Shown here: in pieces, positions 1 to 64,000 of the stretch
Layout: each line of letters opens with the position of its first letter
How positions within the stretch are numbered: the stretch's first letter is position 1
From: Pseudomonadota bacterium
GTDB lineage: Bacteria; Desulfobacterota; Binatia; Binatales; Binataceae
Direction: 5' to 3'
Length of the DNA stretch: 64,000 nucleotides
Assembly (NCBI GenBank): GCA_021325355.1
Contig: JAJPHI010000020.1
Span: 186,001 to 250,000, forward strand
Translations under genes and position numbers: made by a program
Notes under the pieces: model-generated
What the model saw: only the letters and a program-made list of their open reading frames with translations
Databases searched by the model: none
What the model was told of the DNA's origin: nothing

Positions 1-10
1 CATCAAAGCC

Positions 11-19
11 TGCTATACT
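11..19 (+). promoter_or_regulatory. Extended -10 promoter element before metH
   Basis: TGC followed by TATACT (14-19) matches an extended -10 box. It would start transcription near position 26 and give a leader of about 25 nt before the metH ATG at 52. An AGGGG at 33-37 is a rather distant ribosome-binding site. The window starts too close to show a -35 box or a cobalamin riboswitch. Confidence 0.4.
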
Positions 20-51
20 GTCGTTTTTTGCTAGGGGTGACAGCTTCTTAG

Positions 52-3000
52 ATGCCGAATAGACGACTGGAACTTCTGCGCAAGCTCATCGCCGAGCGTA
101 TCGTTTTGCTGGACGGCGCGACCGGAACGTCGATCCAGGAGATGCATCTCGGCGCCGACGATTTCGGCGGAGCGGCGTTGGAGGGCTGTAACGAGAACCT
201 GGTGCGGACGCGCCCGGACCGGATTCGCGACCTTCATCGCAGCTTTCTTGCCGCCGGCGCGGACATTATCGAGACCAACAGCTTTGGCGCGACGGCCATC
301 GCGCTCGCGCACTATGGACTCGAGGGCGATGCGCGCGAGCTGAATCGTCTCGCGGCGGAGCTCGCTTGTGCGGAAGCGGCCGCGGCCTCGACGGCCGACC
401 ATCCGCGCTTCGTGGCGGGTGCGATGGGTCCGACGACCGCGAGTATCTCGGTCACCGGCGGCCTCACGTTCGACCAGGTGGCGGCGGCCTACGAGGAACA
501 GGCGCTCGGGCTCATCGAAGGCGGGGTGGACCTGCTGCTGCTCGAGACCGTGATGGACACGCTTAATTGCAAGGCCGGGCTTGCCGGGATCGCGCGGGCG
601 ATGGCGGCCACCGGGGCGGAGGTGGGCGTCGCGGTGTCGGGCACGGTCGAGACCATGGGGACGCTGCTCGCCGGACAGGATATCGAGGCGTTTTACACCT
701 CGATTGCCCATCACGATTTGCTGTGGATCGGACTCAACTGCGCGACCGGACCGGACTTCATGACCGACCATCTGCGGACGCTGGCGGCGATCGCGCGGCT
801 GCCGGTGGCCTGCGTGCCGAACGCAGGCCTACCGGATGAAGAATCACGCTACAACGAGACGCCTGACGTGCTGATGACCAAGCTCGAGCGTTTCGTGGCG
901 GCGGGATGGATCAACCTGATTGGCGGATGCTGCGGCACCACGCCGGCGCATATCCGCGCACTCGCCGCGATGATTCGCGGGCGGCCGCCGCGCGTCATTC
1001 CGCAGGTGCGGCGCAGCGTCGTCTCCGGCATCGAGAGCCTGGTGATCGATGAAAGCACGCGCCCGGTCATCGTCGGCGAACGGACCAACGTGCTGGGCAG
1101 CCGCAAGTTCAAGCGGCTTATCGCGGAGGGCAAGATCGAGGAGGCGGCCGAGATCGGGCGGCTGCAGGTGCGGCGCGGCGCCCATATTCTCGATGTCTGC
1201 CTGCAGGATCCCGATCGCGACGAGACCGCCGACCTCACCGGCTTCCTCGAAATGCTGGTCAAGAAGGTCAAAGTGCCGCTGATGATCGATACGACCGACG
1301 CCCGGGCTATCGAGGAGGCGCTCAAGCGGACGCCGGGAAAATCGCTTATCAATTCGATCAACCTCGAAGACGGCGAAGAGCGCTTCGCGCGCGTAATCCC
1401 GATCGCGCGGCGCTACGGAGCGGCGCTGGTGGTCGGCTGTATCGACGAGGACAAGGCGCAGGCGCAGGCGATTACCCGCGAACGGAAGCTCGCGATCGCC
1501 GAGCGATCGTTCAAACTACTGACGGAGAAATACGGCGTCGCCGCCGAGGACATCTTCTTCGACCTGCTGGTGTTTCCCATCGGCACCGGCGACCGGAATT
1601 ACATCGGTTCGGCGGTCGAGACGATCGAGGGGATCAGGCTGGTGAAGGCCGCGCTGCCGGCCTGCAAAACCATCCTCGGGATTTCGAATGTCTCCTTCGG
1701 CCTGCCCGAAGCGGGCCGCGAAGTGCTGAACTCGGTGATGCTCTACCATTGCGTGCAGGCGGGGCCCGATCTCGCGATCGTCAACGCCGAGAAGCTCGAG
1801 CGTTATCCGCTGATTCCCGAAGAGGAGCGGCGGCTCGCCGAGGATCTGATCTGGTGGCGCGGCGACGATCCGATCGGCGCGTTCGCCGCCTGGTTCCGGC
1901 AGAAAAAGAGCAAGCCTGACCGCGAGGAACGCAAGCTGCTGCCGCTCGATGAACGCCTCGCCAACTACATTCTCGAGGGTTCAAAGGACGGCCTTGCCGA
2001 GGATTTGGACGAAGCGCTTAAAACGCGGTCCCCGCTCGAAATCATCAACGGCCCGTTGATGAAGGGAATGGACGAGGTCGGGCGACTGTTCAACGCCAAT
2101 CAAATGATTGTCGCCGAGGTGCTGCAATCGGCCGAAGCGATGAAGGCCGCGGTGGCCCATCTCGAGCCGCACATGGAAAAGAGCGCGAGCCTCGGCAAGG
2201 GCACGGTGGTGCTGGCGACGGTCAAGGGCGACGTCCACGATATCGGCAAGAACCTTGTCGATATCATCCTGACCAACAACGGCTTTCGCGTGATCAATCT
2301 GGGCATCAAGGTGCCGCCGGAAGAGCTGATCAAGGCGTGCCGGACCCATCAGCCGGACGCGCTCGGACTGTCGGGACTGCTGGTCAAGTCGGCGCAGATG
2401 ATGGTCGTGACGGCGCAGGATCTGAAGGCGGCCGGGATTCGCTGTCCGATCCTGGTCGGCGGCGCGGCGCTGTCGAATCGGTTTACTCGGATGAAGATCG
2501 CGCCGGAGTACGACGGGATCGTGGCGTACGCGAACGACGCGATGGAAGGCCTCGACCTGGCTCATCGGATCATCGAGCCGCATCGGCGCGAGGCGCTGGG
2601 CGCCGAACTGCATGAGCAGACGCGCAAGCTGTTGAATGCGCCGCCGCGCCATGGGGACGCGCGACCGCGCATCGCGCGGCGCGGTCCGGCCGTCGTCTAC
2701 GAGGGGCCGATTCCGGAACCGCCCGACCTCAAGCTGCATCTCCTGCGCGACTACGACCTCGAGGAGATCTTCCGCTACATCAACCCGGTGATGCTCTACA
2801 CGCGCCATCTGGGGTTTCGCAATTTCGAGGCGGCGCTGGCTGCGGGCGACAGCAAGGCGGCGGAATTGCAGGCGGCGGTCGATGCGGTGCAGACCGCGAT
2901 GCTGGCGCGGCACGATATTACGGCGCGGGCGGCCTTTCGCTTCTTTCCCGTGCACTCCGACGGCGATCGCACGATCATGGTCTATCGCGCCGACGGTCGC

Positions 3001-3570
3001 CAAGTCCTCGAGACGTTTCGCTTCGGCCGGCAGGCCGAGGAGCCGGGACTCTGCCTGGCGGACTACGTGACGCCGGAATCGTCGCGGCGGATTGATTACA
3101 TGGGGATGTTCGTGACGACGATCGGCAACGGCGTGCGCGCGCTCGCCGAGGAATGGAAGGAGCGCGGCGAATATCTGCGCTCGCACATTCTGCAGGTGCT
3201 GGCGCTCGAAGGGGCCGAGGCCTTCGCCGAGTTGCTGCATCAGAAGATGCGCGCGATGTGGGGGATCGGCGATCCGCCCGGGACGCCGCTCAAGGATTTG
3301 TTCCAGGCGCACTATCACGGCAAACGCTTTTCCTTCGGTTATCCGGCGTGTCCGCGGCTGGAAGATCAGGCGCAGCTCTTCCGCCTCCTGGCCGTCGAGG
3401 AGAACGACCTCGGCGTCCGCCTGACCGAGGGCTTCATGATGGATCCTGAAAGCTCGGTCAGCGCGATGGTCTTTCATAATCCGCTGGCGAAGTACTTCAG
3501 CCTCTCACCGAGCGATATCGAGGCCCTGGAGCGCGAGTTCGAGACCGCCTCGCTCACCCAGACGGGCTGA
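52..3570 (+). CDS. metH: Cobalamin-dependent methionine synthase
   Basis: Transfers a methyl group from 5-methyltetrahydrofolate to homocysteine through enzyme-bound cobalamin, in the cytoplasm. At 1172 residues it has the full four-module MetH architecture. The homocysteine domain (about 1-310) carries the zinc cysteines in NCATGP (about C230) and GGCCGTTP (about C294-C295). The pterin-binding domain follows (about 330-590). The B12 cap and Rossmann region (about 640-870) shows the DVHDIG motif with the cobalt-ligating His at about 729, plus the SGLL and LVGGAA segments. The C-terminal AdoMet reactivation domain contains YPACP (about 1098). It is convergent with thyX and has no operon partner in view. 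A MetE-like gene occurs at 22179. Confidence 0.97.
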   Translation: MPNRRLELLRKLIAERIVLLDGATGTSIQEMHLGADDFGGAALEGCNENLVRTRPDRIRDLHRSFLAAGADIIETNSFGATAIALAHYGLEGDARELNRLAAELACAEAAAASTADHPRFVAGAMGPTTASISVTGGLTFDQVAAAYEEQALGLIEGGVDLLLLETVMDTLNCKAGLAGIARAMAATGAEVGVAVSGTVETMGTLLAGQDIEAFYTSIAHHDLLWIGLNCATGPDFMTDHLRTLAAIARLPVACVPNAGLPDEESRYNETPDVLMTKLERFVAAGWINLIGGCCGTTPAHIRALAAMIRGRPPRVIPQVRRSVVSGIESLVIDESTRPVIVGERTNVLGSRKFKRLIAEGKIEEAAEIGRLQVRRGAHILDVCLQDPDRDETADLTGFLEMLVKKVKVPLMIDTTDARAIEEALKRTPGKSLINSINLEDGEERFARVIPIARRYGAALVVGCIDEDKAQAQAITRERKLAIAERSFKLLTEKYGVAAEDIFFDLLVFPIGTGDRNYIGSAVETIEGIRLVKAALPACKTILGISNVSFGLPEAGREVLNSVMLYHCVQAGPDLAIVNAEKLERYPLIPEEERRLAEDLIWWRGDDPIGAFAAWFRQKKSKPDREERKLLPLDERLANYILEGSKDGLAEDLDEALKTRSPLEIINGPLMKGMDEVGRLFNANQMIVAEVLQSAEAMKAAVAHLEPHMEKSASLGKGTVVLATVKGDVHDIGKNLVDIILTNNGFRVINLGIKVPPEELIKACRTHQPDALGLSGLLVKSAQMMVVTAQDLKAAGIRCPILVGGAALSNRFTRMKIAPEYDGIVAYANDAMEGLDLAHRIIEPHRREALGAELHEQTRKLLNAPPRHGDARPRIARRGPAVVYEGPIPEPPDLKLHLLRDYDLEEIFRYINPVMLYTRHLGFRNFEAALAAGDSKAAELQAAVDAVQTAMLARHDITARAAFRFFPVHSDGDRTIMVYRADGRQVLETFRFGRQAEEPGLCLADYVTPESSRRIDYMGMFVTTIGNGVRALAEEWKERGEYLRSHILQVLALEGAEAFAELLHQKMRAMWGIGDPPGTPLKDLFQAHYHGKRFSFGYPACPRLEDQAQLFRLLAVEENDLGVRLTEGFMMDPESSVSAMVFHNPLAKYFSLSPSDIEALEREFETASLTQTG

Positions 3571-3632
3571 AGTTTGACGCCCGTTATCTGGCGCGAGGCT
3601 CTGCCCAAGGTAACCCTAAGCAGGCGCCGCGC

Positions 3633-4469
3633 TTACAGTTGTTCCTGGTCCTCGACGGCCTTGAACTCAGCCTCGCCGAGCGGTTCGGCCTTGCGCCGGC
3701 CGTACTGCTGATACATCGCGAAGAGGTCGGCCTTATGGGGGCGGACGCGGCCGAGCGGACATTTTTCCCAATCCGCCCGTGATTCGTCGCAGTAGCCCAT
3801 CCGATTCTCGCCGCACTTGGGCTGCAGGAACAGGGCAATTTCGGGCAGGACGCGCTTAATCTCGGCCCGCATCAGGGCGACCATGCGGCGGATTTCCCAC
3901 TGCGCGCGCACGCACAGCCGCAGGTCACAGATGTGCAGCATCTCGGCGAAATTGACCATCACGTGGAAATTGGTCGGCGCCGCATTGGGCAGGATGAAAC
4001 GCGCGTCCTCGGCGGGGATGCCGGCCTTGAGCGCTCGCGCGTAGAGCTCCGAAATCTGGCCGAGCAAACCGGCGAACTCCTGATCGAGCTGGGCGCGCGA
4101 CCACGATTCGGGCATCACGAACGCCAACTGGTCCTGCTTGAACCTGACGTAGCGCTGGCTCTGCTGCTCGAAACTGATACCGATACGGTGGCGGACGAAC
4201 TGATGGGAGAGCGAGCGCGAAACGCCGCTTATCGCGAACCAGAACACGACCTGTTCGAGCGGCGAAGCGTGGCCGGTCTTGAGGCGTTCACCGATGAACT
4301 CGCGAATCTTCTCGCGGCTGATTTTTTCGGCCTCGATCTTCTGCCAGATTTCAATCGGCGAATCGGCCGAATAACAGGTGCGAAAGGCCGCGTAGAGCTT
4401 CTCGAGCGGCGACCGGGCGTAATCGATAAGCCTGACTTCCATCCGCGCCTGGTTGGGGCCGTCGCTCAT
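3633..4469 (-). CDS. thyX: Flavin-dependent thymidylate synthase
   Basis: Makes dTMP from dUMP using FAD, NADPH and methylenetetrahydrofolate, replacing ThyA. The signature RHRIGISFEQQSQRY (about residues 93-107) fits the ThyX RHR-x7/8-S-x-R-Y motif that binds FAD and dUMP. The product is 278 residues from the ATG at 4469. An in-frame TTG at 4487 would add six residues but is less likely. The gene is divergent from xseA (about 115 nt apart) and convergent with metH. No thyA or folA is seen nearby; methylenetetrahydrofolate use links it loosely to metH. Confidence 0.96.
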   Translation of the reverse strand: MSDGPNQARMEVRLIDYARSPLEKLYAAFRTCYSADSPIEIWQKIEAEKISREKIREFIGERLKTGHASPLEQVVFWFAISGVSRSLSHQFVRHRIGISFEQQSQRYVRFKQDQLAFVMPESWSRAQLDQEFAGLLGQISELYARALKAGIPAEDARFILPNAAPTNFHVMVNFAEMLHICDLRLCVRAQWEIRRMVALMRAEIKRVLPEIALFLQPKCGENRMGYCDESRADWEKCPLGRVRPHKADLFAMYQQYGRRKAEPLGEAEFKAVEDQEQL

Positions 4470-4568
4470 GAAGTTGATTCTAGTCAAAGTCGGGACGGCA
4501 CTGAATCACCGGGGGGCTCGATTACGCACAGGAGAGTGGGAAGTTTCACGGCAGCGGCGCCGGTAATC

Positions 4569-4577
4569 TGCTAGATT
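4569..4577 (+). promoter_or_regulatory. Possible extended -10 element of xseA
   Basis: TGC-TAGATT lies only 8 nt before the xseA ATG at 4586, so a transcript started from it would have almost no leader. It resembles the TGC-TATACT and TGC-TATATT boxes before metH and the SDR gene. No good -35 box is seen. Confidence 0.25.
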
Positions 4578-4585
4578 TGAACCCT

Positions 4586-5959
4586 ATGGCGGGGCAGCTT
4601 GAATTCGGTCTGAGCCGCAAGCGCGAGCGGGTCGCCCTGACCGTGACGCAGTTGGTCCGCGTCGTGCGCGAGACGCTCGAGACCCAGATCGATGAATACT
4701 GGGTCAGCGGCGAGGTCTCCAACGCGCGGCGCGCGCCGTCGAACCATCTTTACTTCACGCTCAAGGATGCGCGCAGCGCGATCAATGTCGTGATGTTCAA
4801 CACGGCGGCGCGCCGCTTGCAGTTCCGTCTCGAAGACGGGATGCGGGTGGTGATGCGCGGGCGGGTGAGCCTCTACGAGACGCGCGGCGCGCTGCAGTTC
4901 TATGCCGAGGAGGTGGAGCCGCGCGGGCTCGGCGCCCTGCAGCTCGCGTTCGAGCAACTGCGCGAGCGGCTGAAGCAGGAAGGACTGTTCGACGCCGCCC
5001 TGAAGCGGCCACTGCCGCTGCTGCCGCGCACCGTCGGTATCGTGACGGCGCTCGGCAGCGCCGCGCTGCGCGACATGATGCGGCTGCTGTTCGATCGCTT
5101 TCCGAACCTGCAGGTGATTATCGCGCCTTCGGCGGTGCAGGGGGCCGGCGCCGCGGCCGGAATCGTGCGCGCGCTCGAGGATCTGAATCACGACGGCCGC
5201 GCGGAGGTGATTATCGTTGGGCGCGGCGGCGGCTCGCTCGAAGACCTCTGGCCGTTCAACGAGGAGATCGTGGCGCGGGCGATTCGCCGCTCGCGGATTC
5301 CGGTCGTTTCGGCGGTTGGACATGAGATCGACTACACCATCGCCGACTTTGCCGCGGATCTGCGCGCGCCGACACCTTCGGCTGCGGCCCAGCTCACGGT
5401 GCCGGACAAGGCCGATCTGCGGCGGCGGATCGATCAGTTGCACGGAGCGATGGCGACGGCGCTGCGGGCGGCGCTCGCCGCTCAACGCCGGCAGGTTGCG
5501 CATCTGGGCAGCCGCATGCGTGATCCGCACGCGCCGATTCGCGATTCGCGGCAACGCCTCGACGAAGCGGCGGCGGCGTTGGCGCGCGCCTGCGCGGCGC
5601 AGTCGGCGAGCCGGCGCGCGCTGCTGCGGCAGCTCGCGACGCGGCTGACGAGTCCGCTGGCGATAGGCGCGGCGACGGGACTCCGCCGCAACGCCGTGCG
5701 GACCCTGCAGGAGCGTCTTTGGCGCGCGCTACGCTCTCGGCGCGACGCCGTGCGCGCGCGGCTTAACAGCGACATGCAGCGGCTCGACGCGGTTTCGCCG
5801 CTGCGCGTCCTCGACCGCGGCTACGCCGTCGTGACCCGGCGCCTCGACGCCGCGGTGGTCACTGACGTGCGGCAGGTCGAGGTGGACGACGAGATCGGCG
5901 TGCGCCTGGCCAACGGCCGCCTCCTCGCGCGAATTCTGACGAAGAGCCAGGACAGGTAG
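4586..5959 (+). CDS. xseA: Exodeoxyribonuclease VII large subunit
   Basis: Catalytic subunit of exonuclease VII, which degrades single-stranded DNA from both ends and takes part in repair. The N-terminal OB-fold (about residues 15-110) contains the family-typical YWVSGEVSN. The catalytic core follows with GIVTALGSAALRDM, then IIVGRGGGSLEDLWPFN and VGHEIDYTIADFAADLRAPTP, all strongly conserved in XseA. A long arginine-rich coiled coil leads to the C-terminal small-subunit contact segment, which includes LDRGYAVV. Length (457 aa) is normal. I chose the ATG at 4586; an in-frame TTG at 4577 would add three residues. xseB follows after 4 nt, so the two are co-transcribed. Confidence 0.96.
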   Translation: MAGQLEFGLSRKRERVALTVTQLVRVVRETLETQIDEYWVSGEVSNARRAPSNHLYFTLKDARSAINVVMFNTAARRLQFRLEDGMRVVMRGRVSLYETRGALQFYAEEVEPRGLGALQLAFEQLRERLKQEGLFDAALKRPLPLLPRTVGIVTALGSAALRDMMRLLFDRFPNLQVIIAPSAVQGAGAAAGIVRALEDLNHDGRAEVIIVGRGGGSLEDLWPFNEEIVARAIRRSRIPVVSAVGHEIDYTIADFAADLRAPTPSAAAQLTVPDKADLRRRIDQLHGAMATALRAALAAQRRQVAHLGSRMRDPHAPIRDSRQRLDEAAAALARACAAQSASRRALLRQLATRLTSPLAIGAATGLRRNAVRTLQERLWRALRSRRDAVRARLNSDMQRLDAVSPLRVLDRGYAVVTRRLDAAVVTDVRQVEVDDEIGVRLANGRLLARILTKSQDR

Positions 5960-5963
5960 GACG

Positions 5964-6239
5964 ATGGCGGACAACGACGTGGAACGGTTCGAGGATCAAC
6001 TCGCCGAGCTCGAGGCTATCGTCGGACGAATCGATTCGGGTGAACTCTCGCTCGAGGAAGCGATCGGCGCCTTCGAGCGCGGCGTGGGCCTCGTGCGGGC
6101 GCTCAACCAGAAGCTCGACGAATTCGACCGGCGGGTCGAGGTCCTGACGCGGGGAGCCGGCGGCGAGCTGCGCCGCTCGCCGTCAGGAGCCATGACCGAC
6201 GCCTTCGACGACGGTGCGGACGACGACCGCGACGAATAG
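5964..6239 (+). CDS. xseB: Exodeoxyribonuclease VII small subunit
   Basis: The small subunit binds in several copies to the XseA coiled coil to form active exonuclease VII. The 91-residue protein has the diagnostic pattern FEDQLAELEAIVGRIDSGELSLEEAI near its start, then a second helix (FERGVGLVRALNQKLDEFDRRVEVL), as in the two-helix XseB fold. The tail is rich in Asp and probably disordered. The start lies 4 nt after the xseA stop, so translation is likely coupled. Confidence 0.93.
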   Translation: MADNDVERFEDQLAELEAIVGRIDSGELSLEEAIGAFERGVGLVRALNQKLDEFDRRVEVLTRGAGGELRRSPSGAMTDAFDDGADDDRDE

Positions 6240-6311
6240 CCCGGCGGCCGCGCGACGGTCGCCACCCGCCGTCTCAAGGCCCGGACCTGGCGCGCGGGCG
6301 CGGGAGACGTG

Positions 6312-7079
6312 ATGCGCCAGCGGCTTGACCATGAGCTGGTGCGCCGCAACCTCGCCGCGAGCCGCGAAGCGGCGCAGCGGCTGGTGATGGCCGGGCGGGT
6401 CCGCGTCAATTCGCGTCCGGCCAACAAGGCGGATCTGCGGGTCGCCGCCGACGCGCCGATCGAGGTGATCGGCGGCGAGCGCGAATTCGCCAGCCGGGGC
6501 GCCTACAAGCTCGAGGCCGCCCTGGATAGCTTTGCGCTTGCGGTTGCCGGACGCCGCGCGCTCGATGTCGGCGCGTCAACCGGCGGCTTTACCGACCTGC
6601 TGCTCCAGCGCGGCGTCGCCGGAGTCATCGCCGTTGACGTCGGCTACGGCCAGCTCCTGGAACGGCTGCGCGTCGATCCGCGCGTCACGGTGATGGACCG
6701 TCGGAATATCCGCTACATCACTGCCGAAGAGTTGCCGTATGCGCCCGATCTCGCCGTAATCGACGTGAGCTTTATCTCGCTCAAGGAGGTGTTGACACCG
6801 GTGCTCGGCCTGTGCGCGAGGCCCGCCGATATCGTCGCGCTCATAAAACCGCAATTCGAAGTGGGCCGCGGCCGTGTCGGCAAGGGCGGCGTGGTGCGGG
6901 ACGAGGCCGCGCGAGCGGCGGCGCTGCGCGAGGTTCTCGATCATGCCGCGACGCTCGGCCTTGACTGCCGGGGGGTAATCGAGTCGCCGGTCGCGGGTGC
7001 GAAGGGTAATCGGGAATTCCTCGCGTGGTTTGCCGCGACCAGCGCGACGGCTGATTCGCGCAACCGAAATCCAGGATAG
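6312..7079 (+). CDS. tlyA: TlyA family rRNA 2'-O-methyltransferase
   Basis: Predicted S-adenosylmethionine-dependent ribose methyltransferase of the TlyA/hemolysin A family; characterised members modify 16S and 23S rRNA. An S4 RNA-binding domain covers about residues 1-60. An FtsJ-like Rossmann fold follows with LDVGASTGGFTDLLLQRG as the SAM site. Catalytic K-D-K-E candidates are the Lys in SRGAYKL, the Asp in VIDVSFISL, the Lys in IKPQFE and the Glu in NREFLAW. GGAG at 6302-6305 is better spaced for the ATG at 6312 than for the GTG at 6309. It lies about 70 nt after xseB on the same strand, an arrangement common around xseAB in many bacteria. Substrate is inferred from the family only. Confidence 0.9.
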   Translation: MRQRLDHELVRRNLAASREAAQRLVMAGRVRVNSRPANKADLRVAADAPIEVIGGEREFASRGAYKLEAALDSFALAVAGRRALDVGASTGGFTDLLLQRGVAGVIAVDVGYGQLLERLRVDPRVTVMDRRNIRYITAEELPYAPDLAVIDVSFISLKEVLTPVLGLCARPADIVALIKPQFEVGRGRVGKGGVVRDEAARAAALREVLDHAATLGLDCRGVIESPVAGAKGNREFLAWFAATSATADSRNRNPG

Positions 7080-7163
7080 GCGTAACTACAGAAGCGACCG
7101 ATTAGGAATCAAAGTGTGGCATTTGCTTCAAAGCTGAATTCGATTAGGCTTTGATCGAGATAT

Positions 7164-8153
7164 ATGAGGTTGGCCATCAGCGCGCGTTTCCAGGCTCTGC
7201 CGTCGCTCGCCATGCTGCTCTGCCTTGCTCTGTCGCTTGCCCTGATGGCAGAGGTGGGGACGGCGATGGCGGTGACGGAGGAGGATATTCCACCGGAGAC
7301 TGCGGCCACCAGCCGCGCGCCGGCGCCTCCGAGCGCCGGTGACAGCGCCGTCCGCGAGGGCAACTCGGCCGCGCCCTCGGTTATCCCGGCCGTCCCGGCA
7401 CCACGGCTGCCGCGATCGACCTTTCCTTACCAGGTGAAGGAAGGCGACAACTGGGGATCGATTGCAGCGCTTTTTGGCGTCTCGGTGGACGATCTGCTGC
7501 GGGTTAATCGCGCCGGCGTCGACACCGAGCTCCAGGTCGGGCAGATGCTGCGGATCCCGAACCCAGCGGTCGCGCGCGAGCGCGAGCTGACCGATCAGGT
7601 AAATCAACTCTCGCAGCGCACGACCGACGCCGAGGCGCGCGCGCAACAGGCCGAGAGCGCCCTGGCTGAAGCGCGGGCGCGGCTCGCCGATCTGGCCGAA
7701 CGCGAGCGGCAGGTCGATCACGATCTGGCAACCGTCTATTGGTGGCGGATGGCCACGTATCTGATGGCCGTCGTGAGCCTCTTGATGTTCGCCGCGACGG
7801 CGGTGGCGCTGGTCGATTGGTGGCTGATGCGCAATCGTTTCCGCTCGGTAGCCGAGATGAACGAATCGCTCCGACGGCTCGATTATCGCTATCGCAATGC
7901 GCTCGCGCGCGCCGAGCTGCGCCTGCAGGAATTGTACGGGCGGCGCCGTCGCGGGCTGCGCGACGGGCAGGAGCGCGCGCGGCTGGCCGAGGAAACCGAG
8001 ATTGACGCCCTTAATCAGGAACTCAAGGCGATTCTCGAATATCATCTGCGGCGGCTGGGTCCGGCGCGCAAGCGCGCCGCGCGACGGGCGCGCGAGACTT
8101 TGCTCGGCGAGATTGCTTCCGCGACCGTCGAGCCGCGCGCCGTCCGCCGCTGA
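7164..8153 (+). CDS. LysM-domain membrane protein with coiled coil
   Basis: The 329-residue protein begins with a signal peptide or anchor (hydrophobic stretch about residues 10-36, ending AMA). A Pro/Ala-rich linker leads to one LysM domain (about 92-135, YQVKEGDNWGSIAALFG to MLRIPNP), which normally binds peptidoglycan. After it come a charged coiled coil (about 138-190), a clear membrane helix (about 197-219, TYLMAVVSLLMFAATAVAL) and a basic coiled C-terminal region. The likely topology is LysM in the periplasm and tail in the cytoplasm, loosely reminiscent of FimV-like polar proteins, but I see no specific FimV domain. Function unknown; perhaps a wall-anchored scaffold. Confidence 0.75.
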   Translation: MRLAISARFQALPSLAMLLCLALSLALMAEVGTAMAVTEEDIPPETAATSRAPAPPSAGDSAVREGNSAAPSVIPAVPAPRLPRSTFPYQVKEGDNWGSIAALFGVSVDDLLRVNRAGVDTELQVGQMLRIPNPAVARERELTDQVNQLSQRTTDAEARAQQAESALAEARARLADLAERERQVDHDLATVYWWRMATYLMAVVSLLMFAATAVALVDWWLMRNRFRSVAEMNESLRRLDYRYRNALARAELRLQELYGRRRRGLRDGQERARLAEETEIDALNQELKAILEYHLRRLGPARKRAARRARETLLGEIASATVEPRAVRR

Positions 8154-8244
8154 ACTTCACGGTGGTGCGCCGGACGTTCATGGCAGGAAAATCGCTTAAG
8201 CCGTCATCATGGCCCACAAATCACACGAACGGAGGAGGAGTCAC

Positions 8245-8601
8245 ATGCTGAAGCAAGCCGCGGCTGCCGGCGCCGCAATTCTCTTCGCCACCGCTTTTGG
8301 TACCCGCGCCTTCGCGGATGCGAAGACCGTGACCGGAACGCTCGAAGACAGTTTTTGCTATGTGACGATGGGAGCGCACGGCGAAGGCCATCGCAAGTGC
8401 GCCACTGAATGCGTCAAAAAGGGCATCCCGGTCGCGCTGGTGGAAAAAGGCTCGGATACGATGTACATCCTGTTGCCGCCGAAAAACGACGAGCCGCTGC
8501 CCGACGACGTCATCAACAAAATGGAGCATGAGGTGACGATCAGCGGCGACGCGTACAGCAAGGGCGGAGTGAATTATCTGACCGTCAAATCCGTGAAGTG
8601 A
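8245..8601 (+). CDS. Small secreted protein, unknown function
   Basis: The ATG at 8245 sits 4 nt after a strong GGAGGAGGAG (8231-8240), so I prefer it to the in-frame ATG at 8209. The 118-residue product has a standard signal peptide (cleavage probably after AFA, residue about 24). The mature part has conserved-looking features: LEDSFCYVTMGAHGEGHRKC near its start, with three cysteines and several histidines, then a beta-rich C-terminal half. Similar small periplasmic proteins occur with a CxH-rich start. I cannot name a domain. Metal or haem binding is possible but unproven. A DUF2231 membrane gene starts 18 nt downstream, so they are probably co-transcribed. Confidence 0.7.
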   Translation: MLKQAAAAGAAILFATAFGTRAFADAKTVTGTLEDSFCYVTMGAHGEGHRKCATECVKKGIPVALVEKGSDTMYILLPPKNDEPLPDDVINKMEHEVTISGDAYSKGGVNYLTVKSVK

Positions 8602-8619
8602 GGAAGAATCTTCGCAGCG

Positions 8620-9114
8620 ATGGCGGAGATCGCGCGTCGGCTCGGCGAGTTCCCCGGCGCGGCGGTGATGCAGAACTACCATCCGCTGGTGGTCCATTTC
8701 CCGATCGCGCTGCTGACCACCGCCACCCTCGTTTACCTCGTCGCCTGGATTGGCCGCCGCCACGACTGGTCGCGACTCGGGTTCTGGCTGCTGTGGTTCG
8801 GCGTGATCGGTGCCGGCGTGGCGATTCTTACGGGACTCCGCGCCGGCGCGGGCGTGATGGTGGCTCCGTCGGTGCGCACCCATATCCTGCAGCAGCACGA
8901 GCGTCTCATGCTGGGTACGGGCAGCAGCAGCCTGCTGCTGGCTCTCTGGACGCTGCTCGATCCGCCGTTTCCGCGGCGCGGCCGTATCGTCTTCATTGCA
9001 GGGCTGATCGGCATGAGCATCCTGCTGGCCCACGGCGCGGATTATGGCGCCTGGATGGTTTACGGCTACAACGCCGGGGGCAGCTTGCCGCAGCCGATTG
9101 AGTTCAGCAATTGA
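8620..9114 (+). CDS. DUF2231 family membrane protein
   Basis: Carries the DUF2231 hallmark NYHPLVVHFPIAL (about residues 18-30), and four membrane helices follow: ALLTTATLVYLVAWIG, FWLLWFGVIGAGVAILTG, LMLGTGSSSLLLALWTLL and IVFIAGLIGMSILLAHG. The HPLVVHF histidines and the later HGADYG motif are typical of the family, whose members often sit beside cytochrome or periplasmic metal genes. The biochemical role is not established. The start may be the ATG at 8620 (164 aa) or the internal ATG at 8668 immediately before the hallmark. It follows the small secreted protein by 18 nt and precedes a lipoprotein gene by 28 nt. Confidence 0.75.
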   Translation: MAEIARRLGEFPGAAVMQNYHPLVVHFPIALLTTATLVYLVAWIGRRHDWSRLGFWLLWFGVIGAGVAILTGLRAGAGVMVAPSVRTHILQQHERLMLGTGSSSLLLALWTLLDPPFPRRGRIVFIAGLIGMSILLAHGADYGAWMVYGYNAGGSLPQPIEFSN

Positions 9115-9142
9115 GTCTTAGCGCTCCGCGTACGGCAATCGC

Positions 9143-9748
9143 TTGATTCGGAAGAATGATCTCTGCCGGTGGTTGAGGCCGGCGCTATTTCTGACGGTGG
9201 TCCTCGCCGGATGCGGTACGCATCAGAGCGCGCCTCCTGAACCGGCGGCCGCGGAGGAACCGGCGAGTCCGGAAGCCCGGATCAGCATCACTTATTCGCA
9301 TCCGGGCGACCATCTGCAGTCGATGGTGGTGACCAAGTACGGCGGCGCGCAAACCCTCAGGACCGGCGAGACCTCACAAGGGTCGGCCAGCGTGGTGCGT
9401 TTTGACGGAGGCGTCGTGGTGTGGGAGTTTGCCGCGCCGGAAAAAGGTCTGGTTCAGGATCTGCCGTTGCTGGGGCACAAGCATGAACCACCACTGGCCC
9501 CGCAGCAGGTCAAATACGGCACCTTGCCCGCAGGATTTGTCCAGAGCACGCCGGACAGCGGCCCGCCCGAACCGTTGCAGGCCAATCAGTATTACGTGTT
9601 CACGGTCATCCGCAGCTCCGGCTCCATGAGTTACGAAGCGGTCAAGGTCAACGGCGATGGATCGCTCGAAGCGTTCGCCGCGGAACCGCGAGCGGGCAAC
9701 AGCTTCCGCCTGTGTTGCAATGTTCCGGCGGATTTTCCTTCGAGCTAG
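9143..9748 (+). CDS. Putative lipoprotein, unknown function
   Basis: A TTG start gives 201 residues with a lipoprotein signal: basic start, hydrophobic RPALFLTVVLAGCG with the lipobox cysteine at about residue 24, then a Pro/Ala/Glu-rich linker. The remainder is a globular beta-rich domain without recognisable motifs. A CC pair (FRLCCNV) occurs near the C terminus. Outer-membrane or periplasmic anchoring is inferred from the lipobox. No ATG is better placed, and no clear Shine-Dalgarno is visible. It lies directly after the DUF2231 gene and may belong to the same transcript. Confidence 0.6.
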   Translation: MIRKNDLCRWLRPALFLTVVLAGCGTHQSAPPEPAAAEEPASPEARISITYSHPGDHLQSMVVTKYGGAQTLRTGETSQGSASVVRFDGGVVVWEFAAPEKGLVQDLPLLGHKHEPPLAPQQVKYGTLPAGFVQSTPDSGPPEPLQANQYYVFTVIRSSGSMSYEAVKVNGDGSLEAFAAEPRAGNSFRLCCNVPADFPSS

Positions 9749-9818
9749 TCTGCTCCCGCATCGCGACGGTGGCGCGCGAAGTTGACGCGCACGTTGGTGC
9801 GCAAGGCAAAGGTTCCCG

Positions 9819-10847
9819 GTGAAGATGAAGGTTGCACGACTCTACGACTTTGGTGACGTTCGGATCGAAGAGCAGGCGCGCCCGGAGATTGGTCCCGAAG
9901 ACCTGCTGGTGCGCACGCTGGCCTGCGGCATCTGCTCGGGCGACATCATGCCGTGGTACATCCGGCGCAAGGCGCCGCTGGTTTTCGGCCATGAACCGGT
10001 GGGAATCGTCGAAGAGGTGGGCAGCGCCGTGCGCGATTTCCGCCCGGGCGACCGGGTTTTCGTGCATCATCATGCGCCCTGCTTCCGCTGCGTCGCCTGC
10101 CGCCGAGGGGAATATGTCCAATGCGCCACCTGGCGCGGAACCAATATCGAGCCGGGCGGCATGGCCGAATTCTTTCGCGTCCGACCGCCCAATCAAAGCG
10201 ACACGCTCAGATTGCCGCCCGGGATGGCCGATGCGGACGGTGTGCTGATCGAGCCGACCGCATGCGTCGTCAAGTCGATGCGTCGCGCGGGTCTGCGCCC
10301 TGGCGATACCATCTTGATCATCGGACTCGGCATCATGGGGATGCTGCACGTGCAGCTTGCGCGTCATCGCGGGGCGGGGATGATCCTCGGCGCCGATTTG
10401 TTCGAAGCCCGCGCGCGACGCTCGGTTGAGCTGGGCGCATCGCACGGCTTGGTGGTCGCCGAGGGCAATCTTGTCGCCCAGGTGCGCGAACTGACGGACG
10501 GGGCGATGGCCGATGTGGTGATCGTCGGGCCGGGCACCTCGGCGGCAATCGCCGCCGGTATCGCGGCCGCGGGCAAGGGTGCGACGGTAGTGCAGTTCAC
10601 CGCCACGCCGCCCGAGGACGAGCTGATACTGCGGCTGCACGACCTGTACTTCAACGAGACGCGTCTGATTCCCAGCTATTCGTGCGGCCCCGACGACACG
10701 CGAGAGGCGCTCGACCTGGTCGCGCGCGGCGTCATCAGCGCGCGCAATCTGGTGACCGATCAGTTTCCGCTGACGGCGATCAATGCGGCCCTGGCGCAGG
10801 CGCAGAATCCGCAGTCGCTCAAGGTGGTGGTGACGTTCAACGCTTAA
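9819..10847 (+). CDS. Zinc-dependent alcohol dehydrogenase, medium-chain (MDR)
   Basis: An NAD(P)-dependent sugar-alcohol, threonine or alcohol dehydrogenase of the zinc MDR superfamily. Catalytic zinc ligands are suggested by CGICSGD (about C38) and GHEPVG (about H60). The structural zinc site has the full C-x2-C-x2-C-x7-C spacing in PCFRCVACRRGEYVQC. The cofactor fold contains LIIGLGIMGMLHVQLAR. It reads 342 residues from GTG 9819, which has an AAAGG about 7 nt upstream; ATG 9825 is possible. The sequence is closest to sorbitol/threonine dehydrogenase-like members, but the substrate cannot be read from sequence. It is convergent with the lipoprotein gene downstream. Confidence 0.85.
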   Translation: MKMKVARLYDFGDVRIEEQARPEIGPEDLLVRTLACGICSGDIMPWYIRRKAPLVFGHEPVGIVEEVGSAVRDFRPGDRVFVHHHAPCFRCVACRRGEYVQCATWRGTNIEPGGMAEFFRVRPPNQSDTLRLPPGMADADGVLIEPTACVVKSMRRAGLRPGDTILIIGLGIMGMLHVQLARHRGAGMILGADLFEARARRSVELGASHGLVVAEGNLVAQVRELTDGAMADVVIVGPGTSAAIAAGIAAAGKGATVVQFTATPPEDELILRLHDLYFNETRLIPSYSCGPDDTREALDLVARGVISARNLVTDQFPLTAINAALAQAQNPQSLKVVVTFNA

Positions 10848-10864
10848 GCCCGCGCCGGCATGAA

Positions 10865-10895
10865 GAAGGGCGCCCGCTTCGCACGAGCGCCCTTC
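10865..10895. terminator. Hairpin between convergent genes (9-bp stem)
   Basis: GAAGGGCGC (10865-10873) and GCGCCCTTC (10887-10895) form a perfect 9-bp stem with a 13-nt loop. It lies 17 nt after the dehydrogenase stop and 25 nt after the convergent lipoprotein gene. There is no T-run, so intrinsic termination is uncertain, but the place and symmetry suit a two-way terminator. Confidence 0.5.
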
Positions 10896-10920
10896 GACTC
10901 ACGATTCCTCAGCCGCTTGA

Positions 10921-11316
10921 TTAGGAAGCTGCGGGCGCCGGAGCTGCCTCACTGGGCGAAGCCGCAGGTGCTGCGGCCGGCTTGTAGTGATGGCGGACAT
11001 GCATGTGGTGCATGTAGTGATGATGCACCTCGGTGTTCTGAACCTTGGCGGCGATCGCTTCGGCACGATCAGCCGCAGCCTTGGCATCGGCCGCCGCCTG
11101 ATCGGTCTTATTCGCTGCGGCTTCGGCCGCCGCGGCCGACTGCTGAGCATTGGTAGCGGCGGTCTCCGCGCGCGTGGCCGCCTGATCCGCCTGCGTCGCA
11201 GCGTTAGTGGCCCTCTGAGCCGCATCCTGACCCGAACATCCTGCCATCAGGGAAAGGGCTAATACCGCCCCTGCCAACCCCAGCAGTTTCGAAGTCATCC
11301 CGACTGACCCTTCCAT
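10921..11316 (-). CDS. Alanine-zipper lipoprotein with His-rich tail
   Basis: The 131-residue product has a lipoprotein signal with lipobox LMAGC (Cys about 26). An Ala-rich heptad region of roughly 60 residues follows, resembling the alanine-zipper helices of Lpp/OprI-type outer-membrane lipoproteins. Unusually, it ends in a histidine-rich segment (EVHHHYMHHMHVRHHY) and a Pro/Ala tail. AAGGAGG with 6 nt spacing fixes the ATG at 11316. A shorter paralogue without the His tail lies at 13899-14171, on the other side of groEL. A structural envelope role is inferred; metal binding by the His/Met tail is speculation. There is no C-terminal Lys of the kind Lpp uses for peptidoglycan attachment. Confidence 0.75.
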   Translation of the reverse strand: MEGSVGMTSKLLGLAGAVLALSLMAGCSGQDAAQRATNAATQADQAATRAETAATNAQQSAAAAEAAANKTDQAAADAKAAADRAEAIAAKVQNTEVHHHYMHHMHVRHHYKPAAAPAASPSEAAPAPAAS

Positions 11317-11520
11317 CCTTTTCCTCCTTAATTTCCCGGGGCAACGCGGCTCACAACAACTACACCGCTCATTTACCCAATCCCAACCGTTTTTACAGTG
11401 CCAGCGGCGTCAGCATACAGTATGGGTGATCTGCTAGCAATCGGAATATCTGACGCCAAATTGACCGTTTTTCCGCCCGATTGACTATGGCGCGGCATCG
11501 CGTACCCGCGATCGGCGCCT

Positions 11521-13230
<1,710 letters not shown>

Positions 13231-13362
13231 TTTGGTCTGTTGCTCTCCGCGTTAAGAATTCAGCAGTAGTGTCGGGTAAACCCCGCCGCGACTTAAAATA
13301 AGCCCTGAAATCGATTTTGCAAGCGACCCCCTGGCCTTTCGCTCATCTCTGAGGGGTGTACG

Positions 13363-13824
13363 ATGGACCACATGCGCCCGCAACAATCGCGGCCCGAAGG
13401 GCTGTATGGAGACGGCCGCGGGTCGATCCGCGCCGCCAACGGCCATCGTCGAACCCTCGCCGTCGTCTGTGTGTTCACCATGTTGACAGCGGTCCATGTG
13501 CCCGCCGGGCAGGCCTGTTCCCACACCTTTCGCGGCCTTTCCAGCGTAATTCTCGCGCAGGACGCGGGCGCCGATGATGAATCGGAGGTTCCGCCGGCCG
13601 ATCTCGAAAAGTACATCGCGGTCTACAAAGCGATGCAGCGGGACCGCAGTCTGACGGTTGAGGCGGCGGCAGCGCAACAAGGCATGACATTGCAACAATT
13701 CCGTGCTCTCGAAGCCCGCGTCGAACGGGACGACGCGGCGATGCAGCATGTTCGCGACGAACTGCAGGCCGCCGCCCGTCGGCCGCTCGCGAGCGGTTCG
13801 CCGTCGCGCACGGCACCTCAATAA
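13363..13824 (+). CDS. Small secreted or membrane-anchored protein, unknown
   Basis: The 153-residue product starts at ATG 13363, preceded by GAGGGG with about 7 nt spacing. A basic N terminus precedes a hydrophobic stretch (about 31-47, TLAVVCVFTMLTAVHVPAG), so it is exported or anchored. The mature part is acidic then helical, with VYKAMQRDRSLTVEAAAAQQ and a helix-turn-helix-like arrangement (QGMTLQQFRALEARVERDD) that looks conserved. I do not recognise a domain. It is divergent from groEL and convergent with a lipoprotein gene, and a perfect 13-bp hairpin follows it. Confidence 0.6.
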   Translation: MDHMRPQQSRPEGLYGDGRGSIRAANGHRRTLAVVCVFTMLTAVHVPAGQACSHTFRGLSSVILAQDAGADDESEVPPADLEKYIAVYKAMQRDRSLTVEAAAAQQGMTLQQFRALEARVERDDAAMQHVRDELQAAARRPLASGSPSRTAPQ

Positions 13825-13840
13825 CTCTTCGATGCGCAAG

Positions 13841-13876
13841 AGGACGGGCGGCGAGGATTGACCCGCCGCCCGTCCT
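13841..13876. terminator. Perfect 13-bp hairpin between convergent genes
   Basis: AGGACGGGCGGCG (13841-13853) pairs exactly with CGCCGCCCGTCCT (13864-13876) around a 10-nt loop. It lies 16 nt after the upstream gene and 22 nt from the end of the convergent lipoprotein gene. No T-run follows on either strand. A bidirectional transcription stop or mRNA 3'-end stabiliser is the likely role. Confidence 0.65.
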
Positions 13877-13898
13877 GGCATCTCAACAATCTGTTACT

Positions 13899-14171
13899 TT
13901 ACTTCGTGACCGAGGCGCGGAAGGCAGCCTCCACCCGATCGGCCGCATCGTTGGCGGCGCGAGCCGAATCCTCAGCCGCGTTGGCGTTCTGTTGCGCGTG
14001 CTGCGCGGCGGCAGCGGCTTGACTGGCCGAATTCTCCGCATTGCTGGCCGCCGTACTCGCCCGCTGGGCGTCGGCTTCAGCCTTTTGCGTGGCTTGCGTA
14101 ACGTCCCCGGAACACCCGGCGAGTAATCCCACGATTGAAAGAATCCCAATAAATCCGGCAACTTTCTTCAT
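13899..14171 (-). CDS. Short alanine-zipper (Lpp-like) lipoprotein
   Basis: The 90-residue product has a lipobox (GLLAGCSG, Cys about 20) followed by about 65 residues of Ala/Asn/Gln-rich heptads, ending FRASVTK. This fits an alanine-zipper outer-membrane lipoprotein like Lpp/OprI. The C-terminal Lys could in principle be linked to peptidoglycan, as in Lpp, but that is inference. GGAGGAGC about 7 nt upstream supports the ATG at 14171. It is a paralogue of the His-tailed lipoprotein at 10921-11316; the two flank groEL and the small secreted gene. Confidence 0.75.
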   Translation of the reverse strand: MKKVAGFIGILSIVGLLAGCSGDVTQATQKAEADAQRASTAASNAENSASQAAAAAQHAQQNANAAEDSARAANDAADRVEAAFRASVTK

Positions 14172-14330
14172 CCGAGCTGCTCCTCCGCTCTTGTCCAGCC
14201 AAGAAATTCGATGTTGCTATTGCGAGCGCGGCCGGAAAAATCCCCCAGCCCCTCAAACTCGCCCATAGTTGCAAATCGATCTGCCTGAGGCAAGCAGGCA
14301 ATTACGATCAATTGAAGACGCCTGAGCTCC

Positions 14331-15479
14331 CTAAAGGAATTCGGCGAAAACCGAGTCAGCAACTTCGAGTCCGCGTTCGCTCAGCCGAATCCATCCGCCC
14401 TCGCGCAGCAGTACGCCGCCGGCCGTCAGCCGGGCGGCGACACTGCCGAAGACTTCGTCGAAATCGCAGCCAAACCGGCTGCGGAAACGCGCGCTGTCGA
14501 GACCGCTCCGCAGCCGCAGGTTGAGAAAGACGAACTCGCCCATCGCCGTTCGGCCGTCGATCACTTCGCTTCCGGCTTCGGCCTCGCCACGGCCCTCGAC
14601 GAGCGTCAGGTATCGCGCGGGCAGTTTCTCGTTCCACCAGCGCCGCCCGCCGGCGCCTTCACCGGCGAAGCTATGGGCGCCCGCGCCGATACCCAGATAG
14701 CTTTCCCCGCGCCAGTAGCTCAGGTTATGGCGCGCCTCGTGACCGCGCGGCGCGAAGTTCGAGATTTCGTACATCGGATAGCCCTGTTGCGGAAGCTCGT
14801 CGCGCACCAGCGCGTACATCGCGGCCTGCAAATCCTCGTCAAGCGGACGGATACGACCGCGCTGCAAATCGGCGAAGAACGCGGTCCCCGGTTCGAAGGT
14901 CAGGTTGTAGGCCGAAACGTGATCCGGTTCGAGCGCGACCGCTTCCATGAGGTCGCGTCTCACGTCCGCGAGCGTCTGTCCCGGGACGGCGAAGATCAGG
15001 TCGAGATTGAGGCGCGCGAACCCGACCTGCCGCGCCGCCCGCGCCGCGCTGCGGGTCTCCTCCGCCGTATGAATGCGCCCGAGGTATTTGAGGATTGCAG
15101 GATTGAACGACTGCGCGCCGAAACTTATCCGATTGACGCCGGCCGCGCGAAATCCCGCCAGGGCGCGCTCAGCCACCGTCCCGGGGTTGGCCTCGAGCGT
15201 TATCTCCGTGTCGTCGGCGATACCGCAGGTGGCCGCCACGCTCTCGAGAATGCGGGCGATCGAGGCGGGTTGGAAGAGTGACGGCGTCCCGCCGCCAAAA
15301 AAAATCGTCTTGACCGGGCAACCGGCGAACGGCGTCTGCGTCCCGCGATGCCGGATTTCGGCGATGATCGCCGCAGTGTAGCGGTCTTCCGGCCAACTGG
15401 TCGCCGCGTGCGAATTGAAATCGCAGTAGGGACACTTCGCCACACAGTACGGGATGTGGATATACAGTGAAAACGCCAT
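14331..15479 (-). CDS. hemW: Radical SAM haem chaperone HemW
   Basis: HemN-like radical SAM protein, 382 aa. IHIPYCVAKCPYCDF near the N terminus has the C-x3-C-x2-C cluster site but not the fourth Cys of true HemN, which marks HemW, a haem-binding protein thought to deliver haem to respiratory enzymes. IFFGGGTPSLF and EANPGTV are typical radical SAM/HemW segments, and the C-terminal HemN domain contains YWRGESYLGIGAGAHS. Older annotations call such genes coproporphyrinogen III oxidase. It is divergent from murJ. Confidence 0.92.
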   Translation of the reverse strand: MAFSLYIHIPYCVAKCPYCDFNSHAATSWPEDRYTAAIIAEIRHRGTQTPFAGCPVKTIFFGGGTPSLFQPASIARILESVAATCGIADDTEITLEANPGTVAERALAGFRAAGVNRISFGAQSFNPAILKYLGRIHTAEETRSAARAARQVGFARLNLDLIFAVPGQTLADVRRDLMEAVALEPDHVSAYNLTFEPGTAFFADLQRGRIRPLDEDLQAAMYALVRDELPQQGYPMYEISNFAPRGHEARHNLSYWRGESYLGIGAGAHSFAGEGAGGRRWWNEKLPARYLTLVEGRGEAEAGSEVIDGRTAMGEFVFLNLRLRSGLDSARFRSRFGCDFDEVFGSVAARLTAGGVLLREGGWIRLSERGLEVADSVFAEFL

Positions 15480-15569
15480 CAGGAACTACCCCGATCTTAC
15501 GCGGACGGAGCGCGCGGCTCTATCGGTAACGAGCGTCGGCTCCGCCTACACCGCGCGGCGGCCGGTCGA

Positions 15570-15575
15570 TATACT
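15570..15575 (+). promoter_or_regulatory. Possible -10 box upstream of murJ
   Basis: TATACT at 15570-15575 in the hemW-murJ divergent gap would start a transcript near 15582, just before the murJ open frame begins at 15604. No clear -35 is seen. Confidence 0.3.
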
Positions 15576-15630
15576 AACCGCGACTTCCGTCGCGAGGGTT
15601 TAACCAATCAGCACCTGGCCTCAGCACGAC

Positions 15631-17274
15631 CTGGCTGGCGAGCCCGCGACCGCACCCCGGACGCCGACACCGTCCGGGCGCGCGGCGAAACTGGTCGGCA
15701 GCTCGAATCTCGCCTTTTTGGTGGCGGCCGGTATCCTGCTGAGCCGCATCGCCGGACTTCTGCGCGAAAGCATCTTCGCCCATTACCTCGGCAACTCGGC
15801 GGCCGCCGACGCCTTCAAGGCCGGCTTCCGCATCCCGAACATCCTGCAGAACCTGTTCGGCGAGGGCGTCCTCTCCGCCTCGTTCATCCCGGTCTACAGC
15901 CGGCTGATGAGCGAGGGCGACGACGAAGCGGCGGACCTGCTGGCCTGGGCGGTGGGCGCGACGCTGGCCCTGGTTATCTCGATCCTCGTGGTTGGCGGCG
16001 TGGTCTTCACGCCCTACCTGATCGACGCGATCGCCCCCGGTTTCCATGGCGCCAAACGCGCGCTGACGATTCAGATCGTGCAGGTGCTGTTCCCCGGCGC
16101 GGGACTGCTCGTGATGTCGGCGTGGTGCCTCGGCGTCCTCAACAGCCATCATCGCTTCTTTGCCTCCTACACCGCACCGGTCGCCTGGAACGCGGCAATT
16201 ATCGCGTGCTTGATCTTCTACGGTCCGCACAGCACCCAGGACCATCTCGCGATCAAGGCCGCCTGGGGCTCGGTCATCGGCGCGGGACTGCAGATCGTGG
16301 TGCAACTGCCGCAGATGCTGCCGCTGATGGGGCGTTTGCGTCTCCGCTTCCGCACGGTGCGCCGGGAACTGCGCAGCGTCTTCAACAATCTGATGCCGGT
16401 GATTGCCAGTCGCGGCGTGGCGCAGGTCAGCGGCTATATCGATAATATTTTGGCGAGTCTGCTGCCGACCGGCGCGGTCGCCGCTCTCAATTATGCGCAA
16501 ATTCTCTACCTGCTGCCGGTGAGTCTGTTCGGGATGTCGGTCGCGGCGGCGGAATTGCCGACGATGTCGCGCACCACCGCGGCGACCACGAGCCAGGCCA
16601 CAGAGGCGCTGCGCGTGCGCCTCAACAACGGCCTCCGCCAGATCGCTTTCATGGTGATTCCGTCGGCCGCCGCGTTTCTCTTGATCGGCGACGTGATCAC
16701 CGCGCTGCTGTTTCAATCCGGCGCGTTCCATCATGCGGACGCCCTCTATGTCTGGTCGATTCTGGCCGGTTCCGCCGTTGGACTGCTGGCGGCAACGATG
16801 AGCCGTCTCTACAACTCGACCTACTATGCCCTCTGGGATACGCGCACGCCGCTGCGTTATGCGCTCGTCCGCGTCGCCCTGACCCTCGTGCTCGGCTACC
16901 TCTGCGCGATCGTCCTGCCGCCGCGCCTTGGGGTGCCGTCGCGATGGGGCGTGGCCGGGCTGAGCGCTTCGGCAGGCGTCGCCGCATGGGTTGAGTTCGC
17001 GCTGCTGCGCTGGAGTCTTAACCGGCGGCTGGGATGGACCGGGCTCGACCGGGGCTATCTGCTGCGACTGTGGGCGATGGCCCTGAGCGCAGGAACGATC
17101 GCCTTCGCGCTGAAGCTCGAGCTCCATCGCGGGCCGCGCCTGACCGGGCTCGCCGTGCTGCCGGTTTACGGGCTCATCTACTTCGGTCTCGCCTGGTGGT
17201 CCGGGGTTCCGGAATTGACGCGTCTGACGCGGACGGTTGCGGCGCGGGTGCAGACGGCTCGCGCGCGTCAATAA
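15631..17274 (+). CDS. murJ: Lipid II flippase MurJ (start uncertain)
   Basis: Inner-membrane MOP-family flippase that moves lipid II to the periplasm for peptidoglycan synthesis. Many membrane helices and the MurJ signatures LSRIAGLLRE, FRIPNILQNLFGEGVLSASFIPVY and NYAQILYLLP are present. The first usable start codons are TTG 15718 and GTG 15721, but the frame is open back to the stop at 15601-15603. The residues just before (AKLVGSSNLAFL) look like genuine MurJ N terminus. There is no ATG, GTG or TTG between 15604 and 15718, so initiation at CTG 15631, a rare ATC at 15607, or a sequence error is possible. The coordinate given takes the CTG. The 3' end is firm. Confidence 0.85.
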   Translation: MAGEPATAPRTPTPSGRAAKLVGSSNLAFLVAAGILLSRIAGLLRESIFAHYLGNSAAADAFKAGFRIPNILQNLFGEGVLSASFIPVYSRLMSEGDDEAADLLAWAVGATLALVISILVVGGVVFTPYLIDAIAPGFHGAKRALTIQIVQVLFPGAGLLVMSAWCLGVLNSHHRFFASYTAPVAWNAAIIACLIFYGPHSTQDHLAIKAAWGSVIGAGLQIVVQLPQMLPLMGRLRLRFRTVRRELRSVFNNLMPVIASRGVAQVSGYIDNILASLLPTGAVAALNYAQILYLLPVSLFGMSVAAAELPTMSRTTAATTSQATEALRVRLNNGLRQIAFMVIPSAAAFLLIGDVITALLFQSGAFHHADALYVWSILAGSAVGLLAATMSRLYNSTYYALWDTRTPLRYALVRVALTLVLGYLCAIVLPPRLGVPSRWGVAGLSASAGVAAWVEFALLRWSLNRRLGWTGLDRGYLLRLWAMALSAGTIAFALKLELHRGPRLTGLAVLPVYGLIYFGLAWWSGVPELTRLTRTVAARVQTARARQ

Positions 17275-17292
17275 GCGGCATCGATCGCACCC

Positions 17293-18021
17293 ATGATGCG
17301 TCGGGAGAGCCGCTTCGCCTACACCTGCAATCGATGCGGTCTGTGCTGCCGCGACCAGGTGATTACGCTCTCCCCCTACGACGTGCTGCGGATCGCGCGG
17401 GCGACCGGCCTTTCGACCGGCGCGGCGGTCAGACGCTACACGCGGCGGCGCGGCTCGCTGCTCCGGTTCAACGCGGACGGCCGCTGCGCCGCGCTCGACG
17501 GCGCCGCGTGCACGATCCATCCGGGACGCCCGCTGGCCTGCCGGCTCTATCCCCTCGGTCTCGAGCGCGCGCCCGACGGCAGCGAAGTCTACGTGCGGCT
17601 CGAACCGGTCGCCGGATCACGCGGTGCGTATGGCGATCACGGCACCGTCGCCGATTTTCTTGCCGACCAGGGCATCGGCGATGATCTCAAGGCGAATGAC
17701 CAGTATCGCGCCCTGCTGGCGCAGCTTCGCGAACGGATCAACGAACTGGTCGATTTCGACCGGGTCGAACCACGCGAGTTCTGGCGCGTCGCCGCGCGGG
17801 AGGCGCTCGCGGAGGCCGACTATGATCCGAATCGGCTCATCGAGGCGCTGTTCGATGCCGACAGTTGCGGCGGCGCGGCGGATGGCGCGGACGCGGTCGG
17901 TGCGCACTGCCGCAGCCTCGAGCGCATGATCGCGAGCGAGCGTGACCCGGCGCTTCTCGCCGCCGCCGGAATTATGCTGGCGGTCAGTCTCGGTCTTTCA
18001 CCGCGCGTGCTTGCCGCCTGA
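17293..18021 (+). CDS. YkgJ family cysteine-cluster protein
   Basis: The 242-residue soluble protein has the YkgJ-type zinc/iron-chelating pattern. The N-terminal cysteines are in YTCNRCGLCCRD, and CTIHPGRPLACRLYPLGL follows, which together probably bind one metal or Fe-S centre. The C-terminal half is helical with no named domain. The substrate and role of the family are poorly known. It begins 18 nt after murJ, on the same strand, so it may be co-transcribed. Confidence 0.8.
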   Translation: MMRRESRFAYTCNRCGLCCRDQVITLSPYDVLRIARATGLSTGAAVRRYTRRRGSLLRFNADGRCAALDGAACTIHPGRPLACRLYPLGLERAPDGSEVYVRLEPVAGSRGAYGDHGTVADFLADQGIGDDLKANDQYRALLAQLRERINELVDFDRVEPREFWRVAAREALAEADYDPNRLIEALFDADSCGGAADGADAVGAHCRSLERMIASERDPALLAAAGIMLAVSLGLSPRVLAA

Positions 18022-18029
18022 GGCGATGG

Positions 18030-19217
18030 TCAACGCGACTTGGGCAGGCCGAGCACGCGCTCGGCGATAATGTTGCGCTGAATTTCGGAAGTGCCGGCCT
18101 CGATCGTGTTGGCGCGCGATCGCAGGAAGTGATACTGCCACCGCCCGCCCTGGATCGCATGCTCGGATCCGCGCATCAACTGGCTCGCCGGACCTTCGAG
18201 CGCGATCACGAACTCCATCATGCGCTGATTGAGCTCGGACCAGGCGAGCTTCGAGATCGATCCGACCGGGCCCGGGTCGCCGCCCCTCAGGATCTTCGAG
18301 AAGGTGCGATACGCCGTGAAGCGCATCATCTCGAGGTCCACGTAGAACTGCGCGAGCTGCTGGCGCAGCACCGGATCCTCCGTCGCCGGCCGGCCGTTGC
18401 GCTGCGTCTGGCGCGCCAGATCCACAATCTCGTCAAAGATGATCCGAAAACGCATCACGGAGGCGAGCGCGTTGGTGCCGCGCTCGTTCATCAGCGTGGT
18501 GGTGGCCACGCGCCAGCCCTCGTTGAGCGGCCCCAGGAGGTTGGTGCGCGGCACGCGGACGTCATCGAAGAACATCTCGTTGAATTCCGCTTCACCGGTC
18601 ATCTGACGCAGCGGCTTGACCGTCACGCCGGGCGTCTTCATATCCACCAGCAGGCAGGAAATGCCGCGATGCTTCGGCGCGTCGGGGTCAGTGCGGGCAA
18701 GCAGCAGGCACCATTGCGCGACGTGGGCGAGGGTCGTCCATACTTTGTGACCGTTGACCACGAATTCGTCGCCGCGAAGCTCGGCGCGGGTCTTGAGCGA
18801 GGCCACGTCCGAGCCGGCGTTGGGTTCGGAATAACCCTGACACCAGATCTCCTCGCCGCTCAAAATCTTCGCCAGATAGCGCTCTTTCTGCTCGGGCGTG
18901 CCGTGCGTGATGATCGTCGGACCGACCATCGAGAGGCCAATCACATTGAGCGCGCCGGGCGCGCGGACACGCGCCGACTCCTCGTTGAAGATCGCCATCT
19001 CGACCTGGCTCGCCCCCTGACCGCCGTATTCCTTCGGCCAGGCCATCCCGAGGAAGCCGTTGTCGTAGAGCCGCCGCTGCCAGTCGCGCAGGAACTCGAT
19101 ACCGGCAACCCCGGGCGGGCGTTTCCCTTCGGTCCATCCGGGCGGCAGGTTGGTGGCGAAGAACCGGCGGACGCGCTCGCGGAAACGTTCTTCCTCAGGG
19201 CTGTAGCTCAGGTCCAT
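18030..19217 (-). CDS. Acyl-CoA dehydrogenase
   Basis: FAD-dependent alpha,beta-dehydrogenation of an acyl-CoA. The 395 residues have the three-part fold: N-terminal helices with GMAWPKEYGG, the FAD site QGYSEPNAGSDVASLKTRA with GHKVWTT, a beta domain ending RVPRTNLLG, and a C-terminal helical domain ending EAGTSEIQRNIIAERVLGLP. This is the large FadE/steroid-type subgroup common in degraders of unusual acids; substrate is not readable. The catalytic Glu cannot be fixed by eye. The gene is about 48 nt after a small ferritin-like gene on the same strand. A related dehydrogenase lies at 25456-26640. Confidence 0.92.
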   Translation of the reverse strand: MDLSYSPEEERFRERVRRFFATNLPPGWTEGKRPPGVAGIEFLRDWQRRLYDNGFLGMAWPKEYGGQGASQVEMAIFNEESARVRAPGALNVIGLSMVGPTIITHGTPEQKERYLAKILSGEEIWCQGYSEPNAGSDVASLKTRAELRGDEFVVNGHKVWTTLAHVAQWCLLLARTDPDAPKHRGISCLLVDMKTPGVTVKPLRQMTGEAEFNEMFFDDVRVPRTNLLGPLNEGWRVATTTLMNERGTNALASVMRFRIIFDEIVDLARQTQRNGRPATEDPVLRQQLAQFYVDLEMMRFTAYRTFSKILRGGDPGPVGSISKLAWSELNQRMMEFVIALEGPASQLMRGSEHAIQGGRWQYHFLRSRANTIEAGTSEIQRNIIAERVLGLPKSR

Positions 19218-19265
19218 CCTTGGATGCTCCGTTATAGCTTCTCGTCTAAAGCCGTGCCGTCGCCT

Positions 19266-19691
19266 CTACGCGAGGGTATCCATCAGGCGGATGAGTTCGG
19301 CGCGCCCCCATTCGACCTCGAACCGATGGCGCCGGGCCATCTTCTCGAGCCGCTCACGGATCGCGCCGGAAGGCGCCAAGGCGAGCGCTTCCTCGAGCTT
19401 GCGCGCCATCCATTCCTCGCCATGAATCAGCAGTTGGAGCCGATCGCGGAGCGTCGCTGCGGCAGCGACCTTTCCCGCAAATGGCCCGGTCATGGTCGAG
19501 GGCCTCCCACCACCCTCGCGGATGAGCGCTTCGAGGGCGGCCGCATCCGCAGCTTCGTCCTCGCGCGAGGTCATGAGCAGCCGCTGCAAATCGGGATGAT
19601 CAACCTGGCCGCTCAGCGCATCGAGAGCGGCGACCCCGGCGCGCTCGGATTCGAGCAGCAGATTGAGGCTTTGCTCGAGACGGCTCTCCAC
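19266..19691 (-). CDS. Small helical protein, possibly ferritin-like
   Basis: The 141-residue, all-helical, acidic protein has SERAGVAALDALSGQ and a second half with LLIHGEEWMARKLEEAL, so Glu and His residues are spaced along helices in the manner of ferritin-like or DUF2383/DUF6306-type bundles. That is a guess from helix pattern. It contains no cysteines and no signal peptide. It lies just upstream of the acyl-CoA dehydrogenase gene on the same strand and may be co-transcribed with it. Confidence 0.5.
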   Translation of the reverse strand: MESRLEQSLNLLLESERAGVAALDALSGQVDHPDLQRLLMTSREDEAADAAALEALIREGGGRPSTMTGPFAGKVAAAATLRDRLQLLIHGEEWMARKLEEALALAPSGAIRERLEKMARRHRFEVEWGRAELIRLMDTLA

Positions 19692-19822
19692 GGCGCGAGT
19701 CTAGCGCGCGGCGGTCGAAGATCAACCGGCCCGCGCCTCCGCCCGAGACGACCCGGGCCGCCTGCCGATCCCGCCTGACGGCGGGAGGCGCCGCGCGGGC
19801 GGGGCGTCACGACGCTCGACGC

Positions 19823-21256
19823 TCAACCGATTCCCGCGAGTTTGCGCGCATAGGCCGCGACCGACTTGAAATCATACTCACGGTAGGCCTGGAGCTTTTC
19901 GGCCTCGAAGCCGCCCTCGGCGTGCACCGCCAGCACCTCCTGGTAGCCGCCGTACTCGGACGCGGTCAGGTCGGCGACGAGGTTCAGCAGGCGCATCCGT
20001 GTCTCCGCGTCGAAGCCTTTGGCGCCGCCAAGGTACTTGGTGACGTAGGCGCGCGTCGCCTCGCTGGTGAAATCCTCGGCAGCGGGGGCGGTGACCAGCA
20101 GACCGCCGGCGAGATCCTGCACGATCTGCACCGCCTGATGGTAATTGTGCGCGAAGTGATACTTGGCGACATTGGTGATGAGCGTGTTCGGCACCGCGAT
20201 ACCGTCCTCGATCGTGCAGGTCGCGGCCGCATGCTCGATAAGTCCGCGCACGGTCGTGTGGTAGGCCGCCAGATGGGTCAGCTTGTCACGCACATGGTTG
20301 GCGCGGGCGATCCCGTTGGCCTCGGCCACCGCGGCGCCGGCGCCGGCCAGGAGCTCGAGCAGCGGCAGCTTGTAGGACACCGCCGTGAACCGATGGAAGC
20401 GCACGAAGGTCAGCGCCAGCAATCCGGCAAAATCGATCTCGCCGTTCAGGAAGATGCGATCATGGGGCACGAAGACGTCGTCGAACACCGTCAGCGTTTC
20501 CATCATCTTGTGCCGCGCGCTGATCGGATGCTCGAACGGATCCTTTTTCGAGCTGCCGTGCGGGCTCGCGATAAGCTTGAGGCCCGGCGTGTTGATCGGC
20601 AGGGCGAAGGCGATGGCGTAGGCCTTGTCCTCGGGCCGCATCGCGCGCGTCGGCAGAACGATGACCTCGTTGGTATTGGTCGAGACCGAGGTATGGACCT
20701 TGGCGCCGCGCACGACGACCCCGTCGGGCCGCTCTTCGACCACGCGCACGTAGTAATCCGGATGCTCCTGGGCGGTGGGCCCGAGCGCCCGATCGCCCTT
20801 GACGTCGGTCTGCGCGACGGCGACCGCGAGATCGTTGTCGCGACACATCTGATGGTACTTGCGGATGCGATCGCGATACTGCGGCTTGCCCGCGGCGGCC
20901 ATGCGCTCGCCGATAATATGCAGGGCCAGCAGCGCATCGGAGCCGATTTCCTTGATCAGCACGACCAGGGTTGCCCCCTCGCGGGTCGACGCGGCTATCA
21001 GTTGACTGCGCTTCAGCAGATCCTCGCCGTTGCGCGGCAGATGAAAATAGCGGCTGTACTCGGTCTGGCCATCCTTGATCACGGCAAGCTCGCGATACTG
21101 CTGATTTTCCGCCAGGCGATAGTCGATGCACGCATGCTCGACCGCGATGCCGATTACCGGATGGGTCGTAACGTCATTGACCTTCTCGCCGCGGAAAAAG
21201 ACGGCGCGCCCGTCGCGCAACGATTGCTTGTACTGCTCCGCTGTTTTTAGTCCCAT
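19823..21256 (-). CDS. HpaB/AbfD-fold protein without Fe-S cysteines
   Basis: The 477 residues follow the 4-hydroxyphenylacetate 3-hydroxylase/4-hydroxybutyryl-CoA dehydratase fold end to end, with close matches to AbfD at TAEQYKQSLRD, DVKGDRALGP, DGVVVRGAK and DLAGGLLVTAP. AbfD needs three Cys and one His for a [4Fe-4S] cluster. Here the His is kept (RFHRFTAVSYK), but the Cys seven residues later is Tyr, and the N-terminal CFQRC pair has no cysteine equivalent (TLVVLIKEIG). The protein should therefore lack the cluster. It is more likely an FADH2-using monooxygenase of the HpaB/PvcC type or a cluster-free isomerase. No HpaC reductase is nearby. Divergent from an SDR gene. Confidence 0.75.
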   Translation of the reverse strand: MGLKTAEQYKQSLRDGRAVFFRGEKVNDVTTHPVIGIAVEHACIDYRLAENQQYRELAVIKDGQTEYSRYFHLPRNGEDLLKRSQLIAASTREGATLVVLIKEIGSDALLALHIIGERMAAAGKPQYRDRIRKYHQMCRDNDLAVAVAQTDVKGDRALGPTAQEHPDYYVRVVEERPDGVVVRGAKVHTSVSTNTNEVIVLPTRAMRPEDKAYAIAFALPINTPGLKLIASPHGSSKKDPFEHPISARHKMMETLTVFDDVFVPHDRIFLNGEIDFAGLLALTFVRFHRFTAVSYKLPLLELLAGAGAAVAEANGIARANHVRDKLTHLAAYHTTVRGLIEHAAATCTIEDGIAVPNTLITNVAKYHFAHNYHQAVQIVQDLAGGLLVTAPAAEDFTSEATRAYVTKYLGGAKGFDAETRMRLLNLVADLTASEYGGYQEVLAVHAEGGFEAEKLQAYREYDFKSVAAYARKLAGIG

Positions 21257-21280
21257 TGGGTCCTGGTTCCTCTGCCAGCC

Positions 21281-21354
21281 GCGCCCTCAAAGGGCGCCGA
21301 TCGCGGCAAGTCAATATAGAGGCGCGACGCTGCTATATTCAACGCTCAAAGGGC
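21281..21354. promoter_or_regulatory. Divergent promoter region with nested repeats
   Basis: TGC-TATATT (21331-21339) is a good extended -10 for the SDR gene. On the other strand CTATATT (complement of 21313-21319) may serve the HpaB-type gene. These are arms of a perfect inverted repeat, AATATAG-N13-CTATATT. A direct repeat CTCAAAGGGC occurs at 21286-21295 and 21345-21354; the first copy lies inside the palindrome GCGCCCT-CAA-AGGGCGC (21281-21297). Such an arrangement suits a shared operator, but the regulator is unknown. Confidence 0.45.
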
Positions 21355-21370
21355 ACGAGGATCGCATAGG

Positions 21371-22156
21371 ATGAACGCGTCAACGACGGCATTGTTCGGC
21401 TTGAGCAACAGGGTGGCGCTCGTCACCGGCGGCAATCGCGGCATCGGCCGCGCGCTGGCGAAGGCGCTCGGCGGGGCGGGAGCGGCGATCGGCATCTTCG
21501 CCCGCGACGAGGAGAAAAACCGCGAGACCGTGGCGGAGTTGCGCGCCCTCGGCATTCGCGCCGAAGCCGTGCGCGTCGATCTCGCCGATCGCGCCGCGCT
21601 GCGCCCCGCCCTCGACGCCATCCGGCGCGCCCTCGGCCCCATCGACATCCTGGTGAACAACGCCGCCTTCGCCATCCTGAAAGGCGTGCTGCAACAAAGC
21701 CCCGAAGAATGGGACGCGGTGATGGCCGTCAATCTCAATGCCGCCTTCCTCCTCTCGAAGTATGTCGCCGAGGCGATGGTGGCGGAGCGGCGGCCCGGCA
21801 AGATAATCAACGTCAGCAGTATCGCCGGCAACGCCGGCACGCCGATCTTCCCCTCCTACGTCACCGCCAAGGGCGGTCTGCAGGCGCTCACGCGATGCCT
21901 CGCGATCGAACTCGCGCCGCATAATATCCAGGTCAACGCGCTCTTGCCCGGATGGTTCAGCACCGACATGACCGACTGGATTCGCAACTGGCCGGAATAC
22001 GGCGAGGTGCTGAAGGAGATGATCCAACGCACACCGCGGGGTCGTTTCGGCGAACCGGATGAACTCGCCGGGGCGGCGGTGTTCCTCGCTTCGCGCGCTT
22101 CCGACCACATGACCGGCGCGCAGTTGATTATCGACGGCGGCTTCACGGTCCGTTAG
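21371..22156 (+). CDS. Short-chain dehydrogenase/reductase (SDR)
   Basis: Classical SDR oxidoreductase using NAD(P)(H), 261 aa. TGGNRGIGRALA (about 20-31) is the cofactor glycine motif, VNNAA is the structural motif, the catalytic Ser lies in IINVSSIAGNAG, and YVTAK gives the Tyr and Lys. The C-terminal DGGFTVR is typical. It is similar in length and motifs to gluconate 5-dehydrogenase or 3-oxoacyl-ACP reductase-like members; substrate unknown. The gene has its own extended -10 promoter and is followed 22 nt later by a MetE-like gene on the same strand. Confidence 0.88.
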   Translation: MNASTTALFGLSNRVALVTGGNRGIGRALAKALGGAGAAIGIFARDEEKNRETVAELRALGIRAEAVRVDLADRAALRPALDAIRRALGPIDILVNNAAFAILKGVLQQSPEEWDAVMAVNLNAAFLLSKYVAEAMVAERRPGKIINVSSIAGNAGTPIFPSYVTAKGGLQALTRCLAIELAPHNIQVNALLPGWFSTDMTDWIRNWPEYGEVLKEMIQRTPRGRFGEPDELAGAAVFLASRASDHMTGAQLIIDGGFTVR

Positions 22157-22178
22157 GCGGCAGGTTGGGGAGCGGCTG

Positions 22179-23276
22179 ATGCCTTTTTATCGCGCGGAAG
22201 TTGTCGGCTCGTTGCTGCGGCCCCCCTACCTCAGGCAGGCGCGGCTCGATTTTGCTGCCGACCGCCTCAGCACCGCGCAGTTCAAACGGCACGAGGATCG
22301 CGCGGTTGACGAAGCGCTCGCTCTGCAGGAAAGCTGCGGGCTCGACGTGATGACCGACGGCGAGCTGCGTCGCTCGGGCTTTGTCGGCCCGCTGACCGAC
22401 TATGTGGAAGGCTTCGAGGCCCTGGGTCTCGACCGCCGCCGATGGCATCGGCTGAGCGACAGTGCCGAGGTTGATCTGATCGTGCCGGTAACGGTCACGG
22501 GCAAGCTCCGGCGGCGCCGCTCGCTCGCGGCGGAGGAGTTCACTTATGCGCGCGCACGCACCGCGCGACCGTTGAAGGTCACGCTACCGAGTCCGCTGAT
22601 GCTCGCGCTGCGCTATTCGCCCGAATTCTCCGCCGATGCCTACCCCGATCCGTTCCAGTTGTTTGCCGACGCCGTCGATATCCTGCGCGCCGAAGTGCGG
22701 GAGTTGGCCAGTCTCGGCTGCGAGTATATCCAGATCGACGCGCCCGAAATTGCCACGCTGGTCGATCCGGCGACGTGCCGCAACGTCTATGCCGCAAACG
22801 GTATCGACCCGCAACGGATGCTCGGCGAAGGCCTCGACCTGATCGAAGCCGTCGCCGACGCGCCCGGCGTGACCTTCGCCCTGCATCTGTGTCGCGGCAA
22901 CAACGCCGGACATTGGATGTCCGCCGGCGGTTACGAGGCGATATCGCAGCAGGTCTTCCGGCGGCTCCGCCGCTATGCCATCTACCTGTTGGAATACGAC
23001 AGCGAACGCGCCGGCGGTTTTGCGCCACTGCGCGACCTGCCGTCCGACAAGCGCGTGGTCCTGGGACTCGTGTCAACCAAGCACGAACTTCTCGAGGATT
23101 TCGCGAGCCTCGCCCGCCGCGTCGATGAAGCGGCGCGCCACTTCCCGTTCGACCAGATGGCGCTCTCGACCCAGTGCGGCTTCGCCTCGGTCGCCGCCGG
23201 CAATCCGCTTACGCCCGCGACGCAGGAGGCGAAGCTGCGCCTGGTCAGCACGACCGCCCGTCGCCTGTGGCCCTAG
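22179..23276 (+). CDS. Cobalamin-independent methionine synthase C-terminal-like protein
   Basis: A single-domain MetE C-terminal homologue, 365 aa, not the two-domain 750-residue MetE. Zinc ligand candidates are present in the right order: His and Cys in FALHLCRGN, Glu in YLLEYDSE and Cys in STQCGF. Such core-MetE proteins may use methylcobalamin or corrinoid-bound methyl groups, or act in xenobiotic demethylation or sulfur metabolism. The organism also has MetH at 52-3570, so this need not be the main methionine synthase. It lies 22 nt after the SDR gene, so they probably form one transcript. Confidence 0.8.
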   Translation: MPFYRAEVVGSLLRPPYLRQARLDFAADRLSTAQFKRHEDRAVDEALALQESCGLDVMTDGELRRSGFVGPLTDYVEGFEALGLDRRRWHRLSDSAEVDLIVPVTVTGKLRRRRSLAAEEFTYARARTARPLKVTLPSPLMLALRYSPEFSADAYPDPFQLFADAVDILRAEVRELASLGCEYIQIDAPEIATLVDPATCRNVYAANGIDPQRMLGEGLDLIEAVADAPGVTFALHLCRGNNAGHWMSAGGYEAISQQVFRRLRRYAIYLLEYDSERAGGFAPLRDLPSDKRVVLGLVSTKHELLEDFASLARRVDEAARHFPFDQMALSTQCGFASVAAGNPLTPATQEAKLRLVSTTARRLWP

Positions 23277-23346
23277 GGTCCGAGGCGGCGCGCGGGCCAT
23301 CGCCGGCCCATCTTCCGCACGCGCCGCGCGAGAGCGTATCCTGCCG

Positions 23347-24879
23347 ATGAATCGCATGAGCACGCGCGCGACATCCACCCGGAGCGAGGCGCTTCACATG
23401 CTGCGTGATCTCCGGCTGCCCGAGCCGGCGCCGCTGCGTATCGTCGTGGCCGGCGAGGTGATCCTCGACCGTTACGTCTCGGGCGAGGTGGCGCGCGTCT
23501 CGCCGGAAGCGCCGATTCCAGTTCTGCGCGTCCAGCGGCGCGAAGAAAAACCCGGCAATGCCGGCTTCGTGATGGCCAATCTGCGCGCCCTCGGCGCCCG
23601 ACCGGTGGCGCTGAGCGTGGTCGGCAATGACCGCAACGGCCTCAAACTCCGCGAAATCTTCACCGATTTGGGCATCGACACCCGCGGCCTGATTACGGAC
23701 CCGAACCGCACCACGATCGTGAAGGAGCGGATGCTGGGCTCGGTGCAATCGGCGAATCGCGCGACCCAGCAGTTGCTGCGCGTCGATGAAGAAGATGCGC
23801 ATCCGCTGACTGGCGCCTCGGCGCGCATCCTGCGGAGCCGGATCGATCGCGTCCTGCGCACCGCCGACGCCGTGCTGGTCTGCGATATCAACAAGGGGCT
23901 CCTGACCCCCGATCTCCTGCGCTATCTGATCGACGCGGCCAGGGCCCGTTCGGTGCCCGTGATCGTCGATCCGCGGCTCAGCGACGACTACACGATCTAT
24001 CGCGGGGCGACGGCGATCACGCCTAATCGCTATGAGACCGAGCTCGCCACCGGGATGCGGCTGGTTGACCGCGAAGCCTGGGGCCGCGCGAGCGCGAAGC
24101 TGCTCGACGATCTCGATCTCAAGGCCTGCCTCATCACGCTGGACCGCGACGGGATGTACCTCGCCGAACGCGACGGCGCGCGGACATATATCCCGACCGC
24201 GCCGCGCGACGTTTACGACGTGACCGGCGCCGGCGACGTCGTGCTGACGTTCTTCGGTTTTCTGACCGCGGCCGGGATGGGCTTTCCGGCGGCCGCCGCG
24301 ATCGCCAATCTGGCGGCCGGTATCGAAGTCGGCCACATGGGAACGGAAATCATCTCGCGCGACGATCTGGCGCGCGCGATGCAGCCGGTGCATCGCAGCT
24401 ACGAGGCCAAAATCCTCTCGATCAAGGAGCTCCAGGCGACGCTCGCGCGCGAGCGCCGCGCCGGCCGCTCGATCGTCTTTACCAACGGCTGCTTCGACCT
24501 GCTGCATGCCGGTCATCTGCAGATTCTGAGCTTCGCGCGCGCGCAGGGCGACGTGCTGGTTGTCGGGCTCAACAGCGATCGCAGCGTGCGCGAGATCAAG
24601 GGTCCGGAGCGCCCGGTGTACAATGCGTCCGACCGCGCCCATCTGCTCGCCGCGCTCGAGATGGTCAACTATGTCGTCGTCTTCGACGAGCCGCGCGCCG
24701 AGCGGATTATCCGCCAGGTCCGCCCGGATGTCCTGATCAAGGGCGAGGACTGGCGCGGCAAAACCGTGGACGGCCAGGAGTTCGTCGAACGTCACGGCGG
24801 GCGCGTCGTGCTCGCCCCGCTGCTGCCCGGTCATAGCACGAGCTCGACGATCGCGCGCCTCGCCGGTCGCCCGAGCTGA
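23347..24879 (+). CDS. hldE: Bifunctional heptose 7-phosphate kinase/heptose 1-phosphate adenylyltransferase
   Basis: Makes ADP-heptose for the LPS inner core. The protein has 510 residues from ATG 23347 (or ATG 23356). The N-terminal ribokinase-like domain (about 1-330) includes the phosphosugar-binding EKPGNAGFVMANL region and the kinase anion-hole motif VTGAGDVV. The C-terminal nucleotidyltransferase domain (about 355-510) begins FTNGCFDLLHAGH with the HxGH motif and contains GLNSDRSVREIKG. The long open frame upstream of 23347 is not HldE-like and overlaps the MetE-like gene. HldE indicates a lipopolysaccharide outer membrane. Confidence 0.96.
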   Translation: MNRMSTRATSTRSEALHMLRDLRLPEPAPLRIVVAGEVILDRYVSGEVARVSPEAPIPVLRVQRREEKPGNAGFVMANLRALGARPVALSVVGNDRNGLKLREIFTDLGIDTRGLITDPNRTTIVKERMLGSVQSANRATQQLLRVDEEDAHPLTGASARILRSRIDRVLRTADAVLVCDINKGLLTPDLLRYLIDAARARSVPVIVDPRLSDDYTIYRGATAITPNRYETELATGMRLVDREAWGRASAKLLDDLDLKACLITLDRDGMYLAERDGARTYIPTAPRDVYDVTGAGDVVLTFFGFLTAAGMGFPAAAAIANLAAGIEVGHMGTEIISRDDLARAMQPVHRSYEAKILSIKELQATLARERRAGRSIVFTNGCFDLLHAGHLQILSFARAQGDVLVVGLNSDRSVREIKGPERPVYNASDRAHLLAALEMVNYVVVFDEPRAERIIRQVRPDVLIKGEDWRGKTVDGQEFVERHGGRVVLAPLLPGHSTSSTIARLAGRPS

Positions 24880-24893
24880 CCCTCGCGAAGCGG

Positions 24894-25385
24894 TCAGCCG
24901 TTCAGACGCCGTTCGAGTTCGTCGAGCAGGGCCAGTTGACTCCCCAGGATCTTGCGCCGTGCGGTGGCGATCGGGAACCATTGCGCGCGATCCACTTCGG
25001 GAAACTCCCGCGTCACTCCGGAGCGCGGCGGCCATTCGAGGCGGAAGGTATTGCTGCGGCAGGCCGCCGCGTCGAAGTCGGCGGCGACCATCCACGCGTA
25101 CACCCACTTCCCGCCCTTCTGCCGGATCGGCGCGAGCGGCGCGAAGTCACCCGCGAGCGCGATCGCGGTTTCCTCCGCGAACTCGCGCCGCGCGGCGCTC
25201 AGCGGGTCTTCATTGTCGCCGAATTCGCCCTTCGGAATCGACCATGCCCCGTCATCCCTTTTGGCCCAGAAGGGACCGCCCGGATGGACCAGGAAGACCT
25301 CCAGCCGCCCCTCGCACTGCCGATAGACCAGCAGTCCGGCGCTTTGCTTCGGCGCGCGACTCAGGACCTTGCCCCTCGACCGCAT
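24894..25385 (-). CDS. NUDIX hydrolase
   Basis: The 163-residue protein has a NUDIX box (GEFGDNE then REFAEETAI). It follows the G-x5-E-x7-RE-U-x-EE pattern except that the usual Gly after EE-x is Ala. The sequence (SAGLLVYRQCEGRLEVFLVHPGGPFWAKRD) suggests a diadenosine-polyphosphate or nucleotide-diphosphate hydrolase; substrate unproven. I use the Met at 25385, because the longer frame from 25466 would overlap the next gene and has no matching sequence. It is convergent with hldE and divergent from an acyl-CoA dehydrogenase. Confidence 0.8.
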   Translation of the reverse strand: MRSRGKVLSRAPKQSAGLLVYRQCEGRLEVFLVHPGGPFWAKRDDGAWSIPKGEFGDNEDPLSAARREFAEETAIALAGDFAPLAPIRQKGGKWVYAWMVAADFDAAACRSNTFRLEWPPRSGVTREFPEVDRAQWFPIATARRKILGSQLALLDELERRLNG

Positions 25386-25455
25386 TGAATACCGCGTTGC
25401 CTCACTCGGCCCTCCGCTGATATAGCCAATTCTGCTCCAGTACAGGAGATTCGCG

Positions 25456-26640
25456 ATGGACTTCAATTACTCGCCGGAACAGGAAGCGTATCGCCAGCAG
25501 GTGCGGGCGTGGCTCGAGGCGAATCAGCCGCCGCCGCTCACCGCCGAGGAGCGCGAGCGGATCAGCGAAGACCTGCTATGGGAGCGCAACAAACGCTGGC
25601 ATCGGAAGCTTTACGAGGGCGGATGGGTCGGGCTGAGCTGGCCGAAGGAGTACGGCGGGCGCGGCGCCACCTTTGTCGAACAATTGATTTTTCAGCAGGA
25701 GCTCGCGCGGCTGAACCTCCCGATCGGCATCAACGTCCTCGGCATCATCATGAACGGTCCCGCGATCATGCAATGGGGCACCGAGGAGCAGAAGCAGCGC
25801 TATCTGCAACCGATTCTGCGCGCCGACGAGATCTGGTGCGAGGGCATGTCGGAACCGGGTGCGGGCTCCGACCTCGCGGCGATCCAGACCCGCGCCGAAC
25901 TGCACGGCGACGAGTTCATCGTCAACGGCCAGAAGGTCTGGACCACCGTCGCCCATCGCGCCGATTTTTGCCAGCTCTTCGTCAGAACCGATACCGAGGC
26001 GCCGAAGCACAAGGGGCTCAGCGCGCTAATCGTCGACATGCACAGCCCTGGCGTCACCGTCAAGCCGCTGCGGCAAATCACCGGCGACGCCGAATTCAAC
26101 GAAATCTACTTCGACGACGTGCGCGTGCCGAAGAAGAATCTGCTCGGTCCGCTCAATGGCGGCTGGCAGGTGCTGGTCGCGACGCTGATGCACGAGCGGT
26201 TCGGGATCAGCGAAACCGTGGCCGGCTCGGACGTTATCCTGACGCAGTTGGTCGAACTGGCGAAGAGCACGGTCATCGACCACGCAAGCGCTGCGCAGGA
26301 TCCGGCCGTCCGTCAGCAAATCGCCCAGTTCGCGATCGAGGCGACCGCCAAAAAGTACAACGGCCTGCGTTCGCTGACGCGACGGCTCAAAGGGCTTCCG
26401 CCCGGCGCCGAATCCTCGATCGGCAAGCTGGTCTCGACCGAGTTGTCACAAAAAATGACCCGTTTCGCCGCCCGGCTGCTGGGCCCGTTCGCCACCCTCG
26501 AGCGTCACTCGCATTTCGCGCCCGAGGGCGACTGGATGCGGCGGATGCTCTGGGCCGAAGCGCTGACCATCGCCGGCGGCACCTCGGCCGTGCAGAAAAA
26601 CATGATCGGCGAACGGATCCTGCAATTGCCGAAGGGCTGA
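25456..26640 (+). CDS. Acyl-CoA dehydrogenase
   Basis: A second acyl-CoA dehydrogenase of the same subgroup as 18030-19217, 394 aa. Evidence: YSPEQEAYRQQVRAWLE at the N terminus, LSWPKEYGGRG, the FAD site EGMSEPGAGSDLA, GQKVWTTVAH, RVPKKNLLGPL and a C-terminal IAGGTSAVQKNMIGERILQL. The two proteins are probably paralogues with different acyl-CoA substrates; the electron acceptor would be ETF. It stands alone, divergent from the NUDIX gene, and is followed about 134 nt later by the ammonium transporter. Confidence 0.92.
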   Translation: MDFNYSPEQEAYRQQVRAWLEANQPPPLTAEERERISEDLLWERNKRWHRKLYEGGWVGLSWPKEYGGRGATFVEQLIFQQELARLNLPIGINVLGIIMNGPAIMQWGTEEQKQRYLQPILRADEIWCEGMSEPGAGSDLAAIQTRAELHGDEFIVNGQKVWTTVAHRADFCQLFVRTDTEAPKHKGLSALIVDMHSPGVTVKPLRQITGDAEFNEIYFDDVRVPKKNLLGPLNGGWQVLVATLMHERFGISETVAGSDVILTQLVELAKSTVIDHASAAQDPAVRQQIAQFAIEATAKKYNGLRSLTRRLKGLPPGAESSIGKLVSTELSQKMTRFAARLLGPFATLERHSHFAPEGDWMRRMLWAEALTIAGGTSAVQKNMIGERILQLPKG

Positions 26641-26774
26641 GGCCTTATCCGGCGTTCCAACCAGCCCGTGCATCAGGCGGAACTTTCCTTCGCCTCGTGC
26701 TTCGACTAGTAAGCAGAAGCTAAATTTCAGGCGCCGGCTCGAGGAGCCGCGCCATCACGATGGGGGGATGCGCG

Positions 26775-28127
<1,353 letters not shown>

Positions 28128-28139
28128 GGCCGCGCCCGC

Positions 28140-28382
28140 CTAGCGCTGCATCGCCTGAAACAGGAGCGGCGCCGCCTCCGACATGATTTCGCCGACGATC
28201 TCGCCCAACGGCTTGGTCGGAACGGCGAGCTTGTCGGTCAGCGCCGACAGGATCCGATGGTAGTGATCCTTGGACTCGTCGCTGATCGATGGCAGCCGCG
28301 CCTCCATCACTTCGATGTAGCGGCGATGGAGTTCGCAGATTGCGACATCTTTGGGGTTCGATAATTTTTCCACGCGCGCCAT
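28140..28382 (-). CDS. Small unknown protein, 80 aa
   Basis: The helical, mixed-charge protein (MARVEKLSNPKDVAICELHR at its start, LLFQAMQR at its end) has no signal peptide or recognised motif. An AGGA about 6 nt before the ATG at 28382 supports translation. It follows rodA by about 106 nt on the same strand, the tail end of the mre-mrd operon, and is convergent with amtB. Function unknown. Confidence 0.5.
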   Translation of the reverse strand: MARVEKLSNPKDVAICELHRRYIEVMEARLPSISDESKDHYHRILSALTDKLAVPTKPLGEIVGEIMSEAAPLLFQAMQR

Positions 28383-28488
28383 AAAGTCCTGGTCCGGATG
28401 CCCGATGAGCGGGATAGATTTGTGGTCGGCGCCGGCGCGTCATCCGCGCCGCGCGACGTCCCAAGCTTAGTTTGAGCCGATACCCCGG

Positions 28489-29595
28489 TCAAAAGAGATG
28501 CCGGCGGGTGTTGATGCTGATCAGCACACCCATCGCCGTCATCATCGCGATTAGCGACGAGCCCCCGTAACTGACGAGTGGCAGGGTGATGCCGACCACC
28601 GGCAGCATCCCGGTCGCCATCCCGATATTGATCGCTACCTGCCAGAAGACGATGCCGGTCACGCCGAGCGCGAGTAGCGCGCCGAAGCGATCCCGGGCGT
28701 GGCGCGCAATCCATGTGCCGCGGACGATAAGCGCCACGTACAGGCTCAGTAACAGCATCGAGCCGGCGAAGCCGAACTCCTCGGTAAAGACCGCAAAGAT
28801 GAAATCGGTAGTTTGCTCGGGCAGGAAGTTGAGGCGCGCCTGCGTACCCTTGAACAGCCCCTTGCCCCAGGCGCCACCGGAACCGATCGCGATCTCGGAT
28901 TGAATGATATGATAACCGGACCCCAGCGGATCAGACTCGGGATTCAGAAAACTGACCAGCCGCTCCCGCTGATACGGTTTGAGATAGTGCCAGGCGGCGG
29001 GCGCCGCCAGCATCGCCGCCAATAACAGCACGGCGCCGGCGCGCCAATTGATTCCCCCGGCATAGATCAGCGTCGCCGTGATCAAAACGAGGATTAGCGC
29101 GGTGCCGAGGTCGGGCTGTTTCAGCACCAGCACCGCCGGCACCGCCAGGAGCACGCCCGGAATCAGGATATGACGCAGATTCCAGCCGCCGCGCGGCGGT
29201 TCTTCGCGCAGATAATGCACCATCACGAGGACGACCGCGAGCTTCGCAATCTCCGACGGCTCCAGTTTGAAGACGCCGAGGTTAATCCAGCGCTGCGAAC
29301 CGCCCGTGCTGTGTCCGGCAACCGCCACAATGCCCAGCAGGATGACCGTCAATGCGTAAAAAACGTATGCCCAGGCGCTTAGCGAGCGGTAGTCGAAGAG
29401 GCCTACCGTGATCATCAGCACCACACCGACGGCAATCCAGGTAAGCTGGCGCACCACCAGCGGATCGAGCGCATGGCGCGTGTTGCCCCAGGTCACGCTG
29501 AGCACGCTGACCACGCCCACCGCGGCAAGTCCCAGCGCCAGCGAAAAAATCGTCCAGTCGAAATGGTAGACGAGCCGACGATCGAAGCGCGACAT
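28489..29595 (-). CDS. rodA: Rod-shape-determining glycosyltransferase RodA
   Basis: SEDS-family peptidoglycan glycosyltransferase of the elongasome, 368 aa and about 10 membrane helices. Conserved segments are GSQRWINLG, PSEIAKLA, QPDLGTAL, NFLPEQTTDFIFAVF (with the essential Asp of the TTDFIF motif) and LPLVSYGGSS. It works with the class-B PBP2 encoded immediately upstream (mrdA, gap 2 nt). Transcription runs mreB, mreC, mreD, mrdA, rodA. Confidence 0.96.
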   Translation of the reverse strand: MSRFDRRLVYHFDWTIFSLALGLAAVGVVSVLSVTWGNTRHALDPLVVRQLTWIAVGVVLMITVGLFDYRSLSAWAYVFYALTVILLGIVAVAGHSTGGSQRWINLGVFKLEPSEIAKLAVVLVMVHYLREEPPRGGWNLRHILIPGVLLAVPAVLVLKQPDLGTALILVLITATLIYAGGINWRAGAVLLLAAMLAAPAAWHYLKPYQRERLVSFLNPESDPLGSGYHIIQSEIAIGSGGAWGKGLFKGTQARLNFLPEQTTDFIFAVFTEEFGFAGSMLLLSLYVALIVRGTWIARHARDRFGALLALGVTGIVFWQVAINIGMATGMLPVVGITLPLVSYGGSSLIAMMTAMGVLISINTRRHLF

Positions 29596-29597
29596 GT

Positions 29598-31496
29598 TCA
29601 GTCGGCGAGGGGATCTACGCTGTTGTCCTGGTTCGCGTCAGGATTGCGGGCCGGCGCGCCGCCCTGCGGCGGATTCAATTCGAAGAACTTCTGCAGGACC
29701 GCCTTCACCACCGGCGCCGCGGTACTGCCGCCGTGGCCGGCGTGCTCGATAATGCAGGCGATGGCGATTTGCGGATGGTCAAGCGGGGCAAAGGCCATGA
29801 ACCATCCATGGTCGCGGTAGCGCTCCGGGAGCTGATCCTCCTTGGTGCGCTGGCCCTGCGCCTCCTTTACCACCTGCGCGGTGCCGGTCTTCCCCGCGAC
29901 CACCACGTTATCCATTCTGGCTGCATGCGCCGTGCCGTCGGCCTGATTGACCACCCCGGCCATCCCGTCGCGCACCACGGCGATCACATCGGGATCGATC
30001 TGCACCTGGTTTTCGACAATCGGCGGAAACACCTTGACCGGAGTCCCGTCGATATCATCAACCTCTTTGACGAACTGCGGCTGAAAAAGCGTGCCGCCGT
30101 TGGCGACTTCGGCGGCGAAGTCGGCCAGTTGCAGCGGCGTCACCGCGACGTAGCCCTGGCCGATCGAGGCCGAGAGGGTCTCGGCCGGATACCAGCGTTC
30201 GCCGAAACGCTGCATCTTCCAGGCACTCGACGGAACCACCCCGGAACGTTCGTTGTCGAGCGCAATCCCGCTCTTCCGGCCGAAGCCGAAAGCATGCGCC
30301 CACGCCGCCAGGCGATCGATCCCGAGATGCTGGCCGACGTTGTAAAAGAACACGTCGCAGGATTCGACAATCGCCCGATGGAGCGAGATGGCGCCGTGAC
30401 CCTGCTTGCGCCAGCAGCGATATTCGCGCCCGCCGAAGTAGATACCGCCGGCGCAGGTGTAAGTGGTTGAGGGCGTCAGCGTGCGATCCTCGAGACCCGC
30501 AATCGAATCGACAATTTTGAAGGTTGAGCCCGGCGGGTACACGCCCTGAATTGCCCGGTTCGCCAGCGGATGGGCCGGATCCATCGTCAGCGCGCGCCAC
30601 ATCGCCGGCGTGATGCCACCGGTGAACTGATTGGGGTCAAACGCCGGATGACTGACCATCGCGAGGATATAGCCGGTGTTGGGATCGATCGCGACCAGCG
30701 CACCGGCACGATCTCCGATCGCGTCTTCGGCCACCTTCTGCAGGTCGAGATCGATCGTCATGATAACGCTGTTGCCGGGACGCTCCGGGATTTCCCGCAA
30801 CAGCCTGAGACGCCGCCCCACCGAATCGACCTCGACCTCCTGGCCGCCGGGCGTCCCCCGCAGCATCGCTTCCCAAGCGCGCTCGAGACCAAACTTGCCA
30901 ATCTCGTCGCCCATCGCGTAGTTCGGAAAGCGATTAAGGTCGCGGACCGTCACCTCGCCGACATAGCCCAACAGATGGGCCGCGAGCGAACCGTAAATAT
31001 AGTGCCGGCGGGGATTGACCTGCAGACTCACGCCCGGCAGGTCGAGCTGATTGGTCTCCAGCGCCACCACCTGGGGCCACGTCAGATGCTCGTCGACGAT
31101 CACCGGATCAAACTCCGGGCGGCCTTCGTCCTCGGCGCGTTCGAGCTTTTGTTCGATCTGCGCGTTATCGCCCAGAAGCTTCTGCAGGCGCGCCGTGGTC
31201 TCGTCGAGATTCGAGGCATCCTCCGGCACCATCACCGCATCGAAGGAGGGCTGCGTATCGACCAGCGGGCGATGGCGCACGTCGAATACGAGGCCGCGCA
31301 TCGCCGGCTGCCGCTGCAGACGGATACGATTGCGATCGGCCAGTTCGGCCAACGCGTGGTGACGGATGATCTGCAGATAGTAGAGCCGGGTGGCGGCGCC
31401 GCCCAGCACGACCAGGAACAGGATCGTGAGCGCGGTCACGCGCGGTTCGATACGCGGAATCGCCCGGGTTTTTTCGCGACGCCTGAATCTGGCCAC
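29598..31496 (-). CDS. mrdA: Penicillin-binding protein 2
   Basis: Class-B transpeptidase that crosslinks lateral-wall peptidoglycan, 632 aa. It has an N-terminal membrane anchor (about 20-40, ALTILFLVVLGGAATRLYYL), a pedestal domain including VFDVRHRPLVDTQ, and a transpeptidase domain with active-site Ser in PGSTFKIV (SxxK), SCD in IVESCDVFFYN (SxN position) and the KTG motif in GKTGTAQ. PBP2-type sequence is seen in RYCWRKQG and the GYGFG-like region. It partners RodA and is controlled by MreC. Confidence 0.96.
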   Translation of the reverse strand: MARFRRREKTRAIPRIEPRVTALTILFLVVLGGAATRLYYLQIIRHHALAELADRNRIRLQRQPAMRGLVFDVRHRPLVDTQPSFDAVMVPEDASNLDETTARLQKLLGDNAQIEQKLERAEDEGRPEFDPVIVDEHLTWPQVVALETNQLDLPGVSLQVNPRRHYIYGSLAAHLLGYVGEVTVRDLNRFPNYAMGDEIGKFGLERAWEAMLRGTPGGQEVEVDSVGRRLRLLREIPERPGNSVIMTIDLDLQKVAEDAIGDRAGALVAIDPNTGYILAMVSHPAFDPNQFTGGITPAMWRALTMDPAHPLANRAIQGVYPPGSTFKIVDSIAGLEDRTLTPSTTYTCAGGIYFGGREYRCWRKQGHGAISLHRAIVESCDVFFYNVGQHLGIDRLAAWAHAFGFGRKSGIALDNERSGVVPSSAWKMQRFGERWYPAETLSASIGQGYVAVTPLQLADFAAEVANGGTLFQPQFVKEVDDIDGTPVKVFPPIVENQVQIDPDVIAVVRDGMAGVVNQADGTAHAARMDNVVVAGKTGTAQVVKEAQGQRTKEDQLPERYRDHGWFMAFAPLDHPQIAIACIIEHAGHGGSTAAPVVKAVLQKFFELNPPQGGAPARNPDANQDNSVDPLAD

Positions 31497-31523
31497 GGTG
31501 CCTGATCTACCGCAATAAGGCTA

Positions 31524-32030
31524 TTACCAGGTCGTGCGGGGCCGCAATCCCACGAAGCGCGCGCTGCGCTGCAGGACGCGAAACAGCGGTGGCGCGCAGA
31601 GCGCGGTGACCGCCGCCTGCAGCGTGGCGAGGGGCAACACCGGCGCCAGCCGCGGCCGATTCCCGACCAGCGCCGAGCTCAGCCCGAAGTTCAACAGGTC
31701 GGCCGCCAGCACGCCGCCGAACACGGCGATCATCGCCGCGGTCATGCTGCGGCCGTCGATTCGCTGGGCAAACCAGCGGACGCCGATAAAAATCAACGTG
31801 TAGATTAAGGCATTGAGGCCAAGCTGCGTCCCCGAAAGCGCGTCGGCGGCATAGCCAATCACGAACGCCATCACGACCGCCATCACCCCCTCATGATGCC
31901 GCGCGAGCTCGACCACCAGGATGACGGTGAGGCTCGGCATCAGCTCGGCAAAAGGCAGCAGCCGCGTCATCGTGGTCTGGATCGCCAGCGCGATCAACCC
32001 GGCAATCGCAAAAAGCGCGGCCAAGCGCAC
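31524..32030 (-). CDS. mreD: Rod-shape-determining protein MreD
   Basis: Integral membrane elongasome component, 168 aa, with about five helices (LFAIAGLIALAIQTTM, MAVVMAFVIGYAADAL and others). The GYAADALSGTQLGLNALIY segment is typical of MreD. The sequence is fast-evolving, so identification rests on size, topology and position: 6 nt after mreC and 27 nt before mrdA. Confidence 0.9.
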   Translation of the reverse strand: MRLAALFAIAGLIALAIQTTMTRLLPFAELMPSLTVILVVELARHHEGVMAVVMAFVIGYAADALSGTQLGLNALIYTLIFIGVRWFAQRIDGRSMTAAMIAVFGGVLAADLLNFGLSSALVGNRPRLAPVLPLATLQAAVTALCAPPLFRVLQRSARFVGLRPRTTW

Positions 32031-32036
32031 GACCCC

Positions 32037-32888
32037 TTAATTCGACCCTTCGGCAGCCTGCAGCTCCGGTGGTTTCTCGGTCAGAACCAGCAGTTGTTCG
32101 AGTCGCCGGAAGTCCACCGCCGGACGCACCTCGACGTTGAGAAAGAGCCCCGGTCCGTCGCGCGAGACCTGCTCGACTTCGCCGACCAGCAGCCCGTGCG
32201 GATAGATTCCATCCATGCCCGAGGTGACGATGGTATCGCCCGGTTTGATATCCTCTGAACGGTCCACGTATTTCATGGTGAGTCCGTCATCGATAACCCC
32301 GGCGATTATGCCGCGGGCGCGGCTGCGCTGGTCGAGTGCGTCGAGCGCGGAGTTGTGATCGTCGATCAGCAGGACGCGGGAGGCGTCGGGCGTCACCTCG
32401 ATTAGCTTCCCGACCACCCCTTCCATCGCCACCACCGCCATCCCGCGACGCAGACCGCTGCGCGAGCCCTGGCCGATAATCAAGGTGCGGGCGACGGCGG
32501 TGGCGTCGGTCCCGATCACATCGACCGCGGTGGCCTTCATCTCCAGCGCGTCACGCAGCTCGAGCAGATCGGCGAGGCGACGGTTCTCGGCTTCGAGCTC
32601 GAGCATTTTGGCGCGCTCGCTCTCGAGCGACGCGAGCTGGCGGCGCAGCTCGAGATTCTCCTCGCGCACCCGCACCAGGTCGGTATAGCCGTGCAGGACG
32701 CCGTTGAACGATTCCACCAGGCTCGAAGTAAGCCGTTGGCCGGGGGCGAGCGCCTCCAGCAGGGCGTGAGCCGGCACCCCCGCTCGCGCGTCGGGCTTCA
32801 CCCCGGCCGAGAGCAGATGCAGGGCCAGCAGCAGGAGCCCGCTGGTTGTCAGTAAAACCCGATTACGCCAAAGGAAGGTGCTTCTCAC
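32037..32888 (-). CDS. mreC: Rod-shape-determining protein MreC
   Basis: Bitopic protein linking MreB to PBP2, 283 aa. A short cytoplasmic N terminus and membrane helix (about 12-28, LLTTSGLLLLALHLLSAG) precede a coiled coil (about 65-105, ENLELRRQLASLESE) and two beta-barrel domains with VIGTDATAV, GVVGKLIEV and GDTIVTSGMDGIYPHGLLVGEV, as in MreC. It is followed 6 nt later by mreD and preceded by mreB (71-nt gap). Confidence 0.95.
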   Translation of the reverse strand: MRSTFLWRNRVLLTTSGLLLLALHLLSAGVKPDARAGVPAHALLEALAPGQRLTSSLVESFNGVLHGYTDLVRVREENLELRRQLASLESERAKMLELEAENRRLADLLELRDALEMKATAVDVIGTDATAVARTLIIGQGSRSGLRRGMAVVAMEGVVGKLIEVTPDASRVLLIDDHNSALDALDQRSRARGIIAGVIDDGLTMKYVDRSEDIKPGDTIVTSGMDGIYPHGLLVGEVEQVSRDGPGLFLNVEVRPAVDFRRLEQLLVLTEKPPELQAAEGSN

Positions 32889-32959
32889 CGTCGCCGCTCC
32901 CCCGCCGGCGTCCTGTGCTTCTCAAGTTCCGCTCGCCCGGGTGCAGCCAATTATTGAGC

Positions 32960-33997
<1,038 letters not shown>

Positions 33998-34142
33998 TTA
34001 TGCCCCCTGCGTCAGCCTGGAGTGGCTAACGCCGCACCGCGCCCATCCCAGCGAGCCGCCAACACATCCTCGCGCTGCCGACTTCCTCAGCCGCGATCAA
34101 GCTAACAGAGGCGTCTTCCTTCAGGCAATAAGATCTACGTAA

Positions 34143-34172
34143 TTGCGCCCACAAAACCTGCTCATTTAAGAT
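34143..34172 (+). promoter_or_regulatory. Probable promoter of ppiD-like gene; possibly leaderless
   Basis: TTGCGC (34143-34148) and TAAGAT (34167-34172) are 18 nt apart, matching sigma-70 -35/-10 boxes. The ATG follows at 34179, so transcription would start at or next to the start codon. No Shine-Dalgarno is visible. Confidence 0.4.
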
Positions 34173-34178
34173 AGTCAC

Positions 34179-36122
34179 ATGCTTGATGTCTTTCGCCGCC
34201 ACGCCTATTCGCGCGGCACCCGCGCCATCCTGATCTTCCTCGGCGCCGTGCTCGCCCTCTTTATCGGCGGCACCAGCTATTTTGCCAACGCGAGGCCGGT
34301 CGCGACCGTCAACTGCCGGACCCTGCTCCATCTCTACACGCTCCCCGGATGCACTCAGATCACCTCGGAGGACGTCGACCGCGAGGCCGGCAATATCCGC
34401 CGCGCCGTCCTCAACAATCGCGGCGCCGACGCCGAACAATTGCTGCAAGGCGTTAATCTGCGCGAGATGGCGGTCGAGAGCCTGATCGAGCAGACGGTCA
34501 TCGCCAATGAAGCCCATCGCCTGGGCCTCAAGGTCAGCGATGATGATCTCGCCCAGGCGATCGAGTCTCAGACCGCCTTCCAGACCGACGGCCACTTCGA
34601 TGAAGCGCGTTACGAAGCAGTGCTGCGCGACAACATGCTGCAACCGTCAACCTTCGAGAGCGAAACGCGCGCCAAGATTCTGGCCGATACGCTGCGCACG
34701 ATGGTTACCGGCGCCGTCGCCGTCAGCAACAACGAGCTGCGCACCGATTTCAATCAGCTCGGCGAGAAGCTCTCCCTCGCCTATATCGAGTTCCCCTTCA
34801 AGAACTTCATTGGCGCGCGCCCGACCGACCAGGAAATCGCCGCCTATTACCGCGACCACCAGGACGATTTCCGCGTGCCGGACATGGTCAAAGCCGAGTT
34901 CATCCGCTATGACCCCGCCGTCCTCGCACCCAAACAGCCGCCCTCCGAGGAGGACATTACCCAGTTCTACGAACAGAACCTGAAGACCATGTTCACCCAT
35001 CCCGAGCAGCTTCACGTCCGCCATATCCTGATCGCGCTGCCGCCCAATCCGAGTCCCGAACAGGACGCCAAGGCCAAACAACAGGCCGAGAATCTGCTGG
35101 CGAAAGTTAAAAGCGGTGCATCGTTCAGCGACCTCGCGAAAACCTACTCCGACGACCCCGGCGCCAAGACCAACGGCGGCGACCTCGGGATGGTAACGCG
35201 CGGCGAGCTCGTGCCGGCCTTCGAGGAGGTCGCCTTCAAGCTCAAGCCCGGCCAGGCGGCGATCGCGAAAACGCAGTTCGGCTACCACGTCATCCAGGTG
35301 GTTGGCTTCCAGGGCGCCAAGGTTGACAGTATCGAGGAGGCGCGCCCCCGCATAATCTCGGCGCTGCAGTTGAAAGCCGGTCAGGATGCTGCCCGCGCGA
35401 TGGTCGATGAGGATACCGCCGCCGCCGACATCGGCCGCTCGCTCGACGAGATCGCCAAAAAACGCGGCCTGGTCAAAGTGGCAACGCCCTTCTTCGCCGC
35501 AACCGATACGGTCAAAGGTGCCGAAGACAATCCCAATTTCGCCAAGGACGCCTTCGCGATGAAGACCGGCGACGTCCGCAGCCTCACTGACGGTCAGACA
35601 CCCTATCTGCTCAAGGTGGTCGGGCGCGAACCCGCTCATCTACGATCGCTCGCCGAGGTCAGCGATCAGATTGCCGGCATCATCGAGCGCACCCGGGCCG
35701 AGGCTGCAGCCAACAAGGCGGCGACTGCGCTCCTCAAACAGATCAACTCGCCGCAGAGTTTCGACACAGTCGCCCAGTCCCATCATCTCGACGTCAAAAC
35801 GACCGGCGATTTCGTCCGCGCCGAGGGCGAAATCCCCGGCATCGGCTCGTCGCCACAACTCGCGCAGGCGGCGGGCGCCGTCACCGCGGTTCCCGGCGTT
35901 CTGCCGCAGGTGGTCCAGAACGACGGCAACTCCTACATCATCAAGGTTCTGTCGCGGACGCCGCCGAGCGACAGCGAGTGGCAGGCCGCTCAGGCTCAGT
36001 TCACCGCCCGCGTCCTGCAGAGTCGCCAGGAGCAGGCCTGGAGCCAGTTCGTCAATCAACTGAAGCAGCGCGCGCTCATCACGGTCAATCCGGACATGAT
36101 CGGCGCGCCCTCGACGGCCTAA
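34179..36122 (+). CDS. ppiD: PpiD-like peptidylprolyl isomerase/chaperone
   Basis: Inner-membrane-anchored periplasmic foldase, 647 aa. An N-terminal cytoplasmic tail and one membrane helix (about 14-34, AILIFLGAVLALFIGG) anchor it. A SurA-like N-terminal chaperone domain follows, then one parvulin domain (about 278-375) with HVRHILIALPP, YSDDPGAKTNGGDLG and FGYHVIQV, and a PpiD C-terminal helical region. Domain order and length match PpiD (about 620 aa). A Cys pair (NCRTLL and PGCTQI) lies just after the membrane helix. It is followed 20 nt later by an esterase on the same strand. Confidence 0.9.
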   Translation: MLDVFRRHAYSRGTRAILIFLGAVLALFIGGTSYFANARPVATVNCRTLLHLYTLPGCTQITSEDVDREAGNIRRAVLNNRGADAEQLLQGVNLREMAVESLIEQTVIANEAHRLGLKVSDDDLAQAIESQTAFQTDGHFDEARYEAVLRDNMLQPSTFESETRAKILADTLRTMVTGAVAVSNNELRTDFNQLGEKLSLAYIEFPFKNFIGARPTDQEIAAYYRDHQDDFRVPDMVKAEFIRYDPAVLAPKQPPSEEDITQFYEQNLKTMFTHPEQLHVRHILIALPPNPSPEQDAKAKQQAENLLAKVKSGASFSDLAKTYSDDPGAKTNGGDLGMVTRGELVPAFEEVAFKLKPGQAAIAKTQFGYHVIQVVGFQGAKVDSIEEARPRIISALQLKAGQDAARAMVDEDTAAADIGRSLDEIAKKRGLVKVATPFFAATDTVKGAEDNPNFAKDAFAMKTGDVRSLTDGQTPYLLKVVGREPAHLRSLAEVSDQIAGIIERTRAEAAANKAATALLKQINSPQSFDTVAQSHHLDVKTTGDFVRAEGEIPGIGSSPQLAQAAGAVTAVPGVLPQVVQNDGNSYIIKVLSRTPPSDSEWQAAQAQFTARVLQSRQEQAWSQFVNQLKQRALITVNPDMIGAPSTA

Positions 36123-36142
36123 GTCGCGATGGCGCACGGGTG

Positions 36143-37003
36143 ATGGCGGCCGAAGTCCCCCACGCGGGAGCGTTAACCTGCGACCGCAACCCCGCGGCGC
36201 CGGCCGCCGACCCTGATATCAGCGAGTTTCTGTTCCCCGGCCGCGGCCTCAGCGCCCTGCTGATCCACGGCCTGACCGGTACTCCCTACGAGATGCGTTA
36301 CCTGGGCGAACGCCTCGCCGAAGCCGGCATCCGCGCCTATGGGATCCGCGTCGCGGGACATTGCGGCGCGCCCGAAGAGCTCGGCGCGACCGCTGCCACC
36401 GACTGGTATGCCAGCGCCGTCGCGGGCTTCGAACGTCTGCAAAGCTACGGCGACCCGATCATCGTGATCGGCCTCTCGATGGGCGCGCTGCTGGCGACGC
36501 GTCTCGCCCTCGAACGCCGCGAGGAGGTCGCCGCGCTGGTGATGCTCGCGCCCGCCTTCCTTCTCACGCGCAAGGTCGAAGCCATGATTCGGCTGGTCAG
36601 ACCTTTCGCGCGCTTTGCCCGCAGCATCTACGTGCACAAGGACGCGCCGTCGGATGTCGCCAGTGAAGACGCGCGCCGGGTCCATCCCGGCATCCGCCTG
36701 ATGCCCATAAGCGCGGTCCTGAATCTCAACGCCCTGAGCGCAACGCTGCGGTCGCGGCTCCCCGAAATCCGGCAACCGGTGCTGCTCATCCACGGCCGTC
36801 TCGACCATACCTGCCCGTTCGACGCCAATGTCACGCTCCTGATGAAGCGGCTGGTCAACGCGCACACGCGCTTGGTCGCGCTCGACCGGAGTTTTCACGT
36901 CATCACCGTCGACAGCGAAAAGGCTCGCGTTGCCGACGAGGTCATCCGCTTCGCCGCTGAGCTTCCGACCCTTAACGCTCGCGCCGCGCTCACGACCGGC
37001 TGA
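36143..37003 (+). CDS. Carboxylesterase/alpha-beta hydrolase
   Basis: The 286-residue alpha/beta-hydrolase is of the Est30/monoacylglycerol-lipase type. The oxyanion region is LLIHGLTGTPYEMRYL, the nucleophile Ser is in GLSMGALLA, the Asp in HGRLDHTCP and the His in FHVITVD. The ATG at 36143 (or GTG 36140) lies 20 nt after the ppiD stop. The longer open frame starting at 35978 lies over ppiD and is not credible. It probably hydrolyses short to medium acyl esters. Confidence 0.85.
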   Translation: MAAEVPHAGALTCDRNPAAPAADPDISEFLFPGRGLSALLIHGLTGTPYEMRYLGERLAEAGIRAYGIRVAGHCGAPEELGATAATDWYASAVAGFERLQSYGDPIIVIGLSMGALLATRLALERREEVAALVMLAPAFLLTRKVEAMIRLVRPFARFARSIYVHKDAPSDVASEDARRVHPGIRLMPISAVLNLNALSATLRSRLPEIRQPVLLIHGRLDHTCPFDANVTLLMKRLVNAHTRLVALDRSFHVITVDSEKARVADEVIRFAAELPTLNARAALTTG

Positions 37004-37060
37004 TCGCCGCGCGCTTGCCCGCTCTGCGACCATTGACATCGTGGCCGCGACTGGTTCATC

Positions 37061-37097
37061 TTGGCGAAAGCTCAACTCTAGCAATAATTAACGAGGG
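37061..37097 (+). promoter_or_regulatory. Possible promoter and RBS of P450 gene
   Basis: TTGGCG (37061-37066) and TAATTA (37085-37090) lie 18 nt apart. GAGGG (37093-37097) is 8 nt before the ATG at 37106. The -10 overlaps closely with the ribosome-binding site, so the promoter is only tentative. Confidence 0.3.
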
Positions 37098-37105
37098 CAA
37101 TCGTC

Positions 37106-38281
37106 ATGACGTACGATCCGCTCGATCCGGCGACCCAGGCCAATCCGTTTCCCGCCTATGCGGCCCTGCGGCGCGAAGCTCCAGTGGCCTGGCTGCCCGC
37201 AATCCAGGCCTGGGCTATCAGTCGTTACGCGGATGTGGATTGGGCGATCCGCAATCCGCAGGTCTTCTCTTCGGCCGAATGGATCACCCAGTCGCTGGGC
37301 GACCTCAAGCCAGTGGCGGAAGTGCCGTGGATGATAGAAATGGACCCGCCGGCGCATAGCCGCGTGCGCAAGCTGGTGAGCAAGGCCTTCACGCCCCGGA
37401 TGGTGGCGCAGCTCGAGCCGCGCGTCCGCACGCTCGCCAGGGAGCTGCTGAGCGAAATCCGCGGCCACGGCGAGGTCGATTTCGTACGCGCCTTCTCCGG
37501 CGTCTATCCGGTGATCGTGATTGCCGAGATGCTCGGGGTTGAGCCTGAACGGCGCGCCGACTTTCGGCGATGGTCGGACAATATCGTCGCCGCCACCAAT
37601 CGGCCGAGCGACGAAGCGCAGCGCGCGGCGATTCGCGCGAGCAACACGGCGATGCTCGACTATCTCGACGCCGCCATCGCCGACCGCCGCCGCCATCCGC
37701 GCGAAGATCTGCTGACGGCGCTGGTGCGTGCCGAAGAAGAGGCGCAAACGCTCAGCGCCCGCGAAGTGCTCGCGATGGCGGTCCTTATCCTGGTTGCGGG
37801 CAACGAGACCACCATGAACCTGATGGGCAATACCCTCGTCAACCTGCACCCCCGCCCTGAGCTGACCGCCCGCGTGCGCCGCGACCCGCGGCTGATTCCG
37901 CAGTTGCTCGAAGAGGTCCTGCGCTACGATTCCCCCGTCCAGATCGTTTTCCGCCGCACCACGCAGCCGGTCGAGATGGCCGGTGCTGCGATGCCGGCCG
38001 ACGCCGCCGTGCTGGTGCTGCTGGGTTCCGCCAATCGCGATCCGGAGAAATTCCCCGACGCTGACCGCTTCGATCCGACGCGCGATGCCAGCGAGCATCT
38101 CGCCTTCGGTTTCGGCACGCACTATTGCCTCGGCGCGCAGCTCGCCCGGCTCGAAGCGCGGATTGCGTTCGAGGAAATCTTCGCGATGGCGCCCTCCTTC
38201 ACCGTTGATCCGTCCCGCAGCGAACGCGTCGGCTCCATTCTGCTGCGCGGCGTGAGAAACCTGCCGTTCAGTTTCGATTGA
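37106..38281 (+). CDS. Cytochrome P450
   Basis: Haem monooxygenase, 391 aa, soluble bacterial class. Haem loop FGFGTHYCLGAQLAR (Cys ligand about 345), I-helix oxygen-binding LVAGNETT and K-helix E-x-x-R in EEVLRYDSP are all present, with MDPPAHSRVRKLVSKAF in the N-terminal half. It needs ferredoxin and reductase partners, which are not seen here. The substrate is unknown; neighbouring esterases, an LLM oxidoreductase and acyl-CoA enzymes suggest catabolism of a hydrophobic compound. Confidence 0.95.
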   Translation: MTYDPLDPATQANPFPAYAALRREAPVAWLPAIQAWAISRYADVDWAIRNPQVFSSAEWITQSLGDLKPVAEVPWMIEMDPPAHSRVRKLVSKAFTPRMVAQLEPRVRTLARELLSEIRGHGEVDFVRAFSGVYPVIVIAEMLGVEPERRADFRRWSDNIVAATNRPSDEAQRAAIRASNTAMLDYLDAAIADRRRHPREDLLTALVRAEEEAQTLSAREVLAMAVLILVAGNETTMNLMGNTLVNLHPRPELTARVRRDPRLIPQLLEEVLRYDSPVQIVFRRTTQPVEMAGAAMPADAAVLVLLGSANRDPEKFPDADRFDPTRDASEHLAFGFGTHYCLGAQLARLEARIAFEEIFAMAPSFTVDPSRSERVGSILLRGVRNLPFSFD

Positions 38282-38313
38282 CGCCGACAGACGCGATCGA
38301 CCATTAATACGCC

Positions 38314-39185
38314 ATGAAGGTCGGCATCCTGTTCACCGTCAACGAGTTCACCGTCGATCCGGCGCGGCTCGCCGCGAAAATGGAAGCGCTCGGCTTTGAG
38401 TCATTGTGGATCCCCGAGCACGCGATAATCCCGGTCAACACCACCACGCCGCTGCCCGAGTCGCCGCCCGGCCAGGGTCAGATTCCCGAGGTCTATTCGC
38501 ATATCTCCGACCCGTTCGTCGCGATGGCGATGGCGGCCGCTGTCACCACGCGCCTGAAACTCGCCACCGGCGTGATGCTGGTGCCGGAACGCAACCCGCT
38601 GGTCGCCGCCAAGGAAATCGCGACGCTCGATCATTTTTCCGCCGGACGCGTGATGCTCGGAATCGGCGCCGGCTGGCTCCGCGAAGAATCCGAAGTGCTC
38701 GGCGTCGATTTTCCCCATCGCTGGTCGCAGACCCGCGAATATATCGCCGCGATGCGCGAGTTGTGGACTAAACCGGAACCGTCCTTCCACGGCAAATACG
38801 TGAGCTTTCCCCCCGTGCGCATGTATCCGAAACCGGCCCAGGCGGGCGGTCCGCCAATCCTTATCGGCAGCAAGGACAAAAACGCCCTCCGCTGGTCGCG
38901 CGATGGGGCGACGGCTGGTGCCCGATCTTCCTGCCGCCTCCGGTGCTCCACGAAAACCTCCTCCGCCTGCGCCAGGAATGCGATCAGGCCGGCACCGATT
39001 ACAACCGCCTCGACATCACCATCTTCAAGCGCGAGCTGCGCGGCGATCGCGCCGCCGTGCAGCGCGGCCTCCACGAATACGAGGCCGCCGGCGCCCATCG
39101 CTTCGTCATCATGCAGATCGGTTCGCGCATGACTGCCGATAGCTATGCGGCGGAACTCGAACGCCTCGCCGCGCTGTACGTTTGA
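38314..39185 (+). pseudogene. LLM class F420-dependent oxidoreductase, frameshifted
   Basis: A TIGR03619-like, luciferase-fold flavin/F420 oxidoreductase. Frame one (from ATG 38314) gives KVGILFTVNEF, SLWIPEH and GRVMLGIGAGWLREE, up to NALRW. It then loses similarity at about 38902. The other frame continues the family sequence from WGDGWCPIFLPPPV and ends LERLAALYV at 39185. Joining them at about 38896-38904 gives about 290 residues, the family size; one base appears deleted (or two added). It may be a genuine null mutation or an assembly/base-call error. Intact, it would reduce or oxidise a substrate with F420H2 or FMN. Confidence 0.85.
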
Positions 39186-39303
39186 CCAGCGCGGAGCGTT
39201 TTCGTATGCCGAGCGCGATGCCCGTTCGCCATCCACACGGAACGCGTCGTACTGAACGCGCCATGCTGTTCGATAGACCCGGATGCCCGCTTGCGAGGTC
39301 CAA

Positions 39304-40236
39304 ATGCCGCTCGATCCGCAGATGAAAGCCCTTCTTGACGCGATGGCCAAGGCCAACGCGCCCGCTTTCCATACGCTGACCCCCGTCGAGGCTCGCCGCT
39401 CGATGGCGGGGCGCGCCGTCGCCGGAGATGCCGAGCCAATCGAGCGGGTCGAGGATCGCGCGATCCCCGGACCCGGCGGCCCTCTTCCGATCCGCATCTA
39501 CACGCCGTCGGGCGCCGGGCCTTTCGCCGCCCTGATCTATTTTCACGGCGGCGGATGGGTCCTCGGCGATATCGCGATGACCGATCTGCCGTGCCGGATG
39601 CTCGCCAATGCCAGCGGATGCGTCGTGGTCTCGGTCGAGTATCGGCTCGCGCCCGAACACAAGTTTCCGGCCGCGCCCGAAGATTGTTATGCGGCGACCC
39701 GCTGGGTGAGCGACAATGCCGCGGCGCTCAATCTCAACCCGCAGCGCATCGCCGTGGGCGGCACCAGCGCCGGCGCCACCCTCGCCACCGTGGTCGCCCT
39801 GATGGCGCGCGACCGCGGCGCGCCAGCGCTCGCCTATCAGTTGCTGATCTATCCGGCGACTACCGCCGATCTGACCAGCCCGTCACAGCAACAGTTTGCC
39901 GAAGATGGCTACATTTTGTCGCGCGCCGACATGGAATGGTTCTGGGGCCACTATCTGGCGAGCCCAACCGATCGCACCAACCCGTATGCCTGCCCGGCCC
40001 ACGCCCAGTCGCTGCGCGGCCTGCCGCCCGCGATGGTGATCACCGCCGAATACGATCCGCTGCGCGACGAGGGCGAAGCCTACGCCGCCCGACTCCGCGA
40101 CGAGGGCGTGCCCGTCACGGTTAAGCGCTATGCGGGCGTCACCCACGGCTTCTTCGGCATGCCCTCGGTGCTGGACGTGGCCAAGGCGGCAATCGCCGAA
40201 ACCGCAACGGCGCTCCGCGCGGCCCTGAACCGTTAG
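39304..40236 (+). CDS. Alpha/beta hydrolase, HSL (hormone-sensitive lipase) family
   Basis: Esterase of the bacterial HSL (family IV) type, 310 aa. HGG oxyanion motif is in YFHGGGWVLGD, nucleophile Ser in GGTSAGATLA (GTSAG rather than the usual GDSAG), Asp in TAEYDPLRDEGE and His in VTHGFFGMP. The ATG at 39304 has a GAGG about 7 nt upstream; ATG 39283 would add seven residues. It follows the frameshifted LLM gene by about 118 nt on the same strand. Confidence 0.9.
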   Translation: MPLDPQMKALLDAMAKANAPAFHTLTPVEARRSMAGRAVAGDAEPIERVEDRAIPGPGGPLPIRIYTPSGAGPFAALIYFHGGGWVLGDIAMTDLPCRMLANASGCVVVSVEYRLAPEHKFPAAPEDCYAATRWVSDNAAALNLNPQRIAVGGTSAGATLATVVALMARDRGAPALAYQLLIYPATTADLTSPSQQQFAEDGYILSRADMEWFWGHYLASPTDRTNPYACPAHAQSLRGLPPAMVITAEYDPLRDEGEAYAARLRDEGVPVTVKRYAGVTHGFFGMPSVLDVAKAAIAETATALRAALNR

Positions 40237-40270
40237 CGGGCGCGGCGCAGGGCTCCGCCACCGCCGCGCC

Positions 40271-40678
40271 TCAGCCGGAGGTTTTCTCGCCCTCGATATA
40301 GCCGCCGAGGTCGCCCGCGTCGCGCGCATTGGACGCCGGACGATAGTGCTTGTTCTCCGGCAGCGGTCGCGGCCGGCTCTCCACGAGCGCCAGGCGATCG
40401 GCCGCGGCCTTGATTGCTCTCGCCAGCGTCTCGTCATCCGCCCGCCACGGCTGATCGGCCCCGTCCCGCACCATCGTGCCGACGTAATCGTAGCGGCGCC
40501 AGTAAATGACCCGCATCGGCGCGCCCGACGGATCGTCGCGCAGATGGGTGTAAACCCAGCGCTCGTTGTACTCGAAACCGTTCTCGACCTGCTCGACCGG
40601 ATTGTTGAGACTGCCGTCGGTCCGGTCCGGCGTGCCGAGCAGTTGTACGACCTGGTTGCGGAAAATGCGTTCACTCAT
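40271..40678 (-). CDS. Conserved-looking hypothetical protein
   Basis: The 135-residue soluble protein is rich in Arg, Asp and aromatic residues (FEYNERWVYTHLRDDPSG and WRRYDYVGTMVRDG). No signal peptide, helix or motif that I recognise. It lies 106 nt downstream of nuoEF on the same strand and may be the last gene of that cluster; it is convergent with the HSL hydrolase. Function unknown. Confidence 0.55.
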   Translation of the reverse strand: MSERIFRNQVVQLLGTPDRTDGSLNNPVEQVENGFEYNERWVYTHLRDDPSGAPMRVIYWRRYDYVGTMVRDGADQPWRADDETLARAIKAAADRLALVESRPRPLPENKHYRPASNARDAGDLGGYIEGEKTSG

Positions 40679-40784
40679 AGGTTTTCTTGCGCAGTCGTCG
40701 GCAAGATGCGCTTGCGGTGCGCGCGCCGCAGGGCTCCGCCGAGCTTACGACGAATGCTCGACGGACGGCGCCACGCCGCGCGCT

Positions 40785-42584
40785 TCAGACGCGGAAGCTC
40801 TCCGGGAACGGACATCGATGTTGCGCAATATGGGCCTCGAAGTCCGCGCGAAACTGCGTGAACATCGCGCGCGCCGACCACGAGCAACCGTCGGCCAGCG
40901 CGCAGATACACTTGCCGTCCATGTAATTGCAGACGTCGGCAAGCCGCTGCAGATCGCCCTCGTCGCCCTCGCCGCGTTCGATTCGCGAAAAGATCCGATA
41001 GAGCCATCCCGTCCCCTCGCGGCACTGCGTGCATTGCCCGCACGATTCGTGCTCGAAAAAGCGCGCGCCGACCAGCGCCACCCGCACGATACACGTCCGA
41101 TCGTCCATCACGATGACGCCGCCGGTGCCGAGCAGGGTCCCCGCCTTGCGCAGCGATTCATGGTCCACGGCGACGTCGATCTGGTCGCCGCGCAGGATCG
41201 GCATCGAGATGCCGCCGGGAATCACCGCCTTGACGCTGCGTCCTTCTTCGAGCAGTCCACCGGCGTACTTGTAGATCAGGTCGCGCATCGAGACGCCGAG
41301 GCGCAGCTCGAAGACCCCCGGATTTTTGACGTGGCCGCTGATCCCGAACAGCGTATGACCCGTGCTGTTCGGCACGGCGGCGCCTTCAGCCTTGTACCAG
41401 TCGATCCCGTTCATCACGATCGCCGGCAACTGCGAGCAGGTTTCGCAATTGTCAACCGTTGTCGGACGGGCCCATAGCCCCCGCACCGCCGGGAAGGGCG
41501 GGCGTTTGCGCGGCTGGCCCTTGCGCCCCTCCATCGATTCGAGCATCCCGCTCTCCTCGCCGCAGATGTAGGCTCCCGCCCCCTGCTGAATATGGATATC
41601 GAAGCGCCGGCCGAAGCCCCTGGCGTTGTCGCCCAGGATGCCGCGCGCGTACAGTTCGCCAATCGCCGTCTTGACGATGCGATACGCTTCAACGTACTCC
41701 CCGCGGATATAGATGAACGCCGCGCTGGCCTCGATACCGCGCGCCGCGATCATCACGCCCTCGAGGAAAAGGTACGGGTTGCGTTCCATGATCTGCCGGT
41801 CCTTGAAGGTTCCCGGCTCGCTCTCGTCGGCGTTGACCGCGAGGTAGCGCGGACCGCCGTCGGGCGGCGGCATGAAGGACCATTTGAGACCGGTGACGAA
41901 GCCGGCGCCGCCGCGCCCGCGCAGCGCCGCGTCCTTGATCATCGTGGCGAGGTCCTTGGGCGCCATCTGCCCGGCCTTGTCGATCGCCTGAAAGCCGCCG
42001 TTGCGCACGTAGTCGTCGTAGGTGAGCCACTTTTCGCCGTTGGGCGGCAGCAGATAGCCCGTCACGCCGTCGGGAATCACCGAGATTATCGGCGCGGGAC
42101 GCCGTGCGGCGATCGCCCCTTCCGGCGACTTGACCAGCGCCGCGGCGTAATCCGGCGTGACGTTTTCGAGATATGGATTGCGATTCACCTGGATTACCGG
42201 CGCGGTCGCGCAGCTTCCCAGACATTCGACCTCGACCAGCGCAAACCGTCCGTCCGCCGTCGCCCGGCCCGCCTTGATCCCGAGATCGCGTTCCATCTGC
42301 TCGACGATCCCGCGCGCGCCGCGCAGGCAGCAGGATAGATTCGTGCAGACTTGGATGACGGCCTCGGCCTTGGGCTGATTGAACAGCGAGTAGAACGAGG
42401 CAATCTCCGCGACCTCGATCGGATGAAGCCCGAAGATCCCGGCGATCTCCGCGAAAATCGCTTCGTTCAATTCACCCTTCTCGGCGCGCGCCTGATGCAG
42501 AGCGAACAGCAGAGCGCCGCGCGGCTGCGGAAAATGCGCGATCTCCTCGCGGATCTTTTCGTGGGTTTCGACTGAAAGAATCAT
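40785..42584 (-). CDS. nuoEF: Fused NADH dehydrogenase subunits E and F (NuoEF)
   Basis: One 599-residue chain with NuoE first (about 1-160) and NuoF after (about 170-599). NuoE carries the [2Fe-2S] ligands CTNLSC (C-x4-C) and CLGSC (C-x3-C). NuoF has the FMN/NADH site (GRGGAGFVTGLKWSF and YLAVNADESEPGTFKDR), a GEESGMLESMEGR segment and the [4Fe-4S] N3 ligands SCGQCTQCREGTG plus the later GKCICAL. Together they accept NADH electrons and pass them into complex I. The fusion has no stop or frameshift at the junction. Next in the cluster upstream is nuoD (157-nt gap). Confidence 0.93.
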   Translation of the reverse strand: MILSVETHEKIREEIAHFPQPRGALLFALHQARAEKGELNEAIFAEIAGIFGLHPIEVAEIASFYSLFNQPKAEAVIQVCTNLSCCLRGARGIVEQMERDLGIKAGRATADGRFALVEVECLGSCATAPVIQVNRNPYLENVTPDYAAALVKSPEGAIAARRPAPIISVIPDGVTGYLLPPNGEKWLTYDDYVRNGGFQAIDKAGQMAPKDLATMIKDAALRGRGGAGFVTGLKWSFMPPPDGGPRYLAVNADESEPGTFKDRQIMERNPYLFLEGVMIAARGIEASAAFIYIRGEYVEAYRIVKTAIGELYARGILGDNARGFGRRFDIHIQQGAGAYICGEESGMLESMEGRKGQPRKRPPFPAVRGLWARPTTVDNCETCSQLPAIVMNGIDWYKAEGAAVPNSTGHTLFGISGHVKNPGVFELRLGVSMRDLIYKYAGGLLEEGRSVKAVIPGGISMPILRGDQIDVAVDHESLRKAGTLLGTGGVIVMDDRTCIVRVALVGARFFEHESCGQCTQCREGTGWLYRIFSRIERGEGDEGDLQRLADVCNYMDGKCICALADGCSWSARAMFTQFRADFEAHIAQHRCPFPESFRV

Positions 42585-42741
42585 GCTTGGCGCCGTATCT
42601 GTGCGAAATATACCGCTCTCATCCCGTCATTTCTCAGCGATTCGACGAAGGCGGCCGACCGCGTTCGCGCCCGCCGCACAGGCCGCACCGCCAGCCACTG
42701 TCGCCGCTTCCGCATCCATCGCGATCCGCAGCCGGCTGCGA

Positions 42742-43989
42742 CTAACGATCGCACTCGCCGCCGATCATGTTCATCATGCCGAAGGTCGGCACAACGTCGG
42801 CGAGCTGACCGCCGATCAGCATATGCTTGAGCGGTGACATGTTCGAAAAGCTCGGCGAGCGGCAGCGCATCTTCCAGGCGCGGCCCGAGCCGTCGCTCAC
42901 GATATAGAAGCCGACTTCGCCGTTTGCCCCCTCGACGGCGTGATAGACCTCGCCGGCCGGCGGATAGCCGCCTTCGAGCACCAGCTTGAACTGGTCGATC
43001 AGCTCCTCCATCTGGCCGAAGACCTTGCGTTTCGGCGGCCATTTGACCCGCCGGTCATCGCTGTTGACCGGTCCGTCGGGCAGCCGTTCGAGGCATTGTT
43101 TGACGATCCGGCATGACTGGCGAATCTCCTCCATCCGCACCAGGTAGCGATCGAAGTTGTCGCCGTGCTCGCCGATCGGGATGTCAAAGTCGAGATCGCC
43201 GTAAATCAGATAGGGCGTCGCCCGCCGCACATCGTAGGGCACGCCGCCGGCCCGCAGGACCGGACCGGTGACGCCCCAGGCAAGCAAATCCTTGCCCGCC
43301 ATGCGACCCGTCCCCTGCATCCGCTCGCGGAAGATCGGATTATCGGTCAGCAGCTTGTCGGCGTCGGCGGTCAGGCGCAGCGCGCGGTCGAGCCGCTCGA
43401 CCGCAAACGCCGCGAAGCCCTCCGGCAAATCGAGCGTGCCGCCGATGCGGGTGAAGTTGGTGGTCACCCGCGCGCCGCAAATCGCGTCGATCTGATCGAG
43501 CAGCAGCTCGCGCGCCTCGAGCAGATAGAGCATCGGCGTGAACGCCGCCAGTTCCATCGCCGAAGCGCCGAGCGCCAGCATGTGATCGGCCATCCGCGAC
43601 AACTCGCCGCCGATCACCCGGATAAACTGGCAGCGTGGCGGCGTCGTAATCCCGAACAGCTTCTCGACCGCCAGGCAGTAGCCGACGTTGTTCAGAACCG
43701 GCGAGCTGTAGTTCAGCCGATCGGTGTAAGGAATGTTCTGATAAAGGAAGCCGGTTTCGCACTCCTTCTCGAAACCGCGATGGAGATAGCCGATCTGCAC
43801 GTCGGCGTCGATGACCTCCTCGCCCTCGAGGTCAAGCTCAATCTTGACCGTCCCGTGCATCGCCGGATGGGACGGGCCCATCTGGATGTGCATCGGCTCG
43901 GTATGCAGATCATCGAAGTCCGCGCGACGCGCCGCCGGCCCGCGTTGATTATTCGGGGCGACGCGGTTCTTTTGCACCAGGTCCGACAT
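42742..43989 (-). CDS. nuoD: NADH dehydrogenase subunit D
   Basis: Quinone-site subunit of complex I, the [NiFe]-hydrogenase-like 49-kDa subunit, 415 aa. MGPSHPAMHGT near the N terminus, ERLDY-like segments, GGELSRMADHMLALG and a C-terminal GGECDR are typical. The start at 43989 overlaps nuoC by 41 nt, which is long; a later start would truncate the unconserved first 25 residues. It is separate from nuoC, not a NuoCD fusion. Confidence 0.94.
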   Translation of the reverse strand: MSDLVQKNRVAPNNQRGPAARRADFDDLHTEPMHIQMGPSHPAMHGTVKIELDLEGEEVIDADVQIGYLHRGFEKECETGFLYQNIPYTDRLNYSSPVLNNVGYCLAVEKLFGITTPPRCQFIRVIGGELSRMADHMLALGASAMELAAFTPMLYLLEARELLLDQIDAICGARVTTNFTRIGGTLDLPEGFAAFAVERLDRALRLTADADKLLTDNPIFRERMQGTGRMAGKDLLAWGVTGPVLRAGGVPYDVRRATPYLIYGDLDFDIPIGEHGDNFDRYLVRMEEIRQSCRIVKQCLERLPDGPVNSDDRRVKWPPKRKVFGQMEELIDQFKLVLEGGYPPAGEVYHAVEGANGEVGFYIVSDGSGRAWKMRCRSPSFSNMSPLKHMLIGGQLADVVPTFGMMNMIGGECDR

Positions 43990-44602
43990 AGGCTTGGATC
44001 GGTTGTTCGTCGAGTTTGCCGTAATCTTTGCGCAGCGGATGCCCTTCGAATTCGTCGTAGAGATAAATCCGCCGCAGGTCCGGATGACCCTCGAAGCGAA
44101 TGCCGTAGAGGTCCCAGGTCTCGCGCTCGAGCCAGTTCGCGCCCGGCCAAACCGGCGTCAGCGAGGCGATTCGCGGATCGTCTTCGGGCACCCGACACTT
44201 GATTCTCAGCCGATGCAGATGGCTGGTCGAAATCAGATGATAGACCACCGCGAAACGCGGATGGGGTCCCTTTTCCGGCAACGCCATCAGGTTGCGGCGG
44301 CGCGGCAGGCGACGCATCGTCACGTGATCGCGGTCCCACACCTCGCGCCGCAGCTCGAAATCATCCGGCTGCCCATAGTAATCAATCGCCGTCACGTCGA
44401 GCAGCAGATCGAAGGCGAGCTCGGGATCATCGCGCAGCACGCCCGCCACGGCGAGGATATTCTCGCGCGCTACATGGATACGATCGTCGCCGCGAAACTC
44501 GCGATGCTCGAGGATCAGCGGCGCGAGCCGCGCGTTGACCTTCACCATCAACGGCGAGAGCTGCGGCTTTTCGGCGTCCGACGGCGGCGCTTCAGTGCTC
44601 AT
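43949..44602 (-). CDS. nuoC: NADH dehydrogenase subunit C
   Basis: 30-kDa peripheral subunit of complex I, 217 aa. The family signature ERETWDLYGIRFEGHPDLRR is present, followed by LYDEFEGHPLRKDYGK. It is an unfused NuoC. The first 25 residues are a poorly conserved extension. It overlaps nuoI by 11 nt and nuoD by 41 nt, so the three are co-translated. Confidence 0.94.
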   Translation of the reverse strand: MSTEAPPSDAEKPQLSPLMVKVNARLAPLILEHREFRGDDRIHVARENILAVAGVLRDDPELAFDLLLDVTAIDYYGQPDDFELRREVWDRDHVTMRRLPRRRNLMALPEKGPHPRFAVVYHLISTSHLHRLRIKCRVPEDDPRIASLTPVWPGANWLERETWDLYGIRFEGHPDLRRIYLYDEFEGHPLRKDYGKLDEQPIQAYVGPGAKEPRRPE

Positions 44603-45128
44603 ACTGACGGCGGAGATGGTCGAGCCGGGTTTTCAGCTCGGCGACCGGAACCAGCAGGTCTTGCTTATGCCATAACGATCCGCGCCGCGAGTAACTCGCA
44701 ATCTCGATTTGCCGGCTCATCACGATAGCTTCCTCGGGACAGGCCTCCTCGCAGAAGCCGCAGAACATGCAGCGCGACATGTCGATATCGAAAACTTCCG
44801 GGTAGCGCTCGACCTCGTCGTTGGTCTCGGCCGGGAAGATCGAGATGCAATTGGTCGGACAGGCCCACTCGCACATCCCGCAGGCCACGCAGCGCTCCTT
44901 GCCGTTATCCATCTGGACCAGCACCGGCATGCCGCGCATCGCCGGTGGCTGCACCAGGCGCTGCTCCGGGAAGTGCACCGTGAAATCCTGCTGGCCGCGC
45001 GCGAACAGCAACAGGTTGTGCAGAAAATGCCGAATCGAAACTCCAAGCCCCTTCAGAATCGCGAAGTAGGGCTGGGAGCTTGACCACCGCTCAGGCGGAC
45101 GCTTTACCGTTACAACTCCGATAGCCAT
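44592..45128 (-). CDS. nuoI: NADH dehydrogenase subunit I
   Basis: Two [4Fe-4S] clusters (N6a and N6b) that relay electrons toward NuoB: CVACGMCEWACP and CMFCGFCEEACPEEAI, each C-x2-C-x2-C-x3-C. 178 aa from the ATG at 45128. The longer open frame extends upstream to 45824 but overlaps the MFS gene and is not NuoI-like. The amphipathic AILKGLGVSIRHFLHNLLLF is the typical NuoI membrane-contact helix. The ATG is preceded by a small hairpin (stem 45133-45138/45144-45149) rather than a clear Shine-Dalgarno. Confidence 0.93.
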   Translation of the reverse strand: MAIGVVTVKRPPERWSSSQPYFAILKGLGVSIRHFLHNLLLFARGQQDFTVHFPEQRLVQPPAMRGMPVLVQMDNGKERCVACGMCEWACPTNCISIFPAETNDEVERYPEVFDIDMSRCMFCGFCEEACPEEAIVMSRQIEIASYSRRGSLWHKQDLLVPVAELKTRLDHLRRQYEH

Positions 45129-45196
45129 GGAAGGGTCGCAGAACGACCCCGCCCAACTTACCGTTTTGAGGGCGCCGTCGCCAGCGCCCCGATCGC

Positions 45197-46567
45197 TTAG
45201 CGGCCCCCCGCCGGCTGCGGCGCGGGCTGCGCGGCTGGCGTCACCGCCGTCACCGGCCGCCAATGCCCCGGAATCATCAGCAGGGACACGATAAACAGCG
45301 CCGTCCCGACCACCGGCTCCCACATCCAGGTGCCCCAGCCGTAACGATGAGCCACGGCGACGATAATCGGTCCCGAAATCGCGATGAACAGCCGGTACAT
45401 GAACTGGAAGAACGACCATCCGGTCGCCTGCAGCGCCGGCGACAGATCCTCGAGGAACTCCGAGTACATCGCGCACCACGGAATGAACGCGAACGCGCCA
45501 ACGCCGCCCAGCACGAAGGCTATGGTGCCAAGCCGCGCCGGTGACATCGGCGCGGAGAAGTTCAGCACCCAGTAAAGCATCACGGCGAGCGTCACCAGAC
45601 CAAGCCCGACCGACAGCGCCTTGCGCATCTGCAGATAGTCGGAGAGCCATCCCGACGGCACCAGCATGATCAGGTTCAGCCACCAGAACAACGCCGTCAT
45701 CCGCGCCGCCTCGCCCGGCGAATAACCGTATTGCTGGACGAACATCAGCGGCCCGAAGTTCTGAATCGTGATGGCGCCGCCGAGAAAGGCGACCACGCCG
45801 ACCACCAGCACCCACGCCTGCCACTGGCCGAGCAGTTGGCTGAAGGCATTCTCGGCGCCACTCGCCTCGGCGGCCGGAATATCACCGGATTCAAAGGCTT
45901 CGCCAACCTCTTCGCTGCCAATCACCATCGAGCGCAGTTTCGGCGACAGATCCTTCAGCCACAGCAGGACGGGGATATACAGCGCGATGGCGAGAAAACC
46001 CATGATCCAGATCTGCGACTGCCAGGTATGGAAAATCGGCAACGTCAGCGCCGGGATCTGGTTCCACAGCAACTGGCAGAGAACGGCGCCCGCCGTCAGT
46101 AGTCCGAACGCCGCGCCGCGACTCAGGCGGGGGGAAAAATCGCGCGTGAGACCGCCCAGCGCGCCCCACATCAGACCCGCCACCGCGTTCATCAACCCGC
46201 GCACGATCACGAACGACACGAAGTTCGTCATCAGCAGATTGCAGAAGGTCAGGACGATGATGATCGCGAGACAGACATCGACCACGACCACCCGTCCGTG
46301 CCGATCCGCCAGCGGTCCCCCGATCATCGCCGACACCGCCGAGACAATCACCGCGAACGTCAGGAAGTAACCGAACTGCTCCTGGCTGAAGTGGAGCGTC
46401 GGCAGCCACAGCGGCAGCAGCGCCGGGAAGCCGAACTCATAGAACGACACCATCGTGGCCATCACCGCCAGGATGAGCAGCCACCATCGATAACCGCCGG
46501 TCGGATAGGTCTCCAGCGTGCGACGAGTCTCGAAGAAACGCTTGAATGCCCCGGATTCTGTTGCCAT
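45197..46567 (-). CDS. MFS transporter inside the nuo cluster
   Basis: A 456-residue transporter with 12 predicted helices and the MFS motif GGPLADRHGR between helices 2 and 3. A cytoplasmic loop of about 45 residues divides the halves. The family is of the metabolite:H+ symporter/oxalate-formate type by general look; substrate unknown. It sits between nuoG and nuoI on the same strand: 201 nt after nuoG and 68 nt before nuoI. That placement is unusual, since MFS proteins have no known part in complex I. It could be an insertion or a regulatory association. Confidence 0.88.
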   Translation of the reverse strand: MATESGAFKRFFETRRTLETYPTGGYRWWLLILAVMATMVSFYEFGFPALLPLWLPTLHFSQEQFGYFLTFAVIVSAVSAMIGGPLADRHGRVVVVDVCLAIIIVLTFCNLLMTNFVSFVIVRGLMNAVAGLMWGALGGLTRDFSPRLSRGAAFGLLTAGAVLCQLLWNQIPALTLPIFHTWQSQIWIMGFLAIALYIPVLLWLKDLSPKLRSMVIGSEEVGEAFESGDIPAAEASGAENAFSQLLGQWQAWVLVVGVVAFLGGAITIQNFGPLMFVQQYGYSPGEAARMTALFWWLNLIMLVPSGWLSDYLQMRKALSVGLGLVTLAVMLYWVLNFSAPMSPARLGTIAFVLGGVGAFAFIPWCAMYSEFLEDLSPALQATGWSFFQFMYRLFIAISGPIIVAVAHRYGWGTWMWEPVVGTALFIVSLLMIPGHWRPVTAVTPAAQPAPQPAGGR

Positions 46568-46768
46568 AGCGCTTGTCCCCTAGATTGCTCTGGCCGAGTC
46601 AGGCTCGAGTCAGGAGCGGGCCCCGATCCCCGAACAGGGCGCGTTCACGGCTCACCCCGCGCTATGCCGTTTCAGTCACAGATTGTCAAGCGCCGAATTA
46701 TTTGCCGGCTATCCGGCGGATGCGCCGACCGTGCCGGCCACCGGCATCGCGCGTCGCGGCCGGTTCGC

Positions 46769-48415
46769 TCAGGCGAGCGGCGCACCATAGGCGCCGAGCT
46801 CGGCAAAGCGAATCCGCGCGAAGGCGGTCCCGTCCTGCTCGAGCGCCCGCCAGATTTCCGGCACCGCGAATTTTTCCTCGCGCGACTGCAGATGGTTCAA
46901 CAAGGCGGTGAAGATGGCGCCGTCGGTCAGCCAGCCGTCCGGCGGTCTGACCGCCTGCTCGATCCGTTGAACGCGGCCCGCGTGATTGGTCACGGTGCCG
47001 TCCTTCTCGGCGAGCATCGTCGTCGGGAAGACGACCTGAGCCGACTTGAAGGCGTCCTCGAGCGTCGTGACCTGGACGATCAAAAGCTCGAGACCGCCAA
47101 GAATCCGCGCAAGGCGCTCACGGTCGACCGCGGCCAGCAGATCGTCGCCGCAGACATAGAGTCCGCGCACGACGCCGCGCTCGCAGGCCTGCAGCAACTC
47201 TTCGACGCCGTCATCCGCACCGCGCACCAGTCCGAGCTCGCGCACCCCGCGCGCGTTGGCTGCCTTCTCGGCCTTGATCAGTAAATCATCGGCCTTGCCG
47301 CGCCGCACCGCCATCGCCCGATGCTCGACGCCGAGGGCGGCGAGCAGCCGTCCGAAGCAGTAACTCTCCTCGTTGCTCAGATGGGGCGAGGCGATCGCGC
47401 CCAGAGCCGCCGCGCCATGCTGCTTCTGCAGGTCGCCCATCGCCGACGCTGCCGCAGCGATCGCCGCGGGCCAATCGACCGGCGCTAACGTGCCATTCGC
47501 CGCCACCAGCGGGATGCGCAGCCGCTGCGGATCGGCCACCGCCTTATATGTCAGGCGGCCCGCGTCGCACATCCAGGTCTCATTCACCGCGTCGTTGCGC
47601 CGCGGCGTCAGCCGCCAGATGCGATTCTTGTAGGTGCTTATATGGATATTGCACCCGTTGGCGCAGCCGGAGCAGACGCTGCCCACCTCCTCGAGGAACC
47701 ACACCCGCACCTTGTGATGGAAATCCTTGGTCTCGAGTGCCCCCACCGGACAGATATCCGCCGTGCACATCGAGTAGTCGTTGTCGAGGCGGCGGCCGGC
47801 GTAGATATCGAGCACCGTGCGATCGCCCAGGCGGAAGGTGCCGAGTTCGTAGGTCTTGCTGACCTCGCGGCAGAAGCGCACGCAGCGCCGGCAGAGGATA
47901 CAGCGCTCCTGGTCGAGCAGCATCCGCTCGCCGATATCGATTCGCTTCTGCCGCTTGCGGCGCGGCTCCAGTCCGCGCGAAATTTTGCTGCCGAAGCGCA
48001 TCGAGAAGTTCTGCAGCCAGCATTCACCCGCCTTGTCGCAGATCGGGCAGTCCAGCGGATGGTTCAGCAGCAGCAGTTCCATCACGCCGCGCCGCGCCAG
48101 CGCCACCTCGGGGTCCTGCGTCGAAACCACGAGCCCGTCGCGTACCTGCGTGTTGCAGGAGATCTGCAGCTTGGGCATGCCCTCGATTTTGACCTGACAC
48201 AGCCGACACGAACCGTCGATGGTGAGCTTCGGATGGTAGCAGTAGTGCGGGATATCGAGCTCCGCGTCGAGCATCGCCTGCAACAGCGGGATGCCCGCCG
48301 GCGCTTCGATCACCCGCCCATCGACGGTGATTTTCGCGAGCTTCGGTGCCTCAGCCAAGTTTCCGCCCGCTGCCGTGAAGGTCGAGTCCCGCCCAGCGCG
48401 TCCCCGGCCGTTCAT
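46769..48415 (-). CDS. nuoG: NADH dehydrogenase subunit G
   Basis: Largest peripheral subunit, here short at 548 aa (E. coli: about 900). The N-terminal [2Fe-2S] site is in HYCYHPKLTIDGSCRLC plus CNTQV, the His-ligated [4Fe-4S] in HPLDCPICDKAGEC, and a further cluster in CILCRRCVRFC. CSGCANGC with a Cys 27 residues later gives C-x2-C-x3-C-x27-C, the N7 cluster motif. The C-terminal molybdopterin-like domain is truncated. The ATG at 48415 overlaps nuoB by 65 nt; a TTG at 48358 (529 aa, MAEAPKLAKITVDG) would overlap by only 8 nt. Confidence 0.92.
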   Translation of the reverse strand: MNGRGRAGRDSTFTAAGGNLAEAPKLAKITVDGRVIEAPAGIPLLQAMLDAELDIPHYCYHPKLTIDGSCRLCQVKIEGMPKLQISCNTQVRDGLVVSTQDPEVALARRGVMELLLLNHPLDCPICDKAGECWLQNFSMRFGSKISRGLEPRRKRQKRIDIGERMLLDQERCILCRRCVRFCREVSKTYELGTFRLGDRTVLDIYAGRRLDNDYSMCTADICPVGALETKDFHHKVRVWFLEEVGSVCSGCANGCNIHISTYKNRIWRLTPRRNDAVNETWMCDAGRLTYKAVADPQRLRIPLVAANGTLAPVDWPAAIAAAASAMGDLQKQHGAAALGAIASPHLSNEESYCFGRLLAALGVEHRAMAVRRGKADDLLIKAEKAANARGVRELGLVRGADDGVEELLQACERGVVRGLYVCGDDLLAAVDRERLARILGGLELLIVQVTTLEDAFKSAQVVFPTTMLAEKDGTVTNHAGRVQRIEQAVRPPDGWLTDGAIFTALLNHLQSREEKFAVPEIWRALEQDGTAFARIRFAELGAYGAPLA

Positions 48416-48926
48416 GCTGAACGCGCTCCTGCAGTTTGATCAGGCCGTCGAGCACCGCCTCGGGCCGCGGCGGACATCCCGGAATATAGACGTGCACCGG
48501 GATGATCCGATCGATCCCCTGCAGGACGGCATAGTTGTCGTAGGGGCCGCCCGAACTGGTGCAGGCGCCGAAGGAGACCACCCACTTCGGCTCGGCCATC
48601 TGCTCGTACACGCGCCGCAGGATCGGCGCCTGCCGCTGCGTGATCGTCCCCACCACCCACAGCAAATCCGCCTGGCGCGGCGTGAAGCGCGGCAGCGCCG
48701 CGCCGAAACGATCAGTATCGTACCGCGGCCCGTTGACCGAAAAATATTCCATCCCGCAGCACGCCGTCACGAACGGATACGAGAAGAAGGAATATTTGCG
48801 CGCCCAGTTGATCGCGTCCGCGAGCCGCGTCGTGGCGAAGGCCTCGGGAAACGCATTGCCCTCATCCACCAGCGCCTGGCGTCCGACCGCCCCGCTCATC
48901 ATGAAGCTGGATAATCGCCGTCGCAT
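48351..48926 (-). CDS. nuoB: NADH dehydrogenase subunit B
   Basis: Holds the N2 [4Fe-4S] cluster that reduces quinone, 191 aa. TACCGMEYF gives the adjacent cysteines, FGACTSSGG the third and IPGCPPRPEAVL the fourth. A short N-terminal extension precedes an AINWARKYSFF region. It is the first gene of the cluster; nuoA is absent upstream, where a CoA-transferase gene lies 63 nt away on the same strand. Confidence 0.95.
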   Translation of the reverse strand: MRRRLSSFMMSGAVGRQALVDEGNAFPEAFATTRLADAINWARKYSFFSYPFVTACCGMEYFSVNGPRYDTDRFGAALPRFTPRQADLLWVVGTITQRQAPILRRVYEQMAEPKWVVSFGACTSSGGPYDNYAVLQGIDRIIPVHVYIPGCPPRPEAVLDGLIKLQERVQHERPGTRWAGLDLHGSGRKLG

Positions 48927-48989
48927 GTTCGTTCAGTCCACCCGATCCTTCCGCGAATCGCGTTCAGAGGCAAGTCGGCGCCCGCTCGC

Positions 48990-50189
48990 CTACGCCCAGA
49001 CCGCGCCGTCATCGATCAGCCGGGCGCGCGCGGCCGCGTCGTAGCCGAGCAACTCGCCCAGCACATACTCATTCGCCGATCCGATAAGCGGCGACGGCGT
49101 GCGGATCGTGCCGGGCGTCCGCGAAAGCCGCGCCGGGATTCCCGTGACCTGCGTGCTCGATCCATCCGGCAACGGGACCCGGCCCCAGAACTCGCGCGCC
49201 CCTAACTGCGGATTGCGCGCGCAGAGATCGGCGCCGTTGTTGACCACGCCGGCCGCGATTCCCGCCCGCTGCAGCAGTGCCATCGCCTCCTCGGCGACCT
49301 GCGCGCGCGTCCATTCCTCGATATGCCGATCCAGTTCCGCCTGATTCTTCATGCGGAGATAAAGCGTCTGAAAGCGTGGCTCCCGGCTCCACGCAGGCGT
49401 CTCGAGCACCTTCACGAAACGCTCCCATTCGGCCTGACTCTGCACGCTCAGCGCGATCCAGCGATCATCATCGTCGTCGCGCGCCCGGCAGCGATAGACG
49501 CCGTGCGGCGCCGCCGGCATCTCCTGCGACCGATAGTATGGCGGCGCGCTCGGCCGCCCATTCACCGCTATCTCGAGGAGCGACGGACCGATGACGCTAA
49601 CCAGCGCCTCGAACTGCGCCAGATCGACGAACTGGCCGCAGCCGGTGCGCTGCCGATAGCGCAGAGCCATCAACGTCGCGAGCGCGCCCGTATAGCCGCC
49701 CACCATGTCCGCATACGAGTAACCATATCCGACCGGCGCGTCGGAGCTGTCGCGCATCAGCAGCGTAAAGCCGCTCAGCGCCTGCAGCGTCGGCCCGTAG
49801 CTCACGTAGTTAGCGCGCGGCCCGCTGTGTCCCAGGCCCGACATGCTGACGCAGATGATGTCCGGCTTGACCGCTTGCAGGCTCGCGTAGTCCATCCCCC
49901 ACGATCGCATCACGCGCGCCGAGAAATTGTCGATCACCACGTCGCTCAGCGCCGCCAGTCGCCGCGCAATCTCGACGCCGCGCGGATGCGCCATGTTGAC
50001 CGCGATCGAACGCTTGTTGCGATGGAGATCGCCCTGCAGGCCGGTCTGCCGCGAGCCCGGCGGTCCCGGCTTGCGTTCAAGCTTGATCACCTCGGCGCCG
50101 AAATCGGCGAGCAGCCGCGTCGCGACCGGCCCGGCCACGACCCAGGTGAAGTCGAGCACGCGAATTCCCGCAAGCGGCAGTGGCGCCAC
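48990..50189 (-). CDS. CaiB/BaiF family (class III) CoA transferase
   Basis: The 399-residue protein has the class III signatures GIRVLDFTWVVAGPVATRLL, a FGAEVIKLER segment and NKRSIAVNM, as well as DNFSARVMRSWG with the Asp/Asn-type catalytic position. Start is taken as GTG 50189, which overlaps the previous gene's TAG by one base (TAGTG). The longer frame upstream to 50324 has no family similarity. It probably transfers CoA between organic acids or activates a bile-acid- or carnitine-like acid; substrate unknown. Confidence 0.88.
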   Translation of the reverse strand: MAPLPLAGIRVLDFTWVVAGPVATRLLADFGAEVIKLERKPGPPGSRQTGLQGDLHRNKRSIAVNMAHPRGVEIARRLAALSDVVIDNFSARVMRSWGMDYASLQAVKPDIICVSMSGLGHSGPRANYVSYGPTLQALSGFTLLMRDSSDAPVGYGYSYADMVGGYTGALATLMALRYRQRTGCGQFVDLAQFEALVSVIGPSLLEIAVNGRPSAPPYYRSQEMPAAPHGVYRCRARDDDDDRWIALSVQSQAEWERFVKVLETPAWSREPRFQTLYLRMKNQAELDRHIEEWTRAQVAEEAMALLQRAGIAAGVVNNGADLCARNPQLGAREFWGRVPLPDGSSTQVTGIPARLSRTPGTIRTPSPLIGSANEYVLGELLGYDAAARARLIDDGAVWA

Positions 50190-51424
50190 TAGATGATCCC
50201 TTCGGCGGCCAGCGCCGCCATTTCGTCGGCGGCGAGCCCCAGCTCGTCGCCGAAAACCTCGCCGGTATGCTCCCCGAGCAGCGGCGGCCGGCGATAGACC
50301 CGCCACGGCGAGCGGCCGAAGCAATACGGCGCGCCGGGATAGCGAAACCTCCGTCCCAGCTCCGGATGCTCAACTTCGACGAAGTACCCGCGCGCCGCCA
50401 GTTGCTCGTCGGCGAACAGCGCCTCGGGCGGGCGCACGCTGGCATACGGCAGCCGCAGGGCCTGCGCGCGCTCGAGCAGCTCCTCGCAGGTGTAATCCTT
50501 CACCCACTCGTCGAGCACGTCGAACAGATGCTCGGCGTGCGCGGCGCGATAGAGCACATCGTCCCATTGCGGCTCGGTCAGATCCTGCGCCTTGCCGTCG
50601 GCCTTGACCCATTCGACCAGCGAAGTCCAGTCGCCGAGCGTGCAATGCATGATATAGCCGTCGCGACAGCGGCCGACGCGAAAATACCGGCTCCAGTGCA
50701 GCGTTCCGCGCCGCGGCTCGATCCGCCCCTCGCCGAAGTAGCTGCCCGCCACATGTTCGACGGCCGCCGCGGTCGCCTCCTGCATGCTGAGATCGATCCA
50801 CTGGCCGCGACCGTCGCGGTCACGCGCAAAAAGCGCGCACAGCGCCGCGATCGCCCCGAAATAACTCGCCGAATGATAGGCCTGCAGACCAAGCGGCCGC
50901 ACCGGTTGATGCCCCGGCCGACCGTTGACATAAAGCATCCCGGCCTCCGCCGCCAGCACCGTGTCGTCGGCGCGGAAGTCGCGATACGGTCCGGTCTGCC
51001 CGAACGGCGCGATCGATAGCAGGATCAGCGCCGGATTGACCTGCTCTAACACCTCCCAGCCGAGCCCCAGCTCGGCCAGGCGGCCGGGCGCGAAGTTCTC
51101 GATAATCAGGTCGGCCGCGCTCGCCAGGCGCTTCACTATCGCCGTCGCCGCCGGCCGCTGCAGGTCGAGCGTTACCGCCCGCTTGTTTAGATTGTAGAAC
51201 CAGAAAAAGAGACTGCGGTCGCGATGCGGCCGATTATCGACGAACGGGCCAATACGCCGTCCCGCTTCGCCCCCCGGCGGCTCGATTTTGATCACGTCCG
51301 CGCCCATGTCGGCCAAAAGCCGCGCGCAGAGCCCGCCGCGATAGTTCGCCAGATCGAGCACGCGCAGACCCGCAAGCGCCCCATCCGATTCCATGCTGCT
51401 CATCGAGAAGCATTCGCACCACAT
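50189..51424 (-). CDS. CaiB/BaiF family (class III) CoA transferase
   Basis: 411 residues from 51424, or 404 from the likely ATG 51403 (MSSMESDG). Class III features: AGLRVLDLANYRGGLCARLLADMGADVIKIE, NKRAVTLDLQ and ENFAPGRLAELG. It overlaps the next CoA-transferase gene by one base, so the two proteins, which differ, may form a heteromer or handle a pair of acids, as in some two-subunit CaiB-type enzymes. It is divergent from ileS. The catalytic Asp, expected about 170-180, cannot be assigned by eye. Confidence 0.88.
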   Translation of the reverse strand: MWCECFSMSSMESDGALAGLRVLDLANYRGGLCARLLADMGADVIKIEPPGGEAGRRIGPFVDNRPHRDRSLFFWFYNLNKRAVTLDLQRPAATAIVKRLASAADLIIENFAPGRLAELGLGWEVLEQVNPALILLSIAPFGQTGPYRDFRADDTVLAAEAGMLYVNGRPGHQPVRPLGLQAYHSASYFGAIAALCALFARDRDGRGQWIDLSMQEATAAAVEHVAGSYFGEGRIEPRRGTLHWSRYFRVGRCRDGYIMHCTLGDWTSLVEWVKADGKAQDLTEPQWDDVLYRAAHAEHLFDVLDEWVKDYTCEELLERAQALRLPYASVRPPEALFADEQLAARGYFVEVEHPELGRRFRYPGAPYCFGRSPWRVYRRPPLLGEHTGEVFGDELGLAADEMAALAAEGII

Positions 51425-51478
51425 TTGCCGAGCCCGATCAACCGCGCGCGCACTCGCGCAACCGGTCAGCCATTCGCT

Positions 51479-54439
51479 ATGTTAAAAGCTTCCCGCGACG
51501 GTTCGACCGTCGCCCCGCAAAAGAGCGCAACCGTGGCACAGAGCGATTACAAGGCGACCCTGCAACTGCCCAAAACCGACTTCCCGATGAAGGCCAACCT
51601 GCCCAAACGGGAACCCGAAACGCTGCGGCGATGGGAGGCCGAGCGGCTCTACGAGCAAATCCTCGCCGCGCGCCGCGAGGCTTCGACCTGGATCCTCCAC
51701 GACGGACCACCCTACGCCAACGGCCGCGTCCATCTTGGCACCGCCCTCAACAAAGTGCTCAAGGATTTCGTCGTGCGCTCGCGTTCGATGCTCGGTTATC
51801 GCACCCCGTTCGTGCCCGGCTGGGATTGTCACGGGATGCCGATCGAATTCAAAGTCGCGCGCGATCTGGGCGAGCGTGCCCGCTCCATCTCCAAGCTCGA
51901 ACTGCGCCGCCTCTGTAAGGCCGAAGCCGAAAAATGGATCGATCTCCAGCGGCAGGACTTCAAGCGCCTCGGCTGCCTCGGCGACTGGCAGCATCCGTAC
52001 ATCACGATGGACCCCGCCTACGACGCCGCCGAAATCGGCGTCCTGCGCACTCTCGTCGCCCGCGGCTACGTCTATCGCGGCCTGCGTCCCGTGCATTGGT
52101 GCTTTTACGACCGCACCGCGCTCGCCGAGGCCGAAGTCGAGTATCGCGAGCATACCTCGCCGTCGATCTACGTCGCCTTCCGCCTCAACGACCGGGTGAC
52201 CGCTCCCGCGACGCTCGCCGCCGATCCGGCCGAGGGTGCCGAACTCGCCGCGGCTCATCGCGCGCAGAAGCTCTTCGCGGTCATCTGGACCACCACGCCC
52301 TGGACCCTGCCCGCCAACCTCGCGATCACGCTCAACGCCGCCTTCGACTATGTCGCGCTCAAGGTCGGCGACCGTTACTACATCGTCACGGCCCGCCTCG
52401 CCGAAGCCGTCGCGCAGGCCTGCGGCCTCCGCGTTGACAAGACGATCGCGCTTGACCGCGACGCGCTCCGGCGGCTCGACGGCCAGGACATCTTTCGCCA
52501 TCCGATGGTCGAGCGCGACGGCAAGCTGATGTACGGCGATCACGTGACCGCCGAAACCGGCACCGGCCTGGTCCATACCGCGCCCGGTCACGGTTACGAA
52601 GACTTCGTCGTCGGCGCGCAGTATGGCCTCAAACCGTTCACGCCGGTCGATACCGCCGGCGTCTTTACCACCGCGGCGGGCGAGTGGGCCGGGCGCAATG
52701 TCTTCGACGCGAACGAGGCGATTGTTGCCGAATTGCGCGCCCGCGGCGCGCTGCTCCATGCCGAGCAGCACGCCCACAGCTATCCCCATTGCTGGCGCTG
52801 CAAGAACCCGCTCATCTTCCTCGCCGCCGAACAATGGTTCATGCGCATCGATCATCAGAAGCTGCGCGAGCGCGTGATCGCGGCGATCGACAGCGTCAAC
52901 TGGATCCCCGCCTGGTCGCGCGACCGTATCCGCAACATGACCGAAACCCGCCCCGACTGGTGTCTCTCGCGCCAACGCGCCTGGGGTGTGCCGATTCCCG
53001 CCCTGCGCTGCAGCGGATGCGGCGAAGTCGGCCTTTACGACGAGGTCATGGCAAACGCCCAACGCCTCTTCGCGCTCGAAGGCTCCGACGCCTGGTTTGC
53101 CCGTCCGGTCGCCGACTTCGTCACGCCGACGACTAAGTGCGCCCGCTGCGGCGGCGCCGCTTTCACCAAGGAAGAAGATGTCCTCGACGTCTGGTTCGAT
53201 TCCGGCGTCTCGCAGGCCGCCGTGCTCGCCGCCCGCCCCGAACTGCAATGGCCGGCCGACGCCTATCTCGAAGCGGTCGAGCAGGCCCGCGGATGGTTCG
53301 GGTCGTCGCTCGCCTGCGCGGTCGCCGAACGCGACGGCGCCCCCTTCCGCAGCGTCATCAGCCACGGCCTTACGGTCGATGAGCAGGGGCGCAAGATGTC
53401 GAAGTCGCTCGGCAACTCCGAAGATGCGGCCGATGTCGTCGAACGGCTCGGCGCCGACGTCGTGCGCCTGGTCTACGCCTCGCTCGATTACACCGCCGAA
53501 ATTGCGCTGGGGCCCACGGTCTATGCCGCGGTCGCCGAGGCCTATCGTAAAATTCGCAACACCTGCCGCTTCATGCTGGGTAATCTCTTCGACTTCGATC
53601 CGTCACGCGACGCCGTCGGACCCGAGCAGATGCTCGAATTCGACCGCTTTATCCTCGCCCGCTTCGAAAAGCTCAAGGCCGGCGTGCGCCGCAGCTACGA
53701 AGCCTTCGATTTCCAGGCCGCCTACCACGCCCTGCTCAATTTCGTCGTCGTCGATCTGAGTTCGCTCTATATCGATGTCGCCCGCGACCGGCTTTACTGC
53801 GACGGCCCGAACTCGCGCGGGCGGCGCTCAGCGCAGACCGCGCTCTACCTGATGCTCGATGCGCTGGTGCGCATCCTCGCCCCGCTCATCCCGTTCACCG
53901 CCGACGAGATTTACCTCGCGATTCCCGGACACACCGCCACCAGCGTCCACCTGCTGACCATCCCCCCGGCGGATCCGCGCTTCGCCGATGATGCCCTGGA
54001 GGCGCGATGGGAGCTGCTGCTCGCCGCCCGTCAGCAGGCTTTGAAGGTTCTCGAAGCGATGCGCCAGGCGGGCACGATTGGCGCGCCGCTCGAGGCCCGC
54101 CTGAGCCTCGGCGTCGCCGCTCCCGACACCGCCCTCGGCCAGGCGCTGCATCATTGCGGCGACGCTCTGAAGGACCTCTTCATTGTCTCCTCGGTCGCGC
54201 TTCTCCAGGAAGCCGAGAGCGCGCGGCTGGCCGCGCAGGCCAACGGCAGCGAGTCCTTCCAGCTCGACGGCAGATTCGGCCGCGTCGCCGACGAGGGGCC
54301 GATGCTGGTCCTCGGCGAGCGCGCCCCCGGCGTCAAATGCCAACGATGCTGGTGTTACTTCGATGATGGCGGCTCGCCCGATCTCTGCCCCCGCTGCCGC
54401 CAGGTCGTTGCCGCCCTCGCCGCTCCCGCCTCCGCATGA
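51479..54439 (+). CDS. ileS: Isoleucine-tRNA ligase
   Basis: Class I aminoacyl-tRNA synthetase, 986 aa from ATG 51479. The HIGH region is PPYANGRVHLGTALNK (HLGT form), the KMSKS motif is GRKMSKSLGN and the CP1 editing domain lies between them. The C-terminal zinc finger is CQRCWCYFDD and LCPRC. The N-terminal family start is DYKATLQLPKTDFPM. GTG 51533 (968 aa) is an alternative that begins just before that segment. The long frame from 51224 overlaps the divergent CoA-transferase gene. lspA overlaps the stop by four bases. Confidence 0.96.
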   Translation: MLKASRDGSTVAPQKSATVAQSDYKATLQLPKTDFPMKANLPKREPETLRRWEAERLYEQILAARREASTWILHDGPPYANGRVHLGTALNKVLKDFVVRSRSMLGYRTPFVPGWDCHGMPIEFKVARDLGERARSISKLELRRLCKAEAEKWIDLQRQDFKRLGCLGDWQHPYITMDPAYDAAEIGVLRTLVARGYVYRGLRPVHWCFYDRTALAEAEVEYREHTSPSIYVAFRLNDRVTAPATLAADPAEGAELAAAHRAQKLFAVIWTTTPWTLPANLAITLNAAFDYVALKVGDRYYIVTARLAEAVAQACGLRVDKTIALDRDALRRLDGQDIFRHPMVERDGKLMYGDHVTAETGTGLVHTAPGHGYEDFVVGAQYGLKPFTPVDTAGVFTTAAGEWAGRNVFDANEAIVAELRARGALLHAEQHAHSYPHCWRCKNPLIFLAAEQWFMRIDHQKLRERVIAAIDSVNWIPAWSRDRIRNMTETRPDWCLSRQRAWGVPIPALRCSGCGEVGLYDEVMANAQRLFALEGSDAWFARPVADFVTPTTKCARCGGAAFTKEEDVLDVWFDSGVSQAAVLAARPELQWPADAYLEAVEQARGWFGSSLACAVAERDGAPFRSVISHGLTVDEQGRKMSKSLGNSEDAADVVERLGADVVRLVYASLDYTAEIALGPTVYAAVAEAYRKIRNTCRFMLGNLFDFDPSRDAVGPEQMLEFDRFILARFEKLKAGVRRSYEAFDFQAAYHALLNFVVVDLSSLYIDVARDRLYCDGPNSRGRRSAQTALYLMLDALVRILAPLIPFTADEIYLAIPGHTATSVHLLTIPPADPRFADDALEARWELLLAARQQALKVLEAMRQAGTIGAPLEARLSLGVAAPDTALGQALHHCGDALKDLFIVSSVALLQEAESARLAAQANGSESFQLDGRFGRVADEGPMLVLGERAPGVKCQRCWCYFDDGGSPDLCPRCRQVVAALAAPASA

Positions 54440-55041
54440 CGCCCGGGCCGGCGATACCGAACCGCGGCGCAGATGCCGACAACCCGCCCGCGGAGGCCGC
54501 TTCCCCGCGGCAACCGGCGCGCACGGAGCCGCACAGCTCCGCCATCGCGCCCGACCGCAAGCCGCGCCGCCTCGCGATGCTGGCCACGGTCACCCTCCCG
54601 GTCGTCCTCCTCGACCAGTTGACGAAATCTCTCATCCGCGAGAATTTTTCGCTCGACCATACCGTGGCGCTCGTTCCCGGATGGCTCGATCTCACCTACA
54701 CCCTCAATCCCGGCGCCGCCTTCAGTCTCTTCGCCACGATGCCGCCGCTGTTCCGCCATCTCTTCTTCATCATTCTCTCGTTCGCCGCCATCGTCGTGCT
54801 CCTGAGTCTGCTCGCCCGCCGCGCCACCCCGCTCGCGGCCGCCGTCGCCTACGCCCTTATCCTCGGCGGCACGATCGGCAATCTGATCGACCGCCTGGTC
54901 TTCGGCCGGGTCATCGATTTCATCTATTTTCATCACGCCTGGTTCAACTATCCGGTCTTCAACCTGGCCGACAGCGCGATTACGACCGGCGTCGTCGTCG
55001 CGATTGTCTTCGGGCTGTTCGGCGCGTCCGACCCCCGCTGA
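54436..55041 (+). CDS. lspA: Lipoprotein signal peptidase (signal peptidase II)
   Basis: Aspartic membrane peptidase that removes lipoprotein signal peptides, needed by the lipoproteins in this window. 201 aa, with a long hydrophilic N-terminal extension of about 45 residues before four helices. Catalytic Asp residues lie in IDRLVFGRVIDFI and FNLADSAI; GNLID is also conserved. The ATGA overlap with ileS fits the common ileS-lspA operon. Confidence 0.95.
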   Translation: MTPGPAIPNRGADADNPPAEAASPRQPARTEPHSSAIAPDRKPRRLAMLATVTLPVVLLDQLTKSLIRENFSLDHTVALVPGWLDLTYTLNPGAAFSLFATMPPLFRHLFFIILSFAAIVVLLSLLARRATPLAAAVAYALILGGTIGNLIDRLVFGRVIDFIYFHHAWFNYPVFNLADSAITTGVVVAIVFGLFGASDPR

Positions 55042-55116
55042 CCCACCTTCAAAACATTTGACCTGCCGGCGCCGCTCGGTTTACCGTTAGCCAGCTTCGC
55101 CGCAGGAGCACGCTCG

Positions 55117-56073
55117 ATGGCAAAAACAATCAATACCGTGACCGGCACGATTTCCACCGATAAGCTCGGCGTCACCCTGATGCATGAGCATCTGCTGGTC
55201 GGATGGGCCGGCTGGGAACTCGACTGCAAGGCCCCCCGTTTCGATCGCAAGGTGGCGATGCGCGGGGCGGTCGATCGCCTCAAGGAACTGAAGGACCTCG
55301 GCGTCAACACCTTCCTCGATCCCTGCCCCAATGACATCGGTCGCGACGTCGTCTTTATGGCCGAGGCCGCCGATCAGAGCGGCATGAATATCATCTGCAC
55401 CACCGGCCTCTACAAGGAAGACCTCGGCAACACGGTCTACATGAAGCAGCGCAGCGCCGACGAAATCGCCGAGATTTATGTCACCGAGCTGACCGAAGGT
55501 ATCGGCGAAACCGGCATCAAGGCTTCACTCATCAAGGCCGCGACCGGCAAGGACCATATCACCGAATACGAGGAGAAATGCCTGCGCGCCGCCGCCCGCG
55601 CTGCCAAAAAAACCGGCGTTCCCATCACCACCCATACCGACGACGGCACTATGGGGCCCGAGCAGCTCGACATCTTTGAATCCGAAGGCGTCGATTTCAA
55701 AAAAGTCATCATCGGCCATAGCTGCGGCTCCGCCAACCTCGCCTACCATACCCGGATGCTCGACCGCGGATGCTACCTCGGCTTCGACCGCTTCGGCCTC
55801 GATTTCCTCCATCCCGACCGCCTCCGCCTCGCCTCGCTCATCGGTCTGCTCGGCGTCGGCTTCGAGAAACAGATCGTCCTCTCGCATGATTCCGTCGCCT
55901 GCATCCTCGGCCGCGGCCTCGGCCTCCCGCCCGAAGTGATGGAGTTGATCAAGAACTGGAAGCCCACGCACATCTTCAAGAACATCCTGCCCAAACTGCG
56001 CGAGGCCGGCGTCCCCGAGCAGAAGATCAATACCATGATGGTCGAAAATCCGCGCCGCTACTTCGAAGCCTGA
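55117..56073 (+). CDS. Phosphotriesterase-like lactonase/amidohydrolase
   Basis: 318-residue PTE-family metal hydrolase. All six metal ligands are recognisable: HEH in LMHEHLLV, Lys in ASLIKAATG (carboxylated), His in ITTHTD, His in IIGHSCG and Asp in LSHDSVA. Family members hydrolyse lactones, including N-acyl homoserine lactones, or organophosphates at low rate; which one applies is not readable here. It stands alone, 75 nt after lspA, and a long inverted repeat follows. Confidence 0.88.
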   Translation: MAKTINTVTGTISTDKLGVTLMHEHLLVGWAGWELDCKAPRFDRKVAMRGAVDRLKELKDLGVNTFLDPCPNDIGRDVVFMAEAADQSGMNIICTTGLYKEDLGNTVYMKQRSADEIAEIYVTELTEGIGETGIKASLIKAATGKDHITEYEEKCLRAAARAAKKTGVPITTHTDDGTMGPEQLDIFESEGVDFKKVIIGHSCGSANLAYHTRMLDRGCYLGFDRFGLDFLHPDRLRLASLIGLLGVGFEKQIVLSHDSVACILGRGLGLPPEVMELIKNWKPTHIFKNILPKLREAGVPEQKINTMMVENPRRYFEA

Positions 56074-56110
56074 CCCGCCACCGCCCCGGACCGTACGCAA
56101 CTATTCCTGT

Positions 56111-56160
56111 GGACCGCCGGGCGCGACCACCCATCCGCGGGTGGTCGTGCCCGGCGGTCC
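56111..56160. repeat. 22-bp near-perfect inverted repeat
   Basis: The arms 56111-56132 and 56139-56160 pair along all 22 positions with one G-T wobble, around a 6-nt loop. It lies 38 nt after the phosphotriesterase-like gene in a 211-nt gap before the YihY gene. No T-run follows, so it is not a classical terminator. It may be a strong Rho-assisting hairpin, an mRNA stabiliser, or a REP-like repeat. The rest of the gap contains nothing else clear. Confidence 0.75.
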
Positions 56161-56284
56161 CACCTGCGCCACCGCACGGCGCCGGCGCCGCACCGCCTTT
56201 TGTCCGCCAACCGCCCCCGGACCATAGCAGCCACCGACCCACGCTGTCGCTTAAGCGACGTTTCGCGCTACTATCCGCGCAGAG

Positions 56285-57601
56285 GTGAATGACGCGATGG
56301 CGTCGGCGATTCGTGATCGGCAGCGGGCGAGCTTCACCGAGGCGCGGCGCGCCCAGCTCCAGCAACTTGCCCGCGTCACCGAACGCGGACCAGGACGGAT
56401 CGTCCGCATCGCCTACGAGGGCTTCAACCGCCACAACGTGATGCTGTGGGCGTCCGGCCTCACCTATACCACCAGCCTCTCCCTGGTGCCGATTCTCGCC
56501 GTCGCTCTATCGGCCCTTAAGGCCTTCGGCGGCGACGCGCTCATGCGGCCGCTGATCCAGCGCTTTCTCGCCGTCAATTCGCCGGAAATCGCCGACCGTC
56601 TCCTCGGCTTCGTCACCAATATCAACGCCAGCCGACTTGGCGTGGTCGGCGGGGCGAGCCTGCTGCTCACCGTGGTCCTCACCTTGGGCACCATCGAGCG
56701 CGCCTTTAATCACATCTTCAATGCCCCCCGCGGCCGCACCTGGATTCGCAAGTTCACCGATTATCTGAGTCTCGTCTTCACCCTGCCGCTCCTGATCGCC
56801 GCCGCCGTCTCCCTGCGTTTCCAGGTGCATGCCAATCTGCCCGACCTGGCGCCCCTCGGATGGGTCCTCGCGACGATTCCGCTGTGGGCCGGCTTCACCT
56901 TCCTTTATCTGATCTTTCCGAACACCCGCGTGCGCTGGAATTGCGCCTTGCTCGGCGGCCTGCTCGCGGCGATTCTGCTCGAAGCGGGGCAATGGGGCTA
57001 CGTCCATTTCCAGGTCGGTGTCGCCCGCTCCCAGGCGATTTACGGCGCGCTCGCCGCAATCCCCATCTTCCTCACCTGGATCTACATGGCATGGGTGATT
57101 GTCCTCGTCGGCGCCGAGCTTGCCGCCGCCGCACAAAGCGCTGATTCCGGTATCGTGGTTGATTACCGCTCCGGCGATTTCCCGCGTATCGCCGCTCTCC
57201 TCGCGGTCACCCGGATCGCCGAAGCGATGCGCGGCGGCAAAGCCCCGGCCTGCACCGCGCGCAGCCTCGCCGAGGAGCTCAACGCGCCCCTTCCGGCCGT
57301 CCAGGCCGTTATCGATCAGCTTACTGCCGCCGGCCTCGTCCATCAGGTCGCAACCAAGGCCGCCCCGGCGGATTCCGTTCTGATGCTCTCGCGCGATTGC
57401 GGTGTGCTGCGCGTGGCCGACGTGCTCGCCGCCCTCGGCGAGGACCTCGCGGACCTCAGTCCGCCGCTCGCCGCTGTGCTGCAGGAGATGCGCACCGGCG
57501 AGCAGGGCGCCCTCGCATCGCTTACCGTCGCCGATCTCGTTGCCGACGCGCCGCACCCGGCCGCCGCGCCCGATCGCGCCGAATGGCGCCTCGACGAATA
57601 A
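56285..57601 (+). CDS. YihY/virulence factor BrkB family membrane protein
   Basis: 438 aa. The N-terminal two thirds (about 40-300) is the YihY/BrkB domain with about six helices (LVPILAVALSALKAFG, VLATIPLWAGFTFLYLIFP, IFLTWIYMAWVIVLVGAEL). The remainder (about 305-420) is cytoplasmic and looks like a winged helix: ARSLAEELNAPLPAVQAVID then LTAAGLVHQV. Historically called ribonuclease BN, wrongly. Role unknown. The start at 56285 is a GTG about four nt after GAG; ATG 56297 is also possible. Confidence 0.85.
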   Translation: MNDAMASAIRDRQRASFTEARRAQLQQLARVTERGPGRIVRIAYEGFNRHNVMLWASGLTYTTSLSLVPILAVALSALKAFGGDALMRPLIQRFLAVNSPEIADRLLGFVTNINASRLGVVGGASLLLTVVLTLGTIERAFNHIFNAPRGRTWIRKFTDYLSLVFTLPLLIAAAVSLRFQVHANLPDLAPLGWVLATIPLWAGFTFLYLIFPNTRVRWNCALLGGLLAAILLEAGQWGYVHFQVGVARSQAIYGALAAIPIFLTWIYMAWVIVLVGAELAAAAQSADSGIVVDYRSGDFPRIAALLAVTRIAEAMRGGKAPACTARSLAEELNAPLPAVQAVIDQLTAAGLVHQVATKAAPADSVLMLSRDCGVLRVADVLAALGEDLADLSPPLAAVLQEMRTGEQGALASLTVADLVADAPHPAAAPDRAEWRLDE

Positions 57602-57610
57602 ACCCGCAGC

Positions 57611-58108
57611 CTAGCCGCGAGCGCCGCCGTCCAGCATCGCTTTCAGCGATCGCAGCTCCTCGCGGATTTCACTGAGCGTCGCCGCCAATTGCGGACCGGC
57701 GCCGACCCCGTTCAGCGCCGGCTGCGCCTCCGCGCCACCCTTGGGCTCGCCACCCGACGACTTCATCGCCGCGCACAATCGTTCGAGACCGACTTCACGA
57801 ATATGGCGGCGGGCGCCCGCGATGGTATAGCCCTCCAGATGGAGCAGGCGTTTGACCAGCCGCAAAAGCTCGATGTCCCGCGCTTCGTACAAGCGATGGG
57901 ACGACGCTGCATGGCGCGGGCGCAAGAACGAGAACTGCGTCTCCCAGAAGCGCAGCACGTAAGGCTCGACGCCCAAAAGGCGCGCAGCCTCCCCGATCCG
58001 CATCAATTCCGGCTTGCCGTCCTGTGGCCCGATGCTCCGTCGCTCCGGTTTGGCCGCGACCTTCGGCCGCGGCTTGCGCGGAGCGGGCGCCCGCCGCCGG
58101 GTCTTCAC
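57611..58108 (-). CDS. MerR family transcriptional regulator
   Basis: 165 aa. The helix-turn-helix LMRIGEAARLLGVEPYVLRFWETQF (about 35-60) and the following wing, RHAASSHRLYEARDIELLRLVKRLL, are MerR type. The linker helix GYTIAGARRHIR follows. The C terminus has no conserved metal-binding cysteine. GTG start overlaps the ihfA stop (GTGA). MerR genes at this place beside ihfA and pheT are common in deltaproteobacteria. Target unknown; the N-terminal extension (about 34 residues) is Lys/Arg-rich. Confidence 0.85.
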   Translation of the reverse strand: MKTRRRAPAPRKPRPKVAAKPERRSIGPQDGKPELMRIGEAARLLGVEPYVLRFWETQFSFLRPRHAASSHRLYEARDIELLRLVKRLLHLEGYTIAGARRHIREVGLERLCAAMKSSGGEPKGGAEAQPALNGVGAGPQLAATLSEIREELRSLKAMLDGGARG

Positions 58109-58398
58109 CGGATTTGGCTCCCCGCGGCCACTCGCGCCCTGAGCGCTTCACTCGGGCGAAACGAAAGCACGGCGCGCGGCGCTATCGTGATCGCCTCGCC
58201 GGTCTGCGGATTGCGTCCGCGGCGCGCGGCCTTGCGATTGACGATGAAGCTGCCGAACCCGGCGATTTTTACCCCTTCGCCGCGCACCAGACAGTCGCGG
58301 ATAATCGCCAGCACCGCTTCCACTGCGGCACCCACTTCGGCCTGCGAACCCTCCTCGAGCCTCTCGCGAACCCGCGCCACCAAATCGGCTTTTGTCAT
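58105..58398 (-). CDS. ihfA: Integration host factor alpha subunit (HU family)
   Basis: DNA-bending protein, 97 aa. HU/IHF fold with FGSFIVNRKAARRGRNPQTGE and the C-terminal arm; RNP-type NPQTGE motif marks the DNA-binding loop. The position just after pheT is the classical one for ihfA, which supports IHF-alpha over HU. It starts 34 nt after pheT and overlaps the merR gene by four bases. Confidence 0.92.
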   Translation of the reverse strand: MTKADLVARVRERLEEGSQAEVGAAVEAVLAIIRDCLVRGEGVKIAGFGSFIVNRKAARRGRNPQTGEAITIAPRAVLSFRPSEALRARVAAGSQIR

Positions 58399-58432
58399 CG
58401 CCGCCCCCTGACGGCCAACCCTTCGGCTGCCG

Positions 58433-60883
58433 CTACGAGCGCAGGCTCGCGCCCAGCTTCCGGGCCACCTGGTCCACCAACCCGGTATGTGTGCGGTTCA
58501 CTTCTTCGTCGGTCAGGGTTCGGTCCGCGCTGCGGTACCGACACGCTACGGCGACGCTCTTCTTCTCGTCCCCCAGATTACCGCCTTCGAAAACGTCGAA
58601 TAACTCAACACTTTCGAGCATCGGCGCATTCCCGGTCCAGAACGCCTTCAGCACCTCGCCAGCCGCCAGCGTCTTGTTCACCACGAGCGCGACATCGCGC
58701 CGGACGGCCGGAAAACGCGGCGGCGGCACAATCGTATGATATAGCTTGGAAGAATGTACGGCAAGTAAAGTTACGTCGAGTTCAAAAAGGCTACAAGGAG
58801 CAGATATCTCCAGCCGCAGCGCTTCCGCCGGATGAAGCTCACCCACGAGACCAATCAGCTCGCCGCCACATTTGATCGTCGCCGCGCGTCCCGGATGCAG
58901 ATACGGCGCCTGCGGTGATTCTATCGGCTCGTAACTCACCGCGCCCTGCGGCAATAGCGCACTCAGGCACGCTTCGAGGATTCCCTTGACCGTAAAGAAT
59001 CCTGACTTTATCGGCGCCTGACCGATCCCCCCGTAAGCGTAGTCGCCAAAACTGACGCCGGCAACCCGCGCCGACTCGCGCGCGCCCTCATCCATCTCGC
59101 CGAAGACCTTGCCGATCTCGAACAGATGCACCGCGCTCGCTTCGCGATTCAGATTGAAGCGCAAGGCGCCGAGCAAACCCGGCAGCAGGCTTGCCCGCAT
59201 CTCGGAAAGCTCGCTCGATAATGGATTGGTCACGACGAGCGGCCGGCTCGCCTGGAGCGACGGAAAATGCCGATTATCTTCGGGCGCGACGAACGCGAGC
59301 GTCCGCGCCTCCACCAGCCCGCATCCGGTCAGCAGATCGCGCAATTTCCGCGCGAGCGCGCGATCCCGATTCGGCGGTAACACGCCCGCGCGCCGCACCG
59401 GTAGTTCGGCCGGGATTTCGCTCAAGCCCTTGAGCCGGGCGACCTCCTCGACCAAATCCGCGGTTTCGTTCAGATCGGGGCGAAAACTCGGGGGCACCGC
59501 TTCGATCCGGTTCGGGTCAAGAAGGGTTACCGTCACGCCGACCGCGCGCAGGCGCCGCTTTATCTCCTCGTCCGGCAGGCGCGTGCCCAGGGCCGCGGCC
59601 ACCCCGCCCAAATCGACCGTGATCCGCCGTTCGGCCGCCGGCCGCGGCTCGAGATCGACGAGCGGCGCCGCCACCCGCCCGCCCGCAAGCTGCTGCACGA
59701 GCTCGGCCGCGCGCCGCAGCGCGTTCGCCTGTCCGGCGCGATCGATTCCGCGCTCGAATCGATAACTCGATTCGCTCCGCAGTCCGAGCCGCCGCGCCGT
59801 CCGCGCGATGCTCGCGGGCTCGAAGTAAGCGCTCTCGAGAATGATCGCCGTCGTCGTTTCGCTGACTTCGGAATTCCGCCCGCCCATCACCCCGGCAATC
59901 GCCAGCACCCGTTCGCGATCGGCGATCACCAGGTCGCTCGCGTTGAGCCTCCGCTCGACTCCGTCGAGCGTCGTGAAGGCGCTGTCACGCTCGGCGCGGC
60001 GCACCACGATCTCACGCTCGCGGATCTGACTGGCGTCGAAGGCGTGCAGCGGCTGCCCCAGCTCCAGCATGACGTAGTTGGTAATATCCACCACGTTGTT
60101 GAGCCCGCGCATCCCGCACAATTCGAGCCGGCGCCGTAGCCAAATCGGCGACGGTCGAATGCTGATTCCGCTCATCGGCAGCGCGGCATAGCGCGGACAC
60201 AATTCCGGCGCCTCGATCCTGACCCGCACGCGATCGCGCTCGCTGCCCGCCGGCGCCGCCTCCAACTCAAGGAAGTGCGGCTGGCGGAGCGGCGCATCGA
60301 ACAGCGCCGCGACCTCCCGCGCGAGCCCATACACCGAGAGACAGTCGCCGCGGTTCGGCGTAATCGCGATATCCAGCACGGTGTCAGGAAGCCCCAGGAC
60401 TTCGCTCAGGGCAACGCCCGGCGGCGTGTCGGCCGGGAGCTCGAGAATCCCCTCATGATCCTTCGACAGCGCGAGCTCGAGCTCCGAACACAACATCCCC
60501 TCGGAGCGCACGCCGCGAATCACCGCGGCTTCGAGCGGCGGCGCCTCCTCGATTCGTCCGCTGCCGCTGCCGTGGGCGCCGGCCGCGAGCCGCGCGCCCA
60601 CCCGGGCCAGCGCCGCCTTCATCCCGGCGCGCACGTTCGGCGCTCCGCACACCACCCGATAGCGCCCCGCCACCCCGGCATCGACGTCGCAGACGCTCAG
60701 CCGATCGGCATTCGGATGGCGCTCGACGGCGCGCACCTCCGCCGTATAGACATCAAGAAAGGCGGGCTTTAGATGCTCGACCGCCTCGACTTCGAGACCG
60801 GCCACGGTCAGGCGCCGGCAGAGTTCCTCGCCGTCGGCCTCGAGCGTGACGAATTCGCCGAGCCAACTGAGCGGCAGCTTCAC
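58433..60883 (-). CDS. pheT: Phenylalanine-tRNA ligase beta subunit
   Basis: 816 aa, normal size. The N-terminal tRNA-binding domain (about 40-150, VEHLKPAFLDVYTAEVRAV) precedes the B3/B4 editing domain and B5 domain, with a C-terminal ferredoxin-fold anticodon-binding domain (about 720-816) containing FPAVRRDVALVV. It starts with GTG that overlaps the pheS stop (GTGA). Forms the alpha2-beta2 enzyme with PheS. Confidence 0.97.
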   Translation of the reverse strand: MKLPLSWLGEFVTLEADGEELCRRLTVAGLEVEAVEHLKPAFLDVYTAEVRAVERHPNADRLSVCDVDAGVAGRYRVVCGAPNVRAGMKAALARVGARLAAGAHGSGSGRIEEAPPLEAAVIRGVRSEGMLCSELELALSKDHEGILELPADTPPGVALSEVLGLPDTVLDIAITPNRGDCLSVYGLAREVAALFDAPLRQPHFLELEAAPAGSERDRVRVRIEAPELCPRYAALPMSGISIRPSPIWLRRRLELCGMRGLNNVVDITNYVMLELGQPLHAFDASQIREREIVVRRAERDSAFTTLDGVERRLNASDLVIADRERVLAIAGVMGGRNSEVSETTTAIILESAYFEPASIARTARRLGLRSESSYRFERGIDRAGQANALRRAAELVQQLAGGRVAAPLVDLEPRPAAERRITVDLGGVAAALGTRLPDEEIKRRLRAVGVTVTLLDPNRIEAVPPSFRPDLNETADLVEEVARLKGLSEIPAELPVRRAGVLPPNRDRALARKLRDLLTGCGLVEARTLAFVAPEDNRHFPSLQASRPLVVTNPLSSELSEMRASLLPGLLGALRFNLNREASAVHLFEIGKVFGEMDEGARESARVAGVSFGDYAYGGIGQAPIKSGFFTVKGILEACLSALLPQGAVSYEPIESPQAPYLHPGRAATIKCGGELIGLVGELHPAEALRLEISAPCSLFELDVTLLAVHSSKLYHTIVPPPRFPAVRRDVALVVNKTLAAGEVLKAFWTGNAPMLESVELFDVFEGGNLGDEKKSVAVACRYRSADRTLTDEEVNRTHTGLVDQVARKLGASLRS

Positions 60884-61926
60884 GATGCCGCCTCGCCGGC
60901 GCGAAATTGCGCCAAAAAACGCAGGTCATTCTCGAAAAAGAGCCGCATATCATCGACGCCGAGTTTCAGCAGCGAAGTTCGCTCAATCCCCATCCCGAAG
61001 GCAAAGCCCGCGTACTGCATCGGATCATAACCGACCGCGCGCAGAACGTTCGGATGAATCATTCCGGAACCCAGGATTTCCGTCCATCCACTTTGTTTGC
61101 ACACCCGGCATCCGGCCCCCTTGCAGAGCAGACAGGAAATATCCACCTCCGCGCTCGGCTCGGTAAACGGGAAAAAACTCGCGCGAAACCGCACCCCTGT
61201 ATCGGGACCGAAGAAGGCGCGCAGAAATTCCGCGATAACCCCCTTCAGATGGGCCATCGAGATAACCCCCGCGCGGTCCACCATGAAACCCTCGATCTGG
61301 CTGAACATCGGCGAGGCGCGCACGCTCAGCTCGTCGCGCCGATAACAGTTCCCCGGACAGACGATCGCAAGCGGCGGCGACCGCCGTTCCATCACGCGGA
61401 TCTGACCGTTCGAGGTATGCGTCCGCAGCAGCATCCCGCCCGGCAGGAAAAACGTGTCCTGCATCTCGCGCGCCGGATGATCCGGCGGAAAATTGAGTGC
61501 GCCGAAATTATGGAAATCGTCCTCGAGGTCCTGCGTCTCGACCACCTCGAAGCCCATCGCTTCGAAAATCTCGAGCATCCGCTCGCGCGTCTGCGTCAGC
61601 GGATGGCTCCAGCCGCGCGGCATCCGCAATCCCGGCAGTGTCACGTCGAGCCGCGCTTCCGCCAGCGAGCGGCTCAGCGCTTCGCGCCGCCGATGCTCGA
61701 CCAACTGCGCGATGCGCGCCTCGACCTCGTTCTTGATCTCATTGACCAGGCGCCCGACGAGCGGCTTTTCCGCCGGCGGCACCTCGCGCATCCGCCGCAT
61801 GATCTCGGTCAGCTCGCCCGAGCGTCCGAGCACGCGCACGCGCACCGCCTCGATTTGCGCCTCGTCCGCCTCGTCGCTCAATTCGCCGAGCGCCCGTGTC
61901 CGGATTTCTTCCAGTTGCGCTTTCAT
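60880..61926 (-). CDS. pheS: Phenylalanine-tRNA ligase alpha subunit
   Basis: Catalytic alpha subunit, 348 aa, class II synthetase. After an N-terminal coiled coil the catalytic core has HPLTQTRE, FWPPDHPARE-like FPPDHPAREMQDTF, GNCYRRDE, motif-2 type FSQIEGFMVD and a C-terminal YAGFAFGMGIERTSLL (motif 3). A Cys cluster (CLLCKGAGCRVC) may hold zinc; it also occurs in some other PheS proteins. It lies 184 nt after rplT; no attenuator was recognised. Confidence 0.97.
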   Translation of the reverse strand: MKAQLEEIRTRALGELSDEADEAQIEAVRVRVLGRSGELTEIMRRMREVPPAEKPLVGRLVNEIKNEVEARIAQLVEHRRREALSRSLAEARLDVTLPGLRMPRGWSHPLTQTRERMLEIFEAMGFEVVETQDLEDDFHNFGALNFPPDHPAREMQDTFFLPGGMLLRTHTSNGQIRVMERRSPPLAIVCPGNCYRRDELSVRASPMFSQIEGFMVDRAGVISMAHLKGVIAEFLRAFFGPDTGVRFRASFFPFTEPSAEVDISCLLCKGAGCRVCKQSGWTEILGSGMIHPNVLRAVGYDPMQYAGFAFGMGIERTSLLKLGVDDMRLFFENDLRFLAQFRAGEAAS

Positions 61927-62110
61927 TTTTCCGGCAGTCTATCTTTCAGCCGACGCGGCAATGGCCGCTGCGCGCCGGCAACGCGGCCGGCGCACCCCTT
62001 TACGCTCCCGTGCGTCTCCGGCGCCCGCGGCCGCCGCGATGCTGCGCCCGATGCCCTCCACGGATGATTGGCTCAGCCGCTCGCGCCACCAGGGCCGCGG
62101 CCGAGCTCCG

Positions 62111-62479
62111 CTATGCTGCCTGGGGCTGCTCGAGCGCCTGCTTCGCCGCCTTGACCAGATCCCCGAAGAGCTGATCGCGGTTCATCGCCAGCAGCGCGAG
62201 CTGTTTGCGATCGAGCTCGATACCGGCGCGCTTCAGCCCGCTGACAAAGCGGCTGTAGCTCAGACCATGCTCCCGTACGAGGGCGTTGATTCGCACAATC
62301 CACAAGGCGCGAAAATTCCGCTTCTTCTGTTTACGGTCCCGATAGGCGTACGTCAGGCCCTTTTCGAGCGTGCTGCGAGCCTGCCGGTAAAGTTTGCGTC
62401 CGCCGACAAAACCGGCGGCGAGCTTGAGCTGCCGCTTATGGCGGCGGCGGGTCTTCGGACCCCCCTTGGCGCGTGGCAT
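62111..62479 (-). CDS. rplT: 50S ribosomal protein L20
   Basis: 122 aa, basic, family start [15 protein letters not shown] and [18 protein letters not shown]. It binds 23S rRNA and regulates its own operon in several bacteria. Order infC-rpmI-rplT is intact; a 105-nt gap separates it from rpmI. Confidence 0.97.
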
Positions 62480-62584
62480 GGTTCTGTTTCCCTGGTCTGC
62501 TCTTTCTTGAAGATTTCAACCTGAAGATCAATTGCAAGCTGATGGTCCGAGGACGGGCGCAGCCGCCACCTTCCCCGCCTGCCC

Positions 62585-62782
62585 TCACTGGTAAGGCATC
62601 AGGGCATGCACCGTCGCACTGTCCGTCCGATTGAGCGTGCCCGGATGGCGCAGGTTGCGCTTGCGCCCGCGGTTCTTGCTCGACAGCAGATGGCGCAGGT
62701 AGGCCCGCTTGTGCTTGACCTTCCCGGTCTTGCTGAACTTGAAGCGTTTCGCCGCGCTTCTCGAGGTCTTCAGCTTTGGCAT
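62585..62782 (-). CDS. rpmI: 50S ribosomal protein L35
   Basis: 65 aa, very basic, from the Met at 62782 (MPKLKTSRSAAKRF). An upstream in-frame Met at 62815 gives 11 extra unconserved residues and is not used. The typical RKRNLRHPGTLN is present. 98 nt separate it from infC. Confidence 0.95.
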   Translation of the reverse strand: MPKLKTSRSAAKRFKFSKTGKVKHKRAYLRHLLSSKNRGRKRNLRHPGTLNRTDSATVHALMPYQ

Positions 62783-62880
62783 CTCGATTCCTTCACGCAG
62801 TCTGATTCGTCGCACACCGGTCGGCGCCCGCCCTCACCCATACCGCTCCGCGTCGCGGCCTGCCGGCCCCGACCCTCGGG

Positions 62881-63417
62881 CTAGCGCGGCGTCAGCAGCA
62901 CCGACATCGTTCGCCCTTCCATTCGCGCGGCCCCTTCCGATTGGGCGATATCCCGCACCTGTTCAACCACGCCGTCAATCAAGGCGCGGCCAAGCTCAGG
63001 ATGCGCCATCTGGCGTCCGCGAAACGAAACCGTGAGCTTAACACGCTGACCGTCACCGACAAAGCGCCGGATATGCTTGACCTTGAAATCGACGTCGTGC
63101 TTGTCGGTCAGGGCGCCCATCTTGACTTCCTTGATTCCACCGCTGGCGGAACCGCGCTTGGAATCGTGCGCCTTTTTCTTCTGCGCGTAGCGAAACTTGT
63201 CGAAATCCGTGATGCGACAGACCGGCGGCTGCGCCGTCGCCGCAACCTCGACCAAATCGAGACCACGGCTCTCGGCAAGGCGGATAGCGTCGCGCGTGCT
63301 CATGATGCCGACCTGCTTGCCGTCGGAATCGATCACTCTCACCTCTGGAACCCGAATCAATTGATTGACGCGCGCGGCCGGTTCCCGGGTTGGCGGCGTA
63401 CGAAAATCCCTACGAAT
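62881..63417 (-). CDS. infC: Translation initiation factor IF-3, AUU start
   Basis: 178 aa. IF-3 N domain RVNQLIRVPEVRVIDSDG, linker, then the C domain with GALTDKHDVDFKVKHIRRF and VKLTVSFRGRQMAHPELG. The frame extends upstream past the TTG at 63360, and the conserved RVNQLIRVPEV is in that part. The start is ATT at 63417, with AGGAGG (63424-63429, complement) exactly 6 nt upstream. E. coli infC also starts at AUU, which IF-3 discriminates against, giving autoregulation. The gap to thrS is 150 nt. Confidence 0.94.
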   Translation of the reverse strand: MRRDFRTPPTREPAARVNQLIRVPEVRVIDSDGKQVGIMSTRDAIRLAESRGLDLVEVAATAQPPVCRITDFDKFRYAQKKKAHDSKRGSASGGIKEVKMGALTDKHDVDFKVKHIRRFVGDGQRVKLTVSFRGRQMAHPELGRALIDGVVEQVRDIAQSEGAARMEGRTMSVLLTPR

Positions 63418-63567
63418 AATTCACCTCCTGGCGGTCGTCATTGCCGCCCCCGCACTGCCGACGAGAGCGACGCTCGACCTTAATTTTTTCGCGCCCTGGC
63501 ACCCTCGCTCAAGCGCTTCGTTTCCGCTCGTTCCTCAACATAACATCGACGTTTCAAACTTCCAGCT

Positions 63568-64000
63568 TCATCCCGGCAGCGGCTCGCTCTTGAGCCGCGC
63601 CCGCAACTCCTCGAGCGACGCACTCTGATTCTTCTCGCCGCGCAGCAGCCGTATCGCGACGCTCCGCGCCGCCGCCTCGCGCTCGCCCACGACCACCATG
63701 TAGGGCACCTTGGCGAGCTCCCCCTCGCGCACCTTGAAGCCGAGCTTTTCATTGCGCAGGTCCGCGCTCGCCCGAAACCCATCCGCGCGCAGCAGCGCCG
63801 CCACTTCGGCCGCATACGCCTCGACCTTCTCGCTGAGCGACAGCACCCGCACCTGCTCCGGCGCGAGCCAGAACGGCAGGATGCCGCCCGTATGCTCGAG
63901 CAGCACGCCGATAAAGCGCTCGACCGACCCCAGGATGGCCCGATGGATCATCACCGGCCGCTCCTCGCTCCCGCTGCTCGCCGTATAACTCAGGTCGAAG
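63568..64000 (-). CDS. thrS: Threonine-tRNA ligase, C-terminal part
   Basis: Only the last about 143 residues lie in the window; the gene continues past 64000. The visible part holds the end of the class II catalytic domain (ERPVMIHRAILGSVERF, motif 3 region) and the C-terminal anticodon-binding domain with LPFWLAPEQVRVL, DLRNEKLGFKVRE and VPYMVVVGERE. thrS-infC-rpmI-rplT-pheST is the classic order. Confidence 0.95.
   Translation of the reverse strand, partial: FDLSYTASSGSEERPVMIHRAILGSVERFIGVLLEHTGGILPFWLAPEQVRVLSLSEKVEAYAAEVAALLRADGFRASADLRNEKLGFKVREGELAKVPYMVVVGEREAAARSVAIRLLRGEKNQSASLEELRARLKSEPLPG

Follow-up and report, generated by a model that had tools for sequence, protein, structure and literature searches.

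In Escherichia coli K-12, infC, the gene encoding initiation factor IF3, starts with ATT behind GGAGG and lies in the gene order thrS-infC-rpmI-rplT-pheS. Butler et al. are said to have found in 1987 that the AUU is required for feedback in E. coli, and the same infC feedback is reportedly treated by Butler et al. (1986) and Sacerdot et al. (1996). In the excerpts of the literature considered here, an AUU start of infC is given for E. coli and Bacillus subtilis (PMC1805508), an ATT start with peptides upstream of the annotated start for Yersinia (PMC3091656) and Xanthomonas (PMC5559785), and an ATC start for Streptomyces (PMC5472188). The excerpt last named also states IF3 feedback on E. coli infC, and another names IF3, rather than L20, as the regulator of this gene (PMC10931766). 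For Staphylococcus aureus infC, AUA initiation was seen by Ribo-Ret and an extended Shine-Dalgarno (SD) sequence was predicted (PMC13009471, in the part considered).

Here we describe infC in a 64,000-nucleotide stretch of contig JAJPHI010000020.1 (the window) from a member of the family Binataceae. The genes from thrS to pheS and the elements of the infC start site all lie on its minus strand.

The infC start site in the window

The infC coding sequence (62881..63417) encodes an IF3 of 178 amino acids when read from AUU, as supported by family alignment and by Pfam matches above cut-off for both domains in the frame from 63417 (IF3_N, 106.3 bits, model positions 1-69; IF3_C, 102.6 bits). The product is thus a full-length IF3, and its own genome holds one IF3_N match. 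Read on the minus strand, the site consists of AGGAGG (63429-63424), TGAATT, and the ATT start codon (63417-63415), with a spacing of 6 nt, as the preliminary description of this DNA had reported; the domains and the conservation described below agree with it. AGGAGG is the core of an extended SD sequence, AGGAGGTGA (63421..63429), and the ATT lies 150 nt past the thrS stop (63568). An in-frame TGA (63421..63423) bars any start farther upstream, so that the usual or near-usual starts ahead of the N domain are limited to the ATT at 63417 and a second in-frame ATT at 63420.

The sole start offered by a mechanical open reading frame (ORF) finder is the TTG at 63358..63360, giving 159 amino acids, and the expectation that a gene finder would choose it was correct. 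This codon sits within the IF3 N-terminal domain. No ATG, GTG, or TTG start is possible without cutting into that domain, and an AUH codon (AUU, AUC, or AUA) stands behind the SD sequence.

The motif by itself is not significant: AGGAGGN6ATT occurs once in the window against 0.20 expected, and 18 of 100 shuffled sequences contained it at least once. Genome-wide, the pattern GGAGGTGNNNNATH was found six times, compared with four times for the reversed control pattern; the five other sites have frames of 1 to 40 amino acids, and the pattern revealed no further AUH-start genes in this genome. The significance of the AUU site lies in its place and its conservation, not in the motif alone.

Conservation of the start site in the family Binataceae

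In all 37 readable loci of the family, among them that of the window, an AUH codon follows GGAGG at a spacing of 6 nt (ATC in 23, ATT in 11, and ATA in 3), with GGAGGTG at equal distance throughout. When 30 family loci (the window's and 29 others) were placed by protein alignment instead, ATT, ATC, or ATA stood at the place of 63417 and GGAGGTG 4 nt ahead of it; the family loci align with the window's IF3 from residue 1, 4, or 7 onward. Loci L032 to L041, 10 of the 11 named family contigs, belong to genomes already among the family loci and are therefore not independent cases, and the eleventh, L042, ends before the start. The third base of the start codon is T, C, or A but never G, the outcome expected from selection against AUG. 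Conservation of AUU among close infC homologues, a check put forward in the preliminary description, was not found, since 11 of the 37 loci have AUU and the others AUC or AUA. Judged from these alignments, the conserved trait of infC starts in this lineage is AUH at 6-nt spacing rather than AUU.

The same comparison bears on the other conceivable starts. Initiation at ATT 63420, which would add one residue, is very unlikely: the codon is in frame and directly follows the TGA, but it stands just 3 nt past AGGAGG and is not conserved, its place in relatives being taken by TTT, CTT, AAT, CAT, TAT, ACT, CCT, TGC, or TAC and never by ATT. Translation from TTG 63360, giving a protein 19 residues shorter, is exceedingly improbable. 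It is the first in-frame ATG, GTG, or TTG, the shortened protein still reaches 103.1 bits for IF3_N (model positions 5-69), and a canonical codon occupies this place in five family loci (TTG in L028 and ATG in L026, L027, L029, and L030). However, no SD sequence is seen ahead of it, the other relatives have CAG, CAT, CTG, CTA, and other codons there, and the 19 residues ahead of it (IRRDFRTPP.REPA.RVNQ) are mostly conserved as protein in the family. The claim that this start would lose the conserved N-terminal region RVNQLIRVPEVRVID was correct in that 19 residues are gone but overstated, as only RVNQ of that sequence is lost, with the L replaced by the initiator M, and IF3_N retains most of its score.

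Termination-reinitiation from a six-codon ORF that ends at the infC start (ATG 63441 to TGA 63421) is likewise highly improbable. Such a mini-ORF is present in the window and in six of nine loci of family f12, but in only 4 of the 37 loci of the window's family, and its AGG AGG codons merely make up the SD sequence.

Gene order and infC starts across the class

Upstream of infC, the window contains the 3' end of thrS (63568..64000), cut by the window edge and named from gene order and domains (HGTP_anticodon above cut-off, tRNA-synt_2b below its own). Downstream are rpmI (62585..62782; L35, Ribosomal_L35p), rplT (62111..62479; L20, Ribosomal_L20), and an ORF at 60880..61926 that has a counterpart in the corresponding position in most relatives and that we take, from its sequence and the gene order, to be pheS. 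Farther on, downstream of pheT, ORFs at 57611-58398 may correspond to ihfA and a MerR-type regulator, which their translations resemble. The position of infC between thrS and rpmI-rplT, in the order thrS-infC-rpmI-rplT-pheS, matches that of E. coli.

For the class, 148 genomes were searched, 141 had a match, and 136 loci were read; G007 and G067 (contig ends) and G109, G110, and G129 were left out. The start was AUH in 109 loci, AUG or UUG in 26, and masked in 1. Twelve families use AUH, in 109 of their 110 loci (ATA, 64; ATC, 34; ATT, 11), the remaining one being the masked L213; ATA in L154 was set by eye to match the codon of its close relatives (the automatic pick was ATC). All 11 ATT codons belong to the window's family, and none of the 72 readable loci of the other AUH families has ATT. 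Five families are canonical, with ATG in all 12 loci of f6 and TTG in all 14 loci of f8, f11, f13, and f14. The SD spacing is 6 nt in AUH loci (the discarded automatic pick of L154 would make it 5) and 3 to 4 nt in 24 of the 26 canonical loci, and the median SD match per family is 6 to 9 bases versus 5 to 8 bases, respectively; these strengths and spacings are biased upward because class starts were selected by the best SD sequence in front, in contrast to the protein-placed rows of the 30-locus family alignment. The 26 AUG or UUG loci among the 136 indicate that the AUH device is dispensable.

Start codon and gene position go together within the class. In 30 loci of the window's family and 24 of other AUH families, infC is directly followed by rpmI and rplT in 54 of 54 cases and preceded by thrS in 52; of the two others, L015 is cut short and L253 has no thrS within 2.6 kb. 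Conversely, no thrS, rpmI, rplT, or pheS was seen near infC in any of 16 stretches from canonical families (L224 to L239, representing 16 of the 26 canonical loci), over the 5.9 to 7.6 kb read. The rplT loci of canonical genomes (L313 to L317 and L320 to L326) lack infC in 12 of 12 cases; rpmI is present in all 12 (printed as fragments in L313 and L315), pheS in 10, and thrS in 11, with none at L326 within about 1 kb upstream. Each of 19 canonical genomes has one IF3_C match above cut-off (a second match in G045 is below cut-off and contains a stop), and each of 5 has one IF3_N match. A second, weak infC match (E value, 8e-4) occurs in G107 of family f6. In the class loci examined, a canonical AUG or UUG start goes with an infC located outside the thrS-rpmI-rplT-pheS cluster.

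In the infC tree (midpoint rooted, about 160 residues), the canonical sequences form one clade (n = 16; support, 0.993) and the AUH sequences of the class stand apart (n = 23; 0.986). Sequences of the Bradymonadales group fall between the two with weak support (0.73 to 0.79). Since the canonical sequences form one clade, a single move or replacement of infC in the class is likely, although not proven by the tree. A tree of four cluster proteins places the UUG families together (95), the f6 sequences together (100), and f6 with f1 and f9 (64); with this last grouping, and with outgroup L069 falling inside, it does not settle the number of moves.

A thrS-infC fusion, suggested by open frames of 849 amino acids in an f9 genome and 916 amino acids in an f6 genome around infC, was ruled out: translation of 801 nt at each of 16 loci showed the f9 upstream frames to be low-complexity, alternative-frame sequences that are not ThrRS.

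infC starts in other bacterial groups

Comparison groups were drawn around five loci, with phylum names inferred, and AUH calls in them include "forced" ones, in which the frame contains no ATG, GTG, or TTG ahead of the domain (as far as a stop or within 50 codons). On this basis, AUH was called in 22 of 30 loci around L066 (Hyphomicrobiales), 17 of 30 around L062 (Planctomycetes), 28 of 30 around L108 (Anaerolineales), 19 of 24 around L069 (Bradymonadales; one further locus was unscored), 15 of 30 around L105 (uncultured Bacilli), and 8 of 10 single loci. AUH is the commoner infC call in most groups surveyed. In six forced calls (L267, L277, L304, L350, L383, and L388), no AUH codon is preceded by at least 5 bases of SD match, and some canonical calls are doubtful as well; L294, for example, has ATTATTAAG behind GGAG and an ATG farther in.

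A general rule that an infC outside the operon has a canonical start fits the class loci examined and was rejected because it fails in other groups. In the L105 group, 13 of 30 loci have ATG with infC inside an infC-rpmI-rplT cluster. In the L108 group, no cluster gene was seen close to infC in six AUH loci, of which one (L364) is cut by a contig end. The best infC start is GTG, with rpmI, rplT, and pheS downstream, in six Planctomycetota loci (L074, L086, L087, L106, L107, and L110) from the untallied set of 69 loci L043 to L111. Cluster position does not dictate the infC start codon across groups.

The ATG loci of the L105 group (L415 to L419, L421, L422, L424, L425, L428, L429, L431, and L433), with infC in the cluster, come from genomes of 0.8 to 1.3 Mb, and other members of the group start infC with ATT or ATA. 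Four loci, L348, L335, and L350 of the L062 group and L380 of the L108 group, lack any ATG, GTG, TTG, or AUH codon preceded by at least 5 bases of SD match. Candidate starts in these are ACG in L348 (SD match of 7 nt, spacing of 6) and L335 (6 nt, spacing of 7) and CTG in L350 (8 nt, spacing of 6) and L380 (6 nt, spacing of 5), suggesting that initiation of infC at ACG or CUG is possible there.

A candidate stem-loop adjoining the Shine-Dalgarno sequence

A candidate stem-loop, GGCGG-9 nt-CCGCC (63430..63448), adjoins the SD sequence of the window. With 5 bp and a 9-nt loop it is weak in its own genome (P = 0.116 against 300 shuffles), and longer folds favor other pairs. Stem-loops adjoining the SD sequence were also seen at the matching place in L006, L009, L014, and L021, and in many relatives they are stronger than in the window. 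A hairpin scoring at least 14 and ending at most 3 nt from the SD sequence is present in 26 of 37 family loci versus 10 of 97 in other families. By gene, within the 30 family loci, it was found in front of infC in 20 of 30, rpmI in 0 of 8, and rplT in 0 of 27, counting for rpmI and rplT only genes with a recognizable SD sequence. The median shuffle P values per genus, combined over 16 genera, gave 6e-4; medians above 0.14 were obtained for g2, g4, g5, g8, g12, g14, and g16, and one of the three g4 sequences has a strong hairpin.

Covariation was scored in 14 of the 37 sequences (11 distinct), picked for a 6-nt loop in one register, a choice of rows that itself favors the structure. In this set, 98.5% of the cells pair, compared with at most 63.6% in slid versions, and double-sided changes occur in two of the six pairs (10 cells). 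None of 500 shuffles attained the covariation score of 0.400. The number of double-change pairs, however, was attained in 318 of 500 shuffles and the number of further pair types in 496 of 500, and neither measure supports the stem-loop.

No Rfam family, including an L20 leader of the B. subtilis type before infC, was found at gathering score in the window; a diverged leader could escape such a search.

Discussion

The start site, the conservation of AUH, and the gene cluster were observed in this lineage, and the rejection by IF3 and the resulting feedback we infer from work on E. coli. Taken as a whole, it is very likely that infC is translated from the AUU at 63417 and that IF3 rejects the complex formed there, yielding feedback. 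The strong, well-spaced SD sequence would recruit the 30S subunit to the infC start, and the AUU, pairing imperfectly with the initiator tRNA, would make the complex liable to be rejected by IF3. With abundant free IF3, the complex would be rejected and IF3 synthesis would fall; with scarce IF3, synthesis would rise. Such feedback could set IF3 at its own level despite the cluster shared with thrS, rpmI, rplT, and pheS. By analogy with E. coli, IF3 feedback is the likely function of the AUH start.

That AUU merely dims IF3 output to a fixed level, without IF3 feedback, we consider unlikely. The mix of AUC, AUA, and AUU in the family would be compatible with a plain dimmer, and near-cognate starts cut the reporter yield of three other S. 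aureus genes according to an excerpt of PMC13009471. However, the AUU is reportedly required for feedback in E. coli (Butler et al. 1987), feedback on E. coli infC is stated in the excerpt of PMC5472188, and the gene that has the AUH trait is the one encoding the factor that rejects such codons.

It is conceivable, although rather doubtful, that some Binataceae have a covarying stem-loop against the infC SD sequence that cooperates with the AUH start and further adjusts IF3 feedback, for instance by leaving the SD sequence accessible or through stacking on the SD helix, with the five other families, whose infC lies outside the cluster and starts with AUG or UUG, serving as a natural test of when feedback is given up. 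Both states occur in the class, with AUH inside the cluster and AUG or UUG outside it, and their comparison could reveal what the feedback is worth. In practical terms, the AUU start corrects the N terminus of IF3, an essential protein, for a lineage without cultured members, in which gene finders restricted to ATG, GTG, and TTG would truncate or misplace infC.

Among the literature matches listed, from a search that mostly did not extend to subscription literature, no paper on infC starts in Binatota was met. The preliminary description had proposed a strong SD sequence with a noncanonical start in a lineage far from E. coli, which the present data support, and had rightly pointed to the E. 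coli AUU start, which the K-12 sequence contains. Its further point, the extension of the arrangement to a different-looking lineage, holds but adds nothing new in kind: as AUU, AUC, and AUA starts of infC have already been published for distant bacteria, the Binataceae case is a further example of a known arrangement.

The window shares with E. coli the AUU, the SD sequence ahead of it, and the thrS-infC-rpmI-rplT-pheS order. It differs from E. coli in its longer SD match (AGGAGGTGA) and in that most of its relatives have AUC or AUA, and feedback is here suggested by analogy. As far as the excerpts cited above describe them, infC of Streptomyces (ATC) and S. aureus (AUA) also has noncanonical AUH starts, the latter with an extended SD sequence too; both belong to other phyla, and initiation in S. 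aureus was seen by Ribo-Ret, whereas the window is known from sequence. The excerpts on Xanthomonas, Yersinia, and B. subtilis give the same ATT (AUU) start as in the window, with proteomic support in the first two, while the support here is comparative. Set beside these systems, the infC AUU start of the window is a well-supported but ordinary case of what is probably the known self-limiting switch.
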